A stretch of DNA of 64,000 nucleotides, from contig JADCGA010000011.1 of the NCBI GenBank assembly GCA_020249265.1, forward strand, positions 186,001-250,000, read 5' to 3'. Position 1 is the first letter of the stretch. Each line of letters begins with the position of its first letter. The notes under the pieces are model-generated. The model worked only from the letters and a program-made list of their open reading frames with translations. It was not told the origin of the DNA and searched no databases. This document shows positions 1 through 64,000 of the stretch, one piece after another. Position numbers and translations under genes: made by a program. Origin of the DNA: Roseomonas sp. (GTDB lineage Bacteria > Pseudomonadota > Alphaproteobacteria > Acetobacterales > Acetobacteraceae).

Positions 1-1
1 T

Positions 2-1369
2 GGCGTGCGCGTGGTGGATGCCGCCGGCACGCTGGTGCTGCCTGGCGGCGTGGATAGCCATTGCCATATCGAAGAACCCTCTCGTGGTGGTTATGCCAGC
101 ACTGGTCTGGCTGAACCGCCGATTACGGTGAATGAGGAAAGCTTTGCCACAGCCTCCACCGCTGCTTTTGCAGGCGGCACCACTTCCGTTGTCTGCTTCA
201 TCCCGCAATGGAAAGGCTATGGCGTCTGGGAACGCTATACCGATTACCGCGCCCGCGCCGCCCGCGGCATGATTGATCATTCCTTCCATCAGATCATCAG
301 CGATCCGACCGATGCGGTGATGGATCAGGAAGTGCCGCGGCTTGTGGCGGAAGGTGTGCGCAGCCTGAAGGTGTTTCTGACCTACGAACCTTTGCATTTG
401 AATGATGCGCAATATCTGCGCGTCCTCACCAAGGCGCGCACGCTTGGCTGCCTGGTGACGGTGCATTGTGAGAATTACGAGGCGATCAATTGGCGCACCC
501 ACGAATTGCTGAAGCATGGCATGACAGCGCCGAAGTATCACGCCTGGGCGCGGCCGCCTGTGGTGGAACGTGAAGCGACCCACCGCGCCATCGCACTTGC
601 TGAATTGGTGGATCAGCCGATCCAGATCTTCCATGTTTCTTGCGAAGAAGCAGCCGAAGAAATCGCCCGCGCCCAGGCGCGTGGTGTGAAGGTATGGGGC
701 GAAACCTGCCCGCAATATCTCAGCCTGACCGCATCCGACATGGACCGCCCCGGCTTTGAGGGTGCGAAATTCATGTGCAGCCCGGCACCCCGCAGCCGCG
801 CGGAACATGAACGCGTGTGGGAGATGATACGGCGCGGCACCTTGGATGTGATTTCATCCGATCACTGCGCCTTTTCCTTCGATGGTGATCGCGGCAAGCG
901 CCAGAATGGTTCGGATGCGGTGTTCCGCGATATCCCGAATGGCATTCCAGGCTTCACCGCGCGCCTGCCGATCATTTTCAGCGAAGGTGTCTCAAAGGGC
1001 CGCATCAGCCTGGATGAATTCGTGCGGCTCACCAGCACCAACCCTGCGCGGCTGATGGGGTTGGCGCCGCGCAAGGGCGCCATTGCGGTCGGCGCGGATG
1101 CGGATTTGGCGCTGTGGGATCCGAAGAAAAAAGTTACCATCACCAATGCGCTGATGCAGCACGCGATTGATTATACACCCTATGAGGGGATGGAGGTCAC
1201 TGGCTGGCCGGTGATGACCATTCGGCGCGGTGAGGTGGTGATGCGCGATGGCAAGGTACAGGCGGAACCCGGCACCGGGCGCTTCCTGCCGCGCGGGCCC
1301 TACGCCATGATCAGGCCGCGCGGTGTCACGCCTGATGGGTTTGATCCTGCGCCGCCGCCTGCGGGCTAA
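2..1369 (+). CDS. Dihydropyrimidinase/hydantoinase-like amidohydrolase (5' end outside window)
   Basis: This is a cyclic amidohydrolase of the dihydropyrimidinase/hydantoinase/allantoinase family, expected to open a cyclic imide or ureide ring in the cytoplasm. The frame is open to the left edge, so the N-terminal strand domain is cut off; family members are 450-490 residues. Counting from the GTG at base 5, the binuclear-metal ligands are visible: His19 and His21 (HCH), Lys122 (SLKVF, the lysine that becomes carboxylated), His154, His210 and Asp286 (SSDHC). The C-terminus has the usual KGAIAVGADADLALWDP segment. The substrate cannot be read from the sequence. It is a paralogue of hydA at 24.6 kb. 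It converges on the cupin gene, with a strong hairpin between them. Confidence 0.85.
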   Translation, partial: GVRVVDAAGTLVLPGGVDSHCHIEEPSRGGYASTGLAEPPITVNEESFATASTAAFAGGTTSVVCFIPQWKGYGVWERYTDYRARAARGMIDHSFHQIISDPTDAVMDQEVPRLVAEGVRSLKVFLTYEPLHLNDAQYLRVLTKARTLGCLVTVHCENYEAINWRTHELLKHGMTAPKYHAWARPPVVEREATHRAIALAELVDQPIQIFHVSCEEAAEEIARAQARGVKVWGETCPQYLSLTASDMDRPGFEGAKFMCSPAPRSRAEHERVWEMIRRGTLDVISSDHCAFSFDGDRGKRQNGSDAVFRDIPNGIPGFTARLPIIFSEGVSKGRISLDEFVRLTSTNPARLMGLAPRKGAIAVGADADLALWDPKKKVTITNALMQHAIDYTPYEGMEVTGWPVMTIRRGEVVMRDGKVQAEPGTGRFLPRGPYAMIRPRGVTPDGFDPAPPPAG

Positions 1370-1377
1370 CGCCTGAA

Positions 1378-1417
1378 GCATTTTCAAGCCGCGTGGCTGC
1401 ACCCGGCTTGAAAATGC
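1378..1417. terminator. Long hairpin between convergent genes, probable bidirectional terminator
   Basis: A perfect 13-bp inverted repeat lies at 1378-1390 and 1405-1417 (arms gcattttcaagcc / ggcttgaaaatgc). It is separated by 14 bases, which can themselves form a small gtg/cac stem. It fills almost the whole gap between the amidohydrolase stop (1369) and the cupin stop (1419). The arms carry a T4/A4 run but no separate T tract follows on either strand. Its position between converging genes supports a terminator role for both. Confidence 0.6.
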
Positions 1418-1418
1418 A

Positions 1419-1760
1419 TCAATCCACAATGAACAGCCTGGCCCCGATGGCGGTGCGCGACATATGCGCTTCTGCCCCATCTGCGACTTGATAAGACATG
1501 CCAGGCTTCAGCAGAAACACGCGCCCATCCGCGAGCGTGGTTTCCAATTCGCCTTCCAGCACCAGCAGCACATGGCCCTTCTGGCACCAATGATCCGCGA
1601 CATACCCCGGCGAATATTCCACCATGCGCACGCGGATCGGGTTTTCCGCCGGGCCGACATGGCGGGTACGCCAAAGCGCCTCACCGGTAACGCCTGCATG
1701 GCGTGTGGGCTCGACACCCGCCCAATCGGTGGTTTCAAAGGGGATGGCGGCAATTTGCAT
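1419..1760 (-). CDS. DHCW-motif cupin-fold protein
   Basis: This is a small single-domain cupin of 113 residues. It contains the DHWC-x-x-GH element (around residues 54-60) typical of the DHCW-motif cupins, then LVLEGELE and a LKPGMSYQVADG strand pair forming the second cupin motif. His and Glu residues in these motifs would hold a metal in the barrel. No enzymatic role is established for this subfamily. It begins 13 bases after the yqgE stop on the same strand, so the two are probably co-transcribed. Confidence 0.75.
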   Translation of the reverse strand: MQIAAIPFETTDWAGVEPTRHAGVTGEALWRTRHVGPAENPIRVRMVEYSPGYVADHWCQKGHVLLVLEGELETTLADGRVFLLKPGMSYQVADGAEAHMSRTAIGARLFIVD

Positions 1761-1773
1761 GTTTCAAAAACCC

Positions 1774-2361
1774 TTACGCATGCCCGGCAGCCGAAGACAG
1801 CCACGCCGGATGCACTTTCAGCTTTGCCAGCGCTGCGTGCCAGGCTGTGCTGGCATCCTCATGGAATAGCAGCGCCTCATCCGCTGGCACGCTCAACCAG
1901 GAATTGCGCTGGATTTCTTCATCCAATTGGCCGGGCGCCCAGCCAGCATAGCCAAGTGCCAGCAACCCCTGCCTTGGGCCGCCGCCGCCGGCGATCGCAC
2001 TCAAGATATCAACGCTCGCGGTCAAGGCGAGGCCAGCGCCAAAGGCCAGGCTGCCCTCGGCGGACCAATCATCGGTATGGAGCACAAAGCCGCGCCCGGC
2101 TTCCACCGGCCCGCCGGATACCATACGGATTTGGCGCTGGGACGGTACGGGCTTCAGCCCAAGCTGCTTCAGCAATTTGTCAAAGCCCAAGCCTTCGATC
2201 GGGCGATTAAGCATCAGCCCCATCGCCCCCTCGGCGGAATGGTTGCATAGGCAGACAACGCTTTGCGCAAAGCGTGGGTCTTCCATGCCCGGCATCGCAA
2301 TCAGCAAATGCCCGGTCAGATAATCGCCACCCTTGGCGGCGGCTTTGCCCTTTCTAGCCAT
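1774..2361 (-). CDS. YqgE/AlgH family protein
   Basis: A 195-residue member of the YqgE/AlgH family (DUF179), a conserved alpha/beta protein of uncertain function. Recognisable segments are LTGHLLIAMPGMEDPRF near residues 15-31, the conserved ALGYAGWAPGQLDEEI near 135-150, and NSWL just after it. The same frame stays open upstream to 2940, but that stretch lies antisense to hisF and does not resemble the family. The ATG at 2361 (MARKGK) gives the usual family length. The first residues are lysine-rich. It is transcribed away from hisF and leads into the cupin gene. Confidence 0.9.
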   Translation of the reverse strand: MARKGKAAAKGGDYLTGHLLIAMPGMEDPRFAQSVVCLCNHSAEGAMGLMLNRPIEGLGFDKLLKQLGLKPVPSQRQIRMVSGGPVEAGRGFVLHTDDWSAEGSLAFGAGLALTASVDILSAIAGGGGPRQGLLALGYAGWAPGQLDEEIQRNSWLSVPADEALLFHEDASTAWHAALAKLKVHPAWLSSAAGHA

Positions 2362-2505
2362 TGGGGAAATGTGGCGCTGTCCGCGCCATGCTGCAAGCCT
2401 TGCCATTCGGGGCTTGACCGAGGGATCATTCCGGCGCATCGCGCTTTCGTGTGAAGAGCCAGCCTTGGCCTCATGCCCCGCAACCACAAATCCCGTTGAG
2501 GACCC

Positions 2506-3288
2506 TTGCTCGCTCTTCGTGTCATTCCCTGCCTGGATGTTAAGGATGGTCGCGTCGTCAAAGGCGTGAACTTCGTGGAACTGCGCGACGCCGGGGACCC
2601 GGTGGAACAGGCGCGCAATTATGACCGCGAAGGTGCGGATGAAATCACCTTCCTTGACATCACAGCATCCGCCGAAAACCGGGACACGATCCTGGATGTG
2701 GTTTCCCGCACGGCGGCCGAGGTTTTCATCCCGCTGACCGTCGGTGGCGGCGTGCGCAGCGTGGAAGATGCGCGCCGGCTTTTGCTGGCCGGCGCGGATA
2801 AGGTTTCCATCAATTCCGCCGCCGTCGCGGACCCCGATCTGGTGCGCCGCGCGGCTGAGGCTTTCGGCAGCCAGGCCATCGTTGTCGCGATTGATGCGCG
2901 TCGGCGCGATGTTGGTGGCGGTTGGGAGGTTTTCACCCATGGCGGGCGGCGCGGCACCGGCATTGATGCCATTGCCTGGGCCAAGCGGGTTGAAGCCCTC
3001 GGCGCGGGTGAAATCCTACTCACTTCCATGGATCGTGATGGCACCAAGCAGGGCTTTGACCTTGAACTGACCGCGGCGGTGCGGGCCGCCACGCGCTTGC
3101 CGATTGTGGCGTCCGGCGGTGTGGGTGAATTGAGCCATTTCGTTGAAGGCGCGCGCGCCGGTGCTACGGGCCTGCTCGCCGCCAGTGTTTTTCATTACGG
3201 GGTCTTCCGGATTGCTGAAGCCAAGGCCGCGCTCGCGGCGGCGGGTCTTCCCATCCGCCCCGTCCCGCATCGGCAGGAGGCCGCGTGA
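2506..3288 (+). CDS. hisF: Imidazole glycerol phosphate synthase subunit HisF
   Basis: HisF is the cyclase half of imidazole glycerol phosphate synthase. It uses ammonia from HisH to turn PRFAR into IGP and AICAR. It is a full-length 260-residue TIM barrel. The two catalytic aspartates sit exactly at Asp11 (IPCLDVKDG) and Asp130 (VVAIDARR), and the phosphate-binding GGGVR and ASGGVG turns are present. The start must be the TTG at 2506, because the frame has a stop (TGA 2497-2499) just upstream and no ATG before the conserved RVIPCLD. A GAGGA lies only three bases before it, an unusually tight spacing. hisH, hisA and hisB are not next to it; hisE follows directly. Confidence 0.96.
3275..3280 (+). 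promoter_or_regulatory. Ribosome-binding site that fixes the hisE start
   Basis: A perfect AGGAGG lies inside the last codons of hisF, eight bases before the ATG at 3289, which itself abuts the hisF TGA. It supports initiation at 3289 and so shows that the lysine-rich N-terminal tail of HisE is translated. Confidence 0.8.
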
Positions 3289-3876
3289 ATGGCTAAAGTC
3301 ACAAAGCCCGCCAAGGTAAAGGCGGCGGATAGGATCAAGCCCGTTGGCAAGGCCAAGAAAACGCCTGGCGCCAAGCTGAAAGTCGCAAAGGCCGCGAAGA
3401 AAAAGGTGGCGCTGCCGATGCCCGGCGGGCCTAAGGTGAAAACTGCGAAACCGCCCAAACGCATCCGCAAGATGGAAGCGCGGGTGCTGCGGCCGCTCAT
3501 TGTTGCACCAACAGGCGCCAATGCCATGGTCCTGGATCAGCTTTGGCAAACGGTGGAACAGCGGCGCCTTGCGGGCGATGTGGCTTCGTCCCATTCCGCG
3601 CGGTTGATGGCGCGCGGCACCGCCAAGGTCGCGCAGAAATTCGGCGAAGAAGCGGTGGAATGCGTCATTGAAGCCACCATTGGCAATCGCGACGCGACAG
3701 TGCTGGAATCAGCCGATGTGCTCTATCACCTCATGGTGATCTGGGTGGATGCCGGCATCCGGCCCGAGGAAGTCTGGGCCGAATTGGCGCGGCGCCAGGG
3801 CATCAGTGGTATTGTCGAGAAGGCGAGCCGAACCCGGGGCATTATCCGCGCAGCGGGCACCACCAAGCTGGCTTGA
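3289..3876 (+). CDS. hisE: Phosphoribosyl-ATP diphosphatase HisE with a Lys/Ala-rich N-terminal extension
   Basis: HisE hydrolyses phosphoribosyl-ATP to phosphoribosyl-AMP, the second step of histidine synthesis. The catalytic domain occupies residues 79-185. It has the all-alpha MazG-like metal-binding signature GEEAVE (119-124) and ESADVLYH (140-147). The protein is 195 residues while HisE is usually about 105-110. The excess is an N-terminal tail of about 75 residues very rich in Lys, Ala, Pro and Val, with KAKK, AKAAKKK and KPPKRIRK clusters like a histone H1 or AlgP tail. A strong Shine-Dalgarno at 3275-3280 supports the long start. It is coupled to hisF, with start abutting stop. Why the tail exists is unknown; nucleic-acid binding is a guess. 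Confidence 0.93.
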
Positions 3877-3885
3877 TACAGTTTC

Positions 3886-3909
3886 GCTTCGCGGGATTAT
3901 CCGCGAAGC
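3886..3909. terminator. Hairpin between convergent hisE and bcp
   Basis: A perfect 9-bp stem (3886-3894 with 3901-3909, arms gcttcgcgg/ccgcgaagc) closes a six-base loop in the 39-base gap between the ends of hisE and bcp. No T tract follows on either strand, so the terminator call rests on stem quality and position. Confidence 0.5.
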
Positions 3910-3915
3910 CGCATA

Positions 3916-4386
3916 TCACCCAAGGGTCTTGGCTGCGGCCAGCACCTCGGCGGCATGGGCTTCGGGCTTCACCTTGCGCCAGATTTTCACGATCTTGCCA
4001 TCGGCACCAACCAGAAAGCTCGATCGCTCCATGCCCATATATTTCTTGCCATACATGGATTTTTCTACCCACACGCCATAGGCCTCGGCGGTCTTGTGTT
4101 CGGGGTCGGAGGCGAGCGGAAATTCCAGCCCGTATTTCTTGGCAAATTTTTCAATCGGCGGCATGGCATCGGGCGATACGCCAATCACGGTGAGGCCAAG
4201 CTTGCCAAGCTGGGGCAGCGCTTCCTGCACACCGCAAGCCTGCTTGGTGCAGCCCGGCGTATCCGCCTTGGGGTAGAAATAGAGCAAATAGGGCTTGCCC
4301 TTAAGGCCGGCTGAGGACACTTCCCGCCCGCCGCTTGCTGCCATTTTGAAGGCGGGTGCCTTTTTGCCTTCGGCCAATTCGCTCAT
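3916..4386 (-). CDS. bcp: Thioredoxin-dependent thiol peroxidase (BCP/PrxQ)
   Basis: This is an atypical two-Cys peroxiredoxin of the bacterioferritin comigratory protein family, reducing hydroperoxides with electrons from thioredoxin in the cytoplasm. Its 156 residues match the family. The active site reads YPKADTPGCTKQAC, with peroxidatic Cys46 and probable resolving Cys51 four residues on. The later SDPEHKTAEAYGVW and the conserved arginine near ERSSFLVG also fit. Its ATG overlaps the glnE stop by four bases (ATGA), so translation is probably coupled to glnE. Confidence 0.95.
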   Translation of the reverse strand: MSELAEGKKAPAFKMAASGGREVSSAGLKGKPYLLYFYPKADTPGCTKQACGVQEALPQLGKLGLTVIGVSPDAMPPIEKFAKKYGLEFPLASDPEHKTAEAYGVWVEKSMYGKKYMGMERSSFLVGADGKIVKIWRKVKPEAHAAEVLAAAKTLG

Positions 4387-7364
4387 GACTGTTTCCCCTG
4401 ATCCAGCCGGCCAAGCCGGGCTTCGAAAACCTTGCGCACCAAGGCTGCGCTTTCTTCCATCTGAGCGCGCAGGCCCGGAAGGTCAACGGGCGGCGTTGCG
4501 CAAAGCGGGCCCGCCACACGCAGCACGGTGGAAGCGGCGGGTTCGGGCAGCATATCCGCGCGCCATGGGCCAAGGCTGAGGCGCAGAATGCCGCTGATGC
4601 CGCGCCAGAGCCGTTCGGCGGCAATCAGCGCCTCGGCTTCCGTCGCATCCAGCGCGCCGATTTTGGCCAGATTAGCGATGGCGATGTGTGTCGTGGTGGC
4701 CAGCACTTCCGGGTGGCGCGGGGCGTGGTGCAATTGCAAAGCCTGGGCGATGAATTCCACCTCCACCAACCCGCCCAGGGAAAGCTTCACATCCCATGGC
4801 CCATCGCCCGGCAATTCGCGCAGCATGCGCGCACGCATCGCAAGCGCATCGGCAATGGCGGTCTTGGCCTTTTCGGGGTTGGAAAGTGCCGCGCAAATGG
4901 CCGCAGCAATGCGCCGTGCCAGCGCCGGCGGCCCGGCCACCACGCGGGCGCGCGTCAGCGCCATGCGTTCCCAGCTCCAGGCATCTTCCGCCTGATAGCG
5001 CTGGAATGCGCCAAGCGAGACCGCTACCGGCCCCTTCGAACCTGAAGGGCGGAGCCGCATATCCACTTCGTATAGCTTGCCCTCGGCGCCAGGCGCTGTA
5101 ATGGCGCCAACCATTTGATGCGCAAGGCGCGTGAAATACTGACTGGTTGGCAAGGGGCGGATTGGCGGCGCGCCGCGCTTGGCCTTGGCTTCGCTGGCCT
5201 CCGCTTCGGCGGCGTGATCATAAACCAGGATCAGATCAAGGTCTGATCCGGGCAGCATTTCCCGCCCGCCAAGCTTGCCCAAAGCCACCACGGCAAGCTG
5301 CCCGCCCTTCACCACGCCATGCCGCGCCGCAAATTCAGCCGTCACATGCGGCAGCAGCGCCGCAATCGCAGCATCTGCCAGCGCGCTGCGTGCCTCGCCC
5401 GCCGCATCGGGGTCTATGGCGCCTTCAAGGGTTGCCGCATCAATGTCGAATTTGCCTTCTTGGACCAGGCGGCGGGAAGCTTCCATCGCTTCTTCGAAAT
5501 AGCGCGCTTCCTTCACCAAAGCCGGCAAGGCAGAGGCAGCGCTGCCAATACCGCCGCCCGCCCCCACCAACAGCCCTTCAAGCGCTGCGGTGTGATGCGC
5601 CAAATGATCCGCCAATTGCGGCGCCGCCCCCAGAATGCCGGCCAGGCGTTCCAGCATCGGCGGGTTGCGATGCAATAGGCTGAGCACCTGCACACCGGTG
5701 GTCAGCCGCCCGAAAAGCGCATCAAGGCGCATCAGCGCCGCATCCGGGTCCCGCTGCTTGGCGAAGGCAGCAAGCAGGCTTGGCATCAGCGCCGTCAGCA
5801 ATTCGCGCGCGCGTTCGCTGCGAATGGCGCGCGCATGGCCATGATGCCAGCCGCGCACGCTGGCGGCGATGCTGCCCGGATTGGCGTAGCCCATGGCACG
5901 CAGTGTGGCGATGGTGGCGGGATCATCCTCCACCCCGGTGAAGACCAGATCGCCCTGCACCGCATCGGCGGCCAGTGTTGGTTCAGCTTCAAACATCCGC
6001 CCGTAATGCTGTTCCACCCGGCGCAGATGAAATGCGAAATCCTCGGCAAAACTGGCGCTATCTGCGTAGCCCAGGAAGGATGCGATGCGCGCTATCCCTT
6101 CCGCATCTTCCGGCAGGCGATGCGTCTGCCGATCGGCCACCATTTGCAGCCGATGTTCCAGCCGCCGCAGGAAGCCATAGGCATCCGCCAGGTCAGCAGC
6201 GGCGCGGCGTTCTATCTTGCCCGCGCCAGCAAGGGCGGAAAGCGCGCCAAGCGTGGTGGGGTCTCGCAAAGCGGGATCGCGCCCGCCCCAGATCAATTGC
6301 AGCACCTGCGCGGTGAATTCAATCTCGCGAATCCCGCCCCGGCCAAGCTTCACATCATGCCCGGCCAATTGCACCGTATCATGCGCGCCCTTCGCCCCCT
6401 TATGGGCGTGGATCTGCCGCTTGATGGAATGAATATCCGCAACCGCTGCGAAATCCAGATAGCGCCGCCAGACAAAGGGGCGAATTTCGCGCAAGAATGC
6501 CTCGCCCGCCGCGCGATCCGCCGCGACAGGCCGCGCCTTGATCATGGCAGCACGTTCCCAATTCTGGCCCATGCTTTCATAATAGGTGATGGCCGCGGGG
6601 ATGGAGACGGCCAAGGGTGTCGCGGCGGGATCAGGCCGCAGCCGCAAATCCGTGCGAAACACATAGCCATCGGCGGTGCGTTCTTCCATCAGCCGCACCA
6701 GTTCGCGCGCGATACGCACATAAATCGCCTGAGCGCGATCCGGGTCCTGCGCCGCCGCCGGATCGTAAAGCACCATCAGATCCACATCGGATGAGTAATT
6801 CAATTCCCGCGCGCCAAGCTTGCCCATGCCAAGAATGACCAGCCCGGATTGGCGGCCGATGGATTTCGCATCTGTCTTGCCACCGCCGGTATGGCGCAAA
6901 TCACCCCGCGCCGCGGCATCGCGCAGCAAATGGGCGCAGGCGGTATCAATGCTCAGTTCCGCCAATTCGGACAGCGCGCCGGTCACGCGGTCCAACCCCC
7001 AAAGCCCGAGAATATCGGCGAGTGCAGCCACCAGCGCCCCCTGGCGCTTGGCCTGGCGCAGTAGGGCAGCTAAGGCGGGCCGGGGTGTTGCGGGGTCAAG
7101 CCGCGTCAGCGGGTCCATCGCGCGGGCGAAAGCGTCATCCGGGCCACGTTCGGCCATAAAAAGCAGGGTGGCTCCCTCCCGCACCGCTAAATCGGCTAGG
7201 TAGGGGCTATGACCACCCAGCGCTTCCAGTATCGCCGCGCCTTCCGCGCTTTCGGCAAAGCGACGCTCCGCTTCCCCCTTATCGGCGAAATGCGCCTGGG
7301 TGAGGGCGGCGGCGGTCTTGTCGAATCCGCGTGGCAGGGCAAAAGCTGCTGGAGCAAAGGTCAT
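4383..7364 (-). CDS. glnE: Glutamine synthetase adenylyltransferase/deadenylylase
   Basis: GlnE attaches AMP to, and removes it from, glutamine synthetase in response to PII and glutamine, setting nitrogen assimilation. At 993 residues it is full length for the alphaproteobacterial form. Both nucleotidyltransferase domains are visible. The N-terminal one has GMGKLGARELNYSSDVDL and the C-terminal one has ALGKLGGREMLPGSDLDL, each with the G-S-x-D-x-D metal-binding pattern. The helical linker and the GlnD-like PII-uridylyl segments lie between them. The start ATG at 7362-7364 has no clear Shine-Dalgarno. It is divergent from the YhdP-like gene, and the two starts lie within about 20 bases of each other. 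It is coupled to bcp downstream. Confidence 0.96.
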   Translation of the reverse strand: MTFAPAAFALPRGFDKTAAALTQAHFADKGEAERRFAESAEGAAILEALGGHSPYLADLAVREGATLLFMAERGPDDAFARAMDPLTRLDPATPRPALAALLRQAKRQGALVAALADILGLWGLDRVTGALSELAELSIDTACAHLLRDAAARGDLRHTGGGKTDAKSIGRQSGLVILGMGKLGARELNYSSDVDLMVLYDPAAAQDPDRAQAIYVRIARELVRLMEERTADGYVFRTDLRLRPDPAATPLAVSIPAAITYYESMGQNWERAAMIKARPVAADRAAGEAFLREIRPFVWRRYLDFAAVADIHSIKRQIHAHKGAKGAHDTVQLAGHDVKLGRGGIREIEFTAQVLQLIWGGRDPALRDPTTLGALSALAGAGKIERRAAADLADAYGFLRRLEHRLQMVADRQTHRLPEDAEGIARIASFLGYADSASFAEDFAFHLRRVEQHYGRMFEAEPTLAADAVQGDLVFTGVEDDPATIATLRAMGYANPGSIAASVRGWHHGHARAIRSERARELLTALMPSLLAAFAKQRDPDAALMRLDALFGRLTTGVQVLSLLHRNPPMLERLAGILGAAPQLADHLAHHTAALEGLLVGAGGGIGSAASALPALVKEARYFEEAMEASRRLVQEGKFDIDAATLEGAIDPDAAGEARSALADAAIAALLPHVTAEFAARHGVVKGGQLAVVALGKLGGREMLPGSDLDLILVYDHAAEAEASEAKAKRGAPPIRPLPTSQYFTRLAHQMVGAITAPGAEGKLYEVDMRLRPSGSKGPVAVSLGAFQRYQAEDAWSWERMALTRARVVAGPPALARRIAAAICAALSNPEKAKTAIADALAMRARMLRELPGDGPWDVKLSLGGLVEVEFIAQALQLHHAPRHPEVLATTTHIAIANLAKIGALDATEAEALIAAERLWRGISGILRLSLGPWRADMLPEPAASTVLRVAGPLCATPPVDLPGLRAQMEESAALVRKVFEARLGRLDQGKQS

Positions 7365-7381
7365 TGGAGTCTAGGGAAAGA

Positions 7382-10300
7382 GTGAGACGGGTCGCAGGTC
7401 AAGCGGGGCGAGGGTTGAAACTGCTGGCAAGGGCCTGCCTGACCCTGTCGCTGGTGGTGGGTCTTGCCCTGGCCGGGCTGGTTTGGCGGCTGGAACAGGG
7501 CCCGATCAGCCTGCCTTGGCTGGCCCGCCAGGCGGAGGACGCCGCCAATCAGGCGCTGGCTGGCCAGAAGGTCGCCATCGCCGAAGCCGCGATTTCCTGG
7601 GCGGGCTGGTGGGAAGGGCATCGTTCACCCATTGCGGTGCGCTTTTCCGAAATCAGGCTGGTTGACAAGCATGATGGGCTGATTGCGGTTTTGCCGCAGG
7701 TGGATGCTTCCCTGTCACTGGGCGGCTTGCTGCGCGGGCATATCGGCTTGCGCGCGTTGGAATTGCGCGGCCTCAGCCTGCTGGCAAATCGTGATAAGGC
7801 GGGGGCGCTTTCGCTTGGGCTGGCAGCTTCTGCTCAGGCCGAAGCCACGGAAGCACCAGGCACCGCGCTTGATGCCTTGGCCGAGATCATCACCGCCTGG
7901 CTTGAGCCCCCCAATGAGGAAACGGCGCTTTCTGCGATCAGGCGCATCGCCTTGCTGGATGCCAGGCTTGTGCTTGCCGATGAAGCTTCTGGCCGTGTGC
8001 TGCGCGCGAACCTTGCCGAGCTTAGTCTGCAACGCCGCAGCGCGGGTGGGTTGGATTTGGCCGGGCAGGCGCTGCTGGAAGTGGCCGATCAGCGCATTCC
8101 CGTGGAAATCGCCGGCAGGCTTGAACGCGCGCTCTGGCGCGGAGAGGCTTCCTTCACCGCGCATGGCATTCGCCCTGCGGCGCTTGCCAAGATCAGCCCT
8201 GAATTGGCGCCTTTGGCCGCGCTGGATGCGGAAGCGGAAATCGGCCTGATCGCGCGCTTTACCGGCGCGCCGCAGCCGGATGTGCTGATGGCGCGGATAC
8301 GCACCGGCGCTGGCGTGCTGCATGTTCCGGATAAAGGCGGGGATTTAACCTTTGCGGCCATCGCGCTTGATGCGACCCTGGCCGAAGATGTGGTGCGCGT
8401 GGAACGCTTGGCGTTTTCGCCCCAGCCATCGCCGCGCCCAGGCGCCAGCCCGCCGCCAGTGGTTGGCGCGTCAGGGGAGGCGCGCCTGAAGGATGGCGCC
8501 TGGCAAGCAGCGGCTGATGTCAGCATGAGCGGTTTGGACATTGCCGATCTGACGCATTACTGGCCGCCGAGCATTGCACCCAAGCAACGCGAATGGCTGG
8601 CTGAAAACCTGACTGCCGGCATGCTACGCGAAGGCGCCTGGCGGCTTGAAGCGCGGATCGGTGCGGATGGCAGTGCCGCGGAAATCACGGGCCTGAGCGG
8701 GATAGCGCGGGCGGATGGCGTGACCGTTCACTGGCTGCGACCCATTCCGCCCTTTCAGGGTGCCAATGGCGAGGCACGTTTTTCGCTCGACAAGATCGAA
8801 ATCTCAGCGACCAGCGGTCAGCAATCCGGCACCGGGATTGTGACGGATGGCGCGACGGTTTCGATCAGCTTCGCGACCAATCCTGAAATCGCACGCATTG
8901 AGGCGAAGCTGCGCGGCCCGCTGGCAGAGGCTTGGAGTATTGTGCGCCATCCGCGGCTGAAAATTTTCGAGAGGCGCCCGCCGCCGATCAATGACCCAAC
9001 CGGCACGCTTGATGCCGCGACGCTGAAGCTGAGCTTCCCGCTCATCAAGGCTTTGGATATCGAACAGATTGACATCCAGGCCGAGCTTGAGGTGCGGGAT
9101 TTGCGCATCCCGCGCATTGCCTTTGACCGCGACCTGGAACGCGGTGTCGCCAAGGTTTCGGTCACCAATAATGGCCTGTCCGCCACAGGCACTGGCGTGC
9201 TTGGCGATATCGAAGCCCGCATCCAGCAGGAGACGGATTTCCGCAACGGTGCGCCCACGGATATTGTGGCGCGTGAAATCATCTCAGCGCGCGCCGATGC
9301 CAGGCAATTGGCAGCGCTTGGCTTGGATGGCAGGCCACTACTTGAAGGCCCGGTGCAGCTGGATCTTCGCAATGAAACCCGCCGCAATGGGCAAGCGCGG
9401 CTTTCGGTGCGGGCTGATTTACGCGCTGCTACACTCAATGTGGAACCTTTGGCCTGGAGCAAGCCACCGGGGGTCGCCGGCAATGCGGAGGCGATGGTGC
9501 TGATGCAGGGCGGCGCGGTGACGCTGATCGAAAGTTTTCGTATTGAAACGCCCGATGCGCAGGTGCGGGGCCGCGCCAGTGAGCTTCGCCAGAACGTCCC
9601 GCAACGCATAGACCTGACCAGCGCAAACATCGGGCGTTCGCGCTTCAGCGGGCTGTTGCGCCCGCCGGCGCAGCGCGGCACAGGCCAATGGATCATTTCC
9701 TTGACGGGGCCGGTGCTTGATTTGGCCCCCGTCCTCGCACGGCATGAGTTGCCAGAAGCCAATCCGGAAGAAAGCGCGGCAGCCCAATTGGTGGCGCGGT
9801 TTGAAAGGGTTCTGTTGCCGCATCAGCGCGAAATCACTGCGCTTGAAGCGCAATTATTGGTCAATAGGCTTGGTGTCATGCAGCAAGCGCGCATCAATGG
9901 ACGCTTGTCCGAACGCGGCGGCTTCACCGTCACGATCACGCCCAATGGCCAGCGCCGCGCTGTAACGGTGTCAAGCGACAATGGCGGCGAATTGCTGCGC
10001 GCCTTTGATGTGCTGAAAACCATCCAAGGCGGCAAGCTTTCGGTGACCGCTGCTTATGATCACTCCCGCCCCGGCGCCACGCTGAGCGGAGATGCGGTGC
10101 TGGAGGATTTCGCCGTGCGCGATGCGCCTGGGCTCGGCAAGCTGTTGCAAGCCATGACCCTTTATGGGCTGGTGGATGCGCTCAGTGGCACGGGGCTCAA
10201 TTTCACCCGCGCGACAATCCCCTTCAGCCTGAGCCCTGATGCTCTGGTGTTGCAGGATGTGCGCGCCTTTTCATCTTCCCTTGGTCTCACCGCCAAAGGG

Positions 10301-10570
10301 CGCATTGATCGCCAGAGTGATACGCTTGACCTGGAGGGCACCATTGTGCCGGCCTATATCTTCAACACGCTGTTGGGGCGTATTCCGATTTTCGGTCGGC
10401 TATTCAGCCCGGAAGAAGGTGGCGGGCTATTCGCGATTTCCTATCGCATGCGTGGGCCGCTGAATGATCCGCAGACCAGCATCAACCCGCTGGCGGCGCT
10501 CACACCTGGTTTCCTGCGCGGTATCTTCGGGATTGGTCAGGAACCGGCTGGGCAGACTCCGCGGCAGTGA
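7382..10570 (+). CDS. YhdP/AsmA-like envelope protein (DUF3971 and AsmA C-terminal regions)
   Basis: A very long (about 1,062 residues) single-pass protein of the YhdP/TamB/AsmA superfamily, whose members form bridge-like proteins linking inner and outer membranes and are linked to phospholipid transport. A transmembrane helix (residues 15-34, LARACLTLSLVVGLALAGLVW) is followed by a long beta-rich periplasmic part. The C-terminus has the typical AsmA pattern, including RGPLNDPQTSINPLAALTPGFL. I place the start at GTG 7382, which has AGGG five bases upstream. The frame also allows GTG 7331, which would overlap the glnE start. Helical-grove details cannot be judged from sequence alone, and the exact transport role in this organism is inferred from family. 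Confidence 0.8.
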   Translation: MRRVAGQAGRGLKLLARACLTLSLVVGLALAGLVWRLEQGPISLPWLARQAEDAANQALAGQKVAIAEAAISWAGWWEGHRSPIAVRFSEIRLVDKHDGLIAVLPQVDASLSLGGLLRGHIGLRALELRGLSLLANRDKAGALSLGLAASAQAEATEAPGTALDALAEIITAWLEPPNEETALSAIRRIALLDARLVLADEASGRVLRANLAELSLQRRSAGGLDLAGQALLEVADQRIPVEIAGRLERALWRGEASFTAHGIRPAALAKISPELAPLAALDAEAEIGLIARFTGAPQPDVLMARIRTGAGVLHVPDKGGDLTFAAIALDATLAEDVVRVERLAFSPQPSPRPGASPPPVVGASGEARLKDGAWQAAADVSMSGLDIADLTHYWPPSIAPKQREWLAENLTAGMLREGAWRLEARIGADGSAAEITGLSGIARADGVTVHWLRPIPPFQGANGEARFSLDKIEISATSGQQSGTGIVTDGATVSISFATNPEIARIEAKLRGPLAEAWSIVRHPRLKIFERRPPPINDPTGTLDAATLKLSFPLIKALDIEQIDIQAELEVRDLRIPRIAFDRDLERGVAKVSVTNNGLSATGTGVLGDIEARIQQETDFRNGAPTDIVAREIISARADARQLAALGLDGRPLLEGPVQLDLRNETRRNGQARLSVRADLRAATLNVEPLAWSKPPGVAGNAEAMVLMQGGAVTLIESFRIETPDAQVRGRASELRQNVPQRIDLTSANIGRSRFSGLLRPPAQRGTGQWIISLTGPVLDLAPVLARHELPEANPEESAAAQLVARFERVLLPHQREITALEAQLLVNRLGVMQQARINGRLSERGGFTVTITPNGQRRAVTVSSDNGGELLRAFDVLKTIQGGKLSVTAAYDHSRPGATLSGDAVLEDFAVRDAPGLGKLLQAMTLYGLVDALSGTGLNFTRATIPFSLSPDALVLQDVRAFSSSLGLTAKGRIDRQSDTLDLEGTIVPAYIFNTLLGRIPIFGRLFSPEEGGGLFAISYRMRGPLNDPQTSINPLAALTPGFLRGIFGIGQEPAGQTPRQ

Positions 10571-10649
10571 CCTTGCCTTGCGGCTGGAAAAAGCCAGTGA
10601 TCATCTCGCCGCGAGAACGGCCTTGATTCTCTCCCCTTCCCAGGCGTAA

Positions 10650-10705
10650 CCAGGGCACGGGCCACGCCCCCCCACCGGGGCGCATTCGCTTCTGGAAGGG
10701 AGCCA
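10650..10705 (+). ncRNA. Candidate serC leader RNA (cis-regulatory)
   Basis: Just upstream of serC two short GC hairpins lie back to back: gggc-cac-gccc at 10659-10669 and cccc-acc-gggg at 10670-10680. They are followed by a cgcattcgcttctgg stretch and the GAAGGG ribosome-binding site at 10695-10700. A conserved serC RNA motif is known upstream of serC in alphaproteobacteria (Rfam serC). Position and general shape fit it, but I cannot confirm the consensus by eye. A covariance-model hit would settle it. Confidence 0.4.
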
Positions 10706-10709
10706 CATC

Positions 10710-11882
10710 ATGGCAAGCGCCACCAAGCCGGGGATCCGCCCGGCCAATCCTCGTTTTTCCTCTGGTCCCTGCGCCAAGCGTCCCGGCTGGTCGCTTGCGG
10801 CTTTGGAAGGCGCGCTGCTTGGCCGCAGCCATCGCGCCGCGACGCCGAAGGCGAAGCTCGCGGAAGTGATTACGCTGTCCAAATTCATCCTGGGCATGCC
10901 TTCAGATTGGCGGCTGGGCATTGTGCCGGCGTCCGACACGGGTGCTGTGGAAATGGCGCTGTGGTCCATGCTCGGCGCGCGGGGTGTGGATGTTCTGGTG
11001 TGGGAATCCTTCTCCAAGGATTGGGCCACTGATGTACTCAAGCAATTGAAGCTCGCTGATGCGCGCGTGCTTGATGCGCCCTATGGCAAGCTGCCCGATC
11101 TTGGCGCGGTTGATCCGGCGCGGGATACGGTTTTTGTCTGGAATGGCACCACCAGCGGCGTGCGCCTGACCAACGCCGATTTCATCAGCGCCGATCGTGA
11201 AGGGCTTGCGATTTGTGACGCGACCAGCGCGGCCTTTGCGATGGATTTGCCCTGGGCGAAGTTGGATGTGGTTACCTGGTCCTGGCAGAAGGTGCTGGGC
11301 GGGGAAGCGGCGCATGGCATGTTGGCGCTGTCCCCGCGCGCCGTGGCGCGGCTTGAATCCTATTCTCCGCCCTGGCCCATGCCGAAGATTTTTCGCCTCA
11401 GCAGCGGCGGCAAACTGAGTGAGGGTGTCTTCAAGGGCGAGACAATCAACACGCCGTCTATGCTATGCGTTGAGGATGCTTTGGATGGGCTGCGCTGGGC
11501 GGAAAGCATTGGCGGGCTGAAGGGCTTGATTGCGCGCAGTGAAGCCAATCTTGCCGCGGTTGCGGATTGGGTTGCAGCGGGCAGTGGCTATAGTTTCCTC
11601 GCGCAGGATGCGGCGACGCGGTCTTGCACCTCCATCTGCCTGACCATCACGGCACCTTGGTTCTCAGCACTTGGTGATGAAGCGAAGGCCGCGGCGGCGA
11701 AGAAGGTTGCCTCCTTGCTGGAAAAGGAAGGCGTCGCGTTGGATGCCGGCGCCTATCGTGATGCGCCACCGGGCCTGCGCATCTGGGGTGGTGCGACGGT
11801 TGAAACCGCTGACATCAAGGCGCTGCTGCCTTGGCTGGATTGGGCGCTTGCATCCGTGCAAGCCGAAACGGCGGGGGCGTGA
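10710..11882 (+). CDS. serC: Phosphoserine transaminase
   Basis: SerC transfers an amino group from glutamate to 3-phosphohydroxypyruvate, giving phosphoserine (second step of serine synthesis). It is a class-V PLP aminotransferase of 390 residues, the long alphaproteobacterial type. The N-terminal [15 protein letters not shown] and the PLP-binding lysine in [10 protein letters not shown] (Lys194) are diagnostic. Aspartate of the cofactor pocket is in [13 protein letters not shown]. The next gene, five bases on, is serA, which makes its substrate, so the pair forms a serine operon. A candidate RNA leader precedes it. Confidence 0.95.
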
Positions 11883-11887
11883 GGCCC

Positions 11888-13474
11888 ATGCCGCGCGTTC
11901 TAATTTCCGACAAACTCAGCCCCGCCGCGGTCGCGATTTTTCGCGAACGCCGCATTGAAGCCGATGTCAAAACCGGCCTTTCGCCCGCTGAACTCCGCGC
12001 CATCATCGGTGAGTATGATGGCTTGGCGGTGCGTTCCGCCACCAAGGTCACACGCGAAGTTTTGGAAGCCGCACCGCGCCTGAAAGTGGTGGGGCGTGCC
12101 GGCATTGGCGTTGACAATGTGGATGTCACCTGCGCCACAGCGCGCGGTGTTGTTGTGATGAACACGCCCTTCGGCAATGCGATTACCACCGCCGAACACG
12201 CCATTGCGATGATGTTCGCGCTGGCGCGGCAATTGCCGGAAGCCTCGGCCTCCACCAAGGCGGGCAAATGGGAAAAGAACCGCTTCATGGGGGTGGAGCT
12301 TTTCGCCAAAACCCTGGGCCTGATCGGTTGCGGCAATATCGGCGGCATTGTTGCTGATCGTGCCAATGGATTGAAGATGAAGGTGATCGCCTTCGATCCT
12401 TTCCTTTCCGAAAAACGCGCCGTTGAAATCGGTGTGGAGAAGGTGGAACTGCCCGAATTGCTGGCGCGCGCTGATTTCATCACGCTCCATGCGCCCATGA
12501 CGGAACAGACGCGCAATATCCTCTCGCGCGAGAATATCGCGCGCATGAAAAAGGGTGCGCGGCTGATCAACTGCGCGCGCGGCGGCCTGGTGGATGAGGT
12601 AGCGCTGGCTGAGGCACTGCAATCGGGCCATTTGGCCGGCGCTGCCTTGGATGTGTTCGAGGTCGAACCCGCCACCGACAGCCCGCTTTTCGCCTTGGAA
12701 AACGTGGTTTGCACCCCGCATCTGGGTGCGGCGACGAATGAGGCTCAGGAGAATGTGGCCCTGCAAGTCGCCGAACAAATGTCGGATTTCCTGCTGACCG
12801 GCGCGGTTTCCAACGCCATCAATATGCCAAGCGTGACTGCGGAAGAGGCGCCGCGGTTAAAACCCTATATGGAATTGGCGCGTTTGCTGGGTTCCATGGC
12901 GGGGCAGCTTTCGGCTGGGCAGGATGATGCGATCAAGGCGATCAGCATTGAATATGAAGGCCATGCGGCGGAGCTTAATCGCCGCCCGCTGACGGCCGCC
13001 GCTTTGGCCGGTGTGCTGACGCCGCAAATGGGTGCGGTGAATATGGTGAATGCGCCGGTGCTGGCGAAGGAACGCGGCATTGACGTGGCGGAAACCATCA
13101 TGGAACGGCGGGGCGAATATCAAACCCTGCTCACCATCACCGTCACCACCAATCAGGGGCAACGTTCCATCGCGGGCACTTTACTTGCGGAAAACAAGCC
13201 GCGTCTGGTGGCCATCAAGGGCATTGCGGTGGAAGCCGATTTCGCGCCGCATATGCTTTATGTGACCAACCAAGATAAGCCGGGCTTTATCGGGCGTTTC
13301 GGCACGGCGCTGGCGGAAGCGGGCATCAATATCGGCACGCTGCATCTGGGCCGCGCGGCGCCCGGAGGCGATGCTATCTGCCTGGTTGGGCTGGATGGCC
13401 CAATGCCGGAAGCGGTCCTGGCCGAAGTGCGGCGCCTGCCCTTGGTGGTGCGCGCGACGCCGCTTAGCTTTTGA
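11888..13474 (+). CDS. serA: D-3-phosphoglycerate dehydrogenase
   Basis: SerA oxidises 3-phosphoglycerate with NAD+, the first step of serine synthesis. The 528-residue length is the long form with substrate-binding, nucleotide-binding, intervening (ASB) and C-terminal ACT domains. Visible features are GRAGIGVDNVD (69-79), the GCGNIG dinucleotide turn (147-152), catalytic Arg231 (CARGG), Glu260 and His278 (TPHLG). The ACT domain covers roughly 455-528 (YVTNQDKPGFIGRFGTALAE) and is the expected site of serine feedback. The frame is open further upstream, but ATG 11888 starts at the conserved PRVLISDKL. It ends three bases from the convergent purB stop, with no room for a separate terminator. 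Confidence 0.96.
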   Translation: MPRVLISDKLSPAAVAIFRERRIEADVKTGLSPAELRAIIGEYDGLAVRSATKVTREVLEAAPRLKVVGRAGIGVDNVDVTCATARGVVVMNTPFGNAITTAEHAIAMMFALARQLPEASASTKAGKWEKNRFMGVELFAKTLGLIGCGNIGGIVADRANGLKMKVIAFDPFLSEKRAVEIGVEKVELPELLARADFITLHAPMTEQTRNILSRENIARMKKGARLINCARGGLVDEVALAEALQSGHLAGAALDVFEVEPATDSPLFALENVVCTPHLGAATNEAQENVALQVAEQMSDFLLTGAVSNAINMPSVTAEEAPRLKPYMELARLLGSMAGQLSAGQDDAIKAISIEYEGHAAELNRRPLTAAALAGVLTPQMGAVNMVNAPVLAKERGIDVAETIMERRGEYQTLLTITVTTNQGQRSIAGTLLAENKPRLVAIKGIAVEADFAPHMLYVTNQDKPGFIGRFGTALAEAGINIGTLHLGRAAPGGDAICLVGLDGPMPEAVLAEVRRLPLVVRATPLSF

Positions 13475-13477
13475 CGC

Positions 13478-14812
13478 TTAACTGCCAAAAACGCGCGCGA
13501 AAATGGTCTCCACATGGCCAAAATCGCGCGCGGGATCCATGGCGCGATCAAGCGCTGCGCCATCCATCAGCGCAGCCACGCCGGCATCTTCAAGTAAATT
13601 GGTGCGGAAATCCTTCGCACCCGCGCTGCCCAAGGCCTGCCAGGTTGCCATGGCGCAGCGCTGTACGGTGGCATAGGCGTCTTCGCGGCTCATGCCCGCC
13701 TGGGTCAGCGCCAGCAGCACCTTCTGGCTATGCACGACGCCGCCCAGGCTTTCCAGATTGGCCTGCATCCGCGCCGGATAGATGGTGAGCTTTTCCATCA
13801 TGCCGGTCAGGCGCATCAGCGCGAAATCCAGCGCAATCGTCGCATCCGGGCCAATCACGCGCTCTACCGATGAATGGCTGATATCGCGTTCATGCCAAAG
13901 CGCCACATTCTCCAAGGCTGGCACGACATAACCACGCACCAGCCGCGCCAGACCGGTCAGGTTTTCACTGAGCACAGGGTTACGCTTATGCGGCATGGCA
14001 GAAGAACCCTTCTGCCCGGCATGGAAAAATTCCTCAGCTTCGCGCACCTCGCTTCTTTGCAGATGGCGCACTTCGGTCGCCAGCCGTTCAATGCCCGTCG
14101 CCACCACTGCCAGCGCCGCAAAGAAGGCCGCGTGACGGTCACGCGGGATGACTTGCGTTGAAACCGGTTCTACCGAAAGGCCAAGCTTTCCCGCAACAAA
14201 GGCTTCGACGCGCGGATCAACACTGGCAAACGTACCGACAGGGCCGGAAATGGCGCAGGTCGCGACCTCGGCACGCGCCGCCAACAACCGCGCGCGGTTC
14301 CGGGCAAACTCCGCATGATAACCAGCCAGCTTCAGGCCGAAGGTGGTGGGCTCAGCATGGATGGCGTGGCTGCGGCCAATAGTGGGGGTGAATTTATGCT
14401 CCATCGCCCGCGCCTTCAGCGCGGCCAGCAGCGCATCAACATCCGCAATCAGCAAATCCGCCGCCTGGGTCATTTGCACGGCCAGGCAGGTATCCAGCAC
14501 ATCGGAAGAAGTCATGCCCTGATGCATGAAGCGCGCTTCCGGCCCGATGCCTTCCCCCATCCAGGTCAGGAAGGCGATCACATCATGGCGCGTGACGCTT
14601 TCAATCTCATCAATCCGGGCGATATCGGCATCAGTGATGCCCGCAGCGCGCGGCGCGCCCTTATCGCGGATGATGCGCGCGGCCTCAGCCGGGATGGTGC
14701 CGATGCGGCCCATTTCCTCAGCCGCCAGGGCCTCAATCTCGAACCAGATGCGGTAGCGATTGGCGGGGGCCCAGATGGCTTCCATTTGCGGGCGGGAATA
14801 GCGCGGGACCAT
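13478..14812 (-). CDS. purB: Adenylosuccinate lyase
   Basis: PurB cleaves fumarate from SAICAR and from adenylosuccinate, acting twice in purine synthesis. It is a fumarase/aspartase-superfamily helical enzyme of 444 residues. It has the superfamily signature GSSAMPHKRNPV (269-280) on the flexible catalytic loop, TSSD at 101-104, and the GRSHAIHAEPTTFG region with His149 and His152. The start at 14812 gives the standard MVPRYSRPQM N-terminus. purA, acting one step earlier, is 3 kb away on the other strand. It is transcribed alone, divergently from the first terC gene. Confidence 0.96.
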   Translation of the reverse strand: MVPRYSRPQMEAIWAPANRYRIWFEIEALAAEEMGRIGTIPAEAARIIRDKGAPRAAGITDADIARIDEIESVTRHDVIAFLTWMGEGIGPEARFMHQGMTSSDVLDTCLAVQMTQAADLLIADVDALLAALKARAMEHKFTPTIGRSHAIHAEPTTFGLKLAGYHAEFARNRARLLAARAEVATCAISGPVGTFASVDPRVEAFVAGKLGLSVEPVSTQVIPRDRHAAFFAALAVVATGIERLATEVRHLQRSEVREAEEFFHAGQKGSSAMPHKRNPVLSENLTGLARLVRGYVVPALENVALWHERDISHSSVERVIGPDATIALDFALMRLTGMMEKLTIYPARMQANLESLGGVVHSQKVLLALTQAGMSREDAYATVQRCAMATWQALGSAGAKDFRTNLLEDAGVAALMDGAALDRAMDPARDFGHVETIFARVFGS

Positions 14813-14955
14813 GGGGGAGGCTCCAAAACGGCTATGTCCTTCTGGCGCTTTGGAAGCCTAATGGCAAGCTTTGGACCTTCTACCCGCTTGCGGGGCGGCA
14901 CCGGGCTGGCTAAAGAAAACGTAATGTCAAACGCTCAAACTGGAATTCCCTAAAA

Positions 14956-15777
14956 ATGTTGGAATCACTCCCTGACTGGGTGCAGCCACTTCTCATGGTT
15001 CTGTTCATTGACGTTGTGCTCGCTGGCGATAACGCCATCGTGGTGGGCATGGCGGCGGCGGGGTTACCGCCGGAACAGCGGAAAAAGGCTATTTTCTGGG
15101 GTATTATCGCAGCCACGCTGATGCGTATCGGCTTTGCGTCCATCACCGTGCAATTGCTGCAAATCGTTGGAATTGTTTTGGCGGGTGGCGTTTTGCTGCT
15201 TTGGGTCTGCTGGAAAATGTATCGCGAATTGCGTGATGGCGGCAGCCATGGCGACGCTTCGGTCACCGATCAGCATGAAGGGGTGGAAGCGCTGGAAAAC
15301 GGCGCTGCAACAGGGGCGCCGAAAAAGACGCTGCGTCAGGCCATCACCCAGATCCTGGTCGCCGATGTTTCCATGTCGCTTGATAACGTACTGGCGGTGG
15401 CCGGGGCGGCCAAGGACCACCCCTATATTCTAATCATCGGGCTTGCGGTTTCCGTGGTGCTGATGGGGGTTGCGGCCACTTTCATCGCGCGCTTGCTTGA
15501 TAAGTACCGCTGGATTGCCTGGGTAGGCCTGTTCATCATCCTGTATGTTGCGGGCATGATGATTTTTGAGGGAACCCAACAGGTTACCCAGCAGGTGGCT
15601 GAGGCTTATGCTTACCTGTTCCTGCCGCTTGGCTTCCTGGCCTTGCCAGGGGTCTTCCCGGTCTGGCTGTGGGTGGGTGTCACTTTCCTGCAACTGGTCG
15701 TCTATACGGGCATCGCTGCCTTCGTGTCCGATGTGGTGCGGCAAGCGCGGCGCGGTTCAACTGCCGCCCATGGCTGA
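14956..15777 (+). CDS. TerC family integral membrane protein (first of a tandem pair)
   Basis: A 273-residue polytopic membrane protein of the TerC family (YjbE-like), whose characterised members export manganese or help metallate exported enzymes. The two family repeats are clear: FIDVVLAGDNAIVVGMAAAGLP near residues 17-38, and ADVSMSLDNVLAVAGAA near 136-152. The GDN and SLDN aspartates are the probable cation site. A charged cytoplasmic loop (His/Glu-rich, about residues 92-118) separates the halves. ATG 14956 follows an AT-rich segment. A terminator hairpin follows the gene, so the second copy has its own leader. Confidence 0.88.
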   Translation: MLESLPDWVQPLLMVLFIDVVLAGDNAIVVGMAAAGLPPEQRKKAIFWGIIAATLMRIGFASITVQLLQIVGIVLAGGVLLLWVCWKMYRELRDGGSHGDASVTDQHEGVEALENGAATGAPKKTLRQAITQILVADVSMSLDNVLAVAGAAKDHPYILIIGLAVSVVLMGVAATFIARLLDKYRWIAWVGLFIILYVAGMMIFEGTQQVTQQVAEAYAYLFLPLGFLALPGVFPVWLWVGVTFLQLVVYTGIAAFVSDVVRQARRGSTAAHG

Positions 15778-15780
15778 CCT

Positions 15781-15803
15781 GCGGGGCTTCACGCCCCGCC
15801 TTT
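15781..15803 (+). terminator. Rho-independent terminator after the first terC gene
   Basis: A 7-bp GC stem (15781-15787 with 15793-15799, gcggggc/gccccgc) with a five-base loop is followed by CTTT, four bases after the stop codon. The T run is short but stem and position are convincing. Confidence 0.65.
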
Positions 15804-15841
15804 AACCCGTTACGGTTATCGCCGCCGGGACAGGCCAGAGC

Positions 15842-15892
15842 GACGCATAATGTTTATGCGTGCCTTCGGGCTTGCTTACCCGGAGCGTCGTT
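15842..15892 (+). promoter_or_regulatory. Structured 5' leader of the second terC gene
   Basis: Directly ahead of the second terC start lie a perfect 7-bp hairpin (acgcata/tatgcgt, 15843-15849 and 15855-15861) and then a gcc-TTCG-ggc tetraloop hairpin (15862-15871). The GGAG ribosome-binding site is at 15882-15885. A gcgtcg at the 3' end (15886-15891) can alternatively pair with cgacgc at 15841-15846, and the cccgg containing the ribosome-binding site can pair with ccggg upstream (about 15825-15829). Mutually exclusive folds around a ribosome-binding site are what a translational switch would need. I do not see the GGGGAGUAGC core of the manganese yybP-ykoY riboswitch. Confidence 0.35.
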
Positions 15893-16579
15893 ATGGATTT
15901 TTCGACCATTCTGGAGAACTTCAATCTGGCCACCTTTGGCCAGATCATGTTCGCCAATGTTGTATTGTCTGGTGACAATGCGGTGCTGATTGGCCTGGCG
16001 GCGGCCGGCCTGCCCGCCGCGCAGCGTTCCCGCGCCATTTTGTTCGGCATGATCTTCGCCACCGTGCTGCGCGTGATCTTCTCGGTTTTCGCGGTCTATT
16101 TGCTGGAAGTGCCGGGGCTATTGCTGATTGGCGGGCTTCTGCTGCTGTGGATCGCCTATGGCTTCTTCAAGGAATTGCGCGACGAAAAGCATGAAGAAGA
16201 AAACCCCGAGGGCCATGAGGATGGCGCCGGCGGCAAATCCATGATGCAGGCGCTGAAGCAGATTGTGATCGCCGATGTTTCCATGTCCCTTGATAACGTT
16301 CTGGCGATTGCGGGCATTGCGCGCGGCAATCTGCCCATGCTGATCCTGGGGCTTGGCGTTTCCATCATCCTGATGGGGGTCGCGGCTTCGATCATCGCCC
16401 GGCTGCTGGCCCGGTTTCGCTGGATTGCCTATGCCGGCGTTGCGCTGATTGCCTGGATCGGCATTGAAATGACCTATGAGGGCGCGCATCAGCTTTACGC
16501 CTATCTGACCGGCACCGGCCATGGGCATGCGGAAATGCTGAGCCCCGGTCGAGCGGGTGATTTCACCCGATCAGGCTGA
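15893..16579 (+). CDS. TerC family integral membrane protein (second of a tandem pair)
   Basis: A 228-residue TerC paralogue, shorter at the C-terminus than its neighbour. It has the same paired motifs, ANVVLSGDNAVLIGLAAAGLP near residues 21-41 and ADVSMSLDNVLAIAGIA near 125-141. A hydrophilic loop rich in Glu, His and Asp (DEKHEEENPEGHEDG, about 98-112) may bind metal. The ATG at 15893 has GGAG seven bases upstream; an earlier in-frame ATG at 15860 would begin inside the hairpin leader and is unlikely. Manganese or another divalent cation is the expected substrate by family. hisZ follows closely on the same strand. Confidence 0.88.
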   Translation: MDFSTILENFNLATFGQIMFANVVLSGDNAVLIGLAAAGLPAAQRSRAILFGMIFATVLRVIFSVFAVYLLEVPGLLLIGGLLLLWIAYGFFKELRDEKHEEENPEGHEDGAGGKSMMQALKQIVIADVSMSLDNVLAIAGIARGNLPMLILGLGVSIILMGVAASIIARLLARFRWIAYAGVALIAWIGIEMTYEGAHQLYAYLTGTGHGHAEMLSPGRAGDFTRSG

Positions 16580-16635
16580 GGGTGACGGCAGGGCTTGCCG
16601 AGCCGCGCCACCCCTGCCAAACCCTGCCCTCGCCC

Positions 16636-17778
16636 ATGACCGAAGAACTGCCCAATCCCGCCCTGCTGCCCGCCGGCTTTGCCGATCTGCTGCCGCCTGA
16701 TGCCGCGCGGGAAGCGGCCTTGGTGGAAGCCATGATGGCCGCCTTCGCTCAGCATGGCTATGAACGCGTCAAGCCGCCGCTGCTGGAATTTGAAGACAGC
16801 CTGCTGACGGGCTCTGGCGCCGCGGTGGCGGATCAGACCTTCCGCCTGATGGACCCGGTCAGCCAGCGCATGATGGGGCTGCGCGCCGATACCACGCCGC
16901 AAGTGGCGCGCATTGCCGCAACGCGGCTTGCCGCCGAACCGCGCCCCTTGCGGCTTTGTTATGCGGGTCAGGTGCTGCGCGTGCGCGGTACGCAATTGGC
17001 GCCAGAACGCCAGCTTCCCCAGGCCGGGATTGAAGTGATTGGCAGCGATGCGATTGAAGCCGATGCGGAAGTGGCGATTGTGGCGGTGGAAGCATTGGCC
17101 GCGATTGGCGTCGCCCCCGTCAGCCTGGATGTGATGCTGCCCAGCCTGACACCCGCTTTGCTGGATGCGGCGACGCTGTCGCCGGCTTTGCGCGTCAGTC
17201 TGGCCCGCGCCTTGGACCGCAAGGATAGTGCGGCGGTTGAAGCGTTCGTGCGTGACTCGGGTGCAACCATTTTGCAGGCTTTACCGGCACTGATGGCGGC
17301 TTCCGGCCCGGCGCCCGCTGCGCTTGCCGCCTTGCAAAAGGCGGAATTGCCCTCTGGCGCGCGCGCCTTGGCGCGGGATGCGGCGGCCGTGATCACCGCC
17401 ATTGCGCGCCGCGCGCCGGGGCTGCGTATCACACTTGATCCCGTCGAGTTTCGCGGCCTTCGCTATCATACCGGCGTTGCCTTCACGCTTTATGGGCCGG
17501 GGCTTGGCGGGGAATTGGCGCGTGGTGGGCGTTATATCTCCCACAATGGCGAACCGGCCACGGGGATGACGCTTTACCCGGATGCCGTGCTGCGCGCGGC
17601 ACCGCGCAGCGCCGCACCAGCGCGGCTTTTCATCCCGCTCGGCGCCGAGGGCGCGGCTTGGCGCGCGGAAGGTTTTGTTACTGTTGCGGCGCTTTCGGCG
17701 GAAGATACGGCCGAAAGCCTGCGTTGTTCTCATGTGCTTCAGGAAGGGCGCGCTGTGGCGCTGCCTCGGAAAGGTTGA
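16636..17778 (+). CDS. hisZ: ATP phosphoribosyltransferase regulatory subunit HisZ
   Basis: HisZ is a catalytically dead paralogue of histidyl-tRNA synthetase that assembles with short-form HisG and confers histidine feedback. The 380-residue protein begins with the family-typical [19 protein letters not shown]. It carries class-II synthetase remnants such as [26 protein letters not shown] and [14 protein letters not shown], and lacks an anticodon-binding domain. ATG 16636 gives the normal N-terminus; a GTG at 16582 is also in frame. Its presence implies a short HisG elsewhere, since hisG is not in the window. It is followed after four bases by purA, a common pairing in alphaproteobacteria. 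Confidence 0.92.
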
Positions 17779-17782
17779 AACC

Positions 17783-19072
17783 ATGGCCAATGTCGCCGTG
17801 ATCGGTGCCCAATGGGGCGATGAAGGCAAGGGCAAGGTTGTTGATTGGCTTGCCTCCCGCGCTGATATCGTGGTGCGCTTCCAGGGCGGGCATAATGCCG
17901 GGCATACGCTGGTGGTGGGCGATCAGACCTACAAGCTTTCGTTGCTCCCTTCGGGCGTGGTGCGGGGCAAGCTTGGCATTATCGGCAATGGCGTGGTGCT
18001 GGACCCGGAAGCGCTGCTTTCCGAAATCGCCAAAGTGACGGCGCAGGGGCTTTCCGTGACGCCTGAGAATCTGCGCATAGCCGATAATGTGCCGCTGATC
18101 CTGCCGCTGCATCCGGCACTGGACAAGGCACGCGAAGCGGCGCGGGGCGATGCGAAAATCGGCACCACCGGGCGCGGCATTGGCCCCGCTTATGAAGACA
18201 AGGTAGCGCGGCGCGCGATTCGTTTGTGTGATTTGGCGGAACCCGAAACGCTGTCCGACAAGCTGGATGAATTGCTCCGCCATCACAATACGCTGCTGCG
18301 CGGCCTGGGGGCGCCGGAATTCGAAAAGCAGGCGCTGCTGGATAGCCTGCTGGCCCTGGCGCCAAAGCTGCTGCCTTTTTCGGAAGCAATCTGGGAACGC
18401 CTGGATGAGGCCCGCACCAGCGGCAAGCGCGTCCTGTTCGAAGGCGCGCAGGCCGTGATGCTGGATGTGGATCACGGCACCTACCCCTATGTCACCAGCA
18501 GCAATACCGTCGCCGGCAATGCCGCCGCCGGGGCGGGCATTGGGCCCGATGCAATTGGCTTCGTGCTTGGCATTGCCAAGGCTTACACAACCCGCGTCGG
18601 TTCCGGCCCTTTCCCGAGCGAATTGCATGATGAGATCGGCAAGCGCCTGGGCGAACGCGGCCATGAATTCGGCACCGTCACCGGGCGCCCGCGCCGCTGC
18701 GGTTGGTTTGATGCCTGCATGGTGCGGCAGGCGGTGAAGGTGGGCGGCGTGCAGGGCCTGGTGCTGACCAAGCTTGATGTGCTGGATGGCCTTACCGAAT
18801 TGAAGATCTGCACTGGCTACTCGGTGAATGGCCAAATCATGAAGCGCCTGCCCACGGGGCAACGCGCGCAAGCGGCAGCGCAACCCATTTTCGAGGTCAT
18901 GCCGGGCTGGCCCGGTTCCACCCGCGGTGCGCGTTCCTATGGCGAATTGCCGGCCGAGGCGGTGAAATATATCCGCCGGATCGAGGAATTGGTGGAAGCC
19001 CCCGTCGTGCTGCTTTCCACCAGCCCCGAGCGTGACGACACCATCATGATGCGCGACCCCTTTGCGGGGTAG
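17783..19072 (+). CDS. purA: Adenylosuccinate synthetase
   Basis: PurA condenses IMP and aspartate using GTP, the first committed step to AMP. It is full length at 429 residues. The GTP-binding GDEGKGK loop is at residues 12-18, with catalytic Asp13 and His41 (GGHNAGHT) in place. [14 protein letters not shown] (IMP binding), [22 protein letters not shown] and the C-terminal TKLDVLDGL base-recognition motif are also present. The frame is open for 67 codons upstream, but ATG 17783 matches the family start [17 protein letters not shown]. It sits between hisZ and an ABC-F gene, all on one strand. Confidence 0.97.
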
Positions 19073-19075
19073 CTG

Positions 19076-20887
19076 ATGGCCGCACCCCCGCTTTTGATCC
19101 TGCAGGATATCCGCCTGGGCTTTGGCACCACGCGGCTTTTGGATGGCGCCTCGCTTTCCGTGGCGCCTGGCGAAAGGCTGGCGCTGGTCGGGCGTAATGG
19201 ATCGGGCAAGTCAACATTGTTGAAGATCGCCGCCGGGCTGATTGAAGCGGAAGGCGGCACACGCTTTCTACAGCCAGGCGCCACGCTGCGCGTTTTGGAT
19301 CAGGAACCTGATCTTTCCGGCTATTCCGATGTGATTTCCTATGTCGAAGCGGGGCTTGGCCCGGCGGATGATGCGTATCGCGCGCGCTATCTGCTGGAAA
19401 GCCTGGGGATGAGTGGCGCGGAAGCGCCCGCCGCGCTTTCGGGTGGTGAAGCACGGCGTGCGGCGCTGGCCCGCGCCTTGGCGCCAGAACCTGACATTCT
19501 TTTGCTGGATGAACCGACCAATCACCTCGACCTGCCGGTGATTGAATGGCTGGAAGCCGAACTGGCCGCGAGTGCATCGGCGCTGGTCCTGATCAGCCAT
19601 GATCGGCGCTTTCTGGAAGGGCTTTCCCGCGCCATGGTCTGGCTGGATCGCGGCACCACGCGCCGCCTGGAACAGGGCTTTGGCGCCTTTGAGGGCTGGC
19701 GCGATCAGGTGCTGGAAGAAGAAGAACGCGATGCGCATAAGCTTGCGCGCAAGATCGTGCGGGAAGAACATTGGCTGCGCTATGGCGTAACCGCGCGGCG
19801 CAAGCGCAACGTAAGGCGCCTGGAAAACCTGCAAACCTTGCGTACCAAGCGCCGAGAGCGCAGCACCGCGCCCGGGCGTGTGAGCATGGCCGCGACCGAG
19901 GCTGGCGGGTCCGGCAATCTGGTGGTCGCCGCTGACAATATCAGCAAATCCTTTGGTGAGCGCCCGATCGTGCAGGGGTTTTCGACGCGCATCATGCGCG
20001 GTGATCGCGTGGGTATTCTGGGGCCGAATGGTGCGGGCAAGACGACGCTGTTGAATATGCTGATCGGTACGCTGGCGCCGGATGCGGGGCGGGTCTTGCT
20101 CGGCGCCGGGATTGAAATGGTGGGGCTGGATCAGCGCCGCGCGGCGCTTGATCCCGCAGTGACGCTGGCGCAAGCGCTGACCGAAGGGCGCGGCGATATG
20201 GTGCATGTCGGCGGCGCGCCGCGGCATGTGCTTGGCTATATGAAGGATTTTCTGTTCACGCCGGAACAGGCGCGCACGCCGCTTGGCGCGCTATCCGGCG
20301 GAGAACGCGGCCGGCTGATGCTGGCGCGCGCCTTCGCCAAGCCATCCAATCTTCTGGTGCTGGATGAACCGACAAATGATCTGGACCTTGAAACGCTTGA
20401 TCTATTGCAGGAGCTGATCGCGGATTACGCCGGCACGGTGCTGTTGGTGAGCCATGACCGCGATTTCCTCGACCGCTGCGTCACCAGCGTGATTGCCTTT
20501 GAAGAAGCCGGGCGCTGGCAGGAATATGCCGGCGGCTATAGCGATATGGTGGCGCAGCGCGGCCATGGCGTGCGGGCGCGTGCGGTTGAAAAGCAGGCGG
20601 CGGCCCCGAAACGGGAGGGGGCAGTTTCAGCAAAGCCAGCCCCACGCAAGAAGGGCCTGGGCGCGGTGGAGCAGCATGAATTGAAAACCCTGCCGGCGCG
20701 GATGGAAAAGTTTTCGGCGGAAATCGCCGCACTTGAAAAGCGTATCGCCGATCCGGCGTTTTACGCGCGCGATGCCGCTGGCTTTGCCAAGGCGACCAGT
20801 GCCTTGGGTATGGCGCAGGCGGCCTTGCAGCAGGCGGAGTCGCGCTGGCTGGAACTGGAAATCCTGCGCGAGGAAAGCGGTGGGTAG
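19076..20887 (+). CDS. ABC-F family ATPase, Uup-like
   Basis: A soluble twin-ATPase ABC-F protein of 603 residues without membrane segments. Such proteins act on the ribosome or, for Uup, on DNA and ribosome-related processes. The first cassette has GRNGSGKST (39-47), LSGGEARR and LLLDEPTNHLDLP; the second has GPNGAGKTT, LSGGERGR and LVLDEPTNDLDLE. Between them is the basic inter-domain linker (ARRKRNVRRLENLQTLRTKRRER). The C-terminal 80 residues form a charged coiled coil (LPARMEKFSAEIAALEKRI), the Uup-type DNA-binding extension. It starts three bases after purA and ends at a terminator. Confidence 0.92.
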   Translation: MAAPPLLILQDIRLGFGTTRLLDGASLSVAPGERLALVGRNGSGKSTLLKIAAGLIEAEGGTRFLQPGATLRVLDQEPDLSGYSDVISYVEAGLGPADDAYRARYLLESLGMSGAEAPAALSGGEARRAALARALAPEPDILLLDEPTNHLDLPVIEWLEAELAASASALVLISHDRRFLEGLSRAMVWLDRGTTRRLEQGFGAFEGWRDQVLEEEERDAHKLARKIVREEHWLRYGVTARRKRNVRRLENLQTLRTKRRERSTAPGRVSMAATEAGGSGNLVVAADNISKSFGERPIVQGFSTRIMRGDRVGILGPNGAGKTTLLNMLIGTLAPDAGRVLLGAGIEMVGLDQRRAALDPAVTLAQALTEGRGDMVHVGGAPRHVLGYMKDFLFTPEQARTPLGALSGGERGRLMLARAFAKPSNLLVLDEPTNDLDLETLDLLQELIADYAGTVLLVSHDRDFLDRCVTSVIAFEEAGRWQEYAGGYSDMVAQRGHGVRARAVEKQAAAPKREGAVSAKPAPRKKGLGAVEQHELKTLPARMEKFSAEIAALEKRIADPAFYARDAAGFAKATSALGMAQAALQQAESRWLELEILREESGG

Positions 20888-20937
20888 GCCCCCCTTGCTG
20901 CCAGAAAATGCCTTTTGCCATGCAAGTATCCCAATCG

Positions 20938-20964
20938 AACGTCAGCGACGTTTCATTATTTTTT
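20938..20964 (+). terminator. Rho-independent terminator of the hisZ-purA-uup transcript
   Basis: A 6-bp stem (aacgtc at 20938-20943 with gacgtt at 20947-20952) and three-base loop is followed by tcattattttttta. This is a T-rich tract in an otherwise GC-rich genome, 50 bases after the ABC-F stop. Confidence 0.7.
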
Positions 20965-20978
20965 TACTGAAACAGTTT

Positions 20979-21019
20979 ACATCAAATTCAGATTGTTGGT
21001 GTCCTGATTTGATGTTTTT
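20979..21019. repeat. Long AT-rich inverted repeat upstream of the M17 aminopeptidase
   Basis: Arms acatcaaa-t-tcag (20979-20991) and ctga-tttgatgt (21004-21015) form a 12-bp stem with one bulged T and a 12-base loop. A T5 run (21015-21019) follows. It could be a second, stronger terminator for the upstream operon or an operator for the gene at 21089. The region is clearly more AT-rich than its surroundings, as expected of a promoter zone. Confidence 0.55.
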
Positions 21020-21088
21020 GTCGTTAAGGCGCAGATTGTGTTGCACGTCAATTGACGCGATTGGGCGGAATCGGCGATGGAGAATTTG

Positions 21089-22462
21089 ATGGCAGAAGCC
21101 AAACCCGCGAAAGGCATCGCGTCCCTTCCCTTGCACGCTGTGATCGCGGCTGATGTGCCGACTTTTCTCGCCGGGCTGCCGGATGCAACCGCCGCGTTTT
21201 TGCGCGCTTCCGGCTTTGCGGCAAAGCCCGGAGAAATTGCGCTGCTGCCACATGAAAATGGATTGGCAGGCGCTGCAATTGGTCTCGGACATGAAACTTC
21301 ACCCTGGCATTTCGGTAGCGCCGCTTGGGCGCTGCCGGCCGGAAGCCGCTGGCACCTTGCGGGCCGCCTGCCTGATCCTGCTCAGGCTGTTCTGGGTTGG
21401 CATTTGGGTGCCTATCGCTGGTTGCGTCATAAGCACCAAGATCGCCTTCCGGCTGAATTGGTGCTGCCGAGCGGCTGTGAGGAATCAGCGATGATTGCCC
21501 AAGCCATCTGCGCGGCACGCGACCTGATCAATATGCCGGCAGCCGAATTGGGCCCGCAGCAATTGGCGGAAGCCGCGGCAGGACTGGCGCAACGCCATGG
21601 TGGGCGCGCGGAAATCATCGCGGATCAGGCCTTGTCAGAAGGATTTCCATGCATGGCAGCAGTTGGTGCGGGAAGTCCGCGCAAACCGCATTTGGCCATG
21701 CTGCGTTGGGAAGGTGTCGCGGCTGGTCCCCTGATTGTGCTTTGCGGCAAGGGCGTTTGCTTTGACACGGGCGGGGTGGATATCAAGCCATCTTCCGCCA
21801 TGCTGCGCATGAAGAAAGACATGGGCGGTGCGGCGGTGATGCTGGCCGTAGCTGAAATGGTGATGCGTGCGCGGCTGCCGATCCGCCTTCTGGTCCTGAT
21901 TGGCGCGGTGGAGAATGCCGTCTCGGGTCATGCGATGCGCCCCATGGATGTTTTGCGCACGCGCAAGGGGCTGCGCGTTGAAATCGGCAATACTGACGCC
22001 GAAGGAAGGTTGGTGCTGTGTGATTTGCTGCAATTTGCGACAGAGCAGAAACCCGCGATGATCCTTGATGCTGCCACACTCACCGGCGCGGCGCGCGTTG
22101 CGCTTGGCCCTGATTTACCTGCGCTTTTCAGCAATGATGATGCGCTGTCGGAAGGGCTTTTGCGCGCCGGTCTGGCAGTGCGGGACCCGCTATGGCGCCT
22201 GCCCTTGCATGATGGCTATGATGTCTGGCTAGATAGCCCCTTCGCTGATATGTCCAATGTTTCGCAAAAACCCATGGCAGGTGCCGTAACAGCGGCTTTG
22301 TTTCTGCGTCGCTTTGTACCGGAAGGGCAACCCTGGGCACATCTTGATGTCTATGCCTGGAACGACGCCGCGCGCCCAGGCCGGCCCGAAGGCGGTGAGG
22401 CGCAATCCGCGCGCGCCATCTTCGAAATGTTGCAAAACTTTACCGGAGGAAAAGTAATGTGA
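21089..22462 (+). CDS. M17 (leucyl aminopeptidase) family metallopeptidase
   Basis: A cytosolic hexameric-type aminopeptidase of family M17 that removes N-terminal residues from peptides using two divalent metals. The C-terminal catalytic domain has the family signature NTDAEGRL at 301-308. It also has GKGVCFDTGGVDIKPSS (220-236) holding Lys221 and Asp226, and Asp244 in MKKDMGGAA. The N-terminal macro-like domain is short and divergent, giving 457 residues. I choose ATG 21089 because GGAG lies six bases before it; ATG 21077 is four codons earlier. It stands alone behind a terminator and inverted repeat. A MarR-like gene follows 110 bases later. Confidence 0.9.
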   Translation: MAEAKPAKGIASLPLHAVIAADVPTFLAGLPDATAAFLRASGFAAKPGEIALLPHENGLAGAAIGLGHETSPWHFGSAAWALPAGSRWHLAGRLPDPAQAVLGWHLGAYRWLRHKHQDRLPAELVLPSGCEESAMIAQAICAARDLINMPAAELGPQQLAEAAAGLAQRHGGRAEIIADQALSEGFPCMAAVGAGSPRKPHLAMLRWEGVAAGPLIVLCGKGVCFDTGGVDIKPSSAMLRMKKDMGGAAVMLAVAEMVMRARLPIRLLVLIGAVENAVSGHAMRPMDVLRTRKGLRVEIGNTDAEGRLVLCDLLQFATEQKPAMILDAATLTGAARVALGPDLPALFSNDDALSEGLLRAGLAVRDPLWRLPLHDGYDVWLDSPFADMSNVSQKPMAGAVTAALFLRRFVPEGQPWAHLDVYAWNDAARPGRPEGGEAQSARAIFEMLQNFTGGKVM

Positions 22463-22572
22463 CACATTCTTGACATTGATCAGTGGAAAACACATTTCCA
22501 TCCCAAGGAAATTCATTCAGAAATGCCGGCCAATCAATGGACCGGGTCAGTTACGCGAAAAGGAAAACCAAC

Positions 22573-22953
22573 ATGGCCAGCAACAATAACGGATCAGAGC
22601 ATCTGATCAAGGCTCTTCAGGAAACGATCGTTGCCCTTGTGCGACGTGATGCGTATGATCTTTCTTCGCGCCAGCTCGGCGTGATGCTCATCAGCTATCT
22701 CTCGGATGGCCCGCATACGGTGCGCGGTCTGGCTGCGAAGCTGAATGTATCCAAGCCCGCGATCACCCGCGCCCTTGATCGTTTGGGTGATCATGATCTT
22801 GCGCGCCGCAAGCCTGATCCATCCGATCGGCGGTCGGTATTGGTGCAGCGCACGCCGAAGGGCAATGCCTTCATGCGGGAATTGCGCAATACCATCCTGG
22901 CCGCCGAGCAGCGGGTAAATGAAGCGGCCAAGGCCGAGGGTAGCCGCAAGTAG
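22573..22953 (+). CDS. MarR-like winged helix transcriptional regulator
   Basis: A small 126-residue winged helix-turn-helix protein. The core is RQLGVMLISYLSDGPHTVRGLAAKLNVSKPAITRALDRLGDHDLARRKPDPSDRRS in shape (about residues 33-90). The recognition helix is at SKPAITRALDRL and the wing at DPSDRRSVLVQRT, which is the MarR DPxDRR pattern. The N- and C-terminal dimerisation helices are short for MarR. ATG 22573 has an AAAAGGA site upstream; an in-frame ATG at 22483 is possible but unsupported. A TTGACA lies at 22470-22475, but no convincing -10 box follows. Ligand and target are unknown; its own promoter or the M17 gene are obvious candidates. Confidence 0.82.
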   Translation: MASNNNGSEHLIKALQETIVALVRRDAYDLSSRQLGVMLISYLSDGPHTVRGLAAKLNVSKPAITRALDRLGDHDLARRKPDPSDRRSVLVQRTPKGNAFMRELRNTILAAEQRVNEAAKAEGSRK

Positions 22954-23053
22954 CCTCAGCAATGGCGCCGGGCCTGCCTGTGTCCGGCCCGGCTTCGCTT
23001 GACAGGCCCAATCGGCGCTGCTTTGCGGCTGCTGACGCCGCTTGGGCCCCTTC

Positions 23054-23854
23054 ATGACCGATATCGCCTATATAGTTTCAAAAATCCTGTGGTTCCCGGC
23101 GCGGCCAGGGCACTTTGCCCTGCTCGTCGGCGCCATTGGTCTTGCGATGGTCTGGCGCGGGCGGCGCTTTGGCCGCTGGCTGATCTTGGCATGCCTTGCC
23201 TTTTTCTTCGTGTTGATCGCAACCCCCATCAGCCAATTCATCCTGCTGCCCCTGGAAGATCGCTTTCCGCGTCCCGCCGAGGCGCCTCAGCATGTTGACG
23301 GCATCGTGGTGCTGGGCGGCGCGGTGGACCAGAACATCACGGATGAACGGGGCATCCCCGCCATCAATGGCGCGGCTGAACGCATGACAGAAGCCGTGGC
23401 ACTCGCGCGGCGCTTTCCCGAAGCGCGTATCGTCTTCACCGGCGGCCAGGGATCGCTGATACATGGTGGAATGACCGAAGCCGATGTAGCCCGACAATTC
23501 TTTGAACGTCTCGGCCTGTCAGGCCCGCGCGTGATATATGAAACCGCCGCGCGCAATACGCATCAGAATGCGGTCCTGTCACATGCTTTGGTGCAGCCAA
23601 AACCGGATGAGGTTTGGCTGCTTGTCACCTCGGCCAGTCATATGCCGCGCGCCATGGGGGTATTCCGAAAGGCGGGCTGGCAGGGGATTATCGCCTGGCC
23701 GGTGAATTATCGCACAGGGCATAGCCTGGCTGTGCTTTATGATGCGCCCTTTCCGGAACGGCTTGGGCAATTCGAATGGGGTTTTCGGGAATGGCTTGGC
23801 TTGATTGCCTATCGCCTCATGGGCCGAACCGATGCCCTGTTACCGGCACCGTGA
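23054..23854 (+). CDS. YdcF/ElyC-like (DUF218) membrane protein
   Basis: A 266-residue inner-membrane protein of the YdcF/SanA/ElyC (DUF218) family, members of which influence cell-envelope and peptidoglycan precursor metabolism. Two transmembrane helices (about residues 20-34 and 42-64) precede the DUF218 domain. That domain opens with VDGIVVLGGAVD and contains FTGGQGS, the conserved ETAARNTHQNA and VTSASHMPRAMGVF motifs. ATG 23054 is preferred to an in-frame TTG at 23042. The biochemical reaction of the family is not settled. It follows the MarR-like gene by 100 bases. Confidence 0.85.
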   Translation: MTDIAYIVSKILWFPARPGHFALLVGAIGLAMVWRGRRFGRWLILACLAFFFVLIATPISQFILLPLEDRFPRPAEAPQHVDGIVVLGGAVDQNITDERGIPAINGAAERMTEAVALARRFPEARIVFTGGQGSLIHGGMTEADVARQFFERLGLSGPRVIYETAARNTHQNAVLSHALVQPKPDEVWLLVTSASHMPRAMGVFRKAGWQGIIAWPVNYRTGHSLAVLYDAPFPERLGQFEWGFREWLGLIAYRLMGRTDALLPAP

Positions 23855-24000
23855 CCGGCGTGTTTTTGCCTTTATCACGCCATGGAAGCGTGGTGTAAAA
23901 CCCTTCGTTCAAGCAACCAGAAAGGGTCGCCATTCTGCCAGGAACTTGTCGTTGATCCTGATCATTGCTCCCATGACCCCTTGAAACAGGAGACATTCCA

Positions 24001-24474
24001 ATGCTTCGTCGCCTATCCGCGTTCCTGCTGCTGTTCGGCCTTGCCGCCTGCGCGCCGCAGACGAACTCAACTGTTGACCGCAACGCGCTCGGCATCCAGG
24101 GCACCGTCGAACGCGGCACCATCATCGCCATGCGCCCTGTTGCCGTTAGCGGCACGCGCAGCGGCATCGGCGCCACGGCCGGTGCCGTTGGGGGTGGTTT
24201 CCTTGGCAATACCATTGGGGGTGATTGGCGCGCACGCACCGTGGGGGGCGTGGTTGGCGCGCTCGCCGGCGGCGTTGCAGGCGCGGCGATTGAAGAAAGC
24301 GCCACCCGTGGCGAGGCAATGGAATTCATCATCCGCCGTGATGTGGGCGGTGAGCGTGTTGTTACCCAAACCAATGAGCTTGGCCTGCAAGTGGGTGAAC
24401 GAGTCATGGTGACCGAAACCGATCGCGCCCGCCTTTCGCGTGAGGTGCCAGGCACCGCGCCGTCACCGCGCTGA
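24001..24474 (+). CDS. Glycine-zipper outer membrane lipoprotein (SlyB/PcP-like)
   Basis: A 157-residue predicted lipoprotein. The signal peptide ends in a clear lipobox, LAAC, with Cys17 as the lipidated residue. The middle (about residues 58-100) is a glycine-zipper segment (GIGATAGAVGGGFLGNTIGG, then VGGVVGALAGGVAGAA) like the 17-kDa/SlyB family. The C-terminal part resembles the surface-antigen beta region with a basic-acidic strand pattern. AGGAG lies about ten bases before ATG 24001. SlyB-type proteins stabilise the outer membrane under envelope stress; that role here is by family. It appears monocistronic, followed by a perfect inverted repeat. Confidence 0.85.
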   Translation: MLRRLSAFLLLFGLAACAPQTNSTVDRNALGIQGTVERGTIIAMRPVAVSGTRSGIGATAGAVGGGFLGNTIGGDWRARTVGGVVGALAGGVAGAAIEESATRGEAMEFIIRRDVGGERVVTQTNELGLQVGERVMVTETDRARLSREVPGTAPSPR

Positions 24475-24485
24475 TGCCTATATTG

Positions 24486-24512
24486 GCCTAAACCACCATT
24501 TTGGGTTTAGGC
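24486..24512. repeat. Perfect inverted repeat between the lipoprotein gene and hydA
   Basis: Arms gcctaaacc (24486-24494) and ggtttaggc (24504-24512) are perfect 9-bp complements around a nine-base AT-rich centre. It lies 12 bases after the lipoprotein stop and 44 bases before the hydA start. With no T tract after it, it could be either a terminator or an operator for the hydA operon. Confidence 0.5.
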
Positions 24513-24555
24513 TTCCCTCCGAAGGCGCAAGCACGCGCCAAGCGGGGATATTGCC

Positions 24556-25983
24556 ATGGATTTGGTGATCAAAGGCAATTGCATCGTCACACCGCACGCC
24601 ATCGGCCCAGCCGAGATCGGCATTGCGGGGGAAAAGATCGTCGCCATTGCAGCACCGGGCAGCCTGCCCATGCCGCCCGGTGCGCGCGTGGTGGAAGCGG
24701 GCGACAGTATTGTGATGCCCGGCGGCATTGACCCGCACACGCATTGCCTTTGGCCGATTCCCGGGCCGGATGGAAATCTGGATCAGACCCAGGGCGCTTC
24801 CGTGGTGGGCCGCGCTGCGCTTTATGGCGGTACCACCAGCATTCTGGATTTCGTGCGCTGGACCCATGGCAAAACCATCGAAGGCGCCATTGCGGAACGT
24901 GAAGCGGCTTGGAAGGCTGATGGCTGCCCCTGCGATTACGCCTATCACATCATGGTGGAAGGCGATTTGCCGCCCGATATTCCCGCCCAGTTGGGTGAGG
25001 CGATTGAAGCTGGCCACGCCACCACGAAAATTTTCACGACGGATATCACGCCTTCCCGCAAGGGCCGCATGGTGGATTTTGGCGATATCTGGGAAGTGTT
25101 CCAGGTGCTGTCGCGCAAGGGCGGGCTTGGCGTGATCCACGCCGAAGATAATGACATTGTCATGCATATGTACGCCAAGGTCTTCCGCGAAAACCGTGCG
25201 GGCTTCGAGAATATGGCGGAGGTGCATAATACACTTTCGGAAGACCTTTCCTTCCGCCGCGTCATGCGCTTGGCAGAACATGTGCCAGGGACCGCGCTTT
25301 ATATGATGCATGTCTCCGCCGGCAATGGCGTGCGCGCCATTCGCGATGCGCGCGCCAAGGGCCTACCGATTTATGGTGAATCGCTGCATCAATACATGCT
25401 CTACACCAGCGAGGATTACAAGCGCCCGAATGGGCAAATGTATCACACCTACCCATCGCTGAAATCTCAGGCGGATCAGGATGAGTTGTGGGCCGGCGCG
25501 CGTGATGGGTCCATTTCCTGCGTCGCGACCGATGAACTTTGCTGTTCCTTGGCGGTAAAAACGCAAGGCAAGCGCGTGGATGATACAACAGGCGGCAATT
25601 CCGGCGTGGAGCCTCGTGTGGCGGTCATGTATACGGAAATGGTCGGCAAGCGAGGCTTTACGCTTCGGCAATTCGTGGATGCGGTTTCCACCAATGCGGC
25701 GAAGATCATGGGCATGTACCCGCGCAAAGGGGCGATTGCTGCGGGGGCGGATGCGGATATCTGCATCCTTGATCCCAAGCTAAAGCGCATGGTGCGCGCC
25801 GAAGCGCTGCATGAAAGCGATTATACGCCCTGGGAAGGGCGCCAGGTGGATGCCTGGCCCGCCATGACCATTCTGCGCGGCAAGATCATGGTGGAAAATG
25901 ATCATTGGGTGGGTGATGCCGCCGGCGGCAAATGGCTGCCGCGGCGCATTGCGCAGGAAATCCGCACCGCGCCTGCCGTATGA
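24556..25983 (+). CDS. hydA: Dihydropyrimidinase (D-hydantoinase type)
   Basis: A 475-residue cytosolic cyclic amidohydrolase expected to open dihydropyrimidine or hydantoin rings. All binuclear-metal ligands align: His61 and His63 (DPHTH), carboxylysine Lys158 (TTKIF), His195 (VIHAEDN), His252 (MHVSAG) and Asp326 (ATDE). After the last aspartate the usual His of SDH is replaced, giving DELCC, which sets this enzyme apart from its paralogue at the left edge. The closing ADADICILDP and DYTPWEG motifs are standard. A GGGGA site precedes ATG 24556. Its stop overlaps the next ATG (ATGA), tying it to a small unknown protein and a COG0523 GTPase. Confidence 0.9.
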   Translation: MDLVIKGNCIVTPHAIGPAEIGIAGEKIVAIAAPGSLPMPPGARVVEAGDSIVMPGGIDPHTHCLWPIPGPDGNLDQTQGASVVGRAALYGGTTSILDFVRWTHGKTIEGAIAEREAAWKADGCPCDYAYHIMVEGDLPPDIPAQLGEAIEAGHATTKIFTTDITPSRKGRMVDFGDIWEVFQVLSRKGGLGVIHAEDNDIVMHMYAKVFRENRAGFENMAEVHNTLSEDLSFRRVMRLAEHVPGTALYMMHVSAGNGVRAIRDARAKGLPIYGESLHQYMLYTSEDYKRPNGQMYHTYPSLKSQADQDELWAGARDGSISCVATDELCCSLAVKTQGKRVDDTTGGNSGVEPRVAVMYTEMVGKRGFTLRQFVDAVSTNAAKIMGMYPRKGAIAAGADADICILDPKLKRMVRAEALHESDYTPWEGRQVDAWPAMTILRGKIMVENDHWVGDAAGGKWLPRRIAQEIRTAPAV

Positions 25984-26264
25984 ACCCACCCGCGCTGCGC
26001 GCCCTGATCGCCGATAGCCTGACGCTTTGGGGTGTGGCTGGGCGCGTGGATATTGCTGATGTGGGCGTAAGAATCACTGCCGGTGATCAGGTGCTGCATG
26101 TCGCGCCAGCCTTGCCGGAAGAATCGCCGATGCGCTGGTGGCTGATCAGCGAAGCGCGGCGGCGCCCCGCGGCTTCGATGCTGGGGCTGCTGCGCAGCCT
26201 GCGTTATGCGCTGAATGCAACAAGCGCGGAACCGGCACGCGCGCGGGTTGCGGCGCCGCTGTGA
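25980..26264 (+). CDS. Small protein of unknown function between hydA and a COG0523 GTPase
   Basis: A 94-residue protein I do not recognise. Its ATG (25980) overlaps the hydA stop, and its TGA (26262-26264) overlaps the GTG start of the COG0523 gene, so it is embedded in a coupled array and very likely real. It has a leucine-rich N-terminal helix (PALRALIADSLTLWGVAG), a short beta segment (VDIADVGVRITAGDQVLHVAPA), a tryptophan pair in PMRWWLISEARR, and an alanine/arginine-rich tail. It has no cysteine and no membrane segment. Context suggests a partner in maturation or regulation of the amidohydrolase, which is inference. Confidence 0.75.
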   Translation: MNPPALRALIADSLTLWGVAGRVDIADVGVRITAGDQVLHVAPALPEESPMRWWLISEARRRPAASMLGLLRSLRYALNATSAEPARARVAAPL

Positions 26265-27226
26265 TTCCCGTTTCGGTCATCACCGGCTTTCTCGGCAGCG
26301 GCAAGACCACGCTGTTGCGTTCCGTACTGCGCGATCCGGCCTATGCCGGCAGCGCGGTGATTGTGAATGAATGGGGCGATATCGGGCTTGATCATGAATT
26401 GCTGGAAACATCGGAAGAGAATCTGCTGGGCCTTGCCAATGGGTGCCTCTGCTGCACCACACGCGGCGATTTGGCGCGCACGCTGATAGACCTTGCGGCG
26501 CGACGCAGATCAGGCGCTGTCACCTATCATCGCGTGCTGATCGAAACTTCTGGCCTGGCTGATCCTGCGCCCATTTTGCACACGCTTTTGGTGGACCCGA
26601 CCATTGCGGAGAGCCATCGAGTTGAGGCGGTGGTGACGGTTGTGGATGCGCTACTGGGGGCGGAGACCATTGCGCGCCATCCGGAAGCCACGCAGCAAGC
26701 CATGCTCGCGGATCGGTTGCTGCTTAGTAAAACTGATCTAGCGCCCGATACCTCATCCCTGGAGGCGCAGCTTGCGACCCTCAATCCCGGCGCGCCGATC
26801 TTGCGCTCGGTGCAGGGCGCCATTCCGCCCGATGTGCTGTTTGCTTCCGCCGCCCGACCGGAAGCCTTGCGGCATTGGCTGGACGCGACCGCCACGCCCA
26901 GCGCGCGCCACAGCGCGGGCGTGGAAACAATCTCCATTCTACGCGAAGACCCCCTACCCGGCGTGGTGCTGCCGCTTTTCCTGGAAGCCTTGGCCGAACA
27001 TGCCGGCGAGAAACTGCTGCGCATGAAAGGGATCATCCGCGTTGCGGAAGCGCCAGAAAAACCCGCAGTGCTGCATGGCGTGCGCCATGTGCTGCACCCA
27101 ATCGAATGGCTGGAAGATTGGCCCTCGGCGGATCGGCGCTCTCGCCTCGTGCTGATCGGCCAGGGTATTCCGCAATGGTGGCCGGCGCGGCTGCTGGAAG
27201 CCTTGGAAGAAGAAGCGCGCGGCTAA
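26261..27226 (+). CDS. COG0523 (CobW/P47K) family GTPase, putative metallochaperone
   Basis: A 321-residue G3E GTPase. The Walker A loop GFLGSGKTT is at 9-17. The metal-binding CxCC motif is at Cys62-Cys64-Cys65 (GCLCCT), ETSGLADP forms the switch/Walker B region, and SKTDL is the guanine-specificity motif. A CobW C-terminal domain (about 235-318) follows. Members of COG0523 deliver zinc, cobalt or other metals to client enzymes. Its overlap with the hydA-orf94 array suggests the binuclear amidohydrolase is the client. The start is GTG 26261, overlapping the preceding stop; the longer open frame upstream is antisense-free but lies inside orf94. The end overlaps the convergent gene by three bases. 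Confidence 0.88.
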   Translation: MIPVSVITGFLGSGKTTLLRSVLRDPAYAGSAVIVNEWGDIGLDHELLETSEENLLGLANGCLCCTTRGDLARTLIDLAARRRSGAVTYHRVLIETSGLADPAPILHTLLVDPTIAESHRVEAVVTVVDALLGAETIARHPEATQQAMLADRLLLSKTDLAPDTSSLEAQLATLNPGAPILRSVQGAIPPDVLFASAARPEALRHWLDATATPSARHSAGVETISILREDPLPGVVLPLFLEALAEHAGEKLLRMKGIIRVAEAPEKPAVLHGVRHVLHPIEWLEDWPSADRRSRLVLIGQGIPQWWPARLLEALEEEARG

Positions 27227-29571
27227 CCCGCAGCGCGGATCGCCGCCCAAATACGTTCCGGTGAGGCCGGCATTTCAATATGCGTGATGCCAAGCGGGCG
27301 CAGCGCATCCACCACGGCATTGATCAGCACAGGCAAAGCGCCAACCGTGCCAGCTTCACCAGCGCCCTTCACGCCAAGCGGATTGGTCTTGGTTGGCACG
27401 GGGTTGCTCTTCACCACCATATCCGGGAAGTCTGCCGCGCGCGGCATCAAATAATCCATGAAGCTTGCAGTCAAAAGCTGGCCATTGGCGTCGTAGCGAA
27501 TATCCTCACCGAACACTTGCCCAAGCCCCTGCGCGATGCCGCCATGAATCTGGCCCTTCAGCAACAACGGGTTGATCACCGTGCCGACATCATCCACCAC
27601 GGTATAGGCAACGGTCTGCGCTTCGCCCGTTTCGGGGTCAATTTCCACTTCCGCGATATGGCAGCCATTCGGGAAGGTTGCGTCACCGGGGCGCCTGATG
27701 AGCAAAGCGGAAAGCCCAAGCTCATCCTGCAATGGCAATTGGCCGGGGATATAGCTGCGGCGCGCGAGCGCTTCGATACCAATGCCGCGATCCGTCCCCG
27801 CGATGCGGAATTGCCCTTCGCTGAATTCAATATCGGCTTCCGCCGCTTCCAGAAAATGCGCGGCGAGTTTTTTGCCGCGTGCGATAATGCGTTCAGCCGC
27901 GCCTACCAAGGCACCACCCGCCGCCATCATGGAACGAGACCCGATGGTGCCGCGCCCATGCGTGACAATATCGGTGTCGCCATTGATGAAGCGGATACGT
28001 TCAGCCGGAATCCCGAGGCGTTCAGAGGCAACCTGGCGAAACACCGTCTCATGCCCCTGACCGTGATTATGGCTGCCCATCAGCAAGGTCATGCTGCCGC
28101 CGGAATCAAAGCGGATTTCAGCCGCTTCTTCCATTGGCCCACGATGCGGCCCGCCGGCGCTTTCAATGGCATTGGCAATGCCAATCCCACGCAGCTTGCC
28201 GCGCGCCTTGGCTTCCGCACGACGCGCCTCAAAACCCGCCCAATCCGCGGCCTTCAGTGCCAGCGCCATATTCTTCGGGAAATCACCGCTATCATAGGTG
28301 TAATCAAGCCCGGTGCGAAACGGTATCGCTTCGGGCGGGATCAGGTTTTTTTCGCGGAGCGCAATCCGATCCATGCCCATTTCATCAGCAGCCAAATCAA
28401 TGATGCGTTCAATAGCATAAATCGCCTCTGGCCGCCCGGCACCGCGATAGGGTGCTGTCGGCTGCGTATGCGTGAAAATACAGCGCACTTCGGTGAAGAT
28501 ATGCGGCGTGCGATAAACGCCCGCGAGCCCACCAACATTATTCGTGGCGGAAACCGGCCCCTGCCAGGCCAAATACGCGCCGACATTGCACAGCGTATGC
28601 ACGCGAAAGCCCAGAAATGTACCATCGGCTGCCAGCGCCAATTCAGCCGTTGATACGTTGTCGCGGGCATGTGTGTCAGCCAAAAAACTTTCGGTGCGCG
28701 TCGCTGTCCAACGCACCGGGCGGCCCAAAAGCTTCGCACCATGCAGCGCCAGCACATATTCCTGAAATGGGCTTTCCTTCATGCCAAAGCCGCCACCAAC
28801 ATCGGGTGAGATGATGCGCAACCTATTGGTTGGTATCTTCAGCGCGAATTCAGCGATTTCATTGCGCATCACATGCGGCAATTGCGTGCCAGTGGTCAGC
28901 GTATAGCGTTCTTCCACCGGATCATAACTCGCCAGCGCATTGCGCGGTTCCATGGGGTTGGCGGAAACCCGCGTGATGCGGAAATCAAAGCGCGTGACAT
29001 GCGCCGCGCGGGCAAAAGCAGCGTCCACCGCTGCCCTATCGCCCAGGCGGAACAGCACGCTTTCATTGGCTTGCGCCAGTTCCGGCCAAACCTGCGGCGC
29101 TTTAGGCTTGATCGCCTCTGCCACATCCGTCACCGCCGGTAAGGGTTCATAGTCAACAATAATCGCTTCCGCCGCATCCTGCGCCGCCGCCCGTGATGTC
29201 GCGATCACCGCCGCCACCGCATCGCCCACATAGCGCACTTGCCCCATTGCCAGCATGCGCCAGGGCGTTTGTGCCAGAGGTGATCCATTCCTTTGCAGCC
29301 GCGGCGTGACGCAGCGGAGCACGCCAAGTTCTTCGATATCCTCCGGCGTCAGTACCAACAGCACGCCAGGCATGCCGCGCGCCTTGCTGGCATCAAGCCG
29401 CGTGATGCGCGCCGATGCATGGGGGGAACGCAGCATCACCAGCTGCGCGGCATCAGTGCCGCCCAGATCATCCACATAACGCCCTTGCCCGCGCAGGAAG
29501 CGCATATCCTCAATCCGGCGCACGGGTGCGCCGATGCCGGTTCCTCTCATGGTGGCGGGGATATGGTTCAT
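27223..29571 (-). CDS. Form-II CoxL-like molybdopterin-binding subunit of a xanthine-dehydrogenase-family enzyme
   Basis: A 782-residue large (molybdenum cofactor) subunit of the xanthine dehydrogenase/CO dehydrogenase family. It has the N-terminal RRIEDMRFLRGQGRYVDD, the a/b hammerhead domain, and molybdopterin loops such as VGGGFGMKES. The active-site loop reads PYRGAGRPEA rather than the AYRCSFR of true CO dehydrogenase, placing it in the form-II group of unknown substrate. The catalytic glutamate lies in GVKGAGEAG near the C-terminus. No FAD (CoxM) or iron-sulfur (CoxS) subunit gene is nearby. Only the large subunit is encoded, so it must pair with partners elsewhere. AAGGAGA precedes the ATG at 29571. 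It may oxidise a heterocycle linked to the hydA pathway (inference). Confidence 0.88.
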   Translation of the reverse strand: MNHIPATMRGTGIGAPVRRIEDMRFLRGQGRYVDDLGGTDAAQLVMLRSPHASARITRLDASKARGMPGVLLVLTPEDIEELGVLRCVTPRLQRNGSPLAQTPWRMLAMGQVRYVGDAVAAVIATSRAAAQDAAEAIIVDYEPLPAVTDVAEAIKPKAPQVWPELAQANESVLFRLGDRAAVDAAFARAAHVTRFDFRITRVSANPMEPRNALASYDPVEERYTLTTGTQLPHVMRNEIAEFALKIPTNRLRIISPDVGGGFGMKESPFQEYVLALHGAKLLGRPVRWTATRTESFLADTHARDNVSTAELALAADGTFLGFRVHTLCNVGAYLAWQGPVSATNNVGGLAGVYRTPHIFTEVRCIFTHTQPTAPYRGAGRPEAIYAIERIIDLAADEMGMDRIALREKNLIPPEAIPFRTGLDYTYDSGDFPKNMALALKAADWAGFEARRAEAKARGKLRGIGIANAIESAGGPHRGPMEEAAEIRFDSGGSMTLLMGSHNHGQGHETVFRQVASERLGIPAERIRFINGDTDIVTHGRGTIGSRSMMAAGGALVGAAERIIARGKKLAAHFLEAAEADIEFSEGQFRIAGTDRGIGIEALARRSYIPGQLPLQDELGLSALLIRRPGDATFPNGCHIAEVEIDPETGEAQTVAYTVVDDVGTVINPLLLKGQIHGGIAQGLGQVFGEDIRYDANGQLLTASFMDYLMPRAADFPDMVVKSNPVPTKTNPLGVKGAGEAGTVGALPVLINAVVDALRPLGITHIEMPASPERIWAAIRAAG

Positions 29572-29697
29572 GGCCTGGACTCTCCTTGAAGTGTAAGCTC
29601 ATAGGTGCCGCGGCGCTTCGTCAATCCCAAGGTTTTCTTGACGCACGGGCAAGCATTCTCCCTAATGAGCCACACGCGCAAACCACCGGGGGTCATC

Positions 29698-30663
29698 ATG
29701 CAGCGGCGCCATATCTTGCTTGGCCTCACCAGCGCGGCTTTGGCGAGCCCCGCCATCGCCCAAGGCGCCTGGCCCAATCGCCCCTTGCGCATGATTGTGC
29801 CGTTCACGCCAGGTGCGGCGACCGATGCCATGGCGCGGCTTGCCGCCACCAAGCTGGCCGATGCGCTGGGCGTCACCGTGGTGGTGGAAAATCGCGCCGG
29901 TGCGAATGGCGCGGTCGGCAGCCAGGCCGTGCTGCAAGCCGCGGCAGATGGCTATACGCTGCTTGGTTCCGCTTCCATTCATCCCATGGCGCGGCAGGTG
30001 ATGAAGAACGCGCCTTATGATCCCGTGCAGGATTTCGTCGCGGTCGCCCGCACCGCGCGCGGCCCCTTGGTGCTGGTGATGAACCCACGCCTGCCGCAAA
30101 CCACCATCCCGGCAGTGGTGGAAGCCGCGAAGCGTGAGCCCGCCAAATGGTCCTTCGCAACATCCTCCCTTGGGGCGGCGGGACATTTGGGCAGTATTGA
30201 ATTCAATCGGCTTACCGGCGCGAATATCGAAATTGTGGGCTATCGCGGCTCCGCCCCGGCGCTCACGGATGTCGCTGCCGGCAATGCGCAGCTGATGTTC
30301 GATCCGGTGCTGGCGACACTGCCCATGGTGCGCGCGGGGCAATTGCGCGGCCTTGGCGTTGCGACCGCCGCGCGCACGCCTTTGGCGCCGGATCTGCCCA
30401 CACTCGCGGAAGCCGGGCTGCCGGGTTTTGAATTCTATTCCTGGTATGGCGTTTGGGCGCCGCGCGGCGTGCCGGCGGAAATCCTGCAGCGGCTCAATCG
30501 CATTCTGGTGGATGGCATGCGCGAAACCGCCACGGTGCAGCGGCTGAGCGGGCTTGGCTTTGAACCCGTCGCGGAAACAGTGGAAGAAGCCGAAGCCTTT
30601 ATCCGCGCCGATGTCGCCCGCAATGCAGCATTGCTGCGCCTTGCGAATTTCCAGCCGGAGTAA
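29698..30663 (+). CDS. Bug/TctC-family tripartite tricarboxylate transporter binding protein
   Basis: A periplasmic solute-binding protein of 321 residues of the Bug family. The signal peptide (MQRRHILLGLTSAALASPAIAQ) has a twin-arginine-like start and an AxA cleavage site. The mature part begins with WPNRPLRMIVPFTPGAATDAMAR in style, then VENRAGANGAVGSQAV, the ligand-binding loop of the family, and ends with PTLAEAGLPGFEFYSWYGVWAP. Ligands of Bug proteins are carboxylates, amino acids or heterocyclic acids. No TctA/TctB membrane genes are near, so it must borrow transporter parts or act as a sensor. ATG 29698 is chosen over an in-frame TTG at 29605 because the signal peptide begins there. 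It is divergent from the CoxL-like gene. Confidence 0.88.
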   Translation: MQRRHILLGLTSAALASPAIAQGAWPNRPLRMIVPFTPGAATDAMARLAATKLADALGVTVVVENRAGANGAVGSQAVLQAAADGYTLLGSASIHPMARQVMKNAPYDPVQDFVAVARTARGPLVLVMNPRLPQTTIPAVVEAAKREPAKWSFATSSLGAAGHLGSIEFNRLTGANIEIVGYRGSAPALTDVAAGNAQLMFDPVLATLPMVRAGQLRGLGVATAARTPLAPDLPTLAEAGLPGFEFYSWYGVWAPRGVPAEILQRLNRILVDGMRETATVQRLSGLGFEPVAETVEEAEAFIRADVARNAALLRLANFQPE

Positions 30664-30743
30664 CGGGCGCGCAGCCATATGCCGCTTGCGGCGCGGGCGG
30701 GCTCACGCCATTGTGGGGGTGCATTCTTACCGGGCATCACTTC

Positions 30744-31724
30744 ATGGATAGCTATAATCGCCGGTCTCTTTTGGCGCTGAGCGCCGGGCTTGCCGCAAGC
30801 CCTGGCACCCTTCGCGCGCAGGCCGCTTGGCCGGATCGGCCGGTGCGGATCATTTGCGCTTTTCCGGGTGGGTCCACGCCGGACCTCGCGGCGCGGGCGA
30901 TTGCGCCGCATTTGCAGCAGGTGCTGGGCCAGCCGGTGATTGTGGAAAACCGCGCTGGCGGCGGCGGGCATATCGGCACGGAAGCCGTGGCGCGCGCGAC
31001 CGATGGCCATACACTCGGCGTCACCATTGGCGGGCCGGGCAGCACGGCGAAAATCCTGAACCCGGCGCTTGGCTATGATCCAGCGACCGATCTAGCGCCG
31101 ATCAGCCTTTTGGCGCGGCTGCCCTTTGTGCTGGTCGTGCATCCTTCCGTGCCGGCGCGCAACGCGGCGGAGTTTGTGGCCTTCGCCAAGGCCAATCCGG
31201 GCAAGATCAGCTATGCCTCCACCGGGCCTGGCACGCTTTCCCATCTGGTGATGGAAGACCTTGCGGCGTCTCAGGGTTTTGAAGCCGTGCACGTGCCCTA
31301 TCGCGCGGTCGGTCAGGCGGTACTGGATTTGGTTGCGGGGCGCATTCAGGCGTTTTTCGCTGCAACTGGCGGCGTGCTTGGCCAGGTGCGTGATGGTTCC
31401 GTGCGTGCGTTGGCGGTGACGAGCGCGGAGCGTTTCCCTGCTTTGCCCGATGTGCCGACCATGGCGGAAGCCGGCGTGCCTTCCGATCCGGCTGTTGCCT
31501 GGATTGGGCTTTTCGCGCCGGCGGGCTTCCCCGCGGATCGCATCGCGCGGCTGGCGGAGGAAACCGGCAAGGCGCTGGCTGTGCCCGATCAGCGCCGCGC
31601 GCTTGAAACCGCCGGCTTCACCGTGGTGGGGAGTGATACGGAGAGTTTCCGCGCGCTGCTCGCTTCCGATATCGCGCGCTGGGGCGGGCTGATTCGCCGG
31701 CTTGGGCTGAAGCCGGAGAGCTGA
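30744..31724 (+). CDS. Bug/TctC-family binding protein (second copy)
   Basis: A 326-residue paralogue of the preceding gene. The signal peptide contains NRRSLLALSAGLAASPGTLRAQA. Family motifs are RIICAFPGGSTPDLAARAI, VENRAGGGGHIGTEAVARA, VPYRAVGQAVLDLVAG and LPDVPTMAEAGVP. ATG 30744 is the natural start before the signal peptide; the frame is open from 30711. It lies 80 bases after the first copy, a gap containing a short gccg-cttg-cggc hairpin. The two differ strongly in sequence, so probably bind different ligands. It ends one base from the convergent flavodoxin-like gene of the ars operon. Confidence 0.87.
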   Translation: MDSYNRRSLLALSAGLAASPGTLRAQAAWPDRPVRIICAFPGGSTPDLAARAIAPHLQQVLGQPVIVENRAGGGGHIGTEAVARATDGHTLGVTIGGPGSTAKILNPALGYDPATDLAPISLLARLPFVLVVHPSVPARNAAEFVAFAKANPGKISYASTGPGTLSHLVMEDLAASQGFEAVHVPYRAVGQAVLDLVAGRIQAFFAATGGVLGQVRDGSVRALAVTSAERFPALPDVPTMAEAGVPSDPAVAWIGLFAPAGFPADRIARLAEETGKALAVPDQRRALETAGFTVVGSDTESFRALLASDIARWGGLIRRLGLKPES

Positions 31725-31725
31725 G

Positions 31726-32217
31726 TCAGAAAATTCCAGCGGCAAGCCCGGCAGCGAAAGCAGCGCCGAGTTCGTCGCAGCGTGCAAGGTCTGCCGCACC
31801 GATAATCTTTGGCGCGGCAATCGCTTCGGGGGTTTGCGCACCGGTGATGATGATCAGCGGTTCCGCAATGGGCTTCAGCCGCCAACCGGTCGCGATACGC
31901 GCAATTTGCCGCGCGGCGCCCGTGCCGTCAGACCCCGCGCAGATCATGGTCGCGTAAGGGCGGCCTTGGATCTGATCCAGCAGCGGGTAATAGCAGCGAT
32001 CGAAGAAATCCTTCATCACGCCGGCCATGCTGGCCAGGTTTTCAGGTGTGGCGAAGATATAGCCATCCGCTGCCAGCAAATCCTCCGCGCCGGTTTCAGC
32101 GGCATGCATGCCCGCGACGGCGATATTGCTTTCCCCCATGGCGCCTTCAAGCGCTGCTTGCGCCATCTGCCGCGCGCCATCCGTCATGGAATGGTGAATG
32201 ACCAGAAGTGTCTTCAT
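31726..32217 (-). CDS. Flavodoxin-fold NAD(P)H-dependent oxidoreductase, last gene of the ars operon
   Basis: A 163-residue flavodoxin-like protein. It has a phosphate-binding loop after the first strand (VIHHSMTDGARQMAQ), YIFATPENLASMAGVMKDFFDR, which is the isoalloxazine-contacting second loop, and a third in AGSDGTGAARQIARIATG. It overlaps the arsJ stop by four bases (ATGA), so is translated with it. Other ars operons can contain ArsH, a flavin-dependent NADPH reductase that oxidises trivalent organoarsenicals. This protein is shorter and not clearly ArsH. A redox role in arsenic detoxification is inferred from position only. Confidence 0.78.
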   Translation of the reverse strand: MKTLLVIHHSMTDGARQMAQAALEGAMGESNIAVAGMHAAETGAEDLLAADGYIFATPENLASMAGVMKDFFDRCYYPLLDQIQGRPYATMICAGSDGTGAARQIARIATGWRLKPIAEPLIIITGAQTPEAIAAPKIIGAADLARCDELGAAFAAGLAAGIF

Positions 32218-33428
32218 GCGGATTTAGCGTAAGCACCGCGCCCTTCGGGCAGCAATAGCGTGATGGCCCAACATAGCCCGAGCATCACCGCAGCACCCGC
32301 CAATGCGCCCATGATGCCGGCCATTTGATAGAGCAAGCCCGACAGCAGCGTGCCGGCAAAGCGCCCGGCAGCATTGGCGGCGTAGTAAAACCCCACATCC
32401 TCGGCGGCTTTTTTGGAGCCAGCATAAGCCAGGATCAGATAGGAATGGAGCGAGGAATTCACCGCAAAGGCAAAGCCAAACACCAAAAGCCCCGCCACCA
32501 GCACCAGATCAGCGCGGCCTGCGTCAAACCATAGTGCCACCATCAACGCGGGCGGCAGCAACGCTAGGCCAAGGCACCATAGCCGCGCAGCGGGCACCTC
32601 CGCGCTCAGCCCATCGGCGCTGCGTTGAATGAGTGATGGTGCTGCTGCCTGCACCAGCCCATAGCCGATGGTCCAAATGGCGAGGAAACCACCCACTGCC
32701 GCAAAGCTCCAACCCGAGGAATAGAGAAACACCGGAAGCGCCACCACAAACCAGACATCGCGTGCGCCGAAAAGCAAAACGCGCGCCGCCGCCAGCAGAT
32801 TGACACCGCGATCCCGCGCCATGAATTCGCGCATGGAGCTTGACGCCTTGGCCCTGCCCATCATCGGCGGCAGGGAGGCCACGACGCCAAGCAACACCAG
32901 CCCAAGCAGTGCGGCCATCAGCCAAAGTGCGCCCTCAAAACCAAGCGCTTCCAGCAACACGCCGCCCAGGAAAAACCCGACGCCCTTCATGGCGTTCTTG
33001 CTGCCGGTGAACCAGGCGACCCAGCGAAACAAGCGGCCAGAGGCATCGCCTGCCGTCAGCTTGATGGCGGATTTGGAGGCGGTTTTGGTGATGTCCTTCG
33101 CGATACCGCAAACGCCCTGCGCGAGCACCACCCAAGCCAGCGCCATGGCTGGCACCCAGCCTGGCGATAGCGCTGACAGCATCAGGAAACCTGCGATTTG
33201 CGCGGCCAGCCCCACCGCCAACATGCGCGCAATACCAAAGCGTGTGGCGAGCCAGCCGCCGACAAGATTGGCGCCAATCCCCGCTGCCTCATACAGCAAG
33301 AACAGGAAAGCCAGCGCAAAGGGCGAATAGCCAAGCTTGTGGAAATGCAGCAGCACCAGCATGCGCAAGGCGCCATCGGTCAGCGTAAAGCCCCAATAGG
33401 CGGCGGTGACGATGGCGTAGTTGCGCAT
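32214..33428 (-). CDS. arsJ: Organoarsenical efflux transporter ArsJ
   Basis: A 404-residue major-facilitator membrane protein with about 12 hydrophobic segments. ArsJ exports 1-arseno-3-phosphoglycerate, the unstable product made when GAPDH uses arsenate in place of phosphate, so the pair removes arsenate without reducing it. Recognisable points are the N-terminal RNYAIVTAAYWGFTLTDGALRMLVL, the GLGA-type loop between helices 2 and 3, and the ITKTASKSAIKL segment. The long open frame begins at 33530, but ATG 33428 sits one base after the GAPDH stop and starts the conserved N-terminus. Co-occurrence with the GAPDH gene is itself diagnostic. Confidence 0.92.
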   Translation of the reverse strand: MRNYAIVTAAYWGFTLTDGALRMLVLLHFHKLGYSPFALAFLFLLYEAAGIGANLVGGWLATRFGIARMLAVGLAAQIAGFLMLSALSPGWVPAMALAWVVLAQGVCGIAKDITKTASKSAIKLTAGDASGRLFRWVAWFTGSKNAMKGVGFFLGGVLLEALGFEGALWLMAALLGLVLLGVVASLPPMMGRAKASSSMREFMARDRGVNLLAAARVLLFGARDVWFVVALPVFLYSSGWSFAAVGGFLAIWTIGYGLVQAAAPSLIQRSADGLSAEVPAARLWCLGLALLPPALMVALWFDAGRADLVLVAGLLVFGFAFAVNSSLHSYLILAYAGSKKAAEDVGFYYAANAAGRFAGTLLSGLLYQMAGIMGALAGAAVMLGLCWAITLLLPEGRGAYAKSA

Positions 33429-33429
33429 C

Positions 33430-34473
33430 TCAGATGCCGCGCGCTTCCATGATGCAGGCCAGATCCACCATGCGGCAGGCATAGCCCATTTCATTGTCAT
33501 ACCAGGCATAGATTTTTGCCATGGTGCCATCTGTCACCAAAGTGGATAGCGCATCAATGATGGAACTTCGCGTATCGCGCGCGTAATCGGCAGAAACCAA
33601 AGGCCGCTCCTCATAGCCCAGAATACCGGCCAGCGAGCCTTCGGCTGCGGCGCGGAACAGCGCGTTCAATTCCTCGGCGGTTGTGGCGCGCTGCAATTCA
33701 AACACGCAATCCGTGAGGGACGCATTCAGCACCGGGGCGCGCACCGCATGGCCATTCAGCTTGCCTTTCAATTCCGGATAGATCAGCGCGATTGCCGTCG
33801 CACTGCCCGTGGTGGTGGGCTGCAAGGACAGCATGGCGGAACGCGCGCGGCGCAAATCCTTATGGGGCGCATCCACGACCACATTAGTATTGGTGGGGTC
33901 ATGGATTGTGGTAATCTGGCCATGCCTGATCCCAATCGTCTCATGCACCACTTTTACCACGGGGGCGAGGCAATTGGTGGTGCAGGATGCGGCGGTGACA
34001 ATCGGGTGCCACGCGGGATCATACAGCGCATCATTCACGCCAACCACGATATTCAGCACCGATGCTTCCTTGACCGGTGCCGCGACAATCACGCGCTTCG
34101 CCCCACGATCGAGATGCCCGCGCAGAGTGGCTTCGGTCAGGAATTTGCCGCTGCATTCCAACACCAATTCAACACCAAGATCACCCCAGGGAATCGCTGC
34201 CGGTGTCGCGTGTTCCGTGAAACCGATGCGCTTCTCACCAACGCGCAACCCATCCGCACCTTCCGCCGCGATAGGCGCACGCCAGCGGCCCTGCACGGAA
34301 TCAAAAGCGAGCAAATGCGCCGTTGCCGCCGCACCGCCCTTCACTTCATTCACATGCACAATGTCCAGCCGATTGGCGCGGCGTGGATCATCCTCACCGC
34401 GCTCCGCCGCGCCGAAAGCCGCGCGAAACGCCAGGCGGCCAATGCGGCCCATGCCATTAATGCCGACCCTCAT
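33430..34473 (-). CDS. ArsJ-associated glyceraldehyde-3-phosphate dehydrogenase
   Basis: A 347-residue GAPDH-fold enzyme. The NAD-binding start is [14 protein letters not shown], and the catalytic cysteine is Cys164 in SCTTNC (163-168). The C-terminal [16 protein letters not shown] is conserved. In arsJ operons this enzyme forms 1-arseno-3-phosphoglycerate from glyceraldehyde-3-phosphate and arsenate. Its ATG overlaps the ArsR-ArsC stop by four bases and arsJ starts one base after its own stop, so all three are coupled. Compared with the housekeeping enzyme there is an insertion after residue 20 ([14 protein letters not shown]). A housekeeping gap is presumably elsewhere. Confidence 0.93.
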
Positions 34474-35270
34474 GCGTTTGCCCCTGTCATTGGATTGCCC
34501 AAGGCTTCAACCCGTGCCTGCAGCGCCATACGATCCAGGGTGGTGAAGGGTAGGCTGATGAAGATTTCCAGCCGGCGCCGCAGCGCCGCGTAAAGTTCGT
34601 TCAATAGCGTCGCGCGTTCGGCGCCGGCGCCCGAGAATTTCGCAGGGTCCGGCAAGGGCCAGGCAGCGCTGGTGATGGTATCGCCAAAATCCGGGCAGCG
34701 CTGGCCTTCCAGCGTATCGCAAAGGGCGATGATGAAATCGAAACGCGACGCACCGGGTGCGGCGAGTTCTTCCCAGGATTTGGACCTCAGCGGCGCGACG
34801 TCATGCCCAAGCGCCTGAAGCTGCGCGAGCACTTCCGGCAGCGGCCCATCCGGCGCTGGTTCGGAACCCGCGGAATAGGCGCGAAAACGCCCAACACCGA
34901 TGCGGTTCAGAATGGCTTCCGCCATGATGGAGCGCGCGGAGTTGCGCGTACACAAGAACAGCACCTGCATGGCGCGGCCAGGCGCGGTGATGGGTGCCGT
35001 TGCCCCACCCAGAAACCCGACCAAAGCGGCGAAGGTCGCCGGGGCGCTGGCATAGAGCACCTGGCGCCCTTGGCGTTGCGGCGTAATCAGCCCGGCATCT
35101 TCCAGCGCGCGTAGATGGAAGGAAAGCGTGGAAGGCGGCACGCCTAGCGCCTCAGCAATTTCCCCCGCTGGCAGGCCCTCAGGTCCCGCGCTTTGCAGGT
35201 TCTGGATCAGGGCCAGCCGGGTGGGCTGGCCCAAGGCGGCAAAAGCCGTGGCGGCGGATTCCGTTTCCAT
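34470..35270 (-). CDS. Fused ArsR-family regulator and low-molecular-weight-phosphatase-type arsenate reductase (ArsR-ArsC)
   Basis: A 266-residue two-domain protein. Residues 5-95 form an ArsR-type winged helix with recognition helix around [18 protein letters not shown] (45-62). Residues 102-240 form a thioredoxin-coupled ArsC of the phosphatase fold, with nucleophile loop CTRNSAR at 107-113, Cys184 and Cys192 as the redox relay, and WPLPDP (204-209) holding the general acid. These are the only three cysteines, so the ArsR half lacks the usual arsenite-binding cysteines. The start ATG 35270 begins the family N-terminus; a longer open frame runs to 35357. A palindrome abuts the start codon. 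It heads the operon for GAPDH, ArsJ and the flavodoxin protein. Confidence 0.93.
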
Positions 35271-35290
35271 GTTTCCAGCATAATGGAAAC
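35271..35290. promoter_or_regulatory. Palindromic operator candidate of the ars operon
   Basis: A perfect gtttcca-N6-tggaaac inverted repeat lies immediately upstream of the arsR-arsC ATG (minus strand), within the 62-base gap to the preceding gene. Placement and symmetry fit a homodimeric ArsR-type repressor controlling its own operon. A second, less perfect tgaaa-t-tttca dyad is at 35306-35316. Confidence 0.6.
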
Positions 35291-35332
35291 GATGCGCAAA
35301 GCATGTGAAATTTTCATGACAGGGCTTAGGGC

Positions 35333-36439
35333 CTACCAGCCATTCACCCTGTCCCAAACAGCAATCACCTCATCCCCGCCATCCACAACGTAGTACCGGT
35401 CATGCGCGGCTACGGTCAGGCAGGTATGGTTTGGCGCCACGCGCACCAGCGCACCGACAGGAAGTTCCGCGAAAGGCAAAGGTCCATCGCCGCGCACTTC
35501 GCCATGTTCCTGATGGGTGCGCGCGACAATCGCCTCCCCAAAACGCCATTTGCCGTGGCGATCCAGCATGACGCCGAAGCCAAGATCCTTCGGTGCGGCT
35601 TGTGTGCTGCGATCCTTGGAAAGCGCAATCCCGCCCGCATCAATCAGCACCGCATTGCGATCCAGCTTGCGGGAGGTCACGGCAGAAAGCACCGTCACCG
35701 CGATATCTTCCATGCCATGCGTACCGATCTGCCCCTGGAACAAATCGCCGAACATATAAACGCCGGCGCGGATATCCGTGATGCCCGCCATGGATTGCCC
35801 GTAAAGCGCGGTGGGCGAGGACCCGGCCGAGACAACGCGCGGCGTGATGCCCATGCCGCGCAGCCTTTCGGCCGCCAGCACTGCGCCGGCGCGTTCCGCC
35901 TCCGCCACCTTGCGCATGCCTTCTTCGCTGCGTTCCGCGTAGGAATGCCCGGCATGGGTCATGATGCCGGCGCAGCGTGCCCCCAGACGTTGAGCGATTT
36001 CCGCGAGTGCGGCTGAATCCGGCGCAATGCCGCCACGACCTTCGCCGCAATCAACCTCGATCAATGTTGGCAAAGTGCCCGGATGGGCGGCGATGGCACT
36101 GGCGACATCCGGATCATCAGTGATGATCTTCACGTCATTACCCTGCGCATTGATCGCCGCGATGGCATCCAGCTTTTGTGGCGTAATGCCCACCGCATAA
36201 ATCTGGTCCCGATAGCCGCCACCGGCGAAATACCGCGCCTCAGCAATGGTGCTGACGGTGATCGGCCCATGATCCGGCGCGGCCAGTGCCGCAACCGCCA
36301 GGCTTTTTGCGGTTTTCATATGCGGGCGGAGCTTCAGGCCGGGATGCCGCGCGACAGCATCCGCCATGCGCGCCAGATTGCGCTTCAGAATGCCAAGTTC
36401 CAGTATCAGGCAAGGGGTGGGCAGATCTTCCAGCTTCAT
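35333..36439 (-). CDS. DSD1-family PLP enzyme (D-threonine/3-hydroxyaspartate aldolase-like)
   Basis: A 368-residue fold-type III PLP enzyme of the DSD1 family: alanine-racemase-like barrel, then a C-terminal beta domain. Lys42 in RPHMKTAK is the PLP lysine. The NHTC...H pattern at the C-terminus (APNHTCLTVAAHDRYYVVDG) is the metal site shared with D-threonine aldolase, D-serine dehydratase and D-3-hydroxyaspartate aldolase. Family members cleave or dehydrate beta-hydroxy D-amino acids. Its ATG overlaps the M81 stop by four bases, in a three-gene coupled array. Exact substrate is unknown. It ends 62 bases before the arsR-arsC start on the same strand, where the ars operator begins a new unit. 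Confidence 0.87.
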   Translation of the reverse strand: MKLEDLPTPCLILELGILKRNLARMADAVARHPGLKLRPHMKTAKSLAVAALAAPDHGPITVSTIAEARYFAGGGYRDQIYAVGITPQKLDAIAAINAQGNDVKIITDDPDVASAIAAHPGTLPTLIEVDCGEGRGGIAPDSAALAEIAQRLGARCAGIMTHAGHSYAERSEEGMRKVAEAERAGAVLAAERLRGMGITPRVVSAGSSPTALYGQSMAGITDIRAGVYMFGDLFQGQIGTHGMEDIAVTVLSAVTSRKLDRNAVLIDAGGIALSKDRSTQAAPKDLGFGVMLDRHGKWRFGEAIVARTHQEHGEVRGDGPLPFAELPVGALVRVAPNHTCLTVAAHDRYYVVDGGDEVIAVWDRVNGW

Positions 36440-37941
36440 GGCCAGTGCGCTTCCTTATCAATCGGCAAAACAGGTCTTGGCATATGCTTCCAATCAAAGC
36501 GCGTCAGGATCGGGGAAGTAAGGCCGGGGCAATCCACCTCCACAATCTGTTCATGCTTGAAGAATTCATCGAAGCCGCCGCGGAAATGCCCTCGCGATTT
36601 CACCACTACAGCGCGTGCCTTCCCCACATCCAGCCCCAGATGTTCGAAGAAGGCGGGATCGGCGCATTGCGTGCGAATGGAAATCACCACCACGGTCATG
36701 CCACCGATCTTCAAGGCCGCAGTGGCGCCAAGGGTCATGGCCGTGCCGGCGAAAATGCCGCGCCGGCCAGTCACGCGCCCATCGGAAAGCGCCACCACTT
36801 CGGCTTCCGCGCTGAAGGGTTTGCTGAAGGGATCATCAGCCGCAACATCGCGATTGAAATGCGCGGTGAAGCGCGCTCCCTTGCCAAGACTATGCGCTTC
36901 CGCCGCCAAGGCAGGATCATGGATGACGCCCACAAGGCAATCCTGCACACCGGCGCGATGGAAGGCTTCCAAAATCCACATGGTATTGCCGCGCCCACCG
37001 CCGCCGGGATTATCGGCGACATCAGCGAACGCCAGCGGCACGGGGCTATGCAGTGCCTTTTGCGTCGCGTCTTCAAGCGCCGTCAGATTGGCGATGAAAC
37101 GCCCGCGCCTTTCCCAGGCCGCCGCCGCTAGCCGATCCGCCAGCGCCTCCGCCGCCACCTGATCGGTCGCGGTGATGATCACCGCCATGCCGTTGAAAGG
37201 CGTGTCACCATAGGCGAAGCCACCCATGATGGAGACATTGGCAATGCGCTGATCCTGCGCTGCCCATTCCTGGCCGAGGTTGATCACCTCCGCATAAGGC
37301 CCTTGCGCTGTCAGCATGGAAACCGTGGGCGCCACAATCGGCAAGCGGCGGAAGGCACGATGGAAACGCTCACCGGCCAAAAGGCGGCGCATCAGCCCGG
37401 CACTTTCCGCGCCGCGTTCGCGCATATCCAAATGCGGGTTGGTACGATAGCCAACAAAGGCATCAGTCAGCGCCACCATGCGGTCTGAAACATTCGCGTG
37501 CAGATCGTAGGAACACACCAGGGGCACATCGCCCAAGATTTCGCGAATCAGCGCTTGCAAGCTGCCTTCCGGGTCAAGATCAGCGGTGGCGAGCCCCGCG
37601 CCATGCAGCACGCAGTAAACGCCATCCACGCGGCCTTTCAGCGCTATCAGCCCTTCGCGCCATTGCCGCATGAAGCCATCGAAAACGGATTGCTCCACCG
37701 GGCCATTCGGTTCCGCCATGGCCAGTAGAATGGGGCAGGGTTCCCAAGCGCCGCTGGCATCCATCGCCGTGACAAAGCCAGGCATTTCACCCAAAGCGGC
37801 GGGGGCGGCCGAACGCGCATCCGCCACAATGGTATCGCCGGCGATCAGACAGCGCGTTTCAAAATCCCGCAATGTTGCCGGTGGGGCAAAGCGGTTGCAT
37901 TCGATGGAAAAGCCCAAAAGGGCAATGCGTGGCCCGGCCAT
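36436..37941 (-). CDS. M81 family metallopeptidase (MlrC-like)
   Basis: A 501-residue member of the M81/MlrC family. MlrC was described in microcystin breakdown, but most relatives are uncharacterised. Visible segments are the N-terminal RIALLGFSIECNRFAP, CSYDLHANVSDRMV, which carries a putative metal-binding His, and FVGYRTNPHLDMRERG. The glycine-rich DNPGGGGRGNT sits before the C-terminal MlrC domain. No signal peptide is seen, so it acts in the cytoplasm. It sits between a threonine-synthase-like PLP enzyme (its start overlaps that gene's stop by one base, TAATG) and the DSD1 aldolase. Shared translation suggests they act on one substrate class. Confidence 0.88.
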   Translation of the reverse strand: MAGPRIALLGFSIECNRFAPPATLRDFETRCLIAGDTIVADARSAAPAALGEMPGFVTAMDASGAWEPCPILLAMAEPNGPVEQSVFDGFMRQWREGLIALKGRVDGVYCVLHGAGLATADLDPEGSLQALIREILGDVPLVCSYDLHANVSDRMVALTDAFVGYRTNPHLDMRERGAESAGLMRRLLAGERFHRAFRRLPIVAPTVSMLTAQGPYAEVINLGQEWAAQDQRIANVSIMGGFAYGDTPFNGMAVIITATDQVAAEALADRLAAAAWERRGRFIANLTALEDATQKALHSPVPLAFADVADNPGGGGRGNTMWILEAFHRAGVQDCLVGVIHDPALAAEAHSLGKGARFTAHFNRDVAADDPFSKPFSAEAEVVALSDGRVTGRRGIFAGTAMTLGATAALKIGGMTVVVISIRTQCADPAFFEHLGLDVGKARAVVVKSRGHFRGGFDEFFKHEQIVEVDCPGLTSPILTRFDWKHMPRPVLPIDKEAHWP

Positions 37942-39065
37942 TAGATGGCTACTCCCAAAAGTTCAGCGATACGTGGGGTAGATTTCAGGCCCGTGCCGGT
38001 TAGCACCACCACGGTGGTTTCATCGGTGCGAATGGTGCCCGCTTCCAGTAATTTCACGAAAGCTGCCGCCGCCTGGGCGCAAGTCGGTTCCACGTAAATG
38101 CCGGTACGCGCCAAATCCAGCGTCGCGGTGGCAATCTCAGCCTCACTCAACATCACCGCACCACCTTGGCTTTCGTGCAAAACGGCCAGCACTTCCGGCG
38201 TGCGGATGGGCTGCGCAATCGCGGTGCCTTCCGCAATGGTCGGCACAGCGGCCACGGCGGGCTGCTTCAGGAAGGCGCGCGCAATCGGCGCACAATTTTC
38301 CGGCTGAGCGGCGAAAATGCGTGGCAGTTTCTTGATTTCCCCCGCACGCTGCAATTCGGCAAAGCCGATTCCGCAGCCCAGCACATTGGACCCGGCGCCG
38401 CAGGGCACAATCACATTATCGGGCGCGACAAAACCCAAATCCTCCCATAATTCATAGGCAAGGGTTTTCGTGCCATGCAGGAAGAAGGGGTGCCAATTAT
38501 GGCTCGCGTAGAAGATATCAGCAGCCTGGCGCAACGCTTCATCCGCGCAATCCTGTCGGCTGCCTGGCACCAATTCAATCTCAGCGCCTGACGCACGCGA
38601 TTGCACGGTTTTCGCCGGAGACGTTGAAGCCGGCACCAAAATCTTCGCCCGCATCCCCCCCGCGGCGGCATAGGCCGCCACCGCCGCACCGCCATTGCCG
38701 GATGAATCTTCCAAGACATGCGCCACACCCTGCGCGCGCAGCAGGGATAGCATCACAGAAGCCCCACGATCCTTGAAGGACCCGGTCGGCATGAACCATT
38801 CGCATTTTAGCAAGGCCGATGCACCGCCAATCACACGCGGCACCAAGGGCGAACAGCCTTCCCCCATGGTGATCGGGTCATCCGGCAGGAAGGGCAGCGC
38901 AGCGCCATAGCGCCAAAGCGAACGATCCTCGGCGCGGATCGCCGCGCGGGTAATGCCGGGCAGCGGCGTCAGCATCAGGGGGGCTTGGCCGTCACCACAC
39001 CAGCGCGGCGTGGCGAGCGGATAGGTGGCCCCGCTGCGGGGGTCCAGATAGGATACTTCAACCAT
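37941..39065 (-). CDS. Threonine-synthase-like fold-type II PLP enzyme
   Basis: A 374-residue tryptophan-synthase-beta superfamily enzyme. The PLP lysine is Lys98 in TGSFKDRGAS. The phosphate-binding loop is CGAGSNV (about 274-280), with DSSGNGGAAVAAYAAAGG preceding it. The N-terminus carries YLDPRSGATYPLATPRWCGDG, like the degenerate zinc-ribbon start of threonine synthases, but only one cysteine remains. Possible reactions include beta-elimination from a hydroxy amino acid or threonine synthesis. The context with a D-hydroxyamino-acid aldolase and an M81 protein argues for catabolism. ATG 39065 gives the family N-terminus; the frame is open further to 39191. It is divergent from the M20 deacylase across 49 bases. 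Confidence 0.82.
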   Translation of the reverse strand: MVEVSYLDPRSGATYPLATPRWCGDGQAPLMLTPLPGITRAAIRAEDRSLWRYGAALPFLPDDPITMGEGCSPLVPRVIGGASALLKCEWFMPTGSFKDRGASVMLSLLRAQGVAHVLEDSSGNGGAAVAAYAAAGGMRAKILVPASTSPAKTVQSRASGAEIELVPGSRQDCADEALRQAADIFYASHNWHPFFLHGTKTLAYELWEDLGFVAPDNVIVPCGAGSNVLGCGIGFAELQRAGEIKKLPRIFAAQPENCAPIARAFLKQPAVAAVPTIAEGTAIAQPIRTPEVLAVLHESQGGAVMLSEAEIATATLDLARTGIYVEPTCAQAAAAFVKLLEAGTIRTDETTVVVLTGTGLKSTPRIAELLGVAI

Positions 39066-39114
39066 AACCCTACCCTCGCTTGCCCTGCGCCACGCCGCAA
39101 GGGATGCTGGGGCC

Positions 39115-40221
39115 ATGAGCAATGACGCCGAAGCCGTAACCCGCCTGGCCGCCGATCTGGTGGCGATTGATAGCCGTTCCTCGGTCTCCAACCTGCCTGT
39201 GGCGGATAGGATCGAAGCCGAATTGGCGGGGTTTGAGATCGAACGCCTGGACTACACAGACCCGCAAGGCGTGGCGAAGCGCGCCCTGGTTGCGCATCGC
39301 GGCCCGCGTGGCGGTCATGCTTTGTCCGGCCATATGGATACGGTGCCGGAAACAAGCTGGACAGACCCGCCCTGGACGCCGCGCATTCTGGATGGCGTGC
39401 TGCATGGCTTGGGCAGTGTGGATATGAAGGGGCCGGTCGCGGCTTGCATCATCGCGGCGCGCGGCCTGCCCGCCCATGTGCCGGCAACGCTGCTGCTGAC
39501 GGCGGATGAGGAAACCAGCAAGCAGGGCGCGCGCATCATCACCGCGCGATCAAAGCTTGCGGCATCGCTTGGCTTGCAGGGGATTGTAGTGGCGGAACCA
39601 ACGGCGCTGGCGCCGGTACGTGGGCATCGCAGCCATATCGAATACACGGCCATCGCGCGGGGTGAGCAGGCGCATTCTTCCACCGGTAAAGGGCTGAATG
39701 CGAATTGGGCGCTGATTCCCTTCATGGTTGAAATGAAAGCCATTTACGAAAAACTGCGCTTTGACCCTGCCTATCATGATGCGGCTTACGACCCGCCCTT
39801 CTCGGATTTCAACATGGTGATTGATAATCACGGCACGGCGGTGAATGTGACGGTGGCGCAGGCGACGGTGCGGATAAAGTTCCGCCGCAGTCGGCGCATT
39901 GATGTGAGTGGCATTGAAGCCGCCGTACAGGCAGCGGCAACGCGCGCCGGGTTGGAATTGACCGAAAGGCGCGAAGGCACGCCGCCGGAATTGCCGCTCG
40001 ATCATCCGTTGATTCAATTGGCGGTCAGCATCGCCGGCAAGCCCGCCGCCACCGCGCCCTATGGCACCGATGCCAGCGAATTGCAGGATATCGCGCCCTG
40101 TGTGATTTTGGGCCCCGGCACCATCGCCACCGCCCATACGCCGCGCGAATGCGTCGCCTTGGCTGATCTGGCGGCGGCGGTACCGGTCTTCCGGCGGCTT
40201 CTTTCTGCCGGCCTTGCTTGA
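39115..40221 (+). CDS. M20 family deacylase (acetylornithine deacetylase/ArgE-like)
   Basis: A 368-residue zinc amidohydrolase of the M20 family (ArgE/DapE/carboxypeptidase group). The zinc ligands and base are visible: His73 and Asp75 (SGHMDT), Asp103 (SVDMKG), and the catalytic/bridging acidic pair Glu132-Glu133 (ADEETS). The lid domain holds HSSTGKGLNAN and FRRSRRID, and the C-terminal zinc histidine is in TAHTPRE. It would remove an acyl group from an amino acid or cut a dipeptide in the cytoplasm. Divergence from the PLP-enzyme/M81/DSD1 array suggests a shared promoter region and related substrate. It may instead be a plain arginine-pathway enzyme. Confidence 0.86.
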   Translation: MSNDAEAVTRLAADLVAIDSRSSVSNLPVADRIEAELAGFEIERLDYTDPQGVAKRALVAHRGPRGGHALSGHMDTVPETSWTDPPWTPRILDGVLHGLGSVDMKGPVAACIIAARGLPAHVPATLLLTADEETSKQGARIITARSKLAASLGLQGIVVAEPTALAPVRGHRSHIEYTAIARGEQAHSSTGKGLNANWALIPFMVEMKAIYEKLRFDPAYHDAAYDPPFSDFNMVIDNHGTAVNVTVAQATVRIKFRRSRRIDVSGIEAAVQAAATRAGLELTERREGTPPELPLDHPLIQLAVSIAGKPAATAPYGTDASELQDIAPCVILGPGTIATAHTPRECVALADLAAAVPVFRRLLSAGLA

Positions 40222-40234
40222 AGGAGCATCAGCC

Positions 40235-41068
40235 ATGTTGCGCAGCATTCTTCTGGCCCTTGATGACACCCCCGGCGCAATTGCCGCACGGGATTATGCG
40301 CTCGCGCTCGCGCGCCATACGGGTGCGGCGATGACGGCAGCGGTCATTCTTGATCGCCGTGATTTAACTGACGCGCATGAAGCCGTGCCCCCTGGCGCCG
40401 GCGCCTTCAAGGAAAGGCGCGATGCTGCACTGCTGCGCCAGACGCAGGAAGCCGGCGCAGCGGCAGTGGCCGGGCTACGCGAAGCCGCAGGGGATTTTCC
40501 CTTCACCGTTCAGGAATTGGCCGCAGCCCCTGCCCCCGCTTTGCTCGCCGCGGCTGGCGCGCATGATTTATTGATCGTTGGCCGCGATTCCTCGCTTGGG
40601 CGCGAAGCGGCGGAGGATGGCCTGGCGCCGGTGATCGAGGCGCTATTGCACGACCGCACGCGCCCCTTGCTGGTGGTCCCGCCCGGCGCGCGCTTTGATC
40701 CGGCGGCGAGCGCGCTGGTTGCGTATGATGGCTCACCAGGGGCGATGCGCGCCGTGCAGCTTTTCGCGCTGTTGGGTCTGGGGCGCTACGGCGCCACCGT
40801 GTTGAGTGTCGCTGAGGATGAGGAAGAAGCCGCCGCACTTGCCGGCACGGCCGCGGGTTTTCTGCAGTGCCATGATGTGCCGGCGAAGGCGCTGCCCGTG
40901 ATTGGCACCCATCCGGTGGAAGCGCTTTTGGCGGAAGCCGCCGCCATGCCGGCGGGCATGCTGGTGATGGGCGCCTATGAACATACGGGGCTACGCGCCC
41001 TATTCACCGGTTCCGCGACCAAACATCTATTGCGCCGCGCGCCTTGCGCGATTTTCGCGGCGCATTAG
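40235..41068 (+). CDS. Universal stress protein with two UspA domains
   Basis: A 277-residue tandem UspA protein. The first domain begins MLRSILLALDDTPGAIAARDYALALAR and the second begins SALVAYDGSPGAMRAVQLFALL around residue 160. The ATP-binding GMLVMGAYEHTGLRALFTGSATKHLLRRAP segment is in the second half only; the first has VGRDSSLG, a weaker version. AAGGAG lies eight bases before ATG 40235. USPs bind ATP and help survival under stress; the specific role is unknown. It follows the M20 gene by 13 bases and ends overlapping the convergent opgH by four bases. Confidence 0.86.
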   Translation: MLRSILLALDDTPGAIAARDYALALARHTGAAMTAAVILDRRDLTDAHEAVPPGAGAFKERRDAALLRQTQEAGAAAVAGLREAAGDFPFTVQELAAAPAPALLAAAGAHDLLIVGRDSSLGREAAEDGLAPVIEALLHDRTRPLLVVPPGARFDPAASALVAYDGSPGAMRAVQLFALLGLGRYGATVLSVAEDEEEAAALAGTAAGFLQCHDVPAKALPVIGTHPVEALLAEAAAMPAGMLVMGAYEHTGLRALFTGSATKHLLRRAPCAIFAAH

Positions 41069-42735
41069 TTGCCGTGTATTTCCTCAGGCAGCGCGCAAAT
41101 TCGCTGCCTGACCAGCCAGGCAGAAAAGCGCGGATTGGCTGTCAGCATCGCGAAGGGAATGACGCCAAGCAGGCTGATCAGGACTGGTGCCGCAATCAGT
41201 AGCGCGGTGAGGGACACCGCCGCGAATACAAAGCTCAGCGCCAATCCTGCCAGCGTCGGCGCCCAGAATTGCTTGAGCGCATCCGCAAAGCTGATACCGC
41301 GCTCGCTGCGATTTTGCGGCGCCCAGCCCATGCGCATGCCAAAGGGCAGCACCAGCAGGAACAGGCATTGGCTCATCAACCGCGCGGGTTCCATGAAGGC
41401 GGTGAAGATCATTTCGGCCAAAGCGCCGCGCAGGAATTGCGCGCGCCCGCCGTAGCGCGCGGCAAGATCGGGTTTCAGTAAAACCTCGGCATAGCCGGCA
41501 AGCTTCGCGCCGTAATGGCAGCACCAGCCGGCGAAAAGCAGCGCAAGCAAGGCGCCAATCGGTGTGAAATCGCCGCCGCCTGTCAGCCCGTTAACAGCAG
41601 CCAGCAACAGGATAGCGACGTAAAAGGGCGCGCTCAGGAACAGCAGAATCGCCTGGATCAATTGCCAGCGCGCCATCGGGGTCAGGCCCGGCAGGCGGAG
41701 CAGCGCCAGATACTGCATATTCCCCGCAGCCCAACGCAGATCGCGCGTGATGAAATCGCTATAGCTTGGCGGATTGCCTTCGCTACTGCCGGCATCATCG
41801 GGCAGCACGCGCACCTTCCAGCCGGCGGCATGCAGGCGCGTTGCCTCTACCTGGTCATGAGACAGGATATGCGACCCATCAGGTAGGGTTTCCAACCGCG
41901 CATGGGTGCGAAAAGGCGCGATGCGGATGACGGCGTTATGGCCCCAATAGGGCCCCTCATCACCCTGCCACCAGGCCTGGCCAGTGGCCCAGCTCCGCAT
42001 GCCGTGGCGCATGCCGAATTGAAAGAGCCGCGGAAAACCTGCCGTGGTTGGCCGGCCATGAATAAGCTGCTGCAGAATCGCAAGCTTCGGGTCTGCCTCC
42101 ATGCAAGCCACAAGGCGCAGCACCGCATCAGCGGTCATCTCCGAATCCGCATCCAGACACAGCATGAATTCATGCCCGCCCGCGTGATGGTCCAGAAATT
42201 CCATCACATTGCCGGATTTGAAGCCGGTGTTTTGCGCGCGGCGCCGGTAATGCGTCGCGATGGGCTGCGCGGCAGCAAAGGCGCGGCAGGCTTCTTCTTC
42301 GGCGCTGGCTTCGGTGCCTTCTGGCGTGTCAGATAGGAACCAGAGCGAAAAGCGATCCGCCGCGCCGGCACCCGCCAATCCCGCCAGCAAACGTGCAAGT
42401 GGCGGCAGGACCAGCGCCATATCCTCGCGCCGGATACAAATGGCAATCGCGGTGCGGGCTTGCGGCAAGCCAGGGCGCGCGGTGGCCAGCGCCGGCAGCA
42501 CGGCAGCGGCGGGGTCGCGCGCCAACAGCAATATGCCAAGCCCGATCAGCGCATTGCCGGCCGACAGCGCCGCCCAAGGCAAAGTCCCCGCGATGCAGAC
42601 CAGAATCAGGATTTCCGCCACCGTCCAGCCGCCTGGCGCAAGCGTGGCCCAGGCAAGCCAGAACAGCCCCCCCATAATGGCGAAGGCCAGAACAAGAAAG
42701 GCGATGCGTCGCGGCAGGATGGGCGCTTTGGTCAC
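41065..42735 (-). CDS. Glucans biosynthesis glucosyltransferase (OpgH/MdoH-like)
   Basis: An inner-membrane family-2 glucosyltransferase that builds the osmoregulated periplasmic glucan backbone from UDP-glucose. It is 556 residues, clearly shorter than the 720-850 of typical OpgH, because most of the N-terminal cytoplasmic region is missing. Hydrophobic segments at 10-30 and 40-72 precede the catalytic domain. That domain shows LCLDADSEM (DAD at 195-197), LSHDQVEA (292-295) and RDLRWAAGN (331-339) in place of QxxRW. C-terminal membrane segments follow. No opgG is next to it. It stands between the convergent USP gene and a Bug gene. Confidence 0.85.
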   Translation of the reverse strand: MTKAPILPRRIAFLVLAFAIMGGLFWLAWATLAPGGWTVAEILILVCIAGTLPWAALSAGNALIGLGILLLARDPAAAVLPALATARPGLPQARTAIAICIRREDMALVLPPLARLLAGLAGAGAADRFSLWFLSDTPEGTEASAEEEACRAFAAAQPIATHYRRRAQNTGFKSGNVMEFLDHHAGGHEFMLCLDADSEMTADAVLRLVACMEADPKLAILQQLIHGRPTTAGFPRLFQFGMRHGMRSWATGQAWWQGDEGPYWGHNAVIRIAPFRTHARLETLPDGSHILSHDQVEATRLHAAGWKVRVLPDDAGSSEGNPPSYSDFITRDLRWAAGNMQYLALLRLPGLTPMARWQLIQAILLFLSAPFYVAILLLAAVNGLTGGGDFTPIGALLALLFAGWCCHYGAKLAGYAEVLLKPDLAARYGGRAQFLRGALAEMIFTAFMEPARLMSQCLFLLVLPFGMRMGWAPQNRSERGISFADALKQFWAPTLAGLALSFVFAAVSLTALLIAAPVLISLLGVIPFAMLTANPRFSAWLVRQRICALPEEIHGN

Positions 42736-42785
42736 GGTGCTGGCTTATGCCGTGACCAAAGCGGCTTGGCGATACGTCGCGGGCG

Positions 42786-43757
42786 TCAGTCTATCTGCGC
42801 CCCGGAAGCGCGCACCACCGGCGCCCAAATCTCAACCTCTCTGCGCATGAAGGCGTCGTATTCCGCAGGGCCAAGTGGCCAGGGCTCCGCGCCGTAATCG
42901 CGCACGCGCTGGGCGATGGCGGGATCATTAAGTGCCGCGACAATCTCTGCCCCCAGCCTTTCGCGGATCGCAGCCGGTACGGCGGCGGGCGCGACAATGC
43001 CATACCAGGAAGCAACATCGAAATTCGGCACCCCCTGTTCTTCCAGGCTTGGCACTTCCGGCATGGTGCTGGAATGCTTCGCGGTCGAAACGCCAAGCGC
43101 CTTCAACAGGCCGCCCAAAACCTGCTGGCGTGATGCCGGCGCGTTATCAATCGCGAAGAGCGTTTCACCATTCATCACCGCCGCCATGGAAGGCGCGGTG
43201 CCACGATAAGGCACATGCGTCACCTCAATCCCCATGCGCATGCCAAACAGCAGCCCGGAAAGATGCGAAGACGTGCCCGACCCGGCCGAGGAAAAATTCG
43301 CCCGCGCCGGATTGGCCTTGCAGAAAGCCACCAATTCCGCGACGGATTTGATTGGGCTATCGCCCTTGATGATCAGCACATTCGGCATGGCGGCGATGCG
43401 CGCCACCCCCGGCAAATCCTTGAGCGGATCAAAGGAAAGCCGCCGATAGAGCGTCGGCCCAATCCCGTGAGACGCGATGTGATTGACGTAAAAGGTATAG
43501 CCATCCGGCGCCGCACGCGCCGCGACTTCCGCCCCCACCATGCCGCCCGCCCCTGGGCGTGGGTCTATGATCATGGGCTGGCCCAGCCTTTCACGCAGCC
43601 GGTTTTCCATCATGCGCAGAAAAATATCAGAAACCCCGCCCGCCGCGCCGCCAATCACGAAGCGCAGCGGCTTATCCGGCCAGGTGCCCTGCGCCTTCAC
43701 TGCCGGTGCCGCCAAAAGCACCGCCCCAGCCGCAATCATGCTTCTGCGTGTGATCAT
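42786..43757 (-). CDS. Bug/TctC-family binding protein (third copy)
   Basis: A 323-residue periplasmic solute-binding protein. Its signal peptide begins MITRRSMIAAGAVLLAAPAVKAQ, with twin arginines. Characteristic segments are WPDKPLRFVIGGAAGGVSDIFLR, DPRPGAGGMVGAEVAARA, VPYRGTAPSMAAVMNG and PEVPSLEEQGVPNFDVASW. It belongs to the same orphan binding-protein group as the two copies near 30 kb, again without TctA/TctB. It is transcribed alone between opgH and the ChvG-like kinase. Confidence 0.87.
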   Translation of the reverse strand: MITRRSMIAAGAVLLAAPAVKAQGTWPDKPLRFVIGGAAGGVSDIFLRMMENRLRERLGQPMIIDPRPGAGGMVGAEVAARAAPDGYTFYVNHIASHGIGPTLYRRLSFDPLKDLPGVARIAAMPNVLIIKGDSPIKSVAELVAFCKANPARANFSSAGSGTSSHLSGLLFGMRMGIEVTHVPYRGTAPSMAAVMNGETLFAIDNAPASRQQVLGGLLKALGVSTAKHSSTMPEVPSLEEQGVPNFDVASWYGIVAPAAVPAAIRERLGAEIVAALNDPAIAQRVRDYGAEPWPLGPAEYDAFMRREVEIWAPVVRASGAQID

Positions 43758-43777
43758 GATTTATCCCCCCTTGTTAC

Positions 43778-43795
43778 GCTTGGTTTGACCCAAGC
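43778..43795. terminator. Hairpin between the ChvG-like kinase and the Bug gene
   Basis: A 6-bp stem (gcttgg at 43778-43783 with ccaagc at 43790-43795) and six-base loop lies in the 69-base gap after the kinase stop (minus strand). No T tract follows in that direction, so a terminator role is tentative. Confidence 0.3.
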
Positions 43796-43826
43796 CTAAC
43801 ATGAAAGCCCCGGCTGGGAAGGAAAA

Positions 43827-45518
43827 TCACGCCGCCGGCAGCAGCACCATGAAGCGCGCACCGGTCACGGTGCCGCTGGCATCGCGGATATTCTCCGCCG
43901 AAATGCGCCCGCGCAGCCCTTCGACAATCTGCCGGCTGATGGAAAGCCCAAGGCCAGAATGCTGGCCGAAGCGCTCTCCGCTTGGGCGTTCGGAATAGAA
44001 ACGCTCAAAAATGCTTTCAAGCTTATGTTCGGGAATGCCGGGGCCTTGGTCTTCCACCACAACCTCTATCATCGCGCCGGCATGGCGCGCAGTGACCTTC
44101 ACCGTGCCATGCGATGGGCTGAAGGAAAGCGCATTGCCGAGCAGGTTGCGGAACACCTGCACAATGCGCCCTTCCACGCCACGCACCACAAGCGGCCCGG
44201 CCTCGGCTTCCAGCAGAACCACCGGGTCATCATCATCATCGCGCGTCGCGGCGTGCAGATCAGAAAGCGCCGCCAGGATGGGCGCGATATCCACGGGCGT
44301 TGAGATGGTGCGCGACAATTCCGCATCCACGCGCGATGAATCGCTGATATCGCCAATCAGCCGATCCATCCGCACCGCATCATCGGCAATGATCGCGAGT
44401 AAGCGGTTGCGGCTGGCCGGGTCTTCCACACGGCGCAGCGTTTCAATGGCGCTGCGCACACTCGTCAACGGATTGCGCAATTCATGCGCCACATCGGCGG
44501 CAAAGCGTTCATTGGCGTCAATCCGCGCCCAAAGCGCGCGGGCGGAATTCTGCAAATCCCGCGCCAATACACCGATTTCATCATTGCGTTTCAGCAGCGC
44601 ATCCGGCACGGATTGCGCGCGGCCTTCACCTTCGCGGATGCGTTGCGTGGCACGCGCCAGATCGAGCATTGGTGTTGCGATGGTGCGCGAAAGATAAAGC
44701 GAAAGCGCCACCGTCAGGATCAAAGCGGTAGCAAACAGCAGCAGCACGGAAGCGCGGATTTCAAAGAGCCGCCGATCCACTTCACGCGCTTCACGCGTCA
44801 GCAGCACAATGCCGACACTTTGCGTGCCGCGCCGCGCAGGTTCCGCGACACTCACCAGCAGGCGGCCATCGGCGCTGCGGCGGATATAGGGGGTGACGCC
44901 GCCTTCCAGCGCCATGCGCAATTCTTCCCGCCGATCGGGGCCAAGATCGGGCTGCCAATCGAAATCCGGCGCATCGGGCGCGCTATCCACCACCATGCCG
45001 GGGCCGCCGCGCCCGCGCAGCAGGGCCGGGAAAAGGCCGACCATTCTTTCGTAAATACCGGCCACGGTGGAAGTCAGCGCGCCGCGCGGTTCCGGCGGCG
45101 GCAGCGGTTCCGCAATCACCGCGCCGCCCACCCCATCACGGATGCGGCTATCGGCGACCAACAGGCCGGCAGTGTCTAGAAGCCGAGCTTGGGTATTGGG
45201 CGAAGGGTCCACCAGGCGCCGCAGCAAGGGTCGCGCCGCTTCCAATTGCAGCACGTAGCGTTCGCCTTCGGGCCGCACCGCGGCTTCGGCGATGGCACCG
45301 GCATAGATGCGCGCCTGGGTGCGCATGGCCTCAACCTCTGCGCCCAAAAGCGCGTTCTGATATTGGTCGAGGTACAGCAGAGATGCCGCGAGCAAGGCCG
45401 GCGGCAGCGCATTCAGCAGCAGAATGCGCCGAAGCAAGGGCGAAAAGCCGCGTTTGCCCTGTTCCGGCGCAGCCTCAGCTTCCGAAAGGCGATCGAGCGG
45501 CGGGGAGGTATCGGGCAC
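43827..45518 (-). CDS. ChvG/ExoS-like sensor histidine kinase
   Basis: A 563-residue membrane histidine kinase. A first transmembrane helix lies near residues 32-50, a periplasmic sensor region at about 51-255 and a second helix at 256-278. Then come a HAMP linker (SRTIATPMLDLARATQRIREG), the phospho-acceptor His345 (FAADVAHELRNPL) and the ATPase domain with NLLGNA, DQGPGIPEH and GLGLSIS. In alphaproteobacteria ChvG senses acidity or envelope stress and phosphorylates ChvI. chvI normally lies just upstream and hprK downstream, but neither is here. The next upstream gene on the strand is DUF805. The start ATG 45518 gives an N-terminus typical of ChvG. Confidence 0.85.
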   Translation of the reverse strand: MPDTSPPLDRLSEAEAAPEQGKRGFSPLLRRILLLNALPPALLAASLLYLDQYQNALLGAEVEAMRTQARIYAGAIAEAAVRPEGERYVLQLEAARPLLRRLVDPSPNTQARLLDTAGLLVADSRIRDGVGGAVIAEPLPPPEPRGALTSTVAGIYERMVGLFPALLRGRGGPGMVVDSAPDAPDFDWQPDLGPDRREELRMALEGGVTPYIRRSADGRLLVSVAEPARRGTQSVGIVLLTREAREVDRRLFEIRASVLLLFATALILTVALSLYLSRTIATPMLDLARATQRIREGEGRAQSVPDALLKRNDEIGVLARDLQNSARALWARIDANERFAADVAHELRNPLTSVRSAIETLRRVEDPASRNRLLAIIADDAVRMDRLIGDISDSSRVDAELSRTISTPVDIAPILAALSDLHAATRDDDDDPVVLLEAEAGPLVVRGVEGRIVQVFRNLLGNALSFSPSHGTVKVTARHAGAMIEVVVEDQGPGIPEHKLESIFERFYSERPSGERFGQHSGLGLSISRQIVEGLRGRISAENIRDASGTVTGARFMVLLPAA

Positions 45519-45567
45519 GGCGCGGGTTTAACGCGGAACGCGCGCCAAGGAAATCTCGCCCTGCTGA

Positions 45568-46110
45568 TCAACCCCTACGAATAGGCGGCACGCTGCCCCC
45601 ACCCTGAGGCGGCGGCGCGCCCCACCCCCCGGAAGGTGGCGGCGGAGGTCCTTGCGGCTGCCATCCCCCCGGCGCTTGCTGCGGATAGGGTGGCTGATAG
45701 CCCCCGCCATAGCCACCGGGAGGAAGCTCCGGCGCCAGCGGGTCAGGGCCAAAGCGATTATCGCCAGGCGTGCCGCGCAGAAAGCCCGCGACGATGAAGG
45801 CCCAGAGCCAGCCGATCAGAGGGATGAAATTCACCAGCACCCACCAGCCGGATTTGTCACGGTCATGCCAACGCTTGGCCTGCCCGGCGAGGCCGATCCA
45901 AAGCCCAACCAGGCCCGCGATGATGGAAAACATGCCCATATTGACATCACCCATGCCGGATTTATCGGGCAGGGCATTTCGCGGGGTGCCAAATTGCGTA
46001 TCCAGCACACCGGCGGCGAAATTGATGGCAATCGGGATCAGAAAATAGAAGATCCACCAGGTCTTGCGGCTGATGCGGCCATTGAAGCTGAACCATTGAG
46101 CCAAGGTCAT
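45568..46110 (-). CDS. DUF805 membrane protein with a Pro/Gly/Gln-rich tail
   Basis: A 180-residue protein. Residues 1-118 are a DUF805 domain (FNGRISRKTWWIFY, then WIGLAGQAKRWHDRDKSGWWVLVNFIPLIG) with about three transmembrane helices. The domain's role is unknown. Residues 120-180 are a low-complexity, Pro/Gly/Gln/Tyr-rich tail (YGGGYQPPYPQQAPGGW style repeats). In other DUF805 proteins tails of this type vary widely. It lies 49 bases upstream of the ChvG-like kinase on the same strand. Confidence 0.85.
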   Translation of the reverse strand: MTLAQWFSFNGRISRKTWWIFYFLIPIAINFAAGVLDTQFGTPRNALPDKSGMGDVNMGMFSIIAGLVGLWIGLAGQAKRWHDRDKSGWWVLVNFIPLIGWLWAFIVAGFLRGTPGDNRFGPDPLAPELPPGGYGGGYQPPYPQQAPGGWQPQGPPPPPSGGWGAPPPQGGGSVPPIRRG

Positions 46111-46173
46111 GGGCTTTTTCCCTTGCGACGTACAGAAAGATTAGCCTTTCTTGCAGCCCAAGGGAATCACCGC

Positions 46174-46824
46174 TCAGCCCCCCAACAACAACCCCGGCAA
46201 AGCCGCCATATCCGCAAAAGGCTCCGCCCCATGCGCCGCCAGCACACCAGCAGGGCTTTCATGGCAGAAGCCCATCACGCGGCAACCAGCCGCTCGCCCC
46301 GCGCGCACGCCGGGCGCGCTATCCTCAATCACCACGCAATCCTGCGGCGCCGCACCACAGGCGGCGGCGGCGGCCAGGTACATATCCGGCCAGGGCTTGG
46401 GGCGCGGCACATCCTCATAGGAAAACACCCGCCCGGCGAAAATTTGCGCCAGCCCCAGGCTCCGCATCTTCGCGGCCAATTCAAAGCGCGCGGAATTGGA
46501 AGCCACCGCCACCGGCACACCTGCGGCAGCAAAGGCACGCACCGCTTCCACCGCACCTGGAATGGCCAGCGTTTCTTCCGCCATGCGCCGCGCGATCAGC
46601 GTCGAGATTTCCTGCCCCCATTCGGGCGGCAGCAGCCCGACGCGCGCTTCAATGCGGGGCAGCATATCGGGCAGCGCCAGCCCCAGAAATGTCTCCCGCG
46701 CTTCGGCTGCCGTCATGGGCCAGCCGCGCAGAGTCATTTCCTCGGCGACAATGCTATTCACCACCAATTCGGAATCAGCGAGCACACCATCGCAATCAAA
46801 CAGGATGGCGGCGGGGCGCTTCAT
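46174..46824 (-). CDS. HAD-superfamily phosphatase (phosphoglycolate phosphatase/beta-phosphoglucomutase-like)
   Basis: A 216-residue haloacid-dehalogenase hydrolase with a helical cap. The nucleophile and acid are Asp10 and Asp12 (LFDCDGVLADSE), motif II is in VAVASNS, and motif III/IV is VIEDSAPGVRAGRAAG. It belongs with small phosphosugar phosphatases of the GPH/YqaB type; the substrate cannot be assigned. Its ATG overlaps the hemH stop by four bases, so it is translated with ferrochelatase. Confidence 0.85.
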   Translation of the reverse strand: MKRPAAILFDCDGVLADSELVVNSIVAEEMTLRGWPMTAAEARETFLGLALPDMLPRIEARVGLLPPEWGQEISTLIARRMAEETLAIPGAVEAVRAFAAAGVPVAVASNSARFELAAKMRSLGLAQIFAGRVFSYEDVPRPKPWPDMYLAAAAACGAAPQDCVVIEDSAPGVRAGRAAGCRVMGFCHESPAGVLAAHGAEPFADMAALPGLLLGG

Positions 46825-47939
46825 GCCTCGGCTTTGGCGCGCGCCACATTTTCGACGCGCAGCTTCTCATGCGGGCAATCGCGATGCTGCTTCGGGCATT
46901 GCCGCCCGCCCGCGAAGGAACACAGGCTGCGCCCTGATTGCAGCGCACCGCGCACCAGCCCCGCCAAGGATGCAATGAAGGCCGGATCGCTATTCTGCGC
47001 CGGCACGCGGAAATAGCCGGGGATGCCCAGATGTTCGGCCTCCTCCCGGTATTCCACATCCAATTCCACCAGGGTTTCGGAATGCTCCGACACAAAGGCG
47101 ATGGGGCAGATCAGGATCGCGGTTTTTTCTTTCGCCGCGCGTTCAATCTCGCCTTCCGTGGAAGGCCCGATCCAGACCTGCGGCGTCACGCGGGATTGAT
47201 AGCAGACAATGTGGTCAAGTTCCAGCATCGCCAGTTCAGCAACCACGGCGGCGACGGTTTGCTCGACCTGCCATTGATAGGGATCACCCGCCTTCACAAT
47301 GGATTCCGGCAGGCCATGGGCGGAAAACAACACGCGGAGCGGCACTTCCGCCGGCAATTCCGCGCGCGCCTTGGCATAGGCTTCACGTACCAGCCGCGCG
47401 GTGGCCGCCGCAAAACCCTGATCCGAATGCCAGCAACACAGCGCCGTGGTCGGCACATCCATCCCGATGTTGCGCGTAGCTTCCTGCCAGGCAACCAGGC
47501 TTGATCCCGTGGTGGTGGTGGAGAATTGTGGATAAAGCGGCACCAGCAGCACGCGATCCGGCGCCCAGTCCTTCACGGCGCGGGCGCATTCATCACTCAT
47601 CGGGTGCCAATAGCGCATGGCCACAAAGCAACGGGTTTCCGTGCCCGGTTCATTAGCCAGGGCAGCTTCCAGGCTGCTCGCCTGTTCTTCCGTCAATTCC
47701 CGCAGTGGCGAACGCCCACCCAGCACGGCATAGTTTTCCTGCGCCGGCTTGGTGCGGCGCCAGGCGATCAGCCGGCCCAGCCAGGGGCGCACAAAGCCCG
47801 GCACGCGCAGAATGGCGGGGTCAGTGAAAAGATTGACCAGAAATGGTCGCACGCTTTCCGGCGCATCGGGGCCGCCGAGGTTGAACAGCACAATAGCCAG
47901 GCGCTGGCGGCGCGGCGTTGCGGGCATCATCTGATCCAT
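46821..47939 (-). CDS. hemH: Ferrochelatase
   Basis: HemH inserts iron into protoporphyrin IX, the last step of heme b synthesis. About 372 residues. Conserved parts are VLFNLGGPDAPESVRPFLVNLF, the catalytic histidine in LFSAHGLPESIVKAGDPYQ, YQSRVTPQVWIGPST and the acidic helix EHSETLVELDVEYRE. The C-terminus is cysteine-rich (CSFAGGRQCPKQHRDC), suggesting a [2Fe-2S] cluster as in several bacterial ferrochelatases. Possible starts are ATG 47951, 47939, 47930 and 47927; 47939 is a middle choice with a weak GCGGG upstream. It is downstream of secB on the same strand and coupled to the HAD gene. Confidence 0.93.
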   Translation of the reverse strand: MDQMMPATPRRQRLAIVLFNLGGPDAPESVRPFLVNLFTDPAILRVPGFVRPWLGRLIAWRRTKPAQENYAVLGGRSPLRELTEEQASSLEAALANEPGTETRCFVAMRYWHPMSDECARAVKDWAPDRVLLVPLYPQFSTTTTGSSLVAWQEATRNIGMDVPTTALCCWHSDQGFAAATARLVREAYAKARAELPAEVPLRVLFSAHGLPESIVKAGDPYQWQVEQTVAAVVAELAMLELDHIVCYQSRVTPQVWIGPSTEGEIERAAKEKTAILICPIAFVSEHSETLVELDVEYREEAEHLGIPGYFRVPAQNSDPAFIASLAGLVRGALQSGRSLCSFAGGRQCPKQHRDCPHEKLRVENVARAKAEA

Positions 47940-48022
47940 GCGCCCGCACATGACATGCGCGGGCCGGGGGTCAAGGGTTCAAATCGCCCGAGGGCGCGTT
48001 TTTTCGCCCCCAAGCGGCAGAT

Positions 48023-48532
48023 TCAGGCATTTCCTTGGGCAGGGGCGGCAGCAACCTGCTGCTGCGCGCGGCGATTCTGCCAAAGAGCGACGAAATCAAT
48101 CGGTGCCAGCATCACGGGCGGGAAGCCGCCATCGCGGGTCACCTCGGCCAGGATATTGCGCGCGAAGGGGAACAGCAGCCGCGGGCATTCCACCAGCAGC
48201 ACGGGTTCCATCATCTCCGGCGCGATGCCGTTCAGGGTGAAAATGCCGCAATAGACCAGTTCGGCGATGAAGGCCGTGGTTTCGGTGCCGATCTTGGCTT
48301 CGCAGCGGATTTGCAGCGTGACCTCAAAATTCTCCTGGCCTTCCTGCAGGCGCCGGGCCTGGACATCCAGCGCAATATCCACCTTCGGCGCTTCGCGGAG
48401 GTTGATGAAGATTTGCGGCGCGCCCGGCACTTCGAAGGACAAATCCTTGGTGTATTGCAGATTGAGCGTGATCGGGCTCGGCGCCATGGCGCCGGGCGGT
48501 TTCGCGGGCGTGGCAGAGGATTGTTCAGACAT
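48023..48532 (-). CDS. secB: Protein-export chaperone SecB
   Basis: SecB holds precursor proteins unfolded and passes them to SecA. The 169-residue protein has the conserved IFINLREAPKVDIALDVQARRL core near residues 40-61, FEVTLQIRCEAKIG, LVYCGIF and the CPRLLFPFARNILAEVTRDGGFPPVMLAPIDF region that forms the SecA-binding and peptide grooves. The N-terminus is a short Ser/Pro/Ala tail and the C-terminus an Ala/Gln tail. It lies upstream of hemH and downstream of lolA on one strand, but with gaps of 70-90 bases. Confidence 0.95.
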   Translation of the reverse strand: MSEQSSATPAKPPGAMAPSPITLNLQYTKDLSFEVPGAPQIFINLREAPKVDIALDVQARRLQEGQENFEVTLQIRCEAKIGTETTAFIAELVYCGIFTLNGIAPEMMEPVLLVECPRLLFPFARNILAEVTRDGGFPPVMLAPIDFVALWQNRRAQQQVAAAPAQGNA

Positions 48533-48617
48533 GGCAAAGCCTTTCGAAGCGGCTGGAAGCGACGGTTATTGGCGGGGGCGGTAGCACGCGGGGGCCGGGG
48601 CGGCAAACCGCCCTTGC

Positions 48618-49256
48618 TTACCTGCCCCCCGACCAACCCGGCTCAAAAAACTGCGGATGGTTGAATTGGAACATGCGCGCATTCAGCGCCAGCCCGGTTT
48701 CAATCTGCGTCAGCGTCACGCGGGTTTCCCGCCCCTGCGCATCCAAAACCGCCCATTGGCGCAATTCCAGCGGTTCCGGCTGGAACACCAGAGTCAAGGA
48801 GCCTTCGCGCGGGTCGCTGGTGCGGAACAGGGTAATGCGCAGAAACCCGCCATCGCGCTGGATGCGGCTGATGGTGACATCCCCGGAAAGCCGGATTTCC
48901 GGGCGCAGCAGCATCCCAAGCGGGGTGGCGCTGGTGGGTAGCGTGGTGGGCGCCTTCAATTCCCGGTCATAGAGCAGGAATTGGTTGCCATCCGCCACCA
49001 GCAGCAGCGGTTCCGGCGGGTCGTAATCGAACCGCATCCGCCCAGGGCGGGAGATATAGGCCCAGCCCTGGGCCGAGGCACCATTATGCGCGATTTGCAG
49101 AAACCGCGCGCGGAGCGTGTTCAGCCGGTTCAAATAGGCCTCAACAGCCGCGATATCGCGGCGGTCGCGTTCGGAAAGCGCCGCCCCCTGGGCCAGGGCG
49201 GGGAGCGGCAGCAAAAGCGGGGTAGCAAGCAGGGCGCGGCGAAACATGTGCCTCAT
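48618..49256 (-). CDS. lolA: Outer-membrane lipoprotein carrier LolA
   Basis: LolA ferries lipoproteins across the periplasm from LolCDE to the outer membrane. The 212-residue protein has a signal peptide (FRRALLATPLLLPLPALAQG) and the LolA barrel with RPGRMRFDYDPPEPLLLVADGNQ and WAVLDAQGRETRVTL. I take ATG 49256, which has an AGG about nine bases before it; ATG 49247 is three codons later. The same frame is open far upstream (to 50210), but that part lies antisense to the CMD gene. Divergent from the CMD gene across 90 bases. Confidence 0.88.
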   Translation of the reverse strand: MRHMFRRALLATPLLLPLPALAQGAALSERDRRDIAAVEAYLNRLNTLRARFLQIAHNGASAQGWAYISRPGRMRFDYDPPEPLLLVADGNQFLLYDRELKAPTTLPTSATPLGMLLRPEIRLSGDVTISRIQRDGGFLRITLFRTSDPREGSLTLVFQPEPLELRQWAVLDAQGRETRVTLTQIETGLALNARMFQFNHPQFFEPGWSGGR

Positions 49257-49346
49257 GTGGACTGCCTGGGCGCAGAGGGGAAGGCCCCTGGCGCTTGCCT
49301 GATCCCTGGGGGGCGTTAGCTTGCCCCCGCATTGAGGGGGTGGGCC

Positions 49347-50123
49347 ATGACAGAACGCGAGGAGCTGAACCGGCTGGGCAGGGCTGAGCGCGCTGAGATT
49401 TTCGGCGCCGGCGATGCTGCCTTGGCCAATGATGCGCTTGGCTTTGGCGATCTGATGGCCGAGCTTGTCTATGGCCAAATCTGGAACCGCCCCGGCCTGT
49501 CCCGTCAGGAACGCATGGCGGTGACGCTTGCTGTGCTCTGTTCCGTGCAAAACCAGGCGCAGCTTCGCCGCCATGTCGCGGCTGCGCTGAAGCTTGGCCT
49601 GACGCCCCGCGCCATTGTGGAAATCCTGATCCAGATCGGCATTTATCGCGGCTTCGCCGCATCCGAAACCGCGCTCGAAACCGCATGCGCAGTTTTTGCC
49701 GAACAGGGGATTGCACTGGAAATTGACCCACCACGGGCAGATTCGCTGGAAGTGCTGATGGGTCGCGGGCGGGAATTGCAGGGCGCGCTGCATGCGGAAC
49801 GCCGCAATGAAGGCCATGCCGCGCCAGATAACCCCGTCACGGGCAGCATCTATCCGCTGGTGGTGCAGTATTGCTATGGCGAGATTTGGGATCGCCCAGG
49901 GCTTGATCGGCGGGTGCGCGCGCTTTGCGCCGTGGCATCCTTCGCTGCGCTGGATCATGATATTCTGCTGCGGAAGTTCATCCTCTCCGCGCTCAATATC
50001 GGTGCCAGCAGAACCGATATCACCGAAGCGCTGATCCAGGGCGGGCCCTATAACGGCTTCGCCTTCATGCTGAAGGCGCTGAATATCGCGCAGGAAGCCT
50101 TTGCTTCGCTGGATAAGGCTTGA
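49347..50123 (+). CDS. Carboxymuconolactone decarboxylase (CMD) family protein with two domains
   Basis: A 258-residue protein with two CMD/AhpD-like helical domains. The first (about 35-120) has MAELVYGQIWNRPGLSRQERMAVTLAVLC, and the second (about 165-250) has YPLVVQYCYGEIWDRPGLDRRVRALCAVAS. The AhpD CxxC pair is not present, so it is closer to the gamma-carboxymuconolactone decarboxylase type. Function beyond family is unknown. ATG 49347 has GAGGGGG six bases upstream. It heads a co-directional run, with DUF2272, OYE and SelO following. Confidence 0.85.
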   Translation: MTEREELNRLGRAERAEIFGAGDAALANDALGFGDLMAELVYGQIWNRPGLSRQERMAVTLAVLCSVQNQAQLRRHVAAALKLGLTPRAIVEILIQIGIYRGFAASETALETACAVFAEQGIALEIDPPRADSLEVLMGRGRELQGALHAERRNEGHAAPDNPVTGSIYPLVVQYCYGEIWDRPGLDRRVRALCAVASFAALDHDILLRKFILSALNIGASRTDITEALIQGGPYNGFAFMLKALNIAQEAFASLDKA

Positions 50124-50131
50124 ACGCAAGC

Positions 50132-50935
50132 ATGCTGAAGGCTCGGCTTTATCTCGCATTGCTGCTGACGGTGTTGCTTGCGGCCTGCGCCGTGGCGCCG
50201 CCGGCCCCACGGGAAGCGCCGCTTTCCTACCCGCCGCTGGCGCGCGAACGCATGCTCCGCATCGCCATCGCGGAATGGGAAGAATGGGGGCGCCAGGTCT
50301 CAGACCGGGAGCCTGGCCCAGCGCAGGAATCGGACCCCACCGGCTTCCCGCGCCTGCAAGCCTATTGGCGGGCGGTGCCTGAAGGGGGCGACATCATCAC
50401 GCGCAATCGCGCGCTTTTCCGCGCGGGGTATGAAGGGCAGTGGCAGCAGGATGCCTGGTCCGCCGCCTTCATTTCTTTTGTGATGCAGACAGCCGGGGTT
50501 GATGCGCGGGAATTCCGGCCTTCCGCCGCGCATGGCACCAGCATTGATGGCATGGTCGCCGATGCGCGGGATTTTCCGCATCAGGCACCCTTCATCCCGC
50601 ATCGGGTGCGGGACCGCGTTGCTCAGCCGGGGGATTTGCTCTGCGCCGATCGTTCACGCGCGCCGCTGGCCCATTGGCAGGACCGCGCCGGGGATCAGGG
50701 GCGGTTTCGGCCCATGCATTGCGATATTGTCATCCGCAACCATCACGGCATGGTTGAAGCCATTGGCGGCAATATCCGCGATGCGGTGACCAAGGCCCGC
50801 TTCCCAACCGATAGGCGCGGCATTTTGCTGCCCGCCCCCCCTGGCGCGCCGCAATGGTTCGCCATATTCGAAAACCGACTTGGGCGGCTGCCGCCCTGGA
50901 CCGCCCTGCCCAACCCGGAGGCTTCACGCCCGTGA
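50132..50935 (+). CDS. DUF2272 predicted lipoprotein
   Basis: A 267-residue predicted lipoprotein. Signal peptide LKARLYLALLLTVLLAAC with lipobox LAAC (Cys19), then a proline-rich linker, then the DUF2272 domain. The domain has RIAIAEWEEWGRQV, WSAAFISFVMQTAGV (cysteine-free here), GDLLCADR and HCDIVIRNHHGMVEAIGGNI, a pattern recalling NlpC/CHAP-like amidase folds with a Cys and His pair. A role in cell-wall or peptide processing is a guess. ATG 50132 is taken; TTG 50120 overlaps the CMD stop. Its stop overlaps the OYE GTG start. Confidence 0.82.
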   Translation: MLKARLYLALLLTVLLAACAVAPPAPREAPLSYPPLARERMLRIAIAEWEEWGRQVSDREPGPAQESDPTGFPRLQAYWRAVPEGGDIITRNRALFRAGYEGQWQQDAWSAAFISFVMQTAGVDAREFRPSAAHGTSIDGMVADARDFPHQAPFIPHRVRDRVAQPGDLLCADRSRAPLAHWQDRAGDQGRFRPMHCDIVIRNHHGMVEAIGGNIRDAVTKARFPTDRRGILLPAPPGAPQWFAIFENRLGRLPPWTALPNPEASRP

Positions 50936-52047
50936 CCGATCTGTTTTCCCCCCTGACGCTGCGCGGCGTTACCTTTTCCAACCGCATCGGCGTGGCGCCC
51001 ATGTGCCAGTATTCCTGCCATGATGATGGCATTCCAACCGAATGGCATTTGGTGCATCTGGGCGCCCGCGCTTCCGGGGGCGCGGGCATGGTGATGGTGG
51101 AAGCCACCGCCGTGACGGCGGAAGGGCGGATCAGCCCTGGCGATGTCGGCATTTGGTCTGACGCGCATCTGCCGAGCCACACGCAATTGGCCCAGGCGCT
51201 CGCGGCGCTTGGCACGGTGCCGGCCATTCAATTGGCCCATGCCGGCCGCAAGGCATCGCGCAAGCAGGCCTGGCTGCCTGGCCCCGCCGAGCCTTCCTGG
51301 GAGACCCTTGGCCCTTCCGGGGATGCCTTTGGTGATTTCATCCCGCCGCGCGCCATGACGGAAGCGGATATCGCCGCCACCATCGAAGCCTTTGTCGCCG
51401 CCACCAAGCGCTCCATCAAGGCGGGTTACCGGCTGATCGAATTGCATGCCGCGCATGGCTATCTGCTGCATCAATTCCTGAGCCCGCTTTCCAATAAGCG
51501 CAATGACCGTTGGGGTGGGGATTTTGAAGGCCGCGCGCGGCTGCCACTGGAAATCGCCGCCGCCATGCGCGCCGCCATGCCATCCGATGCCGTGCTGGGT
51601 GTGCGTGTTTCCCACACGGATTGGGTCGCGGGTGGCTGGACCACGGAAGAAACCGTGGAGCTTTCGCGCCGCTTCAAGGCGATTGGCGTGGATTTCATGG
51701 ATGTGTCTTCCGGCGGCAATGATCCGCGCCAGCAAATCCCGCTTGGGCCTGGCTATCAGGTGCCGGGCGCGGCGGAGGTGAAGAAAGGTGCCGGCATCGT
51801 CACCGCCGCGGTCGGGCTGATTACGGAAGCCAAGCAGGCGCAGGCCATTCTGGATGAAGGCCATGCGGATTGGATCTATCTGGCGCGCGTGCTGCTGCGC
51901 GACCCGTATTGGCCCTTGCATGCGGCAGCGGAACTTGGCCGCACGGAAGCGGTGCCCACGCCCCCGCAATATGATCGTGGCTGGAATGCGCTCGGCAAGA
52001 CGAAAATGGCCATGCCCATCGCCAACCCAATGCCGCGCTTGGGATGA
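50932..52047 (+). CDS. Old yellow enzyme family NADH:flavin oxidoreductase (YqjM/NamA-like)
   Basis: A 371-residue FMN-dependent ene-reductase TIM barrel. The YqjM-type N-terminus [23 protein letters not shown] carries the FMN-tuning cysteine, and [35 protein letters not shown] and [10 protein letters not shown] are typical. It reduces activated C=C bonds with NAD(P)H. It starts at GTG 50932, overlapping the DUF2272 TGA, with GGAG about a dozen bases ahead. The long open frame further left is inside DUF2272. Its stop overlaps the SelO start by four bases, so all three are coupled. Confidence 0.92.
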
Positions 52048-53504
52048 GCACGCGCTTTTCCTTCGACAATAGCTATGCCCGCCTGCCGGAACGTTTCTAC
52101 ATCCGGCAGGCACCCATTGCTGTGGCGGCGCCTCGGCTGGTGTTTTTCAACGCGCCGCTTGCGGAAGCGCTTGGCCTTGATCCGGCGGCGCTTGCAGGCG
52201 CCGAGGGGGCTGCGATTTTCGCCGGCAATCTCGTGCCGGAGGGTGCCGAGCCCTTGGCCATGGCCTATGCCGGCCATCAATTCGGCGGCTTCAGTCCGCG
52301 CTTGGGAGATGGCCGCGCGCTACTACTAGGCGAGGTGATTGGCCGTGATGGGCAACGCCGCGATATCCATCTGAAAGGTAGCGGGCGCACGTTGTTTTCG
52401 CGCGGTGGCGATGGCCGCGCCGTGCTGGGGCCGATGCTGCGCGAAGCCATCATCAGCGAAGCCATGGCAGCGCTTGGCGTGCCGACGACGCGCGCGCTGG
52501 CGGTGGCGATGACGGGTGAGGCGGTGCTGCGCGAAAAATTGCAACCGGGCGCCGTGCTGACGCGCGTGGCGGCCAGCCATATTCGTGTCGGCAGCTTTCA
52601 ATATTTCGCCGCGCAGGAAGATCAGGAAGCGCTGAAGCTGCTCGCGGATTTCGCCATTGCACGGCATGATCCGGCGGCGGCTGAGGCAGAAAACCCCTAT
52701 GTTGCGCTGCTGTCAGGCGTGATTGCGCGCCAGGCAAAGCTGATCGCGCAATGGCTCCATATCGGCTTCATCCATGGCGTGATGAATACCGACAATATGG
52801 CGATCAGCGGTGAGACGATTGATTACGGCCCCTGCGCCTTCATGGATGCCTATGATCCCGCGACGGTATTGAGTTCGATTGATCATGGCGGGCGCTATGC
52901 CTATGCCAATCAGCCGCGCATGGCGCAGTGGAATCTGGCGCGCCTGGCCGAAGCACTTTTGCCGCTTTTGGCAGAACAGGAAGAAGCCGCGCTGGAGATG
53001 GCGCAAACCGCGCTTGGCGCCTTCGCCCCCGCCTTTGAAGCCGCCTATTTCGACGGCTTTGCGCGCAAGATCGGCATTGCGCAGCGCATGCCGGAAGATA
53101 CCGCGCTGATCGAGGATTTGCTCCGCCGCATGGCGGAACAGGGCGCTGATTTCACCCTGACGTTCCGCGCCTTGGCGGATGCGGCTTCGGGCGATGCGGC
53201 GCCAGCCCGCGCGCAATTCTCCGACCAGGCCGCGTTTGATTCCTGGGCGGAGGGTTGGCGCGCAAGGTTGGCAGAAGAAGCTGACCCAGCGCGCCTGATG
53301 CGCGCCAGCAACCCGGCCTTCATCCCGCGCAATCATTTGGTGGAGGCTGCCATCCGCGCCGCCGAGGACCGCGATGATTTCCGCCCCTTCGAAGCGCTGA
53401 TGGCAGTCCTGGCGCGGCCCTTTGAAGATCAGCCAGAACACGCAGCATTCGCCAGCCCGCCCAAGCCCGAAGAACGCGTGCTCGCCACCTTCTGCGGGAC
53501 CTGA
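52044..53504 (+). CDS. selO: Protein adenylyltransferase SelO (YdiU)
   Basis: SelO is a pseudokinase-fold enzyme that transfers AMP to Ser/Thr/Tyr of targets and is linked to redox homeostasis. The 486-residue protein shows [16 protein letters not shown], the [24 protein letters not shown] nucleotide region, [24 protein letters not shown] with catalytic/metal acidic residues, and a C-terminal TFCGT. The cysteine there is the site that is selenocysteine in animal homologues. Overlaps the OYE stop by four bases (ATGA). NfuA follows 82 bases later. The AMPylated targets are unknown. Confidence 0.94.
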
Positions 53505-53585
53505 GATCACGCCCCACCTGTTGCCTTTCGGGGGAAAAAGGACCACATAGGTCCGGAAACCGCCTCCTACCCAAAGGGCCAAGCC

Positions 53586-54152
53586 ATGTTCATCGAAACC
53601 GAAGCCACCCCGAACCCCGCCACGCTGAAATTCCTGCCAGGCCGGGAAGTGCTGGGTGATCGCGGCACGGCGGATTTCACCAGCGTCGAGGAAGCCTCGG
53701 GCCGCTCCCCCCTTGCTGAGCGGCTTTTCGGCCTTGGCGATGTCGCGCGGGTCTTTTTTGGCTCGGATTTCGTGACCGTGACCAAGATGCTGGATGCCGA
53801 TTGGCAGATGCTGCGCCCGCAGGTGCTGGGCGCCATCATGGAACATTATCTGGCCGGCATGCCCATTCTGGAAGGCGCCGCGGCCGAAGAACATGCCGAG
53901 GATTTTGAGGCAGCCGATCAGGAAATCGTCGCCCAAATCAAGGAATTGCTGGATACCCGCGTGCGCCCGGCGGTGGCGAGTGATGGTGGCGATATCGTGT
54001 TTCGTGGCTTCCGGGATGGCATTGTGCGGCTGCGCATGCAGGGTGCCTGTTCCGGCTGCCCATCGTCCCGCGCCACCTTGAAGCATGGCGTGGAAAACAT
54101 GCTGCGTCATTACGTGCCGGAAGTGGTGGCGGTGGAGCAGGTGGAAGCCTGA
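53586..54152 (+). CDS. NfuA-like iron-sulfur cluster carrier
   Basis: A 188-residue Fe-S carrier: an N-terminal Nfu domain (IETEATPNPATLKFLPGREV, about 1-90), then a C-terminal NifU-like domain with Cys155 and Cys158 (GACSGCPSS) that bind a [4Fe-4S] cluster between subunits. Such proteins pass clusters to client enzymes such as aconitase and lipoate synthase. It is close to SelO on the left and a nitroreductase on the right, all co-directional. A short ggacc-acata-ggtcc hairpin at 53540-53554 lies in its leader, of unknown meaning. Confidence 0.93.
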   Translation: MFIETEATPNPATLKFLPGREVLGDRGTADFTSVEEASGRSPLAERLFGLGDVARVFFGSDFVTVTKMLDADWQMLRPQVLGAIMEHYLAGMPILEGAAAEEHAEDFEAADQEIVAQIKELLDTRVRPAVASDGGDIVFRGFRDGIVRLRMQGACSGCPSSRATLKHGVENMLRHYVPEVVAVEQVEA

Positions 54153-54193
54153 CGCTATAGCCTTTTTTCCTGCCGCCTTTACGGAGCCAAATC

Positions 54194-54793
54194 ATGTCCG
54201 AAACTGCCTCGCCCCTTGATGACCTTGCGCTAGACCAGCTTTTTCGTGCCGCCCGCACCCAGAACAAGTGGCAGGACCGGCCCGTGCCGGATGCCAAGCT
54301 GCATGAGCTTTATGATCTGCTGAAATGGGGCCCGACTTCGGCCAATTCTTCCCCCGCGCGCTTTGTCTTTGTGCGCACGGCGGAAGGCAAGGCGAAGCTG
54401 AAGGAAGCGCTTTCGGCGGGCAATACCGAGAAAACCATGACCGCGCCGGTCACGGCGATTGTTTGCTACGACAGCTATTTCTACGACAAGCTTGGCCAGC
54501 TTTTCCCGCATGCGGATGCCAAGCCCTGGTTCACCTCCAGCCCTGAATTCGCGGAAAAGACCGCGTTTCGCAATGGCTCGCTTCAGGGCGCTTATCTGAT
54601 GCTGGCGGCGCGCGCCATCGGGCTTGATGTCGGCGCCATGAGCGGCTTTGACAATGCCAAGGTGGATGAGCTGTTCCTGTTCGGCACCGGCTGGAAGTCC
54701 AATTTCCTGGTCAATCTGGGCTATGGTGACCCCGCTGGCCTGTTCCCGCGCAGCCCTCGGCTTTCCTTTGATGAGGCGGCGCGGCTGGAATAG
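54194..54793 (+). CDS. RutE-like malonic semialdehyde reductase / nitroreductase family
   Basis: A 199-residue FMN nitroreductase-fold protein closely matching the RutE/HadB group. It has [69 protein letters not shown] and a [20 protein letters not shown] end. RutE reduces malonic semialdehyde to 3-hydroxypropionate in uracil breakdown. No other rut genes are adjacent, though two dihydropyrimidinase-type genes lie elsewhere in the window. GGAG precedes ATG 54194. It may be a general nitroreductase instead. Confidence 0.88.
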
Positions 54794-54872
54794 GCGCGCT
54801 GCGCCCGTCGGGTTTGACCCCGGCGGGTTCTGGACTAAACAGGCAGCGAAACCAGCAATTTGAGAGACTGCC

Positions 54873-56090
54873 TTGAACAAGCCGCTGCCCAATTCCTTCC
54901 GCCAGGGGCCTGATGCCCGTGGCCGCTTCGGCCCTTATGGCGGGCGTTTCGTCGCCGAAACCCTGATGCCGCTAATCCTCGAGGTTGAAAAAGCCTATGA
55001 GGAAGCGAAGCGCGACCCTGCCTTCATGAATGAATGGCGCCGGCTGCTGACCCATTATGTGGGCCGGCCCAGCCCGCTTTGGTTGGCCGAACGCCTGACG
55101 CAAAAGCTCGGTGGTGCGAAAATCTATTTCAAGCGTGATGAGCTGAACCATACCGGCGCGCATAAGATCAATGCGGTGCTGGGGCAGATTATGCTGGCCA
55201 AGCGCATGGGCAAAACGCGCATTATTGCGGAAACCGGCGCCGGCCAGCATGGCGTTGCCACCGCGACTGCCTGTGCGCTGTTCGACCTGCCCTGCACCGT
55301 GTTCATGGGTGCCACCGATGTGGAACGCCAGCAGCCGAACGTGTTCCGCATGAAGCTGTTGGGGGCAGAGGTTGTGCCCGTGACCTCCGGCGCTGCGACG
55401 CTGAAGGATGCGATGAATGAAGGGCTGCGTGATTGGGTCGCCAATGTGCGCGATACCTATTACTGCATCGGCACGGTTGCCGGCCCGCATCCCTTCCCCA
55501 TGATGGTGCGCGATTTCCAATCCGTGATTGGCACGGAAGCGCGCGAGCAAATGATGGCCGCCGAAGGGCGCCTGCCGGATTTGTTGGTGGCGGCGATTGG
55601 CGGTGGTTCCAATGCCATGGGGCTGTTCTACCCCTTCCTGGATGACGCCAGCGTTGCGATGCATGGCGTGGAGGCCGCCGGCAAGGGCGTGGATACGGAA
55701 GAACACGCGGCGTCACTCACCAAGGGCCGCCCCGGCGTTTTGCATGGCAATCGCACCTATCTGTTGCAGGATGAATTCGGCCAGATTCTGGAAGCGCATT
55801 CGATCAGCGCTGGCCTGGATTATCCCGGTGTTGGCCCCGAACATGCCTGGCTGCATGACATAAAGCGCGTGGAATACATGAGTGCGACGGATGATGAGGC
55901 GCTTGCCGCCTTCCAGTTATGCTCCAAAATGGAAGGCATCATCCCTGCTTTGGAACCGGCGCATGCGCTGGCGCATGTCATCAAGATCGCGCCCAGCATG
56001 CCAAAGGATAAGCTGATCATTATGAATATGTGCGGGCGTGGCGATAAGGATATCTTCACCGTGGCGCGCGCCCTTGGCGTATCGATGTGA
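54873..56090 (+). CDS. trpB: Tryptophan synthase beta subunit
   Basis: TrpB joins indole, passed through a tunnel from TrpA, with serine to make tryptophan. It is 405 residues. PLP lysine is Lys98 (HTGAHKIN), the catalytic glutamate Glu120 (AETGAGQHG), and the GGGSNAMG loop binds cofactor phosphate. The start is a TTG at 54873: the frame has a stop ten bases upstream and no ATG until well inside the conserved region. Unlike many alphaproteobacteria, trpF is not directly upstream; a nitroreductase is. Coupled to trpA. Confidence 0.97.
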
Positions 56091-56095
56091 GTGTC

Positions 56096-56932
56096 ATGAC
56101 CCAAACCTCCCGCATCGCCGCGCGCTTCGCGGCCCTGCGCGCCGAAGGGCGCGGCGCCTTGATCCCATTTCTGGACGCTTTCGATCCTGACCGTGCCACT
56201 TCCATGGAGATCCTGCGTGGCTTTCCAGGCGCCGGCGCGGATTTGATTGAAATCGGCTGCCCCTTCACGGACCCCATGGCCGATGGCCCAACCGTGCAGC
56301 GCGCCGGTCAGCGCGGGCTGAAGGCGGGCGCGACGCTTGCCGGCACGCTGCAAATGGTGCGCGACTTTCGTGCCGGAGATGCTGCAACGCCGATCATTCT
56401 GATGGGCTATTACAATCCCATCCTGTCCTATGGCGCCAATTTCTGCGCCGATGCGGCAGCAGCGGGCGTGGATGGGCTGATCATTGTGGACGTGCCGCCG
56501 GAAGAAGCGGATGAGATTGAACCCCAGGCGCGCGCTGCCGGGCTTGATATGATCCGCCTGATTGCGCCGACCACAGATGATGCGCGCATGATCAAGGTTT
56601 TGGCCGCGACATCCGGCTTCATCTATTATGTTGCCATCACCGGCATCACCGGCACACGCAGCGCGACTGGCGCCGAATTGGCCGAGGCTATTCCGCGCAT
56701 CCGCAAACACACCAAGCTGCCAATCGCGATTGGCTTTGGCGTGCGCACACCTGAACAAGCGGCTGAGGCCGCGCGGATTGCCGATGGTGCGGTGGTGGCG
56801 TCCGCACTCATTGATGTGCTGGCCGCCGATCTGGACGCAGAAGGCCGCGCCAAACCAGGCACGGCGCAGAAGGTGCTGGATCAGGTTGCGGCGCTGGCAT
56901 CAGCGGTGCGGAGCGTGAAGAAGGGCGCGTGA
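56096..56932 (+). CDS. trpA: Tryptophan synthase alpha subunit
   Basis: TrpA splits indole-3-glycerol phosphate to indole. TIM barrel of about 278 residues. The catalytic Glu52 (LIEIGCPF) and Asp63 (DPMADGP) keep the standard eleven-residue spacing. [11 protein letters not shown] and [10 protein letters not shown] bind phosphate. The strand-1 segment reads [11 protein letters not shown], where most TrpA have a GDP motif. ATG 56096 is chosen; GTG 56087 would overlap the trpB stop. accD, which often follows trpA, is absent; a CoA-transferase follows instead. Confidence 0.96.
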
Positions 56933-56966
56933 AGGCGCTGGATAAGTTGCTGAGAGGATAAGCGTG

Positions 56967-58172
56967 ATGACTACCCCTATTGGTCCGCTGACCGGACTTC
57001 GTGTGCTTGACCTGACGCGCGTTCTGGCCGGCCCCACCTGCACGCAGATGCTGGGCGATTTGGGCGCCGAAGTGATCAAGATTGAGCGCCCGGAAGCGGG
57101 TGATGATACGCGCGGCTTCGCGCCGCCCTTCGTGCCGAATACGAAGGAAAGCGCCTATTTCGTCGGCGTCAATCGCAACAAGAAATCCGTGACACTGGAT
57201 ATCGCGAAGCCCGAGGGCCAGGCGATTATCCATAAGCTGCTGGAACATTGCGATATTCTGGTTGAGAACTTCAAGGTTGGCGCCTTGGCGAAATACGGCC
57301 TCGGCTATGAGCAATTGGCCAAGACCCATCCGCGGCTGATCTATTGTTCCATCACTGGCTTTGGGCAGACCGGGCCTTACGCGCCGCGCCCTGGTTATGA
57401 TGCGCTGATCCAGGCCATGGGTGGTGTCATGTCGCTGACCGGTGAACCCAATGGCTCACCGCAAAAGGTTGGCGTGCCGGTCGCTGATCTTTTCGCGGGG
57501 CTTTATGGCTGCATTGGCATTCTGGCGGCGGTGAACCACCGCAACAGCACGGACCAAGGCCAGCAGATTGATATCGGGATGCTGGACACGCATGTGGCGT
57601 GGCTCGCCAATCAGGGCATGAATTATCTGGCGACGGGCGAAAACCCGCCGCGCCTTGGCAATCAGCACCCGAATATCGCGCCCTATCAGGAATTCCCGAC
57701 CAAGGATGGCTATATCATCCTGGCGGTTGGCAATGACCCGACTTTTGAGCGCTTCTGCAAGGCTTTCGGCCAGGAAGCGCTGCTGGCCGATCCGCGCTTC
57801 GCCACCAACCCGATCCGTGTGCAAAACCGCCAACTGGTGACGGATACACTCACACCCGTGATGAAATCCAAAACCACGGCGGAATGGATTGATGCGCTGG
57901 AAGCGCTCAAGATCGGGTGTGGCCCCATCAATACGCTGGAACAGGTTTTCGCCGATCCGCATGTGCAGGCGCGCGAAATGGTCGTGGAAATGGCCCATGG
58001 CAGTGGGGAGACGGTGAAGGTCATCGCAAACCCGGTGAAGCTTTCCGCGACTCCGCCAAGCTATCGCAGTGCGCCGCCCGTGCTTGGCGAACACACCAAT
58101 GCCGTGCTGAGCGATGTGCTGAAAATGAGTGCGGCGGAAATTGCCGCACTCAAGGACAAAGGCATTTTGTGA
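56967..58172 (+). CDS. CaiB/BaiF-type CoA-transferase (family III)
   Basis: A 401-residue family III CoA transferase, expected to move CoA between carboxylates in the cytoplasm. It begins PLTGLRVLDLTRVLAGPTCTQMLGDLGAEVIKIE and has the nucleophilic Asp145 in RPGYDALIQAMGG. VNRNKKSVTLD, GVPVADLFAGLYGCIGILAA and GCGPINTLEQVFADPHVQAREM are typical. Closest relatives are formyl-CoA and succinyl-CoA type enzymes, but the substrate is not readable. GAGAGG precedes the GTG/ATG pair at 56964/56967. Its stop overlaps the next ATG (TGATG). Confidence 0.9.
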   Translation: MTTPIGPLTGLRVLDLTRVLAGPTCTQMLGDLGAEVIKIERPEAGDDTRGFAPPFVPNTKESAYFVGVNRNKKSVTLDIAKPEGQAIIHKLLEHCDILVENFKVGALAKYGLGYEQLAKTHPRLIYCSITGFGQTGPYAPRPGYDALIQAMGGVMSLTGEPNGSPQKVGVPVADLFAGLYGCIGILAAVNHRNSTDQGQQIDIGMLDTHVAWLANQGMNYLATGENPPRLGNQHPNIAPYQEFPTKDGYIILAVGNDPTFERFCKAFGQEALLADPRFATNPIRVQNRQLVTDTLTPVMKSKTTAEWIDALEALKIGCGPINTLEQVFADPHVQAREMVVEMAHGSGETVKVIANPVKLSATPPSYRSAPPVLGEHTNAVLSDVLKMSAAEIAALKDKGIL

Positions 58173-59032
58173 TGGCGCTGCCCGCGGGTGCCCGTGCCGG
58201 CGCTTTGCGCTGGCTTTCGCCTGCGGGTTTCTTCACGCTGCGCTGGTTGGAATGGGGACCGCTTGATGGCGCGCCCGTGATTTGCGTGCATGGGCTGACG
58301 CGGAGTGGGCGGGATTTTGATGCTCTCGCCGCCGCACTTGCCGCTGCCGGTCGGCGCGTTTTCTGCCCGGATTTGCCAGGGCGCGGTGCATCCGATTGGT
58401 TGCCCAACCCTGCGCTCTATCAGCCACCGATCTATTCCCAGGCTTTGGCGCATCTTTTGGCGCGCATGGATGGGCCGGTGGATTGGGTCGGTACATCTTT
58501 GGGCGGCATTTGCGGCATGGGCATTGCCGCCACACCCGGTAATGTGATCCGGCGCATGGTGCTGAATGATGTTGGCGCCATCATCCCCGCCGCAGCGCTA
58601 GCCCGCATTCGCGATTACATCAATCAGCCCGCGCAAGCCTTTCGCGATATCGCTGCGCTGGAGGCGCATTTGCGCAACGTGCATGCGCCCTTTGGTCCGC
58701 TGACAGATGCCGAATGGCGGCATTTGGCGGAAACCTCTGCCCGGCGCGATGCAGAAGGCGCGCTGCAATTGCATTACGATCCTGCGATCACGCATGCTTT
58801 CAGCGCGGGCGAGATTGCGGATATTGATCTTACGCCCTTCTGGACGACCATTGTCATTCCGGTGCTGATTCTGCGCGGTGTCACCAGCGATATCTTGCCC
58901 GTGGAAGTCGCAGCGGAAATGGCGCGCAAGCCAAACGCGCGGCTGCTTGAAATTGCCGATGCCGGCCATGCGCCGGCACTGATGGCTGCGGACCAAATCA
59001 GCGCCATTCAGGATTTCCTGAACGCATCATGA
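58172..59032 (+). CDS. Alpha/beta hydrolase
   Basis: A 286-residue alpha/beta-hydrolase fold protein. The oxyanion-type HGLTRSGRDFD follows strand 3, the nucleophile elbow is GTSLGG with Ser109, and the catalytic His is in ADAGHAPAL near residue 267. A helical cap region lies between (about 140-205). Substrate is not evident; the neighbouring CoA-transferase suggests a thioester or ester metabolic context. Its ATG at 58172 overlaps the CoA-transferase stop and its own stop overlaps the TPR gene by four bases. The longer open frame upstream lies inside the CoA-transferase gene. Confidence 0.88.
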   Translation: MALPAGARAGALRWLSPAGFFTLRWLEWGPLDGAPVICVHGLTRSGRDFDALAAALAAAGRRVFCPDLPGRGASDWLPNPALYQPPIYSQALAHLLARMDGPVDWVGTSLGGICGMGIAATPGNVIRRMVLNDVGAIIPAAALARIRDYINQPAQAFRDIAALEAHLRNVHAPFGPLTDAEWRHLAETSARRDAEGALQLHYDPAITHAFSAGEIADIDLTPFWTTIVIPVLILRGVTSDILPVEVAAEMARKPNARLLEIADAGHAPALMAADQISAIQDFLNAS

Positions 59033-60357
59033 GCGACGAAACCCCAGCATCGCCGCGCAAGGAAGGGATGTTGGGCTTTATCGTTGCGCTATGGGATGGG
59101 CTTTACAGCTTTGTTTTTCGCGTTGTGCCGCTGTTATTGGCGGCAGCCTTTGTCCTGCTGTTGCTGCGCGAAATGCGGCGAGAGGATATTGAAATCGCGC
59201 CCATCCAAGTACCCACCAGGCTTGCCGAGGCCGGGCTTTCGCCGGATGTGGTGGCGCTACGCCTGCTTGATCAGGTCATCCTTGTCCAGAATACCGTCAC
59301 CGCTGAAAGGCTAGGCCAGCAGCGCCTGGAACTGGCCGGCGATCAACCGGATTTCAACGTGCCCATCGCCGGGCTTTCGTTGCGCGCCTTGGCAACCCTG
59401 CTGCGCAGTGTTTTCGGCACACCCAGCAAGCGCATCACGGGCGAGATTGTGCTGGAAAGGGACCAGCTCAAGCTCCGCCTGCGTTTGGCCGGGCATGGGC
59501 TGATTGCCGATATTGATGGCGTGCCAAGCGATGCGGTGGATCGGCTTCTGGCGCTGGCGGCGCCTGAAATCTGGCGCGTCATTCAGCCAAGGCTTTACGC
59601 TTGGCATGTCGCGCAAACGGAACCGGATCAGGCGGTCGTGCGTGACAAGCTGCGCGCGCTGATGCGCGGTGCAGGCGGAGATGTCGCAGCAGAAAACACC
59701 GCGCGCGGGCTGCTGGGGCGCAGCTATTTGCGTGAAGGTCGCGCGCGAGACGCTTTTGAAGTGGCCGAAATCGTGATCCAGAACAACCCCGCGTTAGGCG
59801 CTGCCTGGTATCTGCGCGGTGTCGCGCAATTCCGTCTGGGCCGGATCGAAGCCGCGCTTGAAGATTATCGCCGTGCGCAACAACTCGACCCGCGCGGTGT
59901 CTGGGTGCATGTGGCAGTCGCGGAAGCCTATGCGCAATCCGGGCGCTTGGAAGAAGCGCTCATGGAAATCCGCAAGGCGCTGGCCGAACAGCCGCGTGAC
60001 CCTTGGGCCTTGCAGCATGAAGGCAGTATTCTTCTGGCGATGAACCGCGTGCGGGAAGCCATGCTCGCCACACGGCGCGGCCTGGATCAGGACCCGAATA
60101 GCGCTGATCTGCGCCTTTTGCTTGGGCGTGTGCTGCTACGCCTAGGCAATCAGGCGGAAGCGGCGACTGCTTTCGAAACCGCGGCGCGGCTGGCGCCCGC
60201 CATGGCGGAACCGGCGCTTGATCTGGCAGAGCTTTCGCTCAACATGGGCAAGCGGGATGAAGCGCGCGCGGTCCTGACCAGATTACTGGCGCGCGAGGAT
60301 TTGGCGGAAGCACCGCGCGCAAAAGCAGCTGCGCTATTGGCCAGTCTTGGTGAATAA
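59029..60357 (+). CDS. Membrane-anchored tetratricopeptide repeat protein
   Basis: A 442-residue protein with a single transmembrane helix (about residues 28-46, VPLLLAAAFVLLLL). A mixed region of about 60-200 is not recognised, and TPR-type helical repeats fill about 225-435 (ARGLLGRSYLREGRARDAFEVAEI; GAAWYLRGVAQFRLGRIEAALEDYRRAQQLDP; WVHVAVAEAYAQSGRLEEALMEI). TPR arrays bind partner proteins. The unrecognised middle part is alpha/beta in look and contains no motif I know. Coupled by ATGA overlap to the hydrolase. Confidence 0.85.
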   Translation: MSDETPASPRKEGMLGFIVALWDGLYSFVFRVVPLLLAAAFVLLLLREMRREDIEIAPIQVPTRLAEAGLSPDVVALRLLDQVILVQNTVTAERLGQQRLELAGDQPDFNVPIAGLSLRALATLLRSVFGTPSKRITGEIVLERDQLKLRLRLAGHGLIADIDGVPSDAVDRLLALAAPEIWRVIQPRLYAWHVAQTEPDQAVVRDKLRALMRGAGGDVAAENTARGLLGRSYLREGRARDAFEVAEIVIQNNPALGAAWYLRGVAQFRLGRIEAALEDYRRAQQLDPRGVWVHVAVAEAYAQSGRLEEALMEIRKALAEQPRDPWALQHEGSILLAMNRVREAMLATRRGLDQDPNSADLRLLLGRVLLRLGNQAEAATAFETAARLAPAMAEPALDLAELSLNMGKRDEARAVLTRLLAREDLAEAPRAKAAALLASLGE

Positions 60358-60416
60358 CTTGGCGCCGCCAATCGGGCCTGCTTCACTGCTTGCATGATTT
60401 GGTCGAGGTATGCCGA

Positions 60417-61979
60417 ATGTATGATGTGATCGTGGTGGGTGCAGGTTCATCGGGCGCGGCTTTGGCAGCACGGCTTTCTGAAGATTCGCATCGGCGCGTC
60501 CTGCTGCTTGAAGCGGGGCGCGATTGGCGCGCAGCGGAAGCGCCGCCCGAACTCCGCAGCCCGAATATCGTGCCCTTCATGCATGACCCGAAGCACCAGG
60601 CCACCTGGCAATGGCCAGGGCTGATGACGCGGCGCACCCGCACCCAGGCATCGAAATTCTATTGGCGCGGCAGGGCACTTGGCGGTTCTTCCGCCGTCAA
60701 TGCGCAAATCGCCATTCGCGGCGTGCCAGCCGCTTTCGATGCCTGGGCGGAAGCCGGGTGTGAGGGTTGGTCCGCCGCCGAGGTCATGCCAATTTTCGAT
60801 GTTATTGAAGATGATGCAAATTACGGCACACCCGGCAAACGCCAAGGCGGCCCAATTCCCGTGTGGCGCATGCCGGAAGAAAACTGGGGCGCGGTTGATT
60901 GCGCGCTGCGCGATGCCGCGCGACTTGCAGGTTATCCCGTGAAGCCTGATCTGAATGCCCCGGACGGCGAGGGGCTTTCCTGCAACCCGATCAATCTGCG
61001 GCATGGCCAGCGCGTGACGACCAATGATGGCTATCTGGAACCAGCGCGCGGGCGTGCGAACCTCACCATTCGCGGCGATGCTTTGGTGGATCGCGTGATC
61101 TTCGAAGGGCGCCGCGCTGCCGGTGTGCGGGTGCGTTTCGGCGCGGGTGCTTTTGAAGACATCAAGGCGCGCGAAGTGGTGCTTTGCGCCGGCGCCATCC
61201 ATAGCCCCTGCATTTTGATGCGCAGCGGCATCGGTTCCGCCACGGCCTTGCAAGCCTTGGGCATTACCATTCTGTATGATGCGCCTGCTGTCGGGCAGCA
61301 TTTCATGGATCACCCGATCCTGCGCGCAAGCCTTGCCTTGAAACATCACTTTCGCGCTGAAGGTGCCGATGCGCGCCATACCAATTGCTGCCTCACTTAC
61401 AGCAGCAAGCTCGGCGGCGGGGGTGAGCGTGACATGATCATCATCGCTTATAATCATCGTGGCCTGGCCGAAGGCGGCGTGGCACCCAATGGCGGCATTG
61501 GCGTGGCACTTTATGATGCGCTGTCGCGTGGTGAAGTGCGTTTGGCTTCCGCCGATCCTGATGTACAGCCGGTGGTGGAAGAAAATATGCTGGACCATCC
61601 GGCGGACCGGCTGCGGATGCGTGCTGGCGTGCGACGCCTTGCGAAGCTTTGCGCCTTAGCGCCGGTAGCTGATATCGCGGACGCCATCACCTTTGGCGAA
61701 ACCGCGCTTACCATGGCGGAAGCCGCCGCGCTTTCGGATGATGCGCTGGATCAGATCATGCTTGATCAGGCAGGCGATATCCAGCACGCCGCCGGCACTT
61801 GCCGCATGACCGCGCATGAGGACCCGCGCGGTGTGGTTGACCCTGATCTGAAGGTGCGCGGTGTGGAAGGGCTCCGCATCGCAGATGCTTCCATCATGCC
61901 AAGTGATTGCCGCGCCAATCTGCATTTCACCTGTGTGATGATTGGTGAAGCGGCGGCGCGGCGGATGCGCGCGGTTTGA
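60417..61979 (+). CDS. GMC family FAD-dependent oxidoreductase
   Basis: A 520-residue glucose-methanol-choline oxidoreductase. The FAD dinucleotide fold is at the start (DVIVVGAGSSGAALAARLSED, GxGxxG at 8-13). GRALGGSSAVNAQIAIRG is GMC signature 1 and GAIHSPCILMRSGIG is signature 2. The C-terminal HAAGTCRM and NLHFTCVMIGEAAARRM carry the catalytic His pair. Typical members oxidise alcohols such as choline; here the substrate is unknown. GAGG lies eight bases before ATG 60417. An in-frame TTG at 60390 is less likely. Confidence 0.92.
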   Translation: MYDVIVVGAGSSGAALAARLSEDSHRRVLLLEAGRDWRAAEAPPELRSPNIVPFMHDPKHQATWQWPGLMTRRTRTQASKFYWRGRALGGSSAVNAQIAIRGVPAAFDAWAEAGCEGWSAAEVMPIFDVIEDDANYGTPGKRQGGPIPVWRMPEENWGAVDCALRDAARLAGYPVKPDLNAPDGEGLSCNPINLRHGQRVTTNDGYLEPARGRANLTIRGDALVDRVIFEGRRAAGVRVRFGAGAFEDIKAREVVLCAGAIHSPCILMRSGIGSATALQALGITILYDAPAVGQHFMDHPILRASLALKHHFRAEGADARHTNCCLTYSSKLGGGGERDMIIIAYNHRGLAEGGVAPNGGIGVALYDALSRGEVRLASADPDVQPVVEENMLDHPADRLRMRAGVRRLAKLCALAPVADIADAITFGETALTMAEAAALSDDALDQIMLDQAGDIQHAAGTCRMTAHEDPRGVVDPDLKVRGVEGLRIADASIMPSDCRANLHFTCVMIGEAAARRMRAV

Positions 61980-62015
61980 AAATGCACTGAAAAAGACCCT
62001 CAATGAAAAAAGCGC

Positions 62016-63752
62016 TCAGCCCCGCGCCTTCTCAATAAGCTGTCCTTCTTCCACGCGCAAAATACGGTCATGGAAGCGTGCCACTGCCGGGCGATGCGCA
62101 ATGGAAACCATGGTCAGCCCAGGCAGTGCGCGCTTCAGCCTTTCATACATGGCTTCCTCCGCTTCCGGGTCCAGGCTTGCGGTGGCTTCATCCAGGAAAA
62201 GCCAATCCGGGCGCTGCAAAAAAGCGCGGGCGAAGGAAAGCCGTTGCTGTTCGCCGCCCGAAAGTCTTTGGCCCCAGCTATCAGCTTCATCCAAGCGCGC
62301 CGCGAAATGGCCAAGCCCCGCTTCATTGAGCGCGGCAAGAACTTCAGCATCGCTGAAGCGCACCTCATCCTCCGGGTAGCAAACGGCGCGCTTAAAGGTA
62401 CCAAGCGGCAGATAAGGGCGTTGCGGCAGAAACAGAACGCGCGCATTCTGTGGCAGTGAAATACTGCCGCTGCCAAAGGGCCAAATGCCGGCAATGGCGC
62501 GAAACAGCGTGGATTTGCCTGAACCCGAAGGGCCAGTGATCAGCACCGCTTCGCCTGGCGTGCCCGTCATCTGTGCGCCGCTCAGCAACACGCGCCCATC
62601 AGGCAGTGAGAGTGTAATATCTCTCAACGTAAGCTCGTTCGCTGTAGCCTTGCCTGAACGCGGCCCGCCATCCGCTTCACGTGCCTTGGCGACGGCCTGG
62701 GTAAAGCCGGAAAGCCGTTCAACTGTGGCGCGCCATTCGGTCAGACGCGCGTAATTCTCAACAAACCAGGAAAGCGCGCCTTGCACCTGGCCAAAGGCGC
62801 TGCTGGTTTGAATCAAGCCACCAAGCGGCATACGCCCCGCGAAATAAGCCGGCGCCGCAACCACAATCGGGAAGATGGACGCCACCTGCCCATAGCCCGC
62901 GGTGAAGAAAGTCAGGCGCTTGGTGGCGCGCATGATGTCCCACCAATTCAGCATCAACTTGCTAAAGCGCTGCGTGAGGCCGCGTTTCTCATCAGCCTCC
63001 CCACCATAGAGCGCGACACCTTCGGTATTCTCGCGAAAGCGCACCAAGGCATAGCGGAAATCCGCTTCCAACCGCTGCTGGTTGAAATTGAGCGTGATCA
63101 GCGGCCGCCCAATCAAATGCGCAAGCCAAGTGCCCAGCAGCGCATAGACCAGCGCGACCCAGACCATATAGCCAGGAATTTCGACGCCAAACACAGTGAT
63201 GGATCCGGAAAGGGACCATAACACCAGAATGAAGGACCCAAGTGTCACGATGGAATTGATCAAGCCAATGCCGAGCGAAAGTGTGTCTTCAACAAAAAGC
63301 CTTGTATCATCGGCGATGCGCTGATCCGGATTATCCGTATAGGGATCGGTCAAGGCCATCCGGTAATAGGCGCGATCAGAAAGCCATTCGGTCAGATACA
63401 CATCCGTCAGCCAGCGCCGCCAACGCATTTGCAGGGCCTGGCGCAGATAAAGCTGATACACTGCGATCAGAATATAAAGTGCCGCTACAAGCACAAAGCC
63501 CGGCAGTAGCCCCTCAGCTTCTGTGCGATGCCAGCTGAAAAGCAGCGCGATGAAGCCATCCCAATCCTTATTCTCCAGTGTATTGTAGAAGGCGCGCTGC
63601 CAGAAAGTGAGCAGCACTGTCATGCCCACCAGTGAAAGATTGAGCGTGATCACCACCGCCAGCAGCAAGCGCGCGCGCCAGCGCTCCTCACTCCGCCAAA
63701 AGGGGGCGATTAGCGCCCAGGCTTCGGCAATGAAGGTGACAATCCAGCGCAT
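62016..63752 (-). CDS. ABC transporter ATP-binding/permease protein (SbmA/BacA/YddA-like)
   Basis: A 578-residue fused permease-ATPase of the SbmA/BacA-YddA (ABCD-like) family. The N-terminal part (about 1-320) has about six hydrophobic segments and the family traits AFYNTLENKDWDGFIALLF and WRRWLTDVYLTEWLSDRAYYRM. The ATPase part has GPSGSGKST, LSGGEQQR and LFLDEATASLDPEAEEAMY. Relatives import peptides or fatty-acyl-type cargo, and BacA-like members affect lipid A. ATG 63752 starts at RWIVTF; the longer frame to 63845 is unsupported. It lies ten bases after the DUF1499 stop, suggesting an operon. Confidence 0.88.
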   Translation of the reverse strand: MRWIVTFIAEAWALIAPFWRSEERWRARLLLAVVITLNLSLVGMTVLLTFWQRAFYNTLENKDWDGFIALLFSWHRTEAEGLLPGFVLVAALYILIAVYQLYLRQALQMRWRRWLTDVYLTEWLSDRAYYRMALTDPYTDNPDQRIADDTRLFVEDTLSLGIGLINSIVTLGSFILVLWSLSGSITVFGVEIPGYMVWVALVYALLGTWLAHLIGRPLITLNFNQQRLEADFRYALVRFRENTEGVALYGGEADEKRGLTQRFSKLMLNWWDIMRATKRLTFFTAGYGQVASIFPIVVAAPAYFAGRMPLGGLIQTSSAFGQVQGALSWFVENYARLTEWRATVERLSGFTQAVAKAREADGGPRSGKATANELTLRDITLSLPDGRVLLSGAQMTGTPGEAVLITGPSGSGKSTLFRAIAGIWPFGSGSISLPQNARVLFLPQRPYLPLGTFKRAVCYPEDEVRFSDAEVLAALNEAGLGHFAARLDEADSWGQRLSGGEQQRLSFARAFLQRPDWLFLDEATASLDPEAEEAMYERLKRALPGLTMVSIAHRPAVARFHDRILRVEEGQLIEKARG

Positions 63753-63762
63753 GGCGCGGCGC

Positions 63763-64000
63763 CTAGCCCGCGCGCAGCGCTGCTTCCAGCGCTTCAAGCC
63801 AAGCCATGACGCGCGCGCGATTGACGCCCATATCCGACCAGCCAATCAGGCTGCGCGAATAGAGCCAAAGCCCGGTGCCGCCCGCAACGGGTGCTGCTTC
63901 TGCCACAACAATATCCGGGTAATTCATCAGCGCGCTGCGCACCACCCATTGCGCCTGGTTGCGCGCCGGAAAGCGCGCGAGGGGAAAGGTGCGCGGCATG
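63763..64000 (-). CDS. DUF1499 protein (C-terminal part; continues beyond window)
   Basis: The frame stays open to the right edge, so only the end of this gene is visible. The conserved DUF1499 segments are present: AQWVVRSALMNYPDIVVAEAAP, LWLYSRSLIGWSDMGVNRARVMAWLEALE. Family members are usually 110-150 residues, so about 40-70 N-terminal residues are missing from this window. The function of DUF1499 is unknown; it is probably co-transcribed with the ABC transporter downstream. Confidence 0.75.
   Translation of the reverse strand, partial: MPRTFPLARFPARNQAQWVVRSALMNYPDIVVAEAAPVAGGTGLWLYSRSLIGWSDMGVNRARVMAWLEALEAALRAG

Follow-up and report, generated by a model that had tools for sequence, protein, structure and literature searches.

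The arsRC operon and its fusion protein

The window, a stretch of 64,000 nucleotides from a Roseomonas sp. contig, carries an arsRC-gapdh-arsJ operon of which arsRC is the first gene, gapdh and arsJ following downstream and overlapping (Table 1). The start of arsJ was inferred from its profile match, and the open frame extends to 33530. GAPDH and ArsJ constitute a pathway in which arsenate is converted to 1-arseno-3-phosphoglycerate and exported unreduced, according to the accessible text of PMC5930303 and PMC9601151. Membership of the small flavodoxin-like gene in the operon is uncertain, since it occupied the same place in only four of the six loci of the window clade where it was seen; in some clade loci it is separated from arsJ by other DNA. 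The closest loci among the matches listed were 92-95 percent identical and came from four MAGs, two with the label Roseomonas, one Asaia and one Alphaproteobacteria.

Table 1. Features of the arsRC locus, in coordinates of the window
Feature	Position	Strand	Basis or remark
small flavodoxin/FMN-reductase-like protein	31726..32217	-	profile match; overlaps arsJ end
arsJ, organoarsenical efflux MFS transporter	32214..33428	-	NF033734, 513 bits, cut-off 400
ArsJ-associated glyceraldehyde-3-phosphate dehydrogenase (gapdh)	33430..34473	-	NF033735, 538 bits, cut-off 450
arsRC, ArsR-ArsC fusion repressor	34470..35270	-	266 aa; open reading frame and profile matches
codons Cys184 to Cys192, redox cysteine pair of reductase half	34695..34721	-	alignment
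codon of Cys107, P-loop nucleophile position of reductase half	34950..34952	-	alignment
ArsR half, winged-helix, cysteine-free	35007..35270	-	profile match and alignment
operator palindrome gtttcca-N6-tggaaac	35271..35290	-	exact 7+7 around N6; abuts start codon
Pho box CTGTCAT-GAAA-ATTTCAC, predicted PhoB activator site	35305..35322	-	just upstream of operator

ArsRC comprises an ArsR half (residues 1-88), an ArsC half (residues 103-236) and a conserved C-terminal tail, and profile searches placed ArsR and LMW-PTP-type ArsC domains on the single chain, ArsR first. The ArsR half matched HTH_20 over residues 13-63 (2.8e-17) and scored 69 bits against the ArsR/SmtB subfamily model NF033788 (cut-off 55). 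The ArsC half matched LMWPc (1.4e-10) and scored 44.3 bits against TIGR02691 (arsC_pI258), under the equivalog cut-off of 174.3. In common with the thioredoxin-coupled ArsC structures PDB 1jl3 and 1ljl, which we take to be ArsC of B. subtilis / pI258 type, it possesses a CX5R P-loop and a redox cysteine pair; it differs from them in being fused behind ArsR, in falling under the TIGR02691 cut-off and in its extra conserved C-terminal tail. The sequence-only reading of this locus had described an ArsR-ArsC fusion with cysteines at 107, 184 and 192 only and none in residues 1-106, and both the open reading frame and the alignment bear this out. Cys107, Arg113, Cys184 and Cys192 were invariant across 16 aligned rows; the P-loop cysteine and arginine and the second and third redox cysteines of thioredoxin-type arsenate reductases are all present in ArsRC.

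Type 1 (R773) arsenite repressors carry Cys32, Cys34 and Cys37 in the DNA-binding domain, and the type 2 site of AfArsR binds As(III) through Cys95, Cys96 and Cys102 (both as given in the accessible part of PMC11868830). Neither site was found in the window ArsRC, the ArsR half having no cysteine for the former and the alignment showing no counterpart of the latter three-cysteine site at the C-terminal helices. AfArsR (PDB 6j05) is the nearest solved ArsR chain to the window ArsR half (54 bits), which differs from it by deletion of the CC-x-C site. The missing site, CC-x6-C at positions 91, 92 and 99, is filled by cysteines in most relatives, and in one relative (L050) Cys91/92 fall opposite the CC of AfArsR. 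A misplaced start codon or a wrong frame was discounted as the cause of the cysteine-less half, as the ATG and the operator line up family-wide. The exchange of the original ArsR half for a foreign one was also discounted, matches covering only residues 100-263 being full fusions split by the linker. Across the eight window-clade loci (28 pairs) dN/dS was 0.08 both in the ArsR half (residues 1-88) and in the ArsC half (residues 103-236); judged by these ratios, the cysteine-less ArsR half is not decaying, and the purifying selection on it is strong and equals that on the ArsC half.

Operator and Pho box

A perfect gtttcca-N6-tggaaac palindrome abutting the start codon had been claimed from the sequence, and this held: the match is an exact 7+7 and its core is conserved. 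Relatives mostly retain the core with changes rather than the exact 7+7. TTC at -18 together with GAA at -5 upstream of the start was present at 62 of 92 loci with the arsenite site and at 16 of 19 without it, the window included among the latter, with a background for the pair of about 0.001 per position farther upstream. The palindrome is conserved beyond chance. A -10-like element, tatgct (pattern TATnnT), lies inside the palindrome at 35277-35282; with the operator also abutting the start codon, the repressor should therefore cover the promoter and the arsRC mRNA is probably leaderless.

The Pho box has been defined as two 7-nt repeats 4 nt apart, located upstream of the promoter (PMC4415409, accessible text), and the window promoter carries two such repeats at that spacing. 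With repeat lists that were loosened after the sequences had been inspected, 63 of 111 upstream regions scored 12 or more of 14 for the two repeats, in every case at -51 to -54; single-base shuffles reached this score in 0.6 percent. The sequence TGTCAYNNNNNYKTCAY was found at eight places in the window genome, none reversed. One is the arsRC promoter, one lies before phnC-phnD and one before pstS-pstC, the last placing taking pstS to begin within its longest frame. A further place adjoins a phosphonate HD oxygenase gene that lies on the opposite strand, and the remaining four show no obvious connection to phosphate. An association between loss of the arsenite site and the Pho box (15 of 19 versus 48 of 92, Fisher p 0.04) was rejected as independent support, since independent pairs gave no significant difference. 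Phosphate and arsenic regulation interlock in other organisms, as far as the accessible text of PMC7965956 and PMC3834237 describes. A literature search, thin on subscription papers, found no report of arsJ operons being controlled by PhoB. On the evidence of the promoter sequences the arsRC operon is probably under PhoB control.

Loss of the arsenite site and distribution of arsenite pumps

A search of 395 genomes of the order gave a match at 1e-30 in 155 of them, and 114 matched stretches were fetched from the upper part of this list; weaker matches, mostly aligned to the ArsC part alone, were left out. Excluding a short fragment (L143), 114 rows were aligned. GAPDH and ArsJ were both encoded in 106 of the 114 fetched stretches, one of which (L140) has fragments only; GAPDH alone was encoded in four and neither in four. 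The three cysteines of the CC-x6-C site were kept in 93 of the 114 aligned rows, and the reductase triad with the P-loop arginine in 112. Two rows were set aside, L140, where the N-terminal part is not ArsR, and L147, where the reductase residues are gone too. Among the 112 usable rows, 93 have the arsenite site and 19 have it lost or degraded, with the triad present in every one (112/112).

Two further loci merit description in their own right. L147:1306-2178 encodes an ArsRC paralogue devoid of the P-loop arginine, the redox cysteines and the arsenite site, in a stretch with neither gapdh nor arsJ; from its sequence it is possibly a pseudoenzyme regulator. L080:5253-7127 contains two divergent arsRC genes back to back, one of which heads gapdh-arsJ.

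The site is deleted in all eight window-clade loci fetched from the order. A second group lacking it consists of four loci of one genus, with ARH in three and a deletion in one, and seven loci are single cases: one with CC and C99 changed to R, four with a single cysteine and two with none. The forms of loss thus vary and include deletions of different lengths, AR..H, RG..T, CCR and single cysteines. A tree built without the site columns required nine changes of site state (L147 excluded), at least four of which are forced by the starred, well-supported branches alone; it is a quick tree in which 44 of 108 inner branches are open forks and three of the single site-less loci sit on long branches. 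Read on this tree, the missing cysteines are a derived loss that occurred repeatedly. The search for other fusions and the alignment of their cysteines, put forward in the sequence-only reading, turned up many more fusions, among which the cysteine-free ArsR half of the window is not unique. The linker between the halves measured 46-58 aa (median 51) in site-keeping rows versus 32-53 aa (median 39) in site-less rows, and was shorter than 46 aa in the window-clade rows and at five further loci.

A wider contig scan confirmed at least 592 loci, and the counts in this paragraph, including those for Paracoccaceae and Rhodobacter, derive from the best 80 of these; they represent related sequences and not independent events. 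The triad was present in all rows. Fusions with gapdh nearby kept the arsenite site in 32 cases and were missing it in 30, with one partial row left aside. All 24 rows with gapdh from Paracoccaceae, Rhodobacter or Paenirhodobacter were site-less with the triad kept, CC and C being replaced by VG and L or similar; 23 of them also have arsJ in the stretch and four are Paracoccus. Two Paracoccaceae fusions without gapdh possess the site, as do two Roseobacteraceae fusions with gapdh and arsJ. Where both gapdh and arsJ were absent, the site was kept in eight of nine fusions. A Bosea-labelled ArsRC (L244:5001-6150), with no site cysteines and no gapdh or arsJ nearby, is the sole exception among those nine. 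A Pho box score of at least 12 was recorded at -52 or -53 in 21 of the 24 Paracoccaceae/Rhodobacter rows and in none of eight fusions without gapdh and arsJ.

Unfused arsR was found beside arsC in eight of 13 loci translated, and all eight keep the CC. In a sample of 398 genomes from the phylum, ArsJ was present in 118, and 40 ArsJ places were fetched. Five of these 40 stretches contain ArsR-ArsC fusions, four with CC and C and one (L287) with a single cysteine. Six contain a fusion of opposite order, ArsC then ArsR, whose ArsR is of R773-like lineage (L252:10933-11742, L253:5030-5839, L257:9516-10283, L248:3878-4678, L250:10874-11773 and L260:4902-5717). All six belong to arsJ operons outside Alphaproteobacteria, and in three of the six the CVC portion of the type 1 site is gone. 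Three of 26 unfused ArsRs near arsJ have neither known kind of site: CxC is lost in two of the 17 R773-like proteins aligned, and of the other nine, eight have a CC-type or CxC site and one, the product of a further gene in L253, has neither.

Arsenite pumps were sought by Acr3 and ArsB profile searches of 80 of the 108 fetched genomes, all drafts, comprising all 19 with the site lost or degraded and 61 others. Acr3 exceeded its cut-off in 54 genomes and ArsB in eight, and one Acr3 was split over contig ends. In 21 of the 80 ArsRC genomes both a full Acr3 and an above-cut-off ArsB were missing; the fusions of these 21 are among the 112 with an intact triad, and the reductase there therefore feeds no known arsenite pump. 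Absence of a pump was rejected as an explanation for loss of the site, since three of 19 versus 18 of 61 genomes were pump-less (Fisher p 0.37).

Within the window clade Acr3 is encoded by five of eight genomes, while a full pump gene is missing from the window genome and from two relatives. In the window genome (G000, contig 7) acr3 persists as a C-terminal remnant, L032:1501-1638, between a dehydrogenase gene and an SDR gene, the same genes that in five relatives flank an intact acr3; in none of the five was an arsR seen beside it. A 604-aa transporter of the window genome matched PF02040 at 30 bits (cut-off 22.2) over the first half of the model only and TIGR00935 at 26.5 bits (cut-off 415), and was not counted as ArsB. 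No glutaredoxin-type arsenate reductase over the equivalog cut-off was detected in this genome. Its lone PF03960 match, which scored 129.5 bits against NF008107 and 27 against TIGR00014 (cut-off 106), is YffB-like and was not accepted as a Grx-type ArsC. At a threshold of 0.001 the fusion was the only match to PF01451. Given the acr3 remnant and the want of a convincing ArsB, the reductase in the window genome has no known detoxification outlet.

Candidate signals for the fused repressor

Arsenate-export operons make no arsenite themselves, yet well-characterised ArsR repressors sense arsenite, which raises the question of how such operons are induced. Chen, Galvan, Nadar, Yoshinaga and Rosen are said to have described a Paracoccus arsRC operon in 2022 and to have proposed that ArsRC fusions make the operon arsenate-responsive, with arsenite made by ArsC reportedly channelled to the arsenite site of ArsR. 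That protein reportedly resembles the window ArsRC in carrying a thioredoxin-type ArsC behind an N-terminal ArsR and in being encoded first in a gapdh-arsJ operon. Its ArsR half is reported to respond to arsenite; that of the window is without a known arsenite site. The channelling route would therefore have no known receiving site here. The title of the 2022 paper states that an ArsRC fusion enhances arsenate sensing (doi 10.1111/1462-2920.15957, as cited in the accessible text of PMC9479143), and ArsR-ArsC fusions have been noted in Actinobacteria (PMC6514093, accessible part). ArsRC fusions are thus already known; new are the clade-wide deletion and recurrent loss of the AfArsR-type site with the triad retained. 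The literature search found no paper on recurrent arsenite-site loss in ArsRC, which is not proof of novelty.

Channelling of this kind, in which the ArsR half receives arsenite from ArsC and leaves the DNA, accords with the presence of the arsenite site in most relatives (93 of 114 rows of the order), and in the 18 of 61 site-keeping genomes without arsenite pumps an internal arsenite signal would be sensible. In the window clade arsenite would have to be bound without ArsR cysteines, for example on ArsC thiols: the three-cysteine site is deleted in all eight loci, and operator and selection are kept in spite of this. With the site also replaced in all 24 Paracoccaceae/Rhodobacter/Paenirhodobacter gapdh rows from the best 80 of 592 loci, we consider channelling improbable as the explanation here. 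Still less credible is a scheme in which the ArsR half is a poorly inducible or constitutive autorepressor, real control lies with PhoB and ArsC is an ordinary detoxifying reductase working with an Acr3 encoded elsewhere. The Pho box frequency among upstream regions (63 of 111, versus 0.6 percent of shuffles, at a score of at least 12 of 14) and the Acr3 of five of the eight clade genomes fit such a scheme; the absence of a full pump gene from the window genome and two relatives, the strong purifying selection on the ArsR half and the retained operator speak against it, and site loss was not significantly tied to the Pho box once relatedness was allowed for. We regard it as very unlikely.

The ArsR half might otherwise sense arsenate, 1-arseno-3-phosphoglycerate or another pentavalent species directly and without thiols, the ArsC half being no more than an enzyme or a leftover from the ancestral fusion. 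Better binding of arsenate than of arsenite is reported for TtSmtB (PMC5658604, accessible text), and unfused cysteine-poor ArsRs lie beside gapdh-arsJ in L259 and L253. The Vibrio cholerae var operon (ArsR-VarG-VarH-ArsJ) is, in the accessible text of PMC9601151, arsenate-inducible through an unfused ArsR with a C-to-A change. It resembles the window operon in combining GAPDH/ArsJ arsenate export with an ArsR without the canonical cysteine, and differs, as far as that text describes it, in that ArsR is not fused to a reductase and the phosphatase VarH is present instead. The Vibrio ArsR and the two R773-like proteins that have lost CxC are the chief evidence that an ArsR may sense by itself, needing neither the cysteines nor a fused reductase. 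Direct sensing leaves unexplained why the triad is kept in 112 of 112 usable rows, even in pump-less genomes, and why ArsC and ArsR have been fused in both orders within arsJ operons; we judge it unlikely, though the strongest of the rival accounts.

The repeated loss of the site with the triad kept, the selection and the retained operator together imply that the arsenite site is dispensable and that the reductase half is the likeliest arsenate sensor. On balance we favour the reading that the ArsC half serves as the arsenate sensor of a repressor that controls the arsenate-export operon. The simplest reading of the comparative data would be that fusion made the reductase an arsenate-sensing domain, whereupon ArsR could dispense with its arsenite site, which then disappeared on many occasions. 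The view of the reductase as its own sensor, already advanced in the sequence-only reading, has in this respect gained comparative support (site lost repeatedly and triad not, dN/dS of about 0.08, operator kept); given the unfused cysteine-poor ArsRs of arsJ operons, other sensors than the reductase are possible. That reading is extended here by the gapdh and arsJ partners, by the recognition of the cysteine absence as a derived loss and by the Pho box. Against the ArsC half as sensor count the many fusions that keep the site, namely 93 of 112 in the order, 32 of 62 gapdh rows from the best 80 of 592 loci and four of five fusions in arsJ stretches, as well as the Acr3 of five of the eight clade genomes, where the reductase could serve detoxification.

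The sequences themselves show the gene content, the recurrent site loss beside an intact triad, the selection and the conservation of operator and Pho box. The proposed sensor would work as follows. When arsenate is absent, an ArsRC dimer would occupy the 20-bp operator over the -10 element and block arsRC-gapdh-arsJ. Arsenate entering the ArsC active site would drive the Cys107/Cys184/Cys192 cycle, and the resulting state, an arseno-adduct or a Cys184-Cys192 disulfide with loop movement, may reach the winged helix by way of the shortened linker, so releasing the DNA; the signal could take the form of bound arsenate, the arseno-adduct or the disulfide state. After derepression GAPDH would make 1-arseno-3-phosphoglycerate and ArsJ would export it. 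PhoB, acting through the Pho box, would probably raise the promoter at low phosphate, when arsenate enters through phosphate uptake.

A broader version of this proposal is that the catalytic redox state and not the product takes the fused repressor off DNA, and that such sensing arose many times and in both fusion orders, where ArsC became fused to ArsR in arsenate-export operons and the arsenite site decayed afterwards. The fusion order would then be ArsR-ArsC in Alphaproteobacteria and ArsC-ArsR in other Pseudomonadota. We offer this generalisation tentatively, as a proposition with somewhat less than an even chance of being correct.

ArsRC proteins that keep the arsenite site and others that lack it occur in nature on the same kind of operator and with the same triad, and provide a ready-made comparison between product sensing and enzyme-state sensing. 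The Pho box is a testable link from phosphate hunger to arsenate defence. If enzyme-state sensing is true, the fusion would constitute a direct arsenate biosensor module and would illustrate a simple evolutionary route from an enzyme to a one-component regulator.
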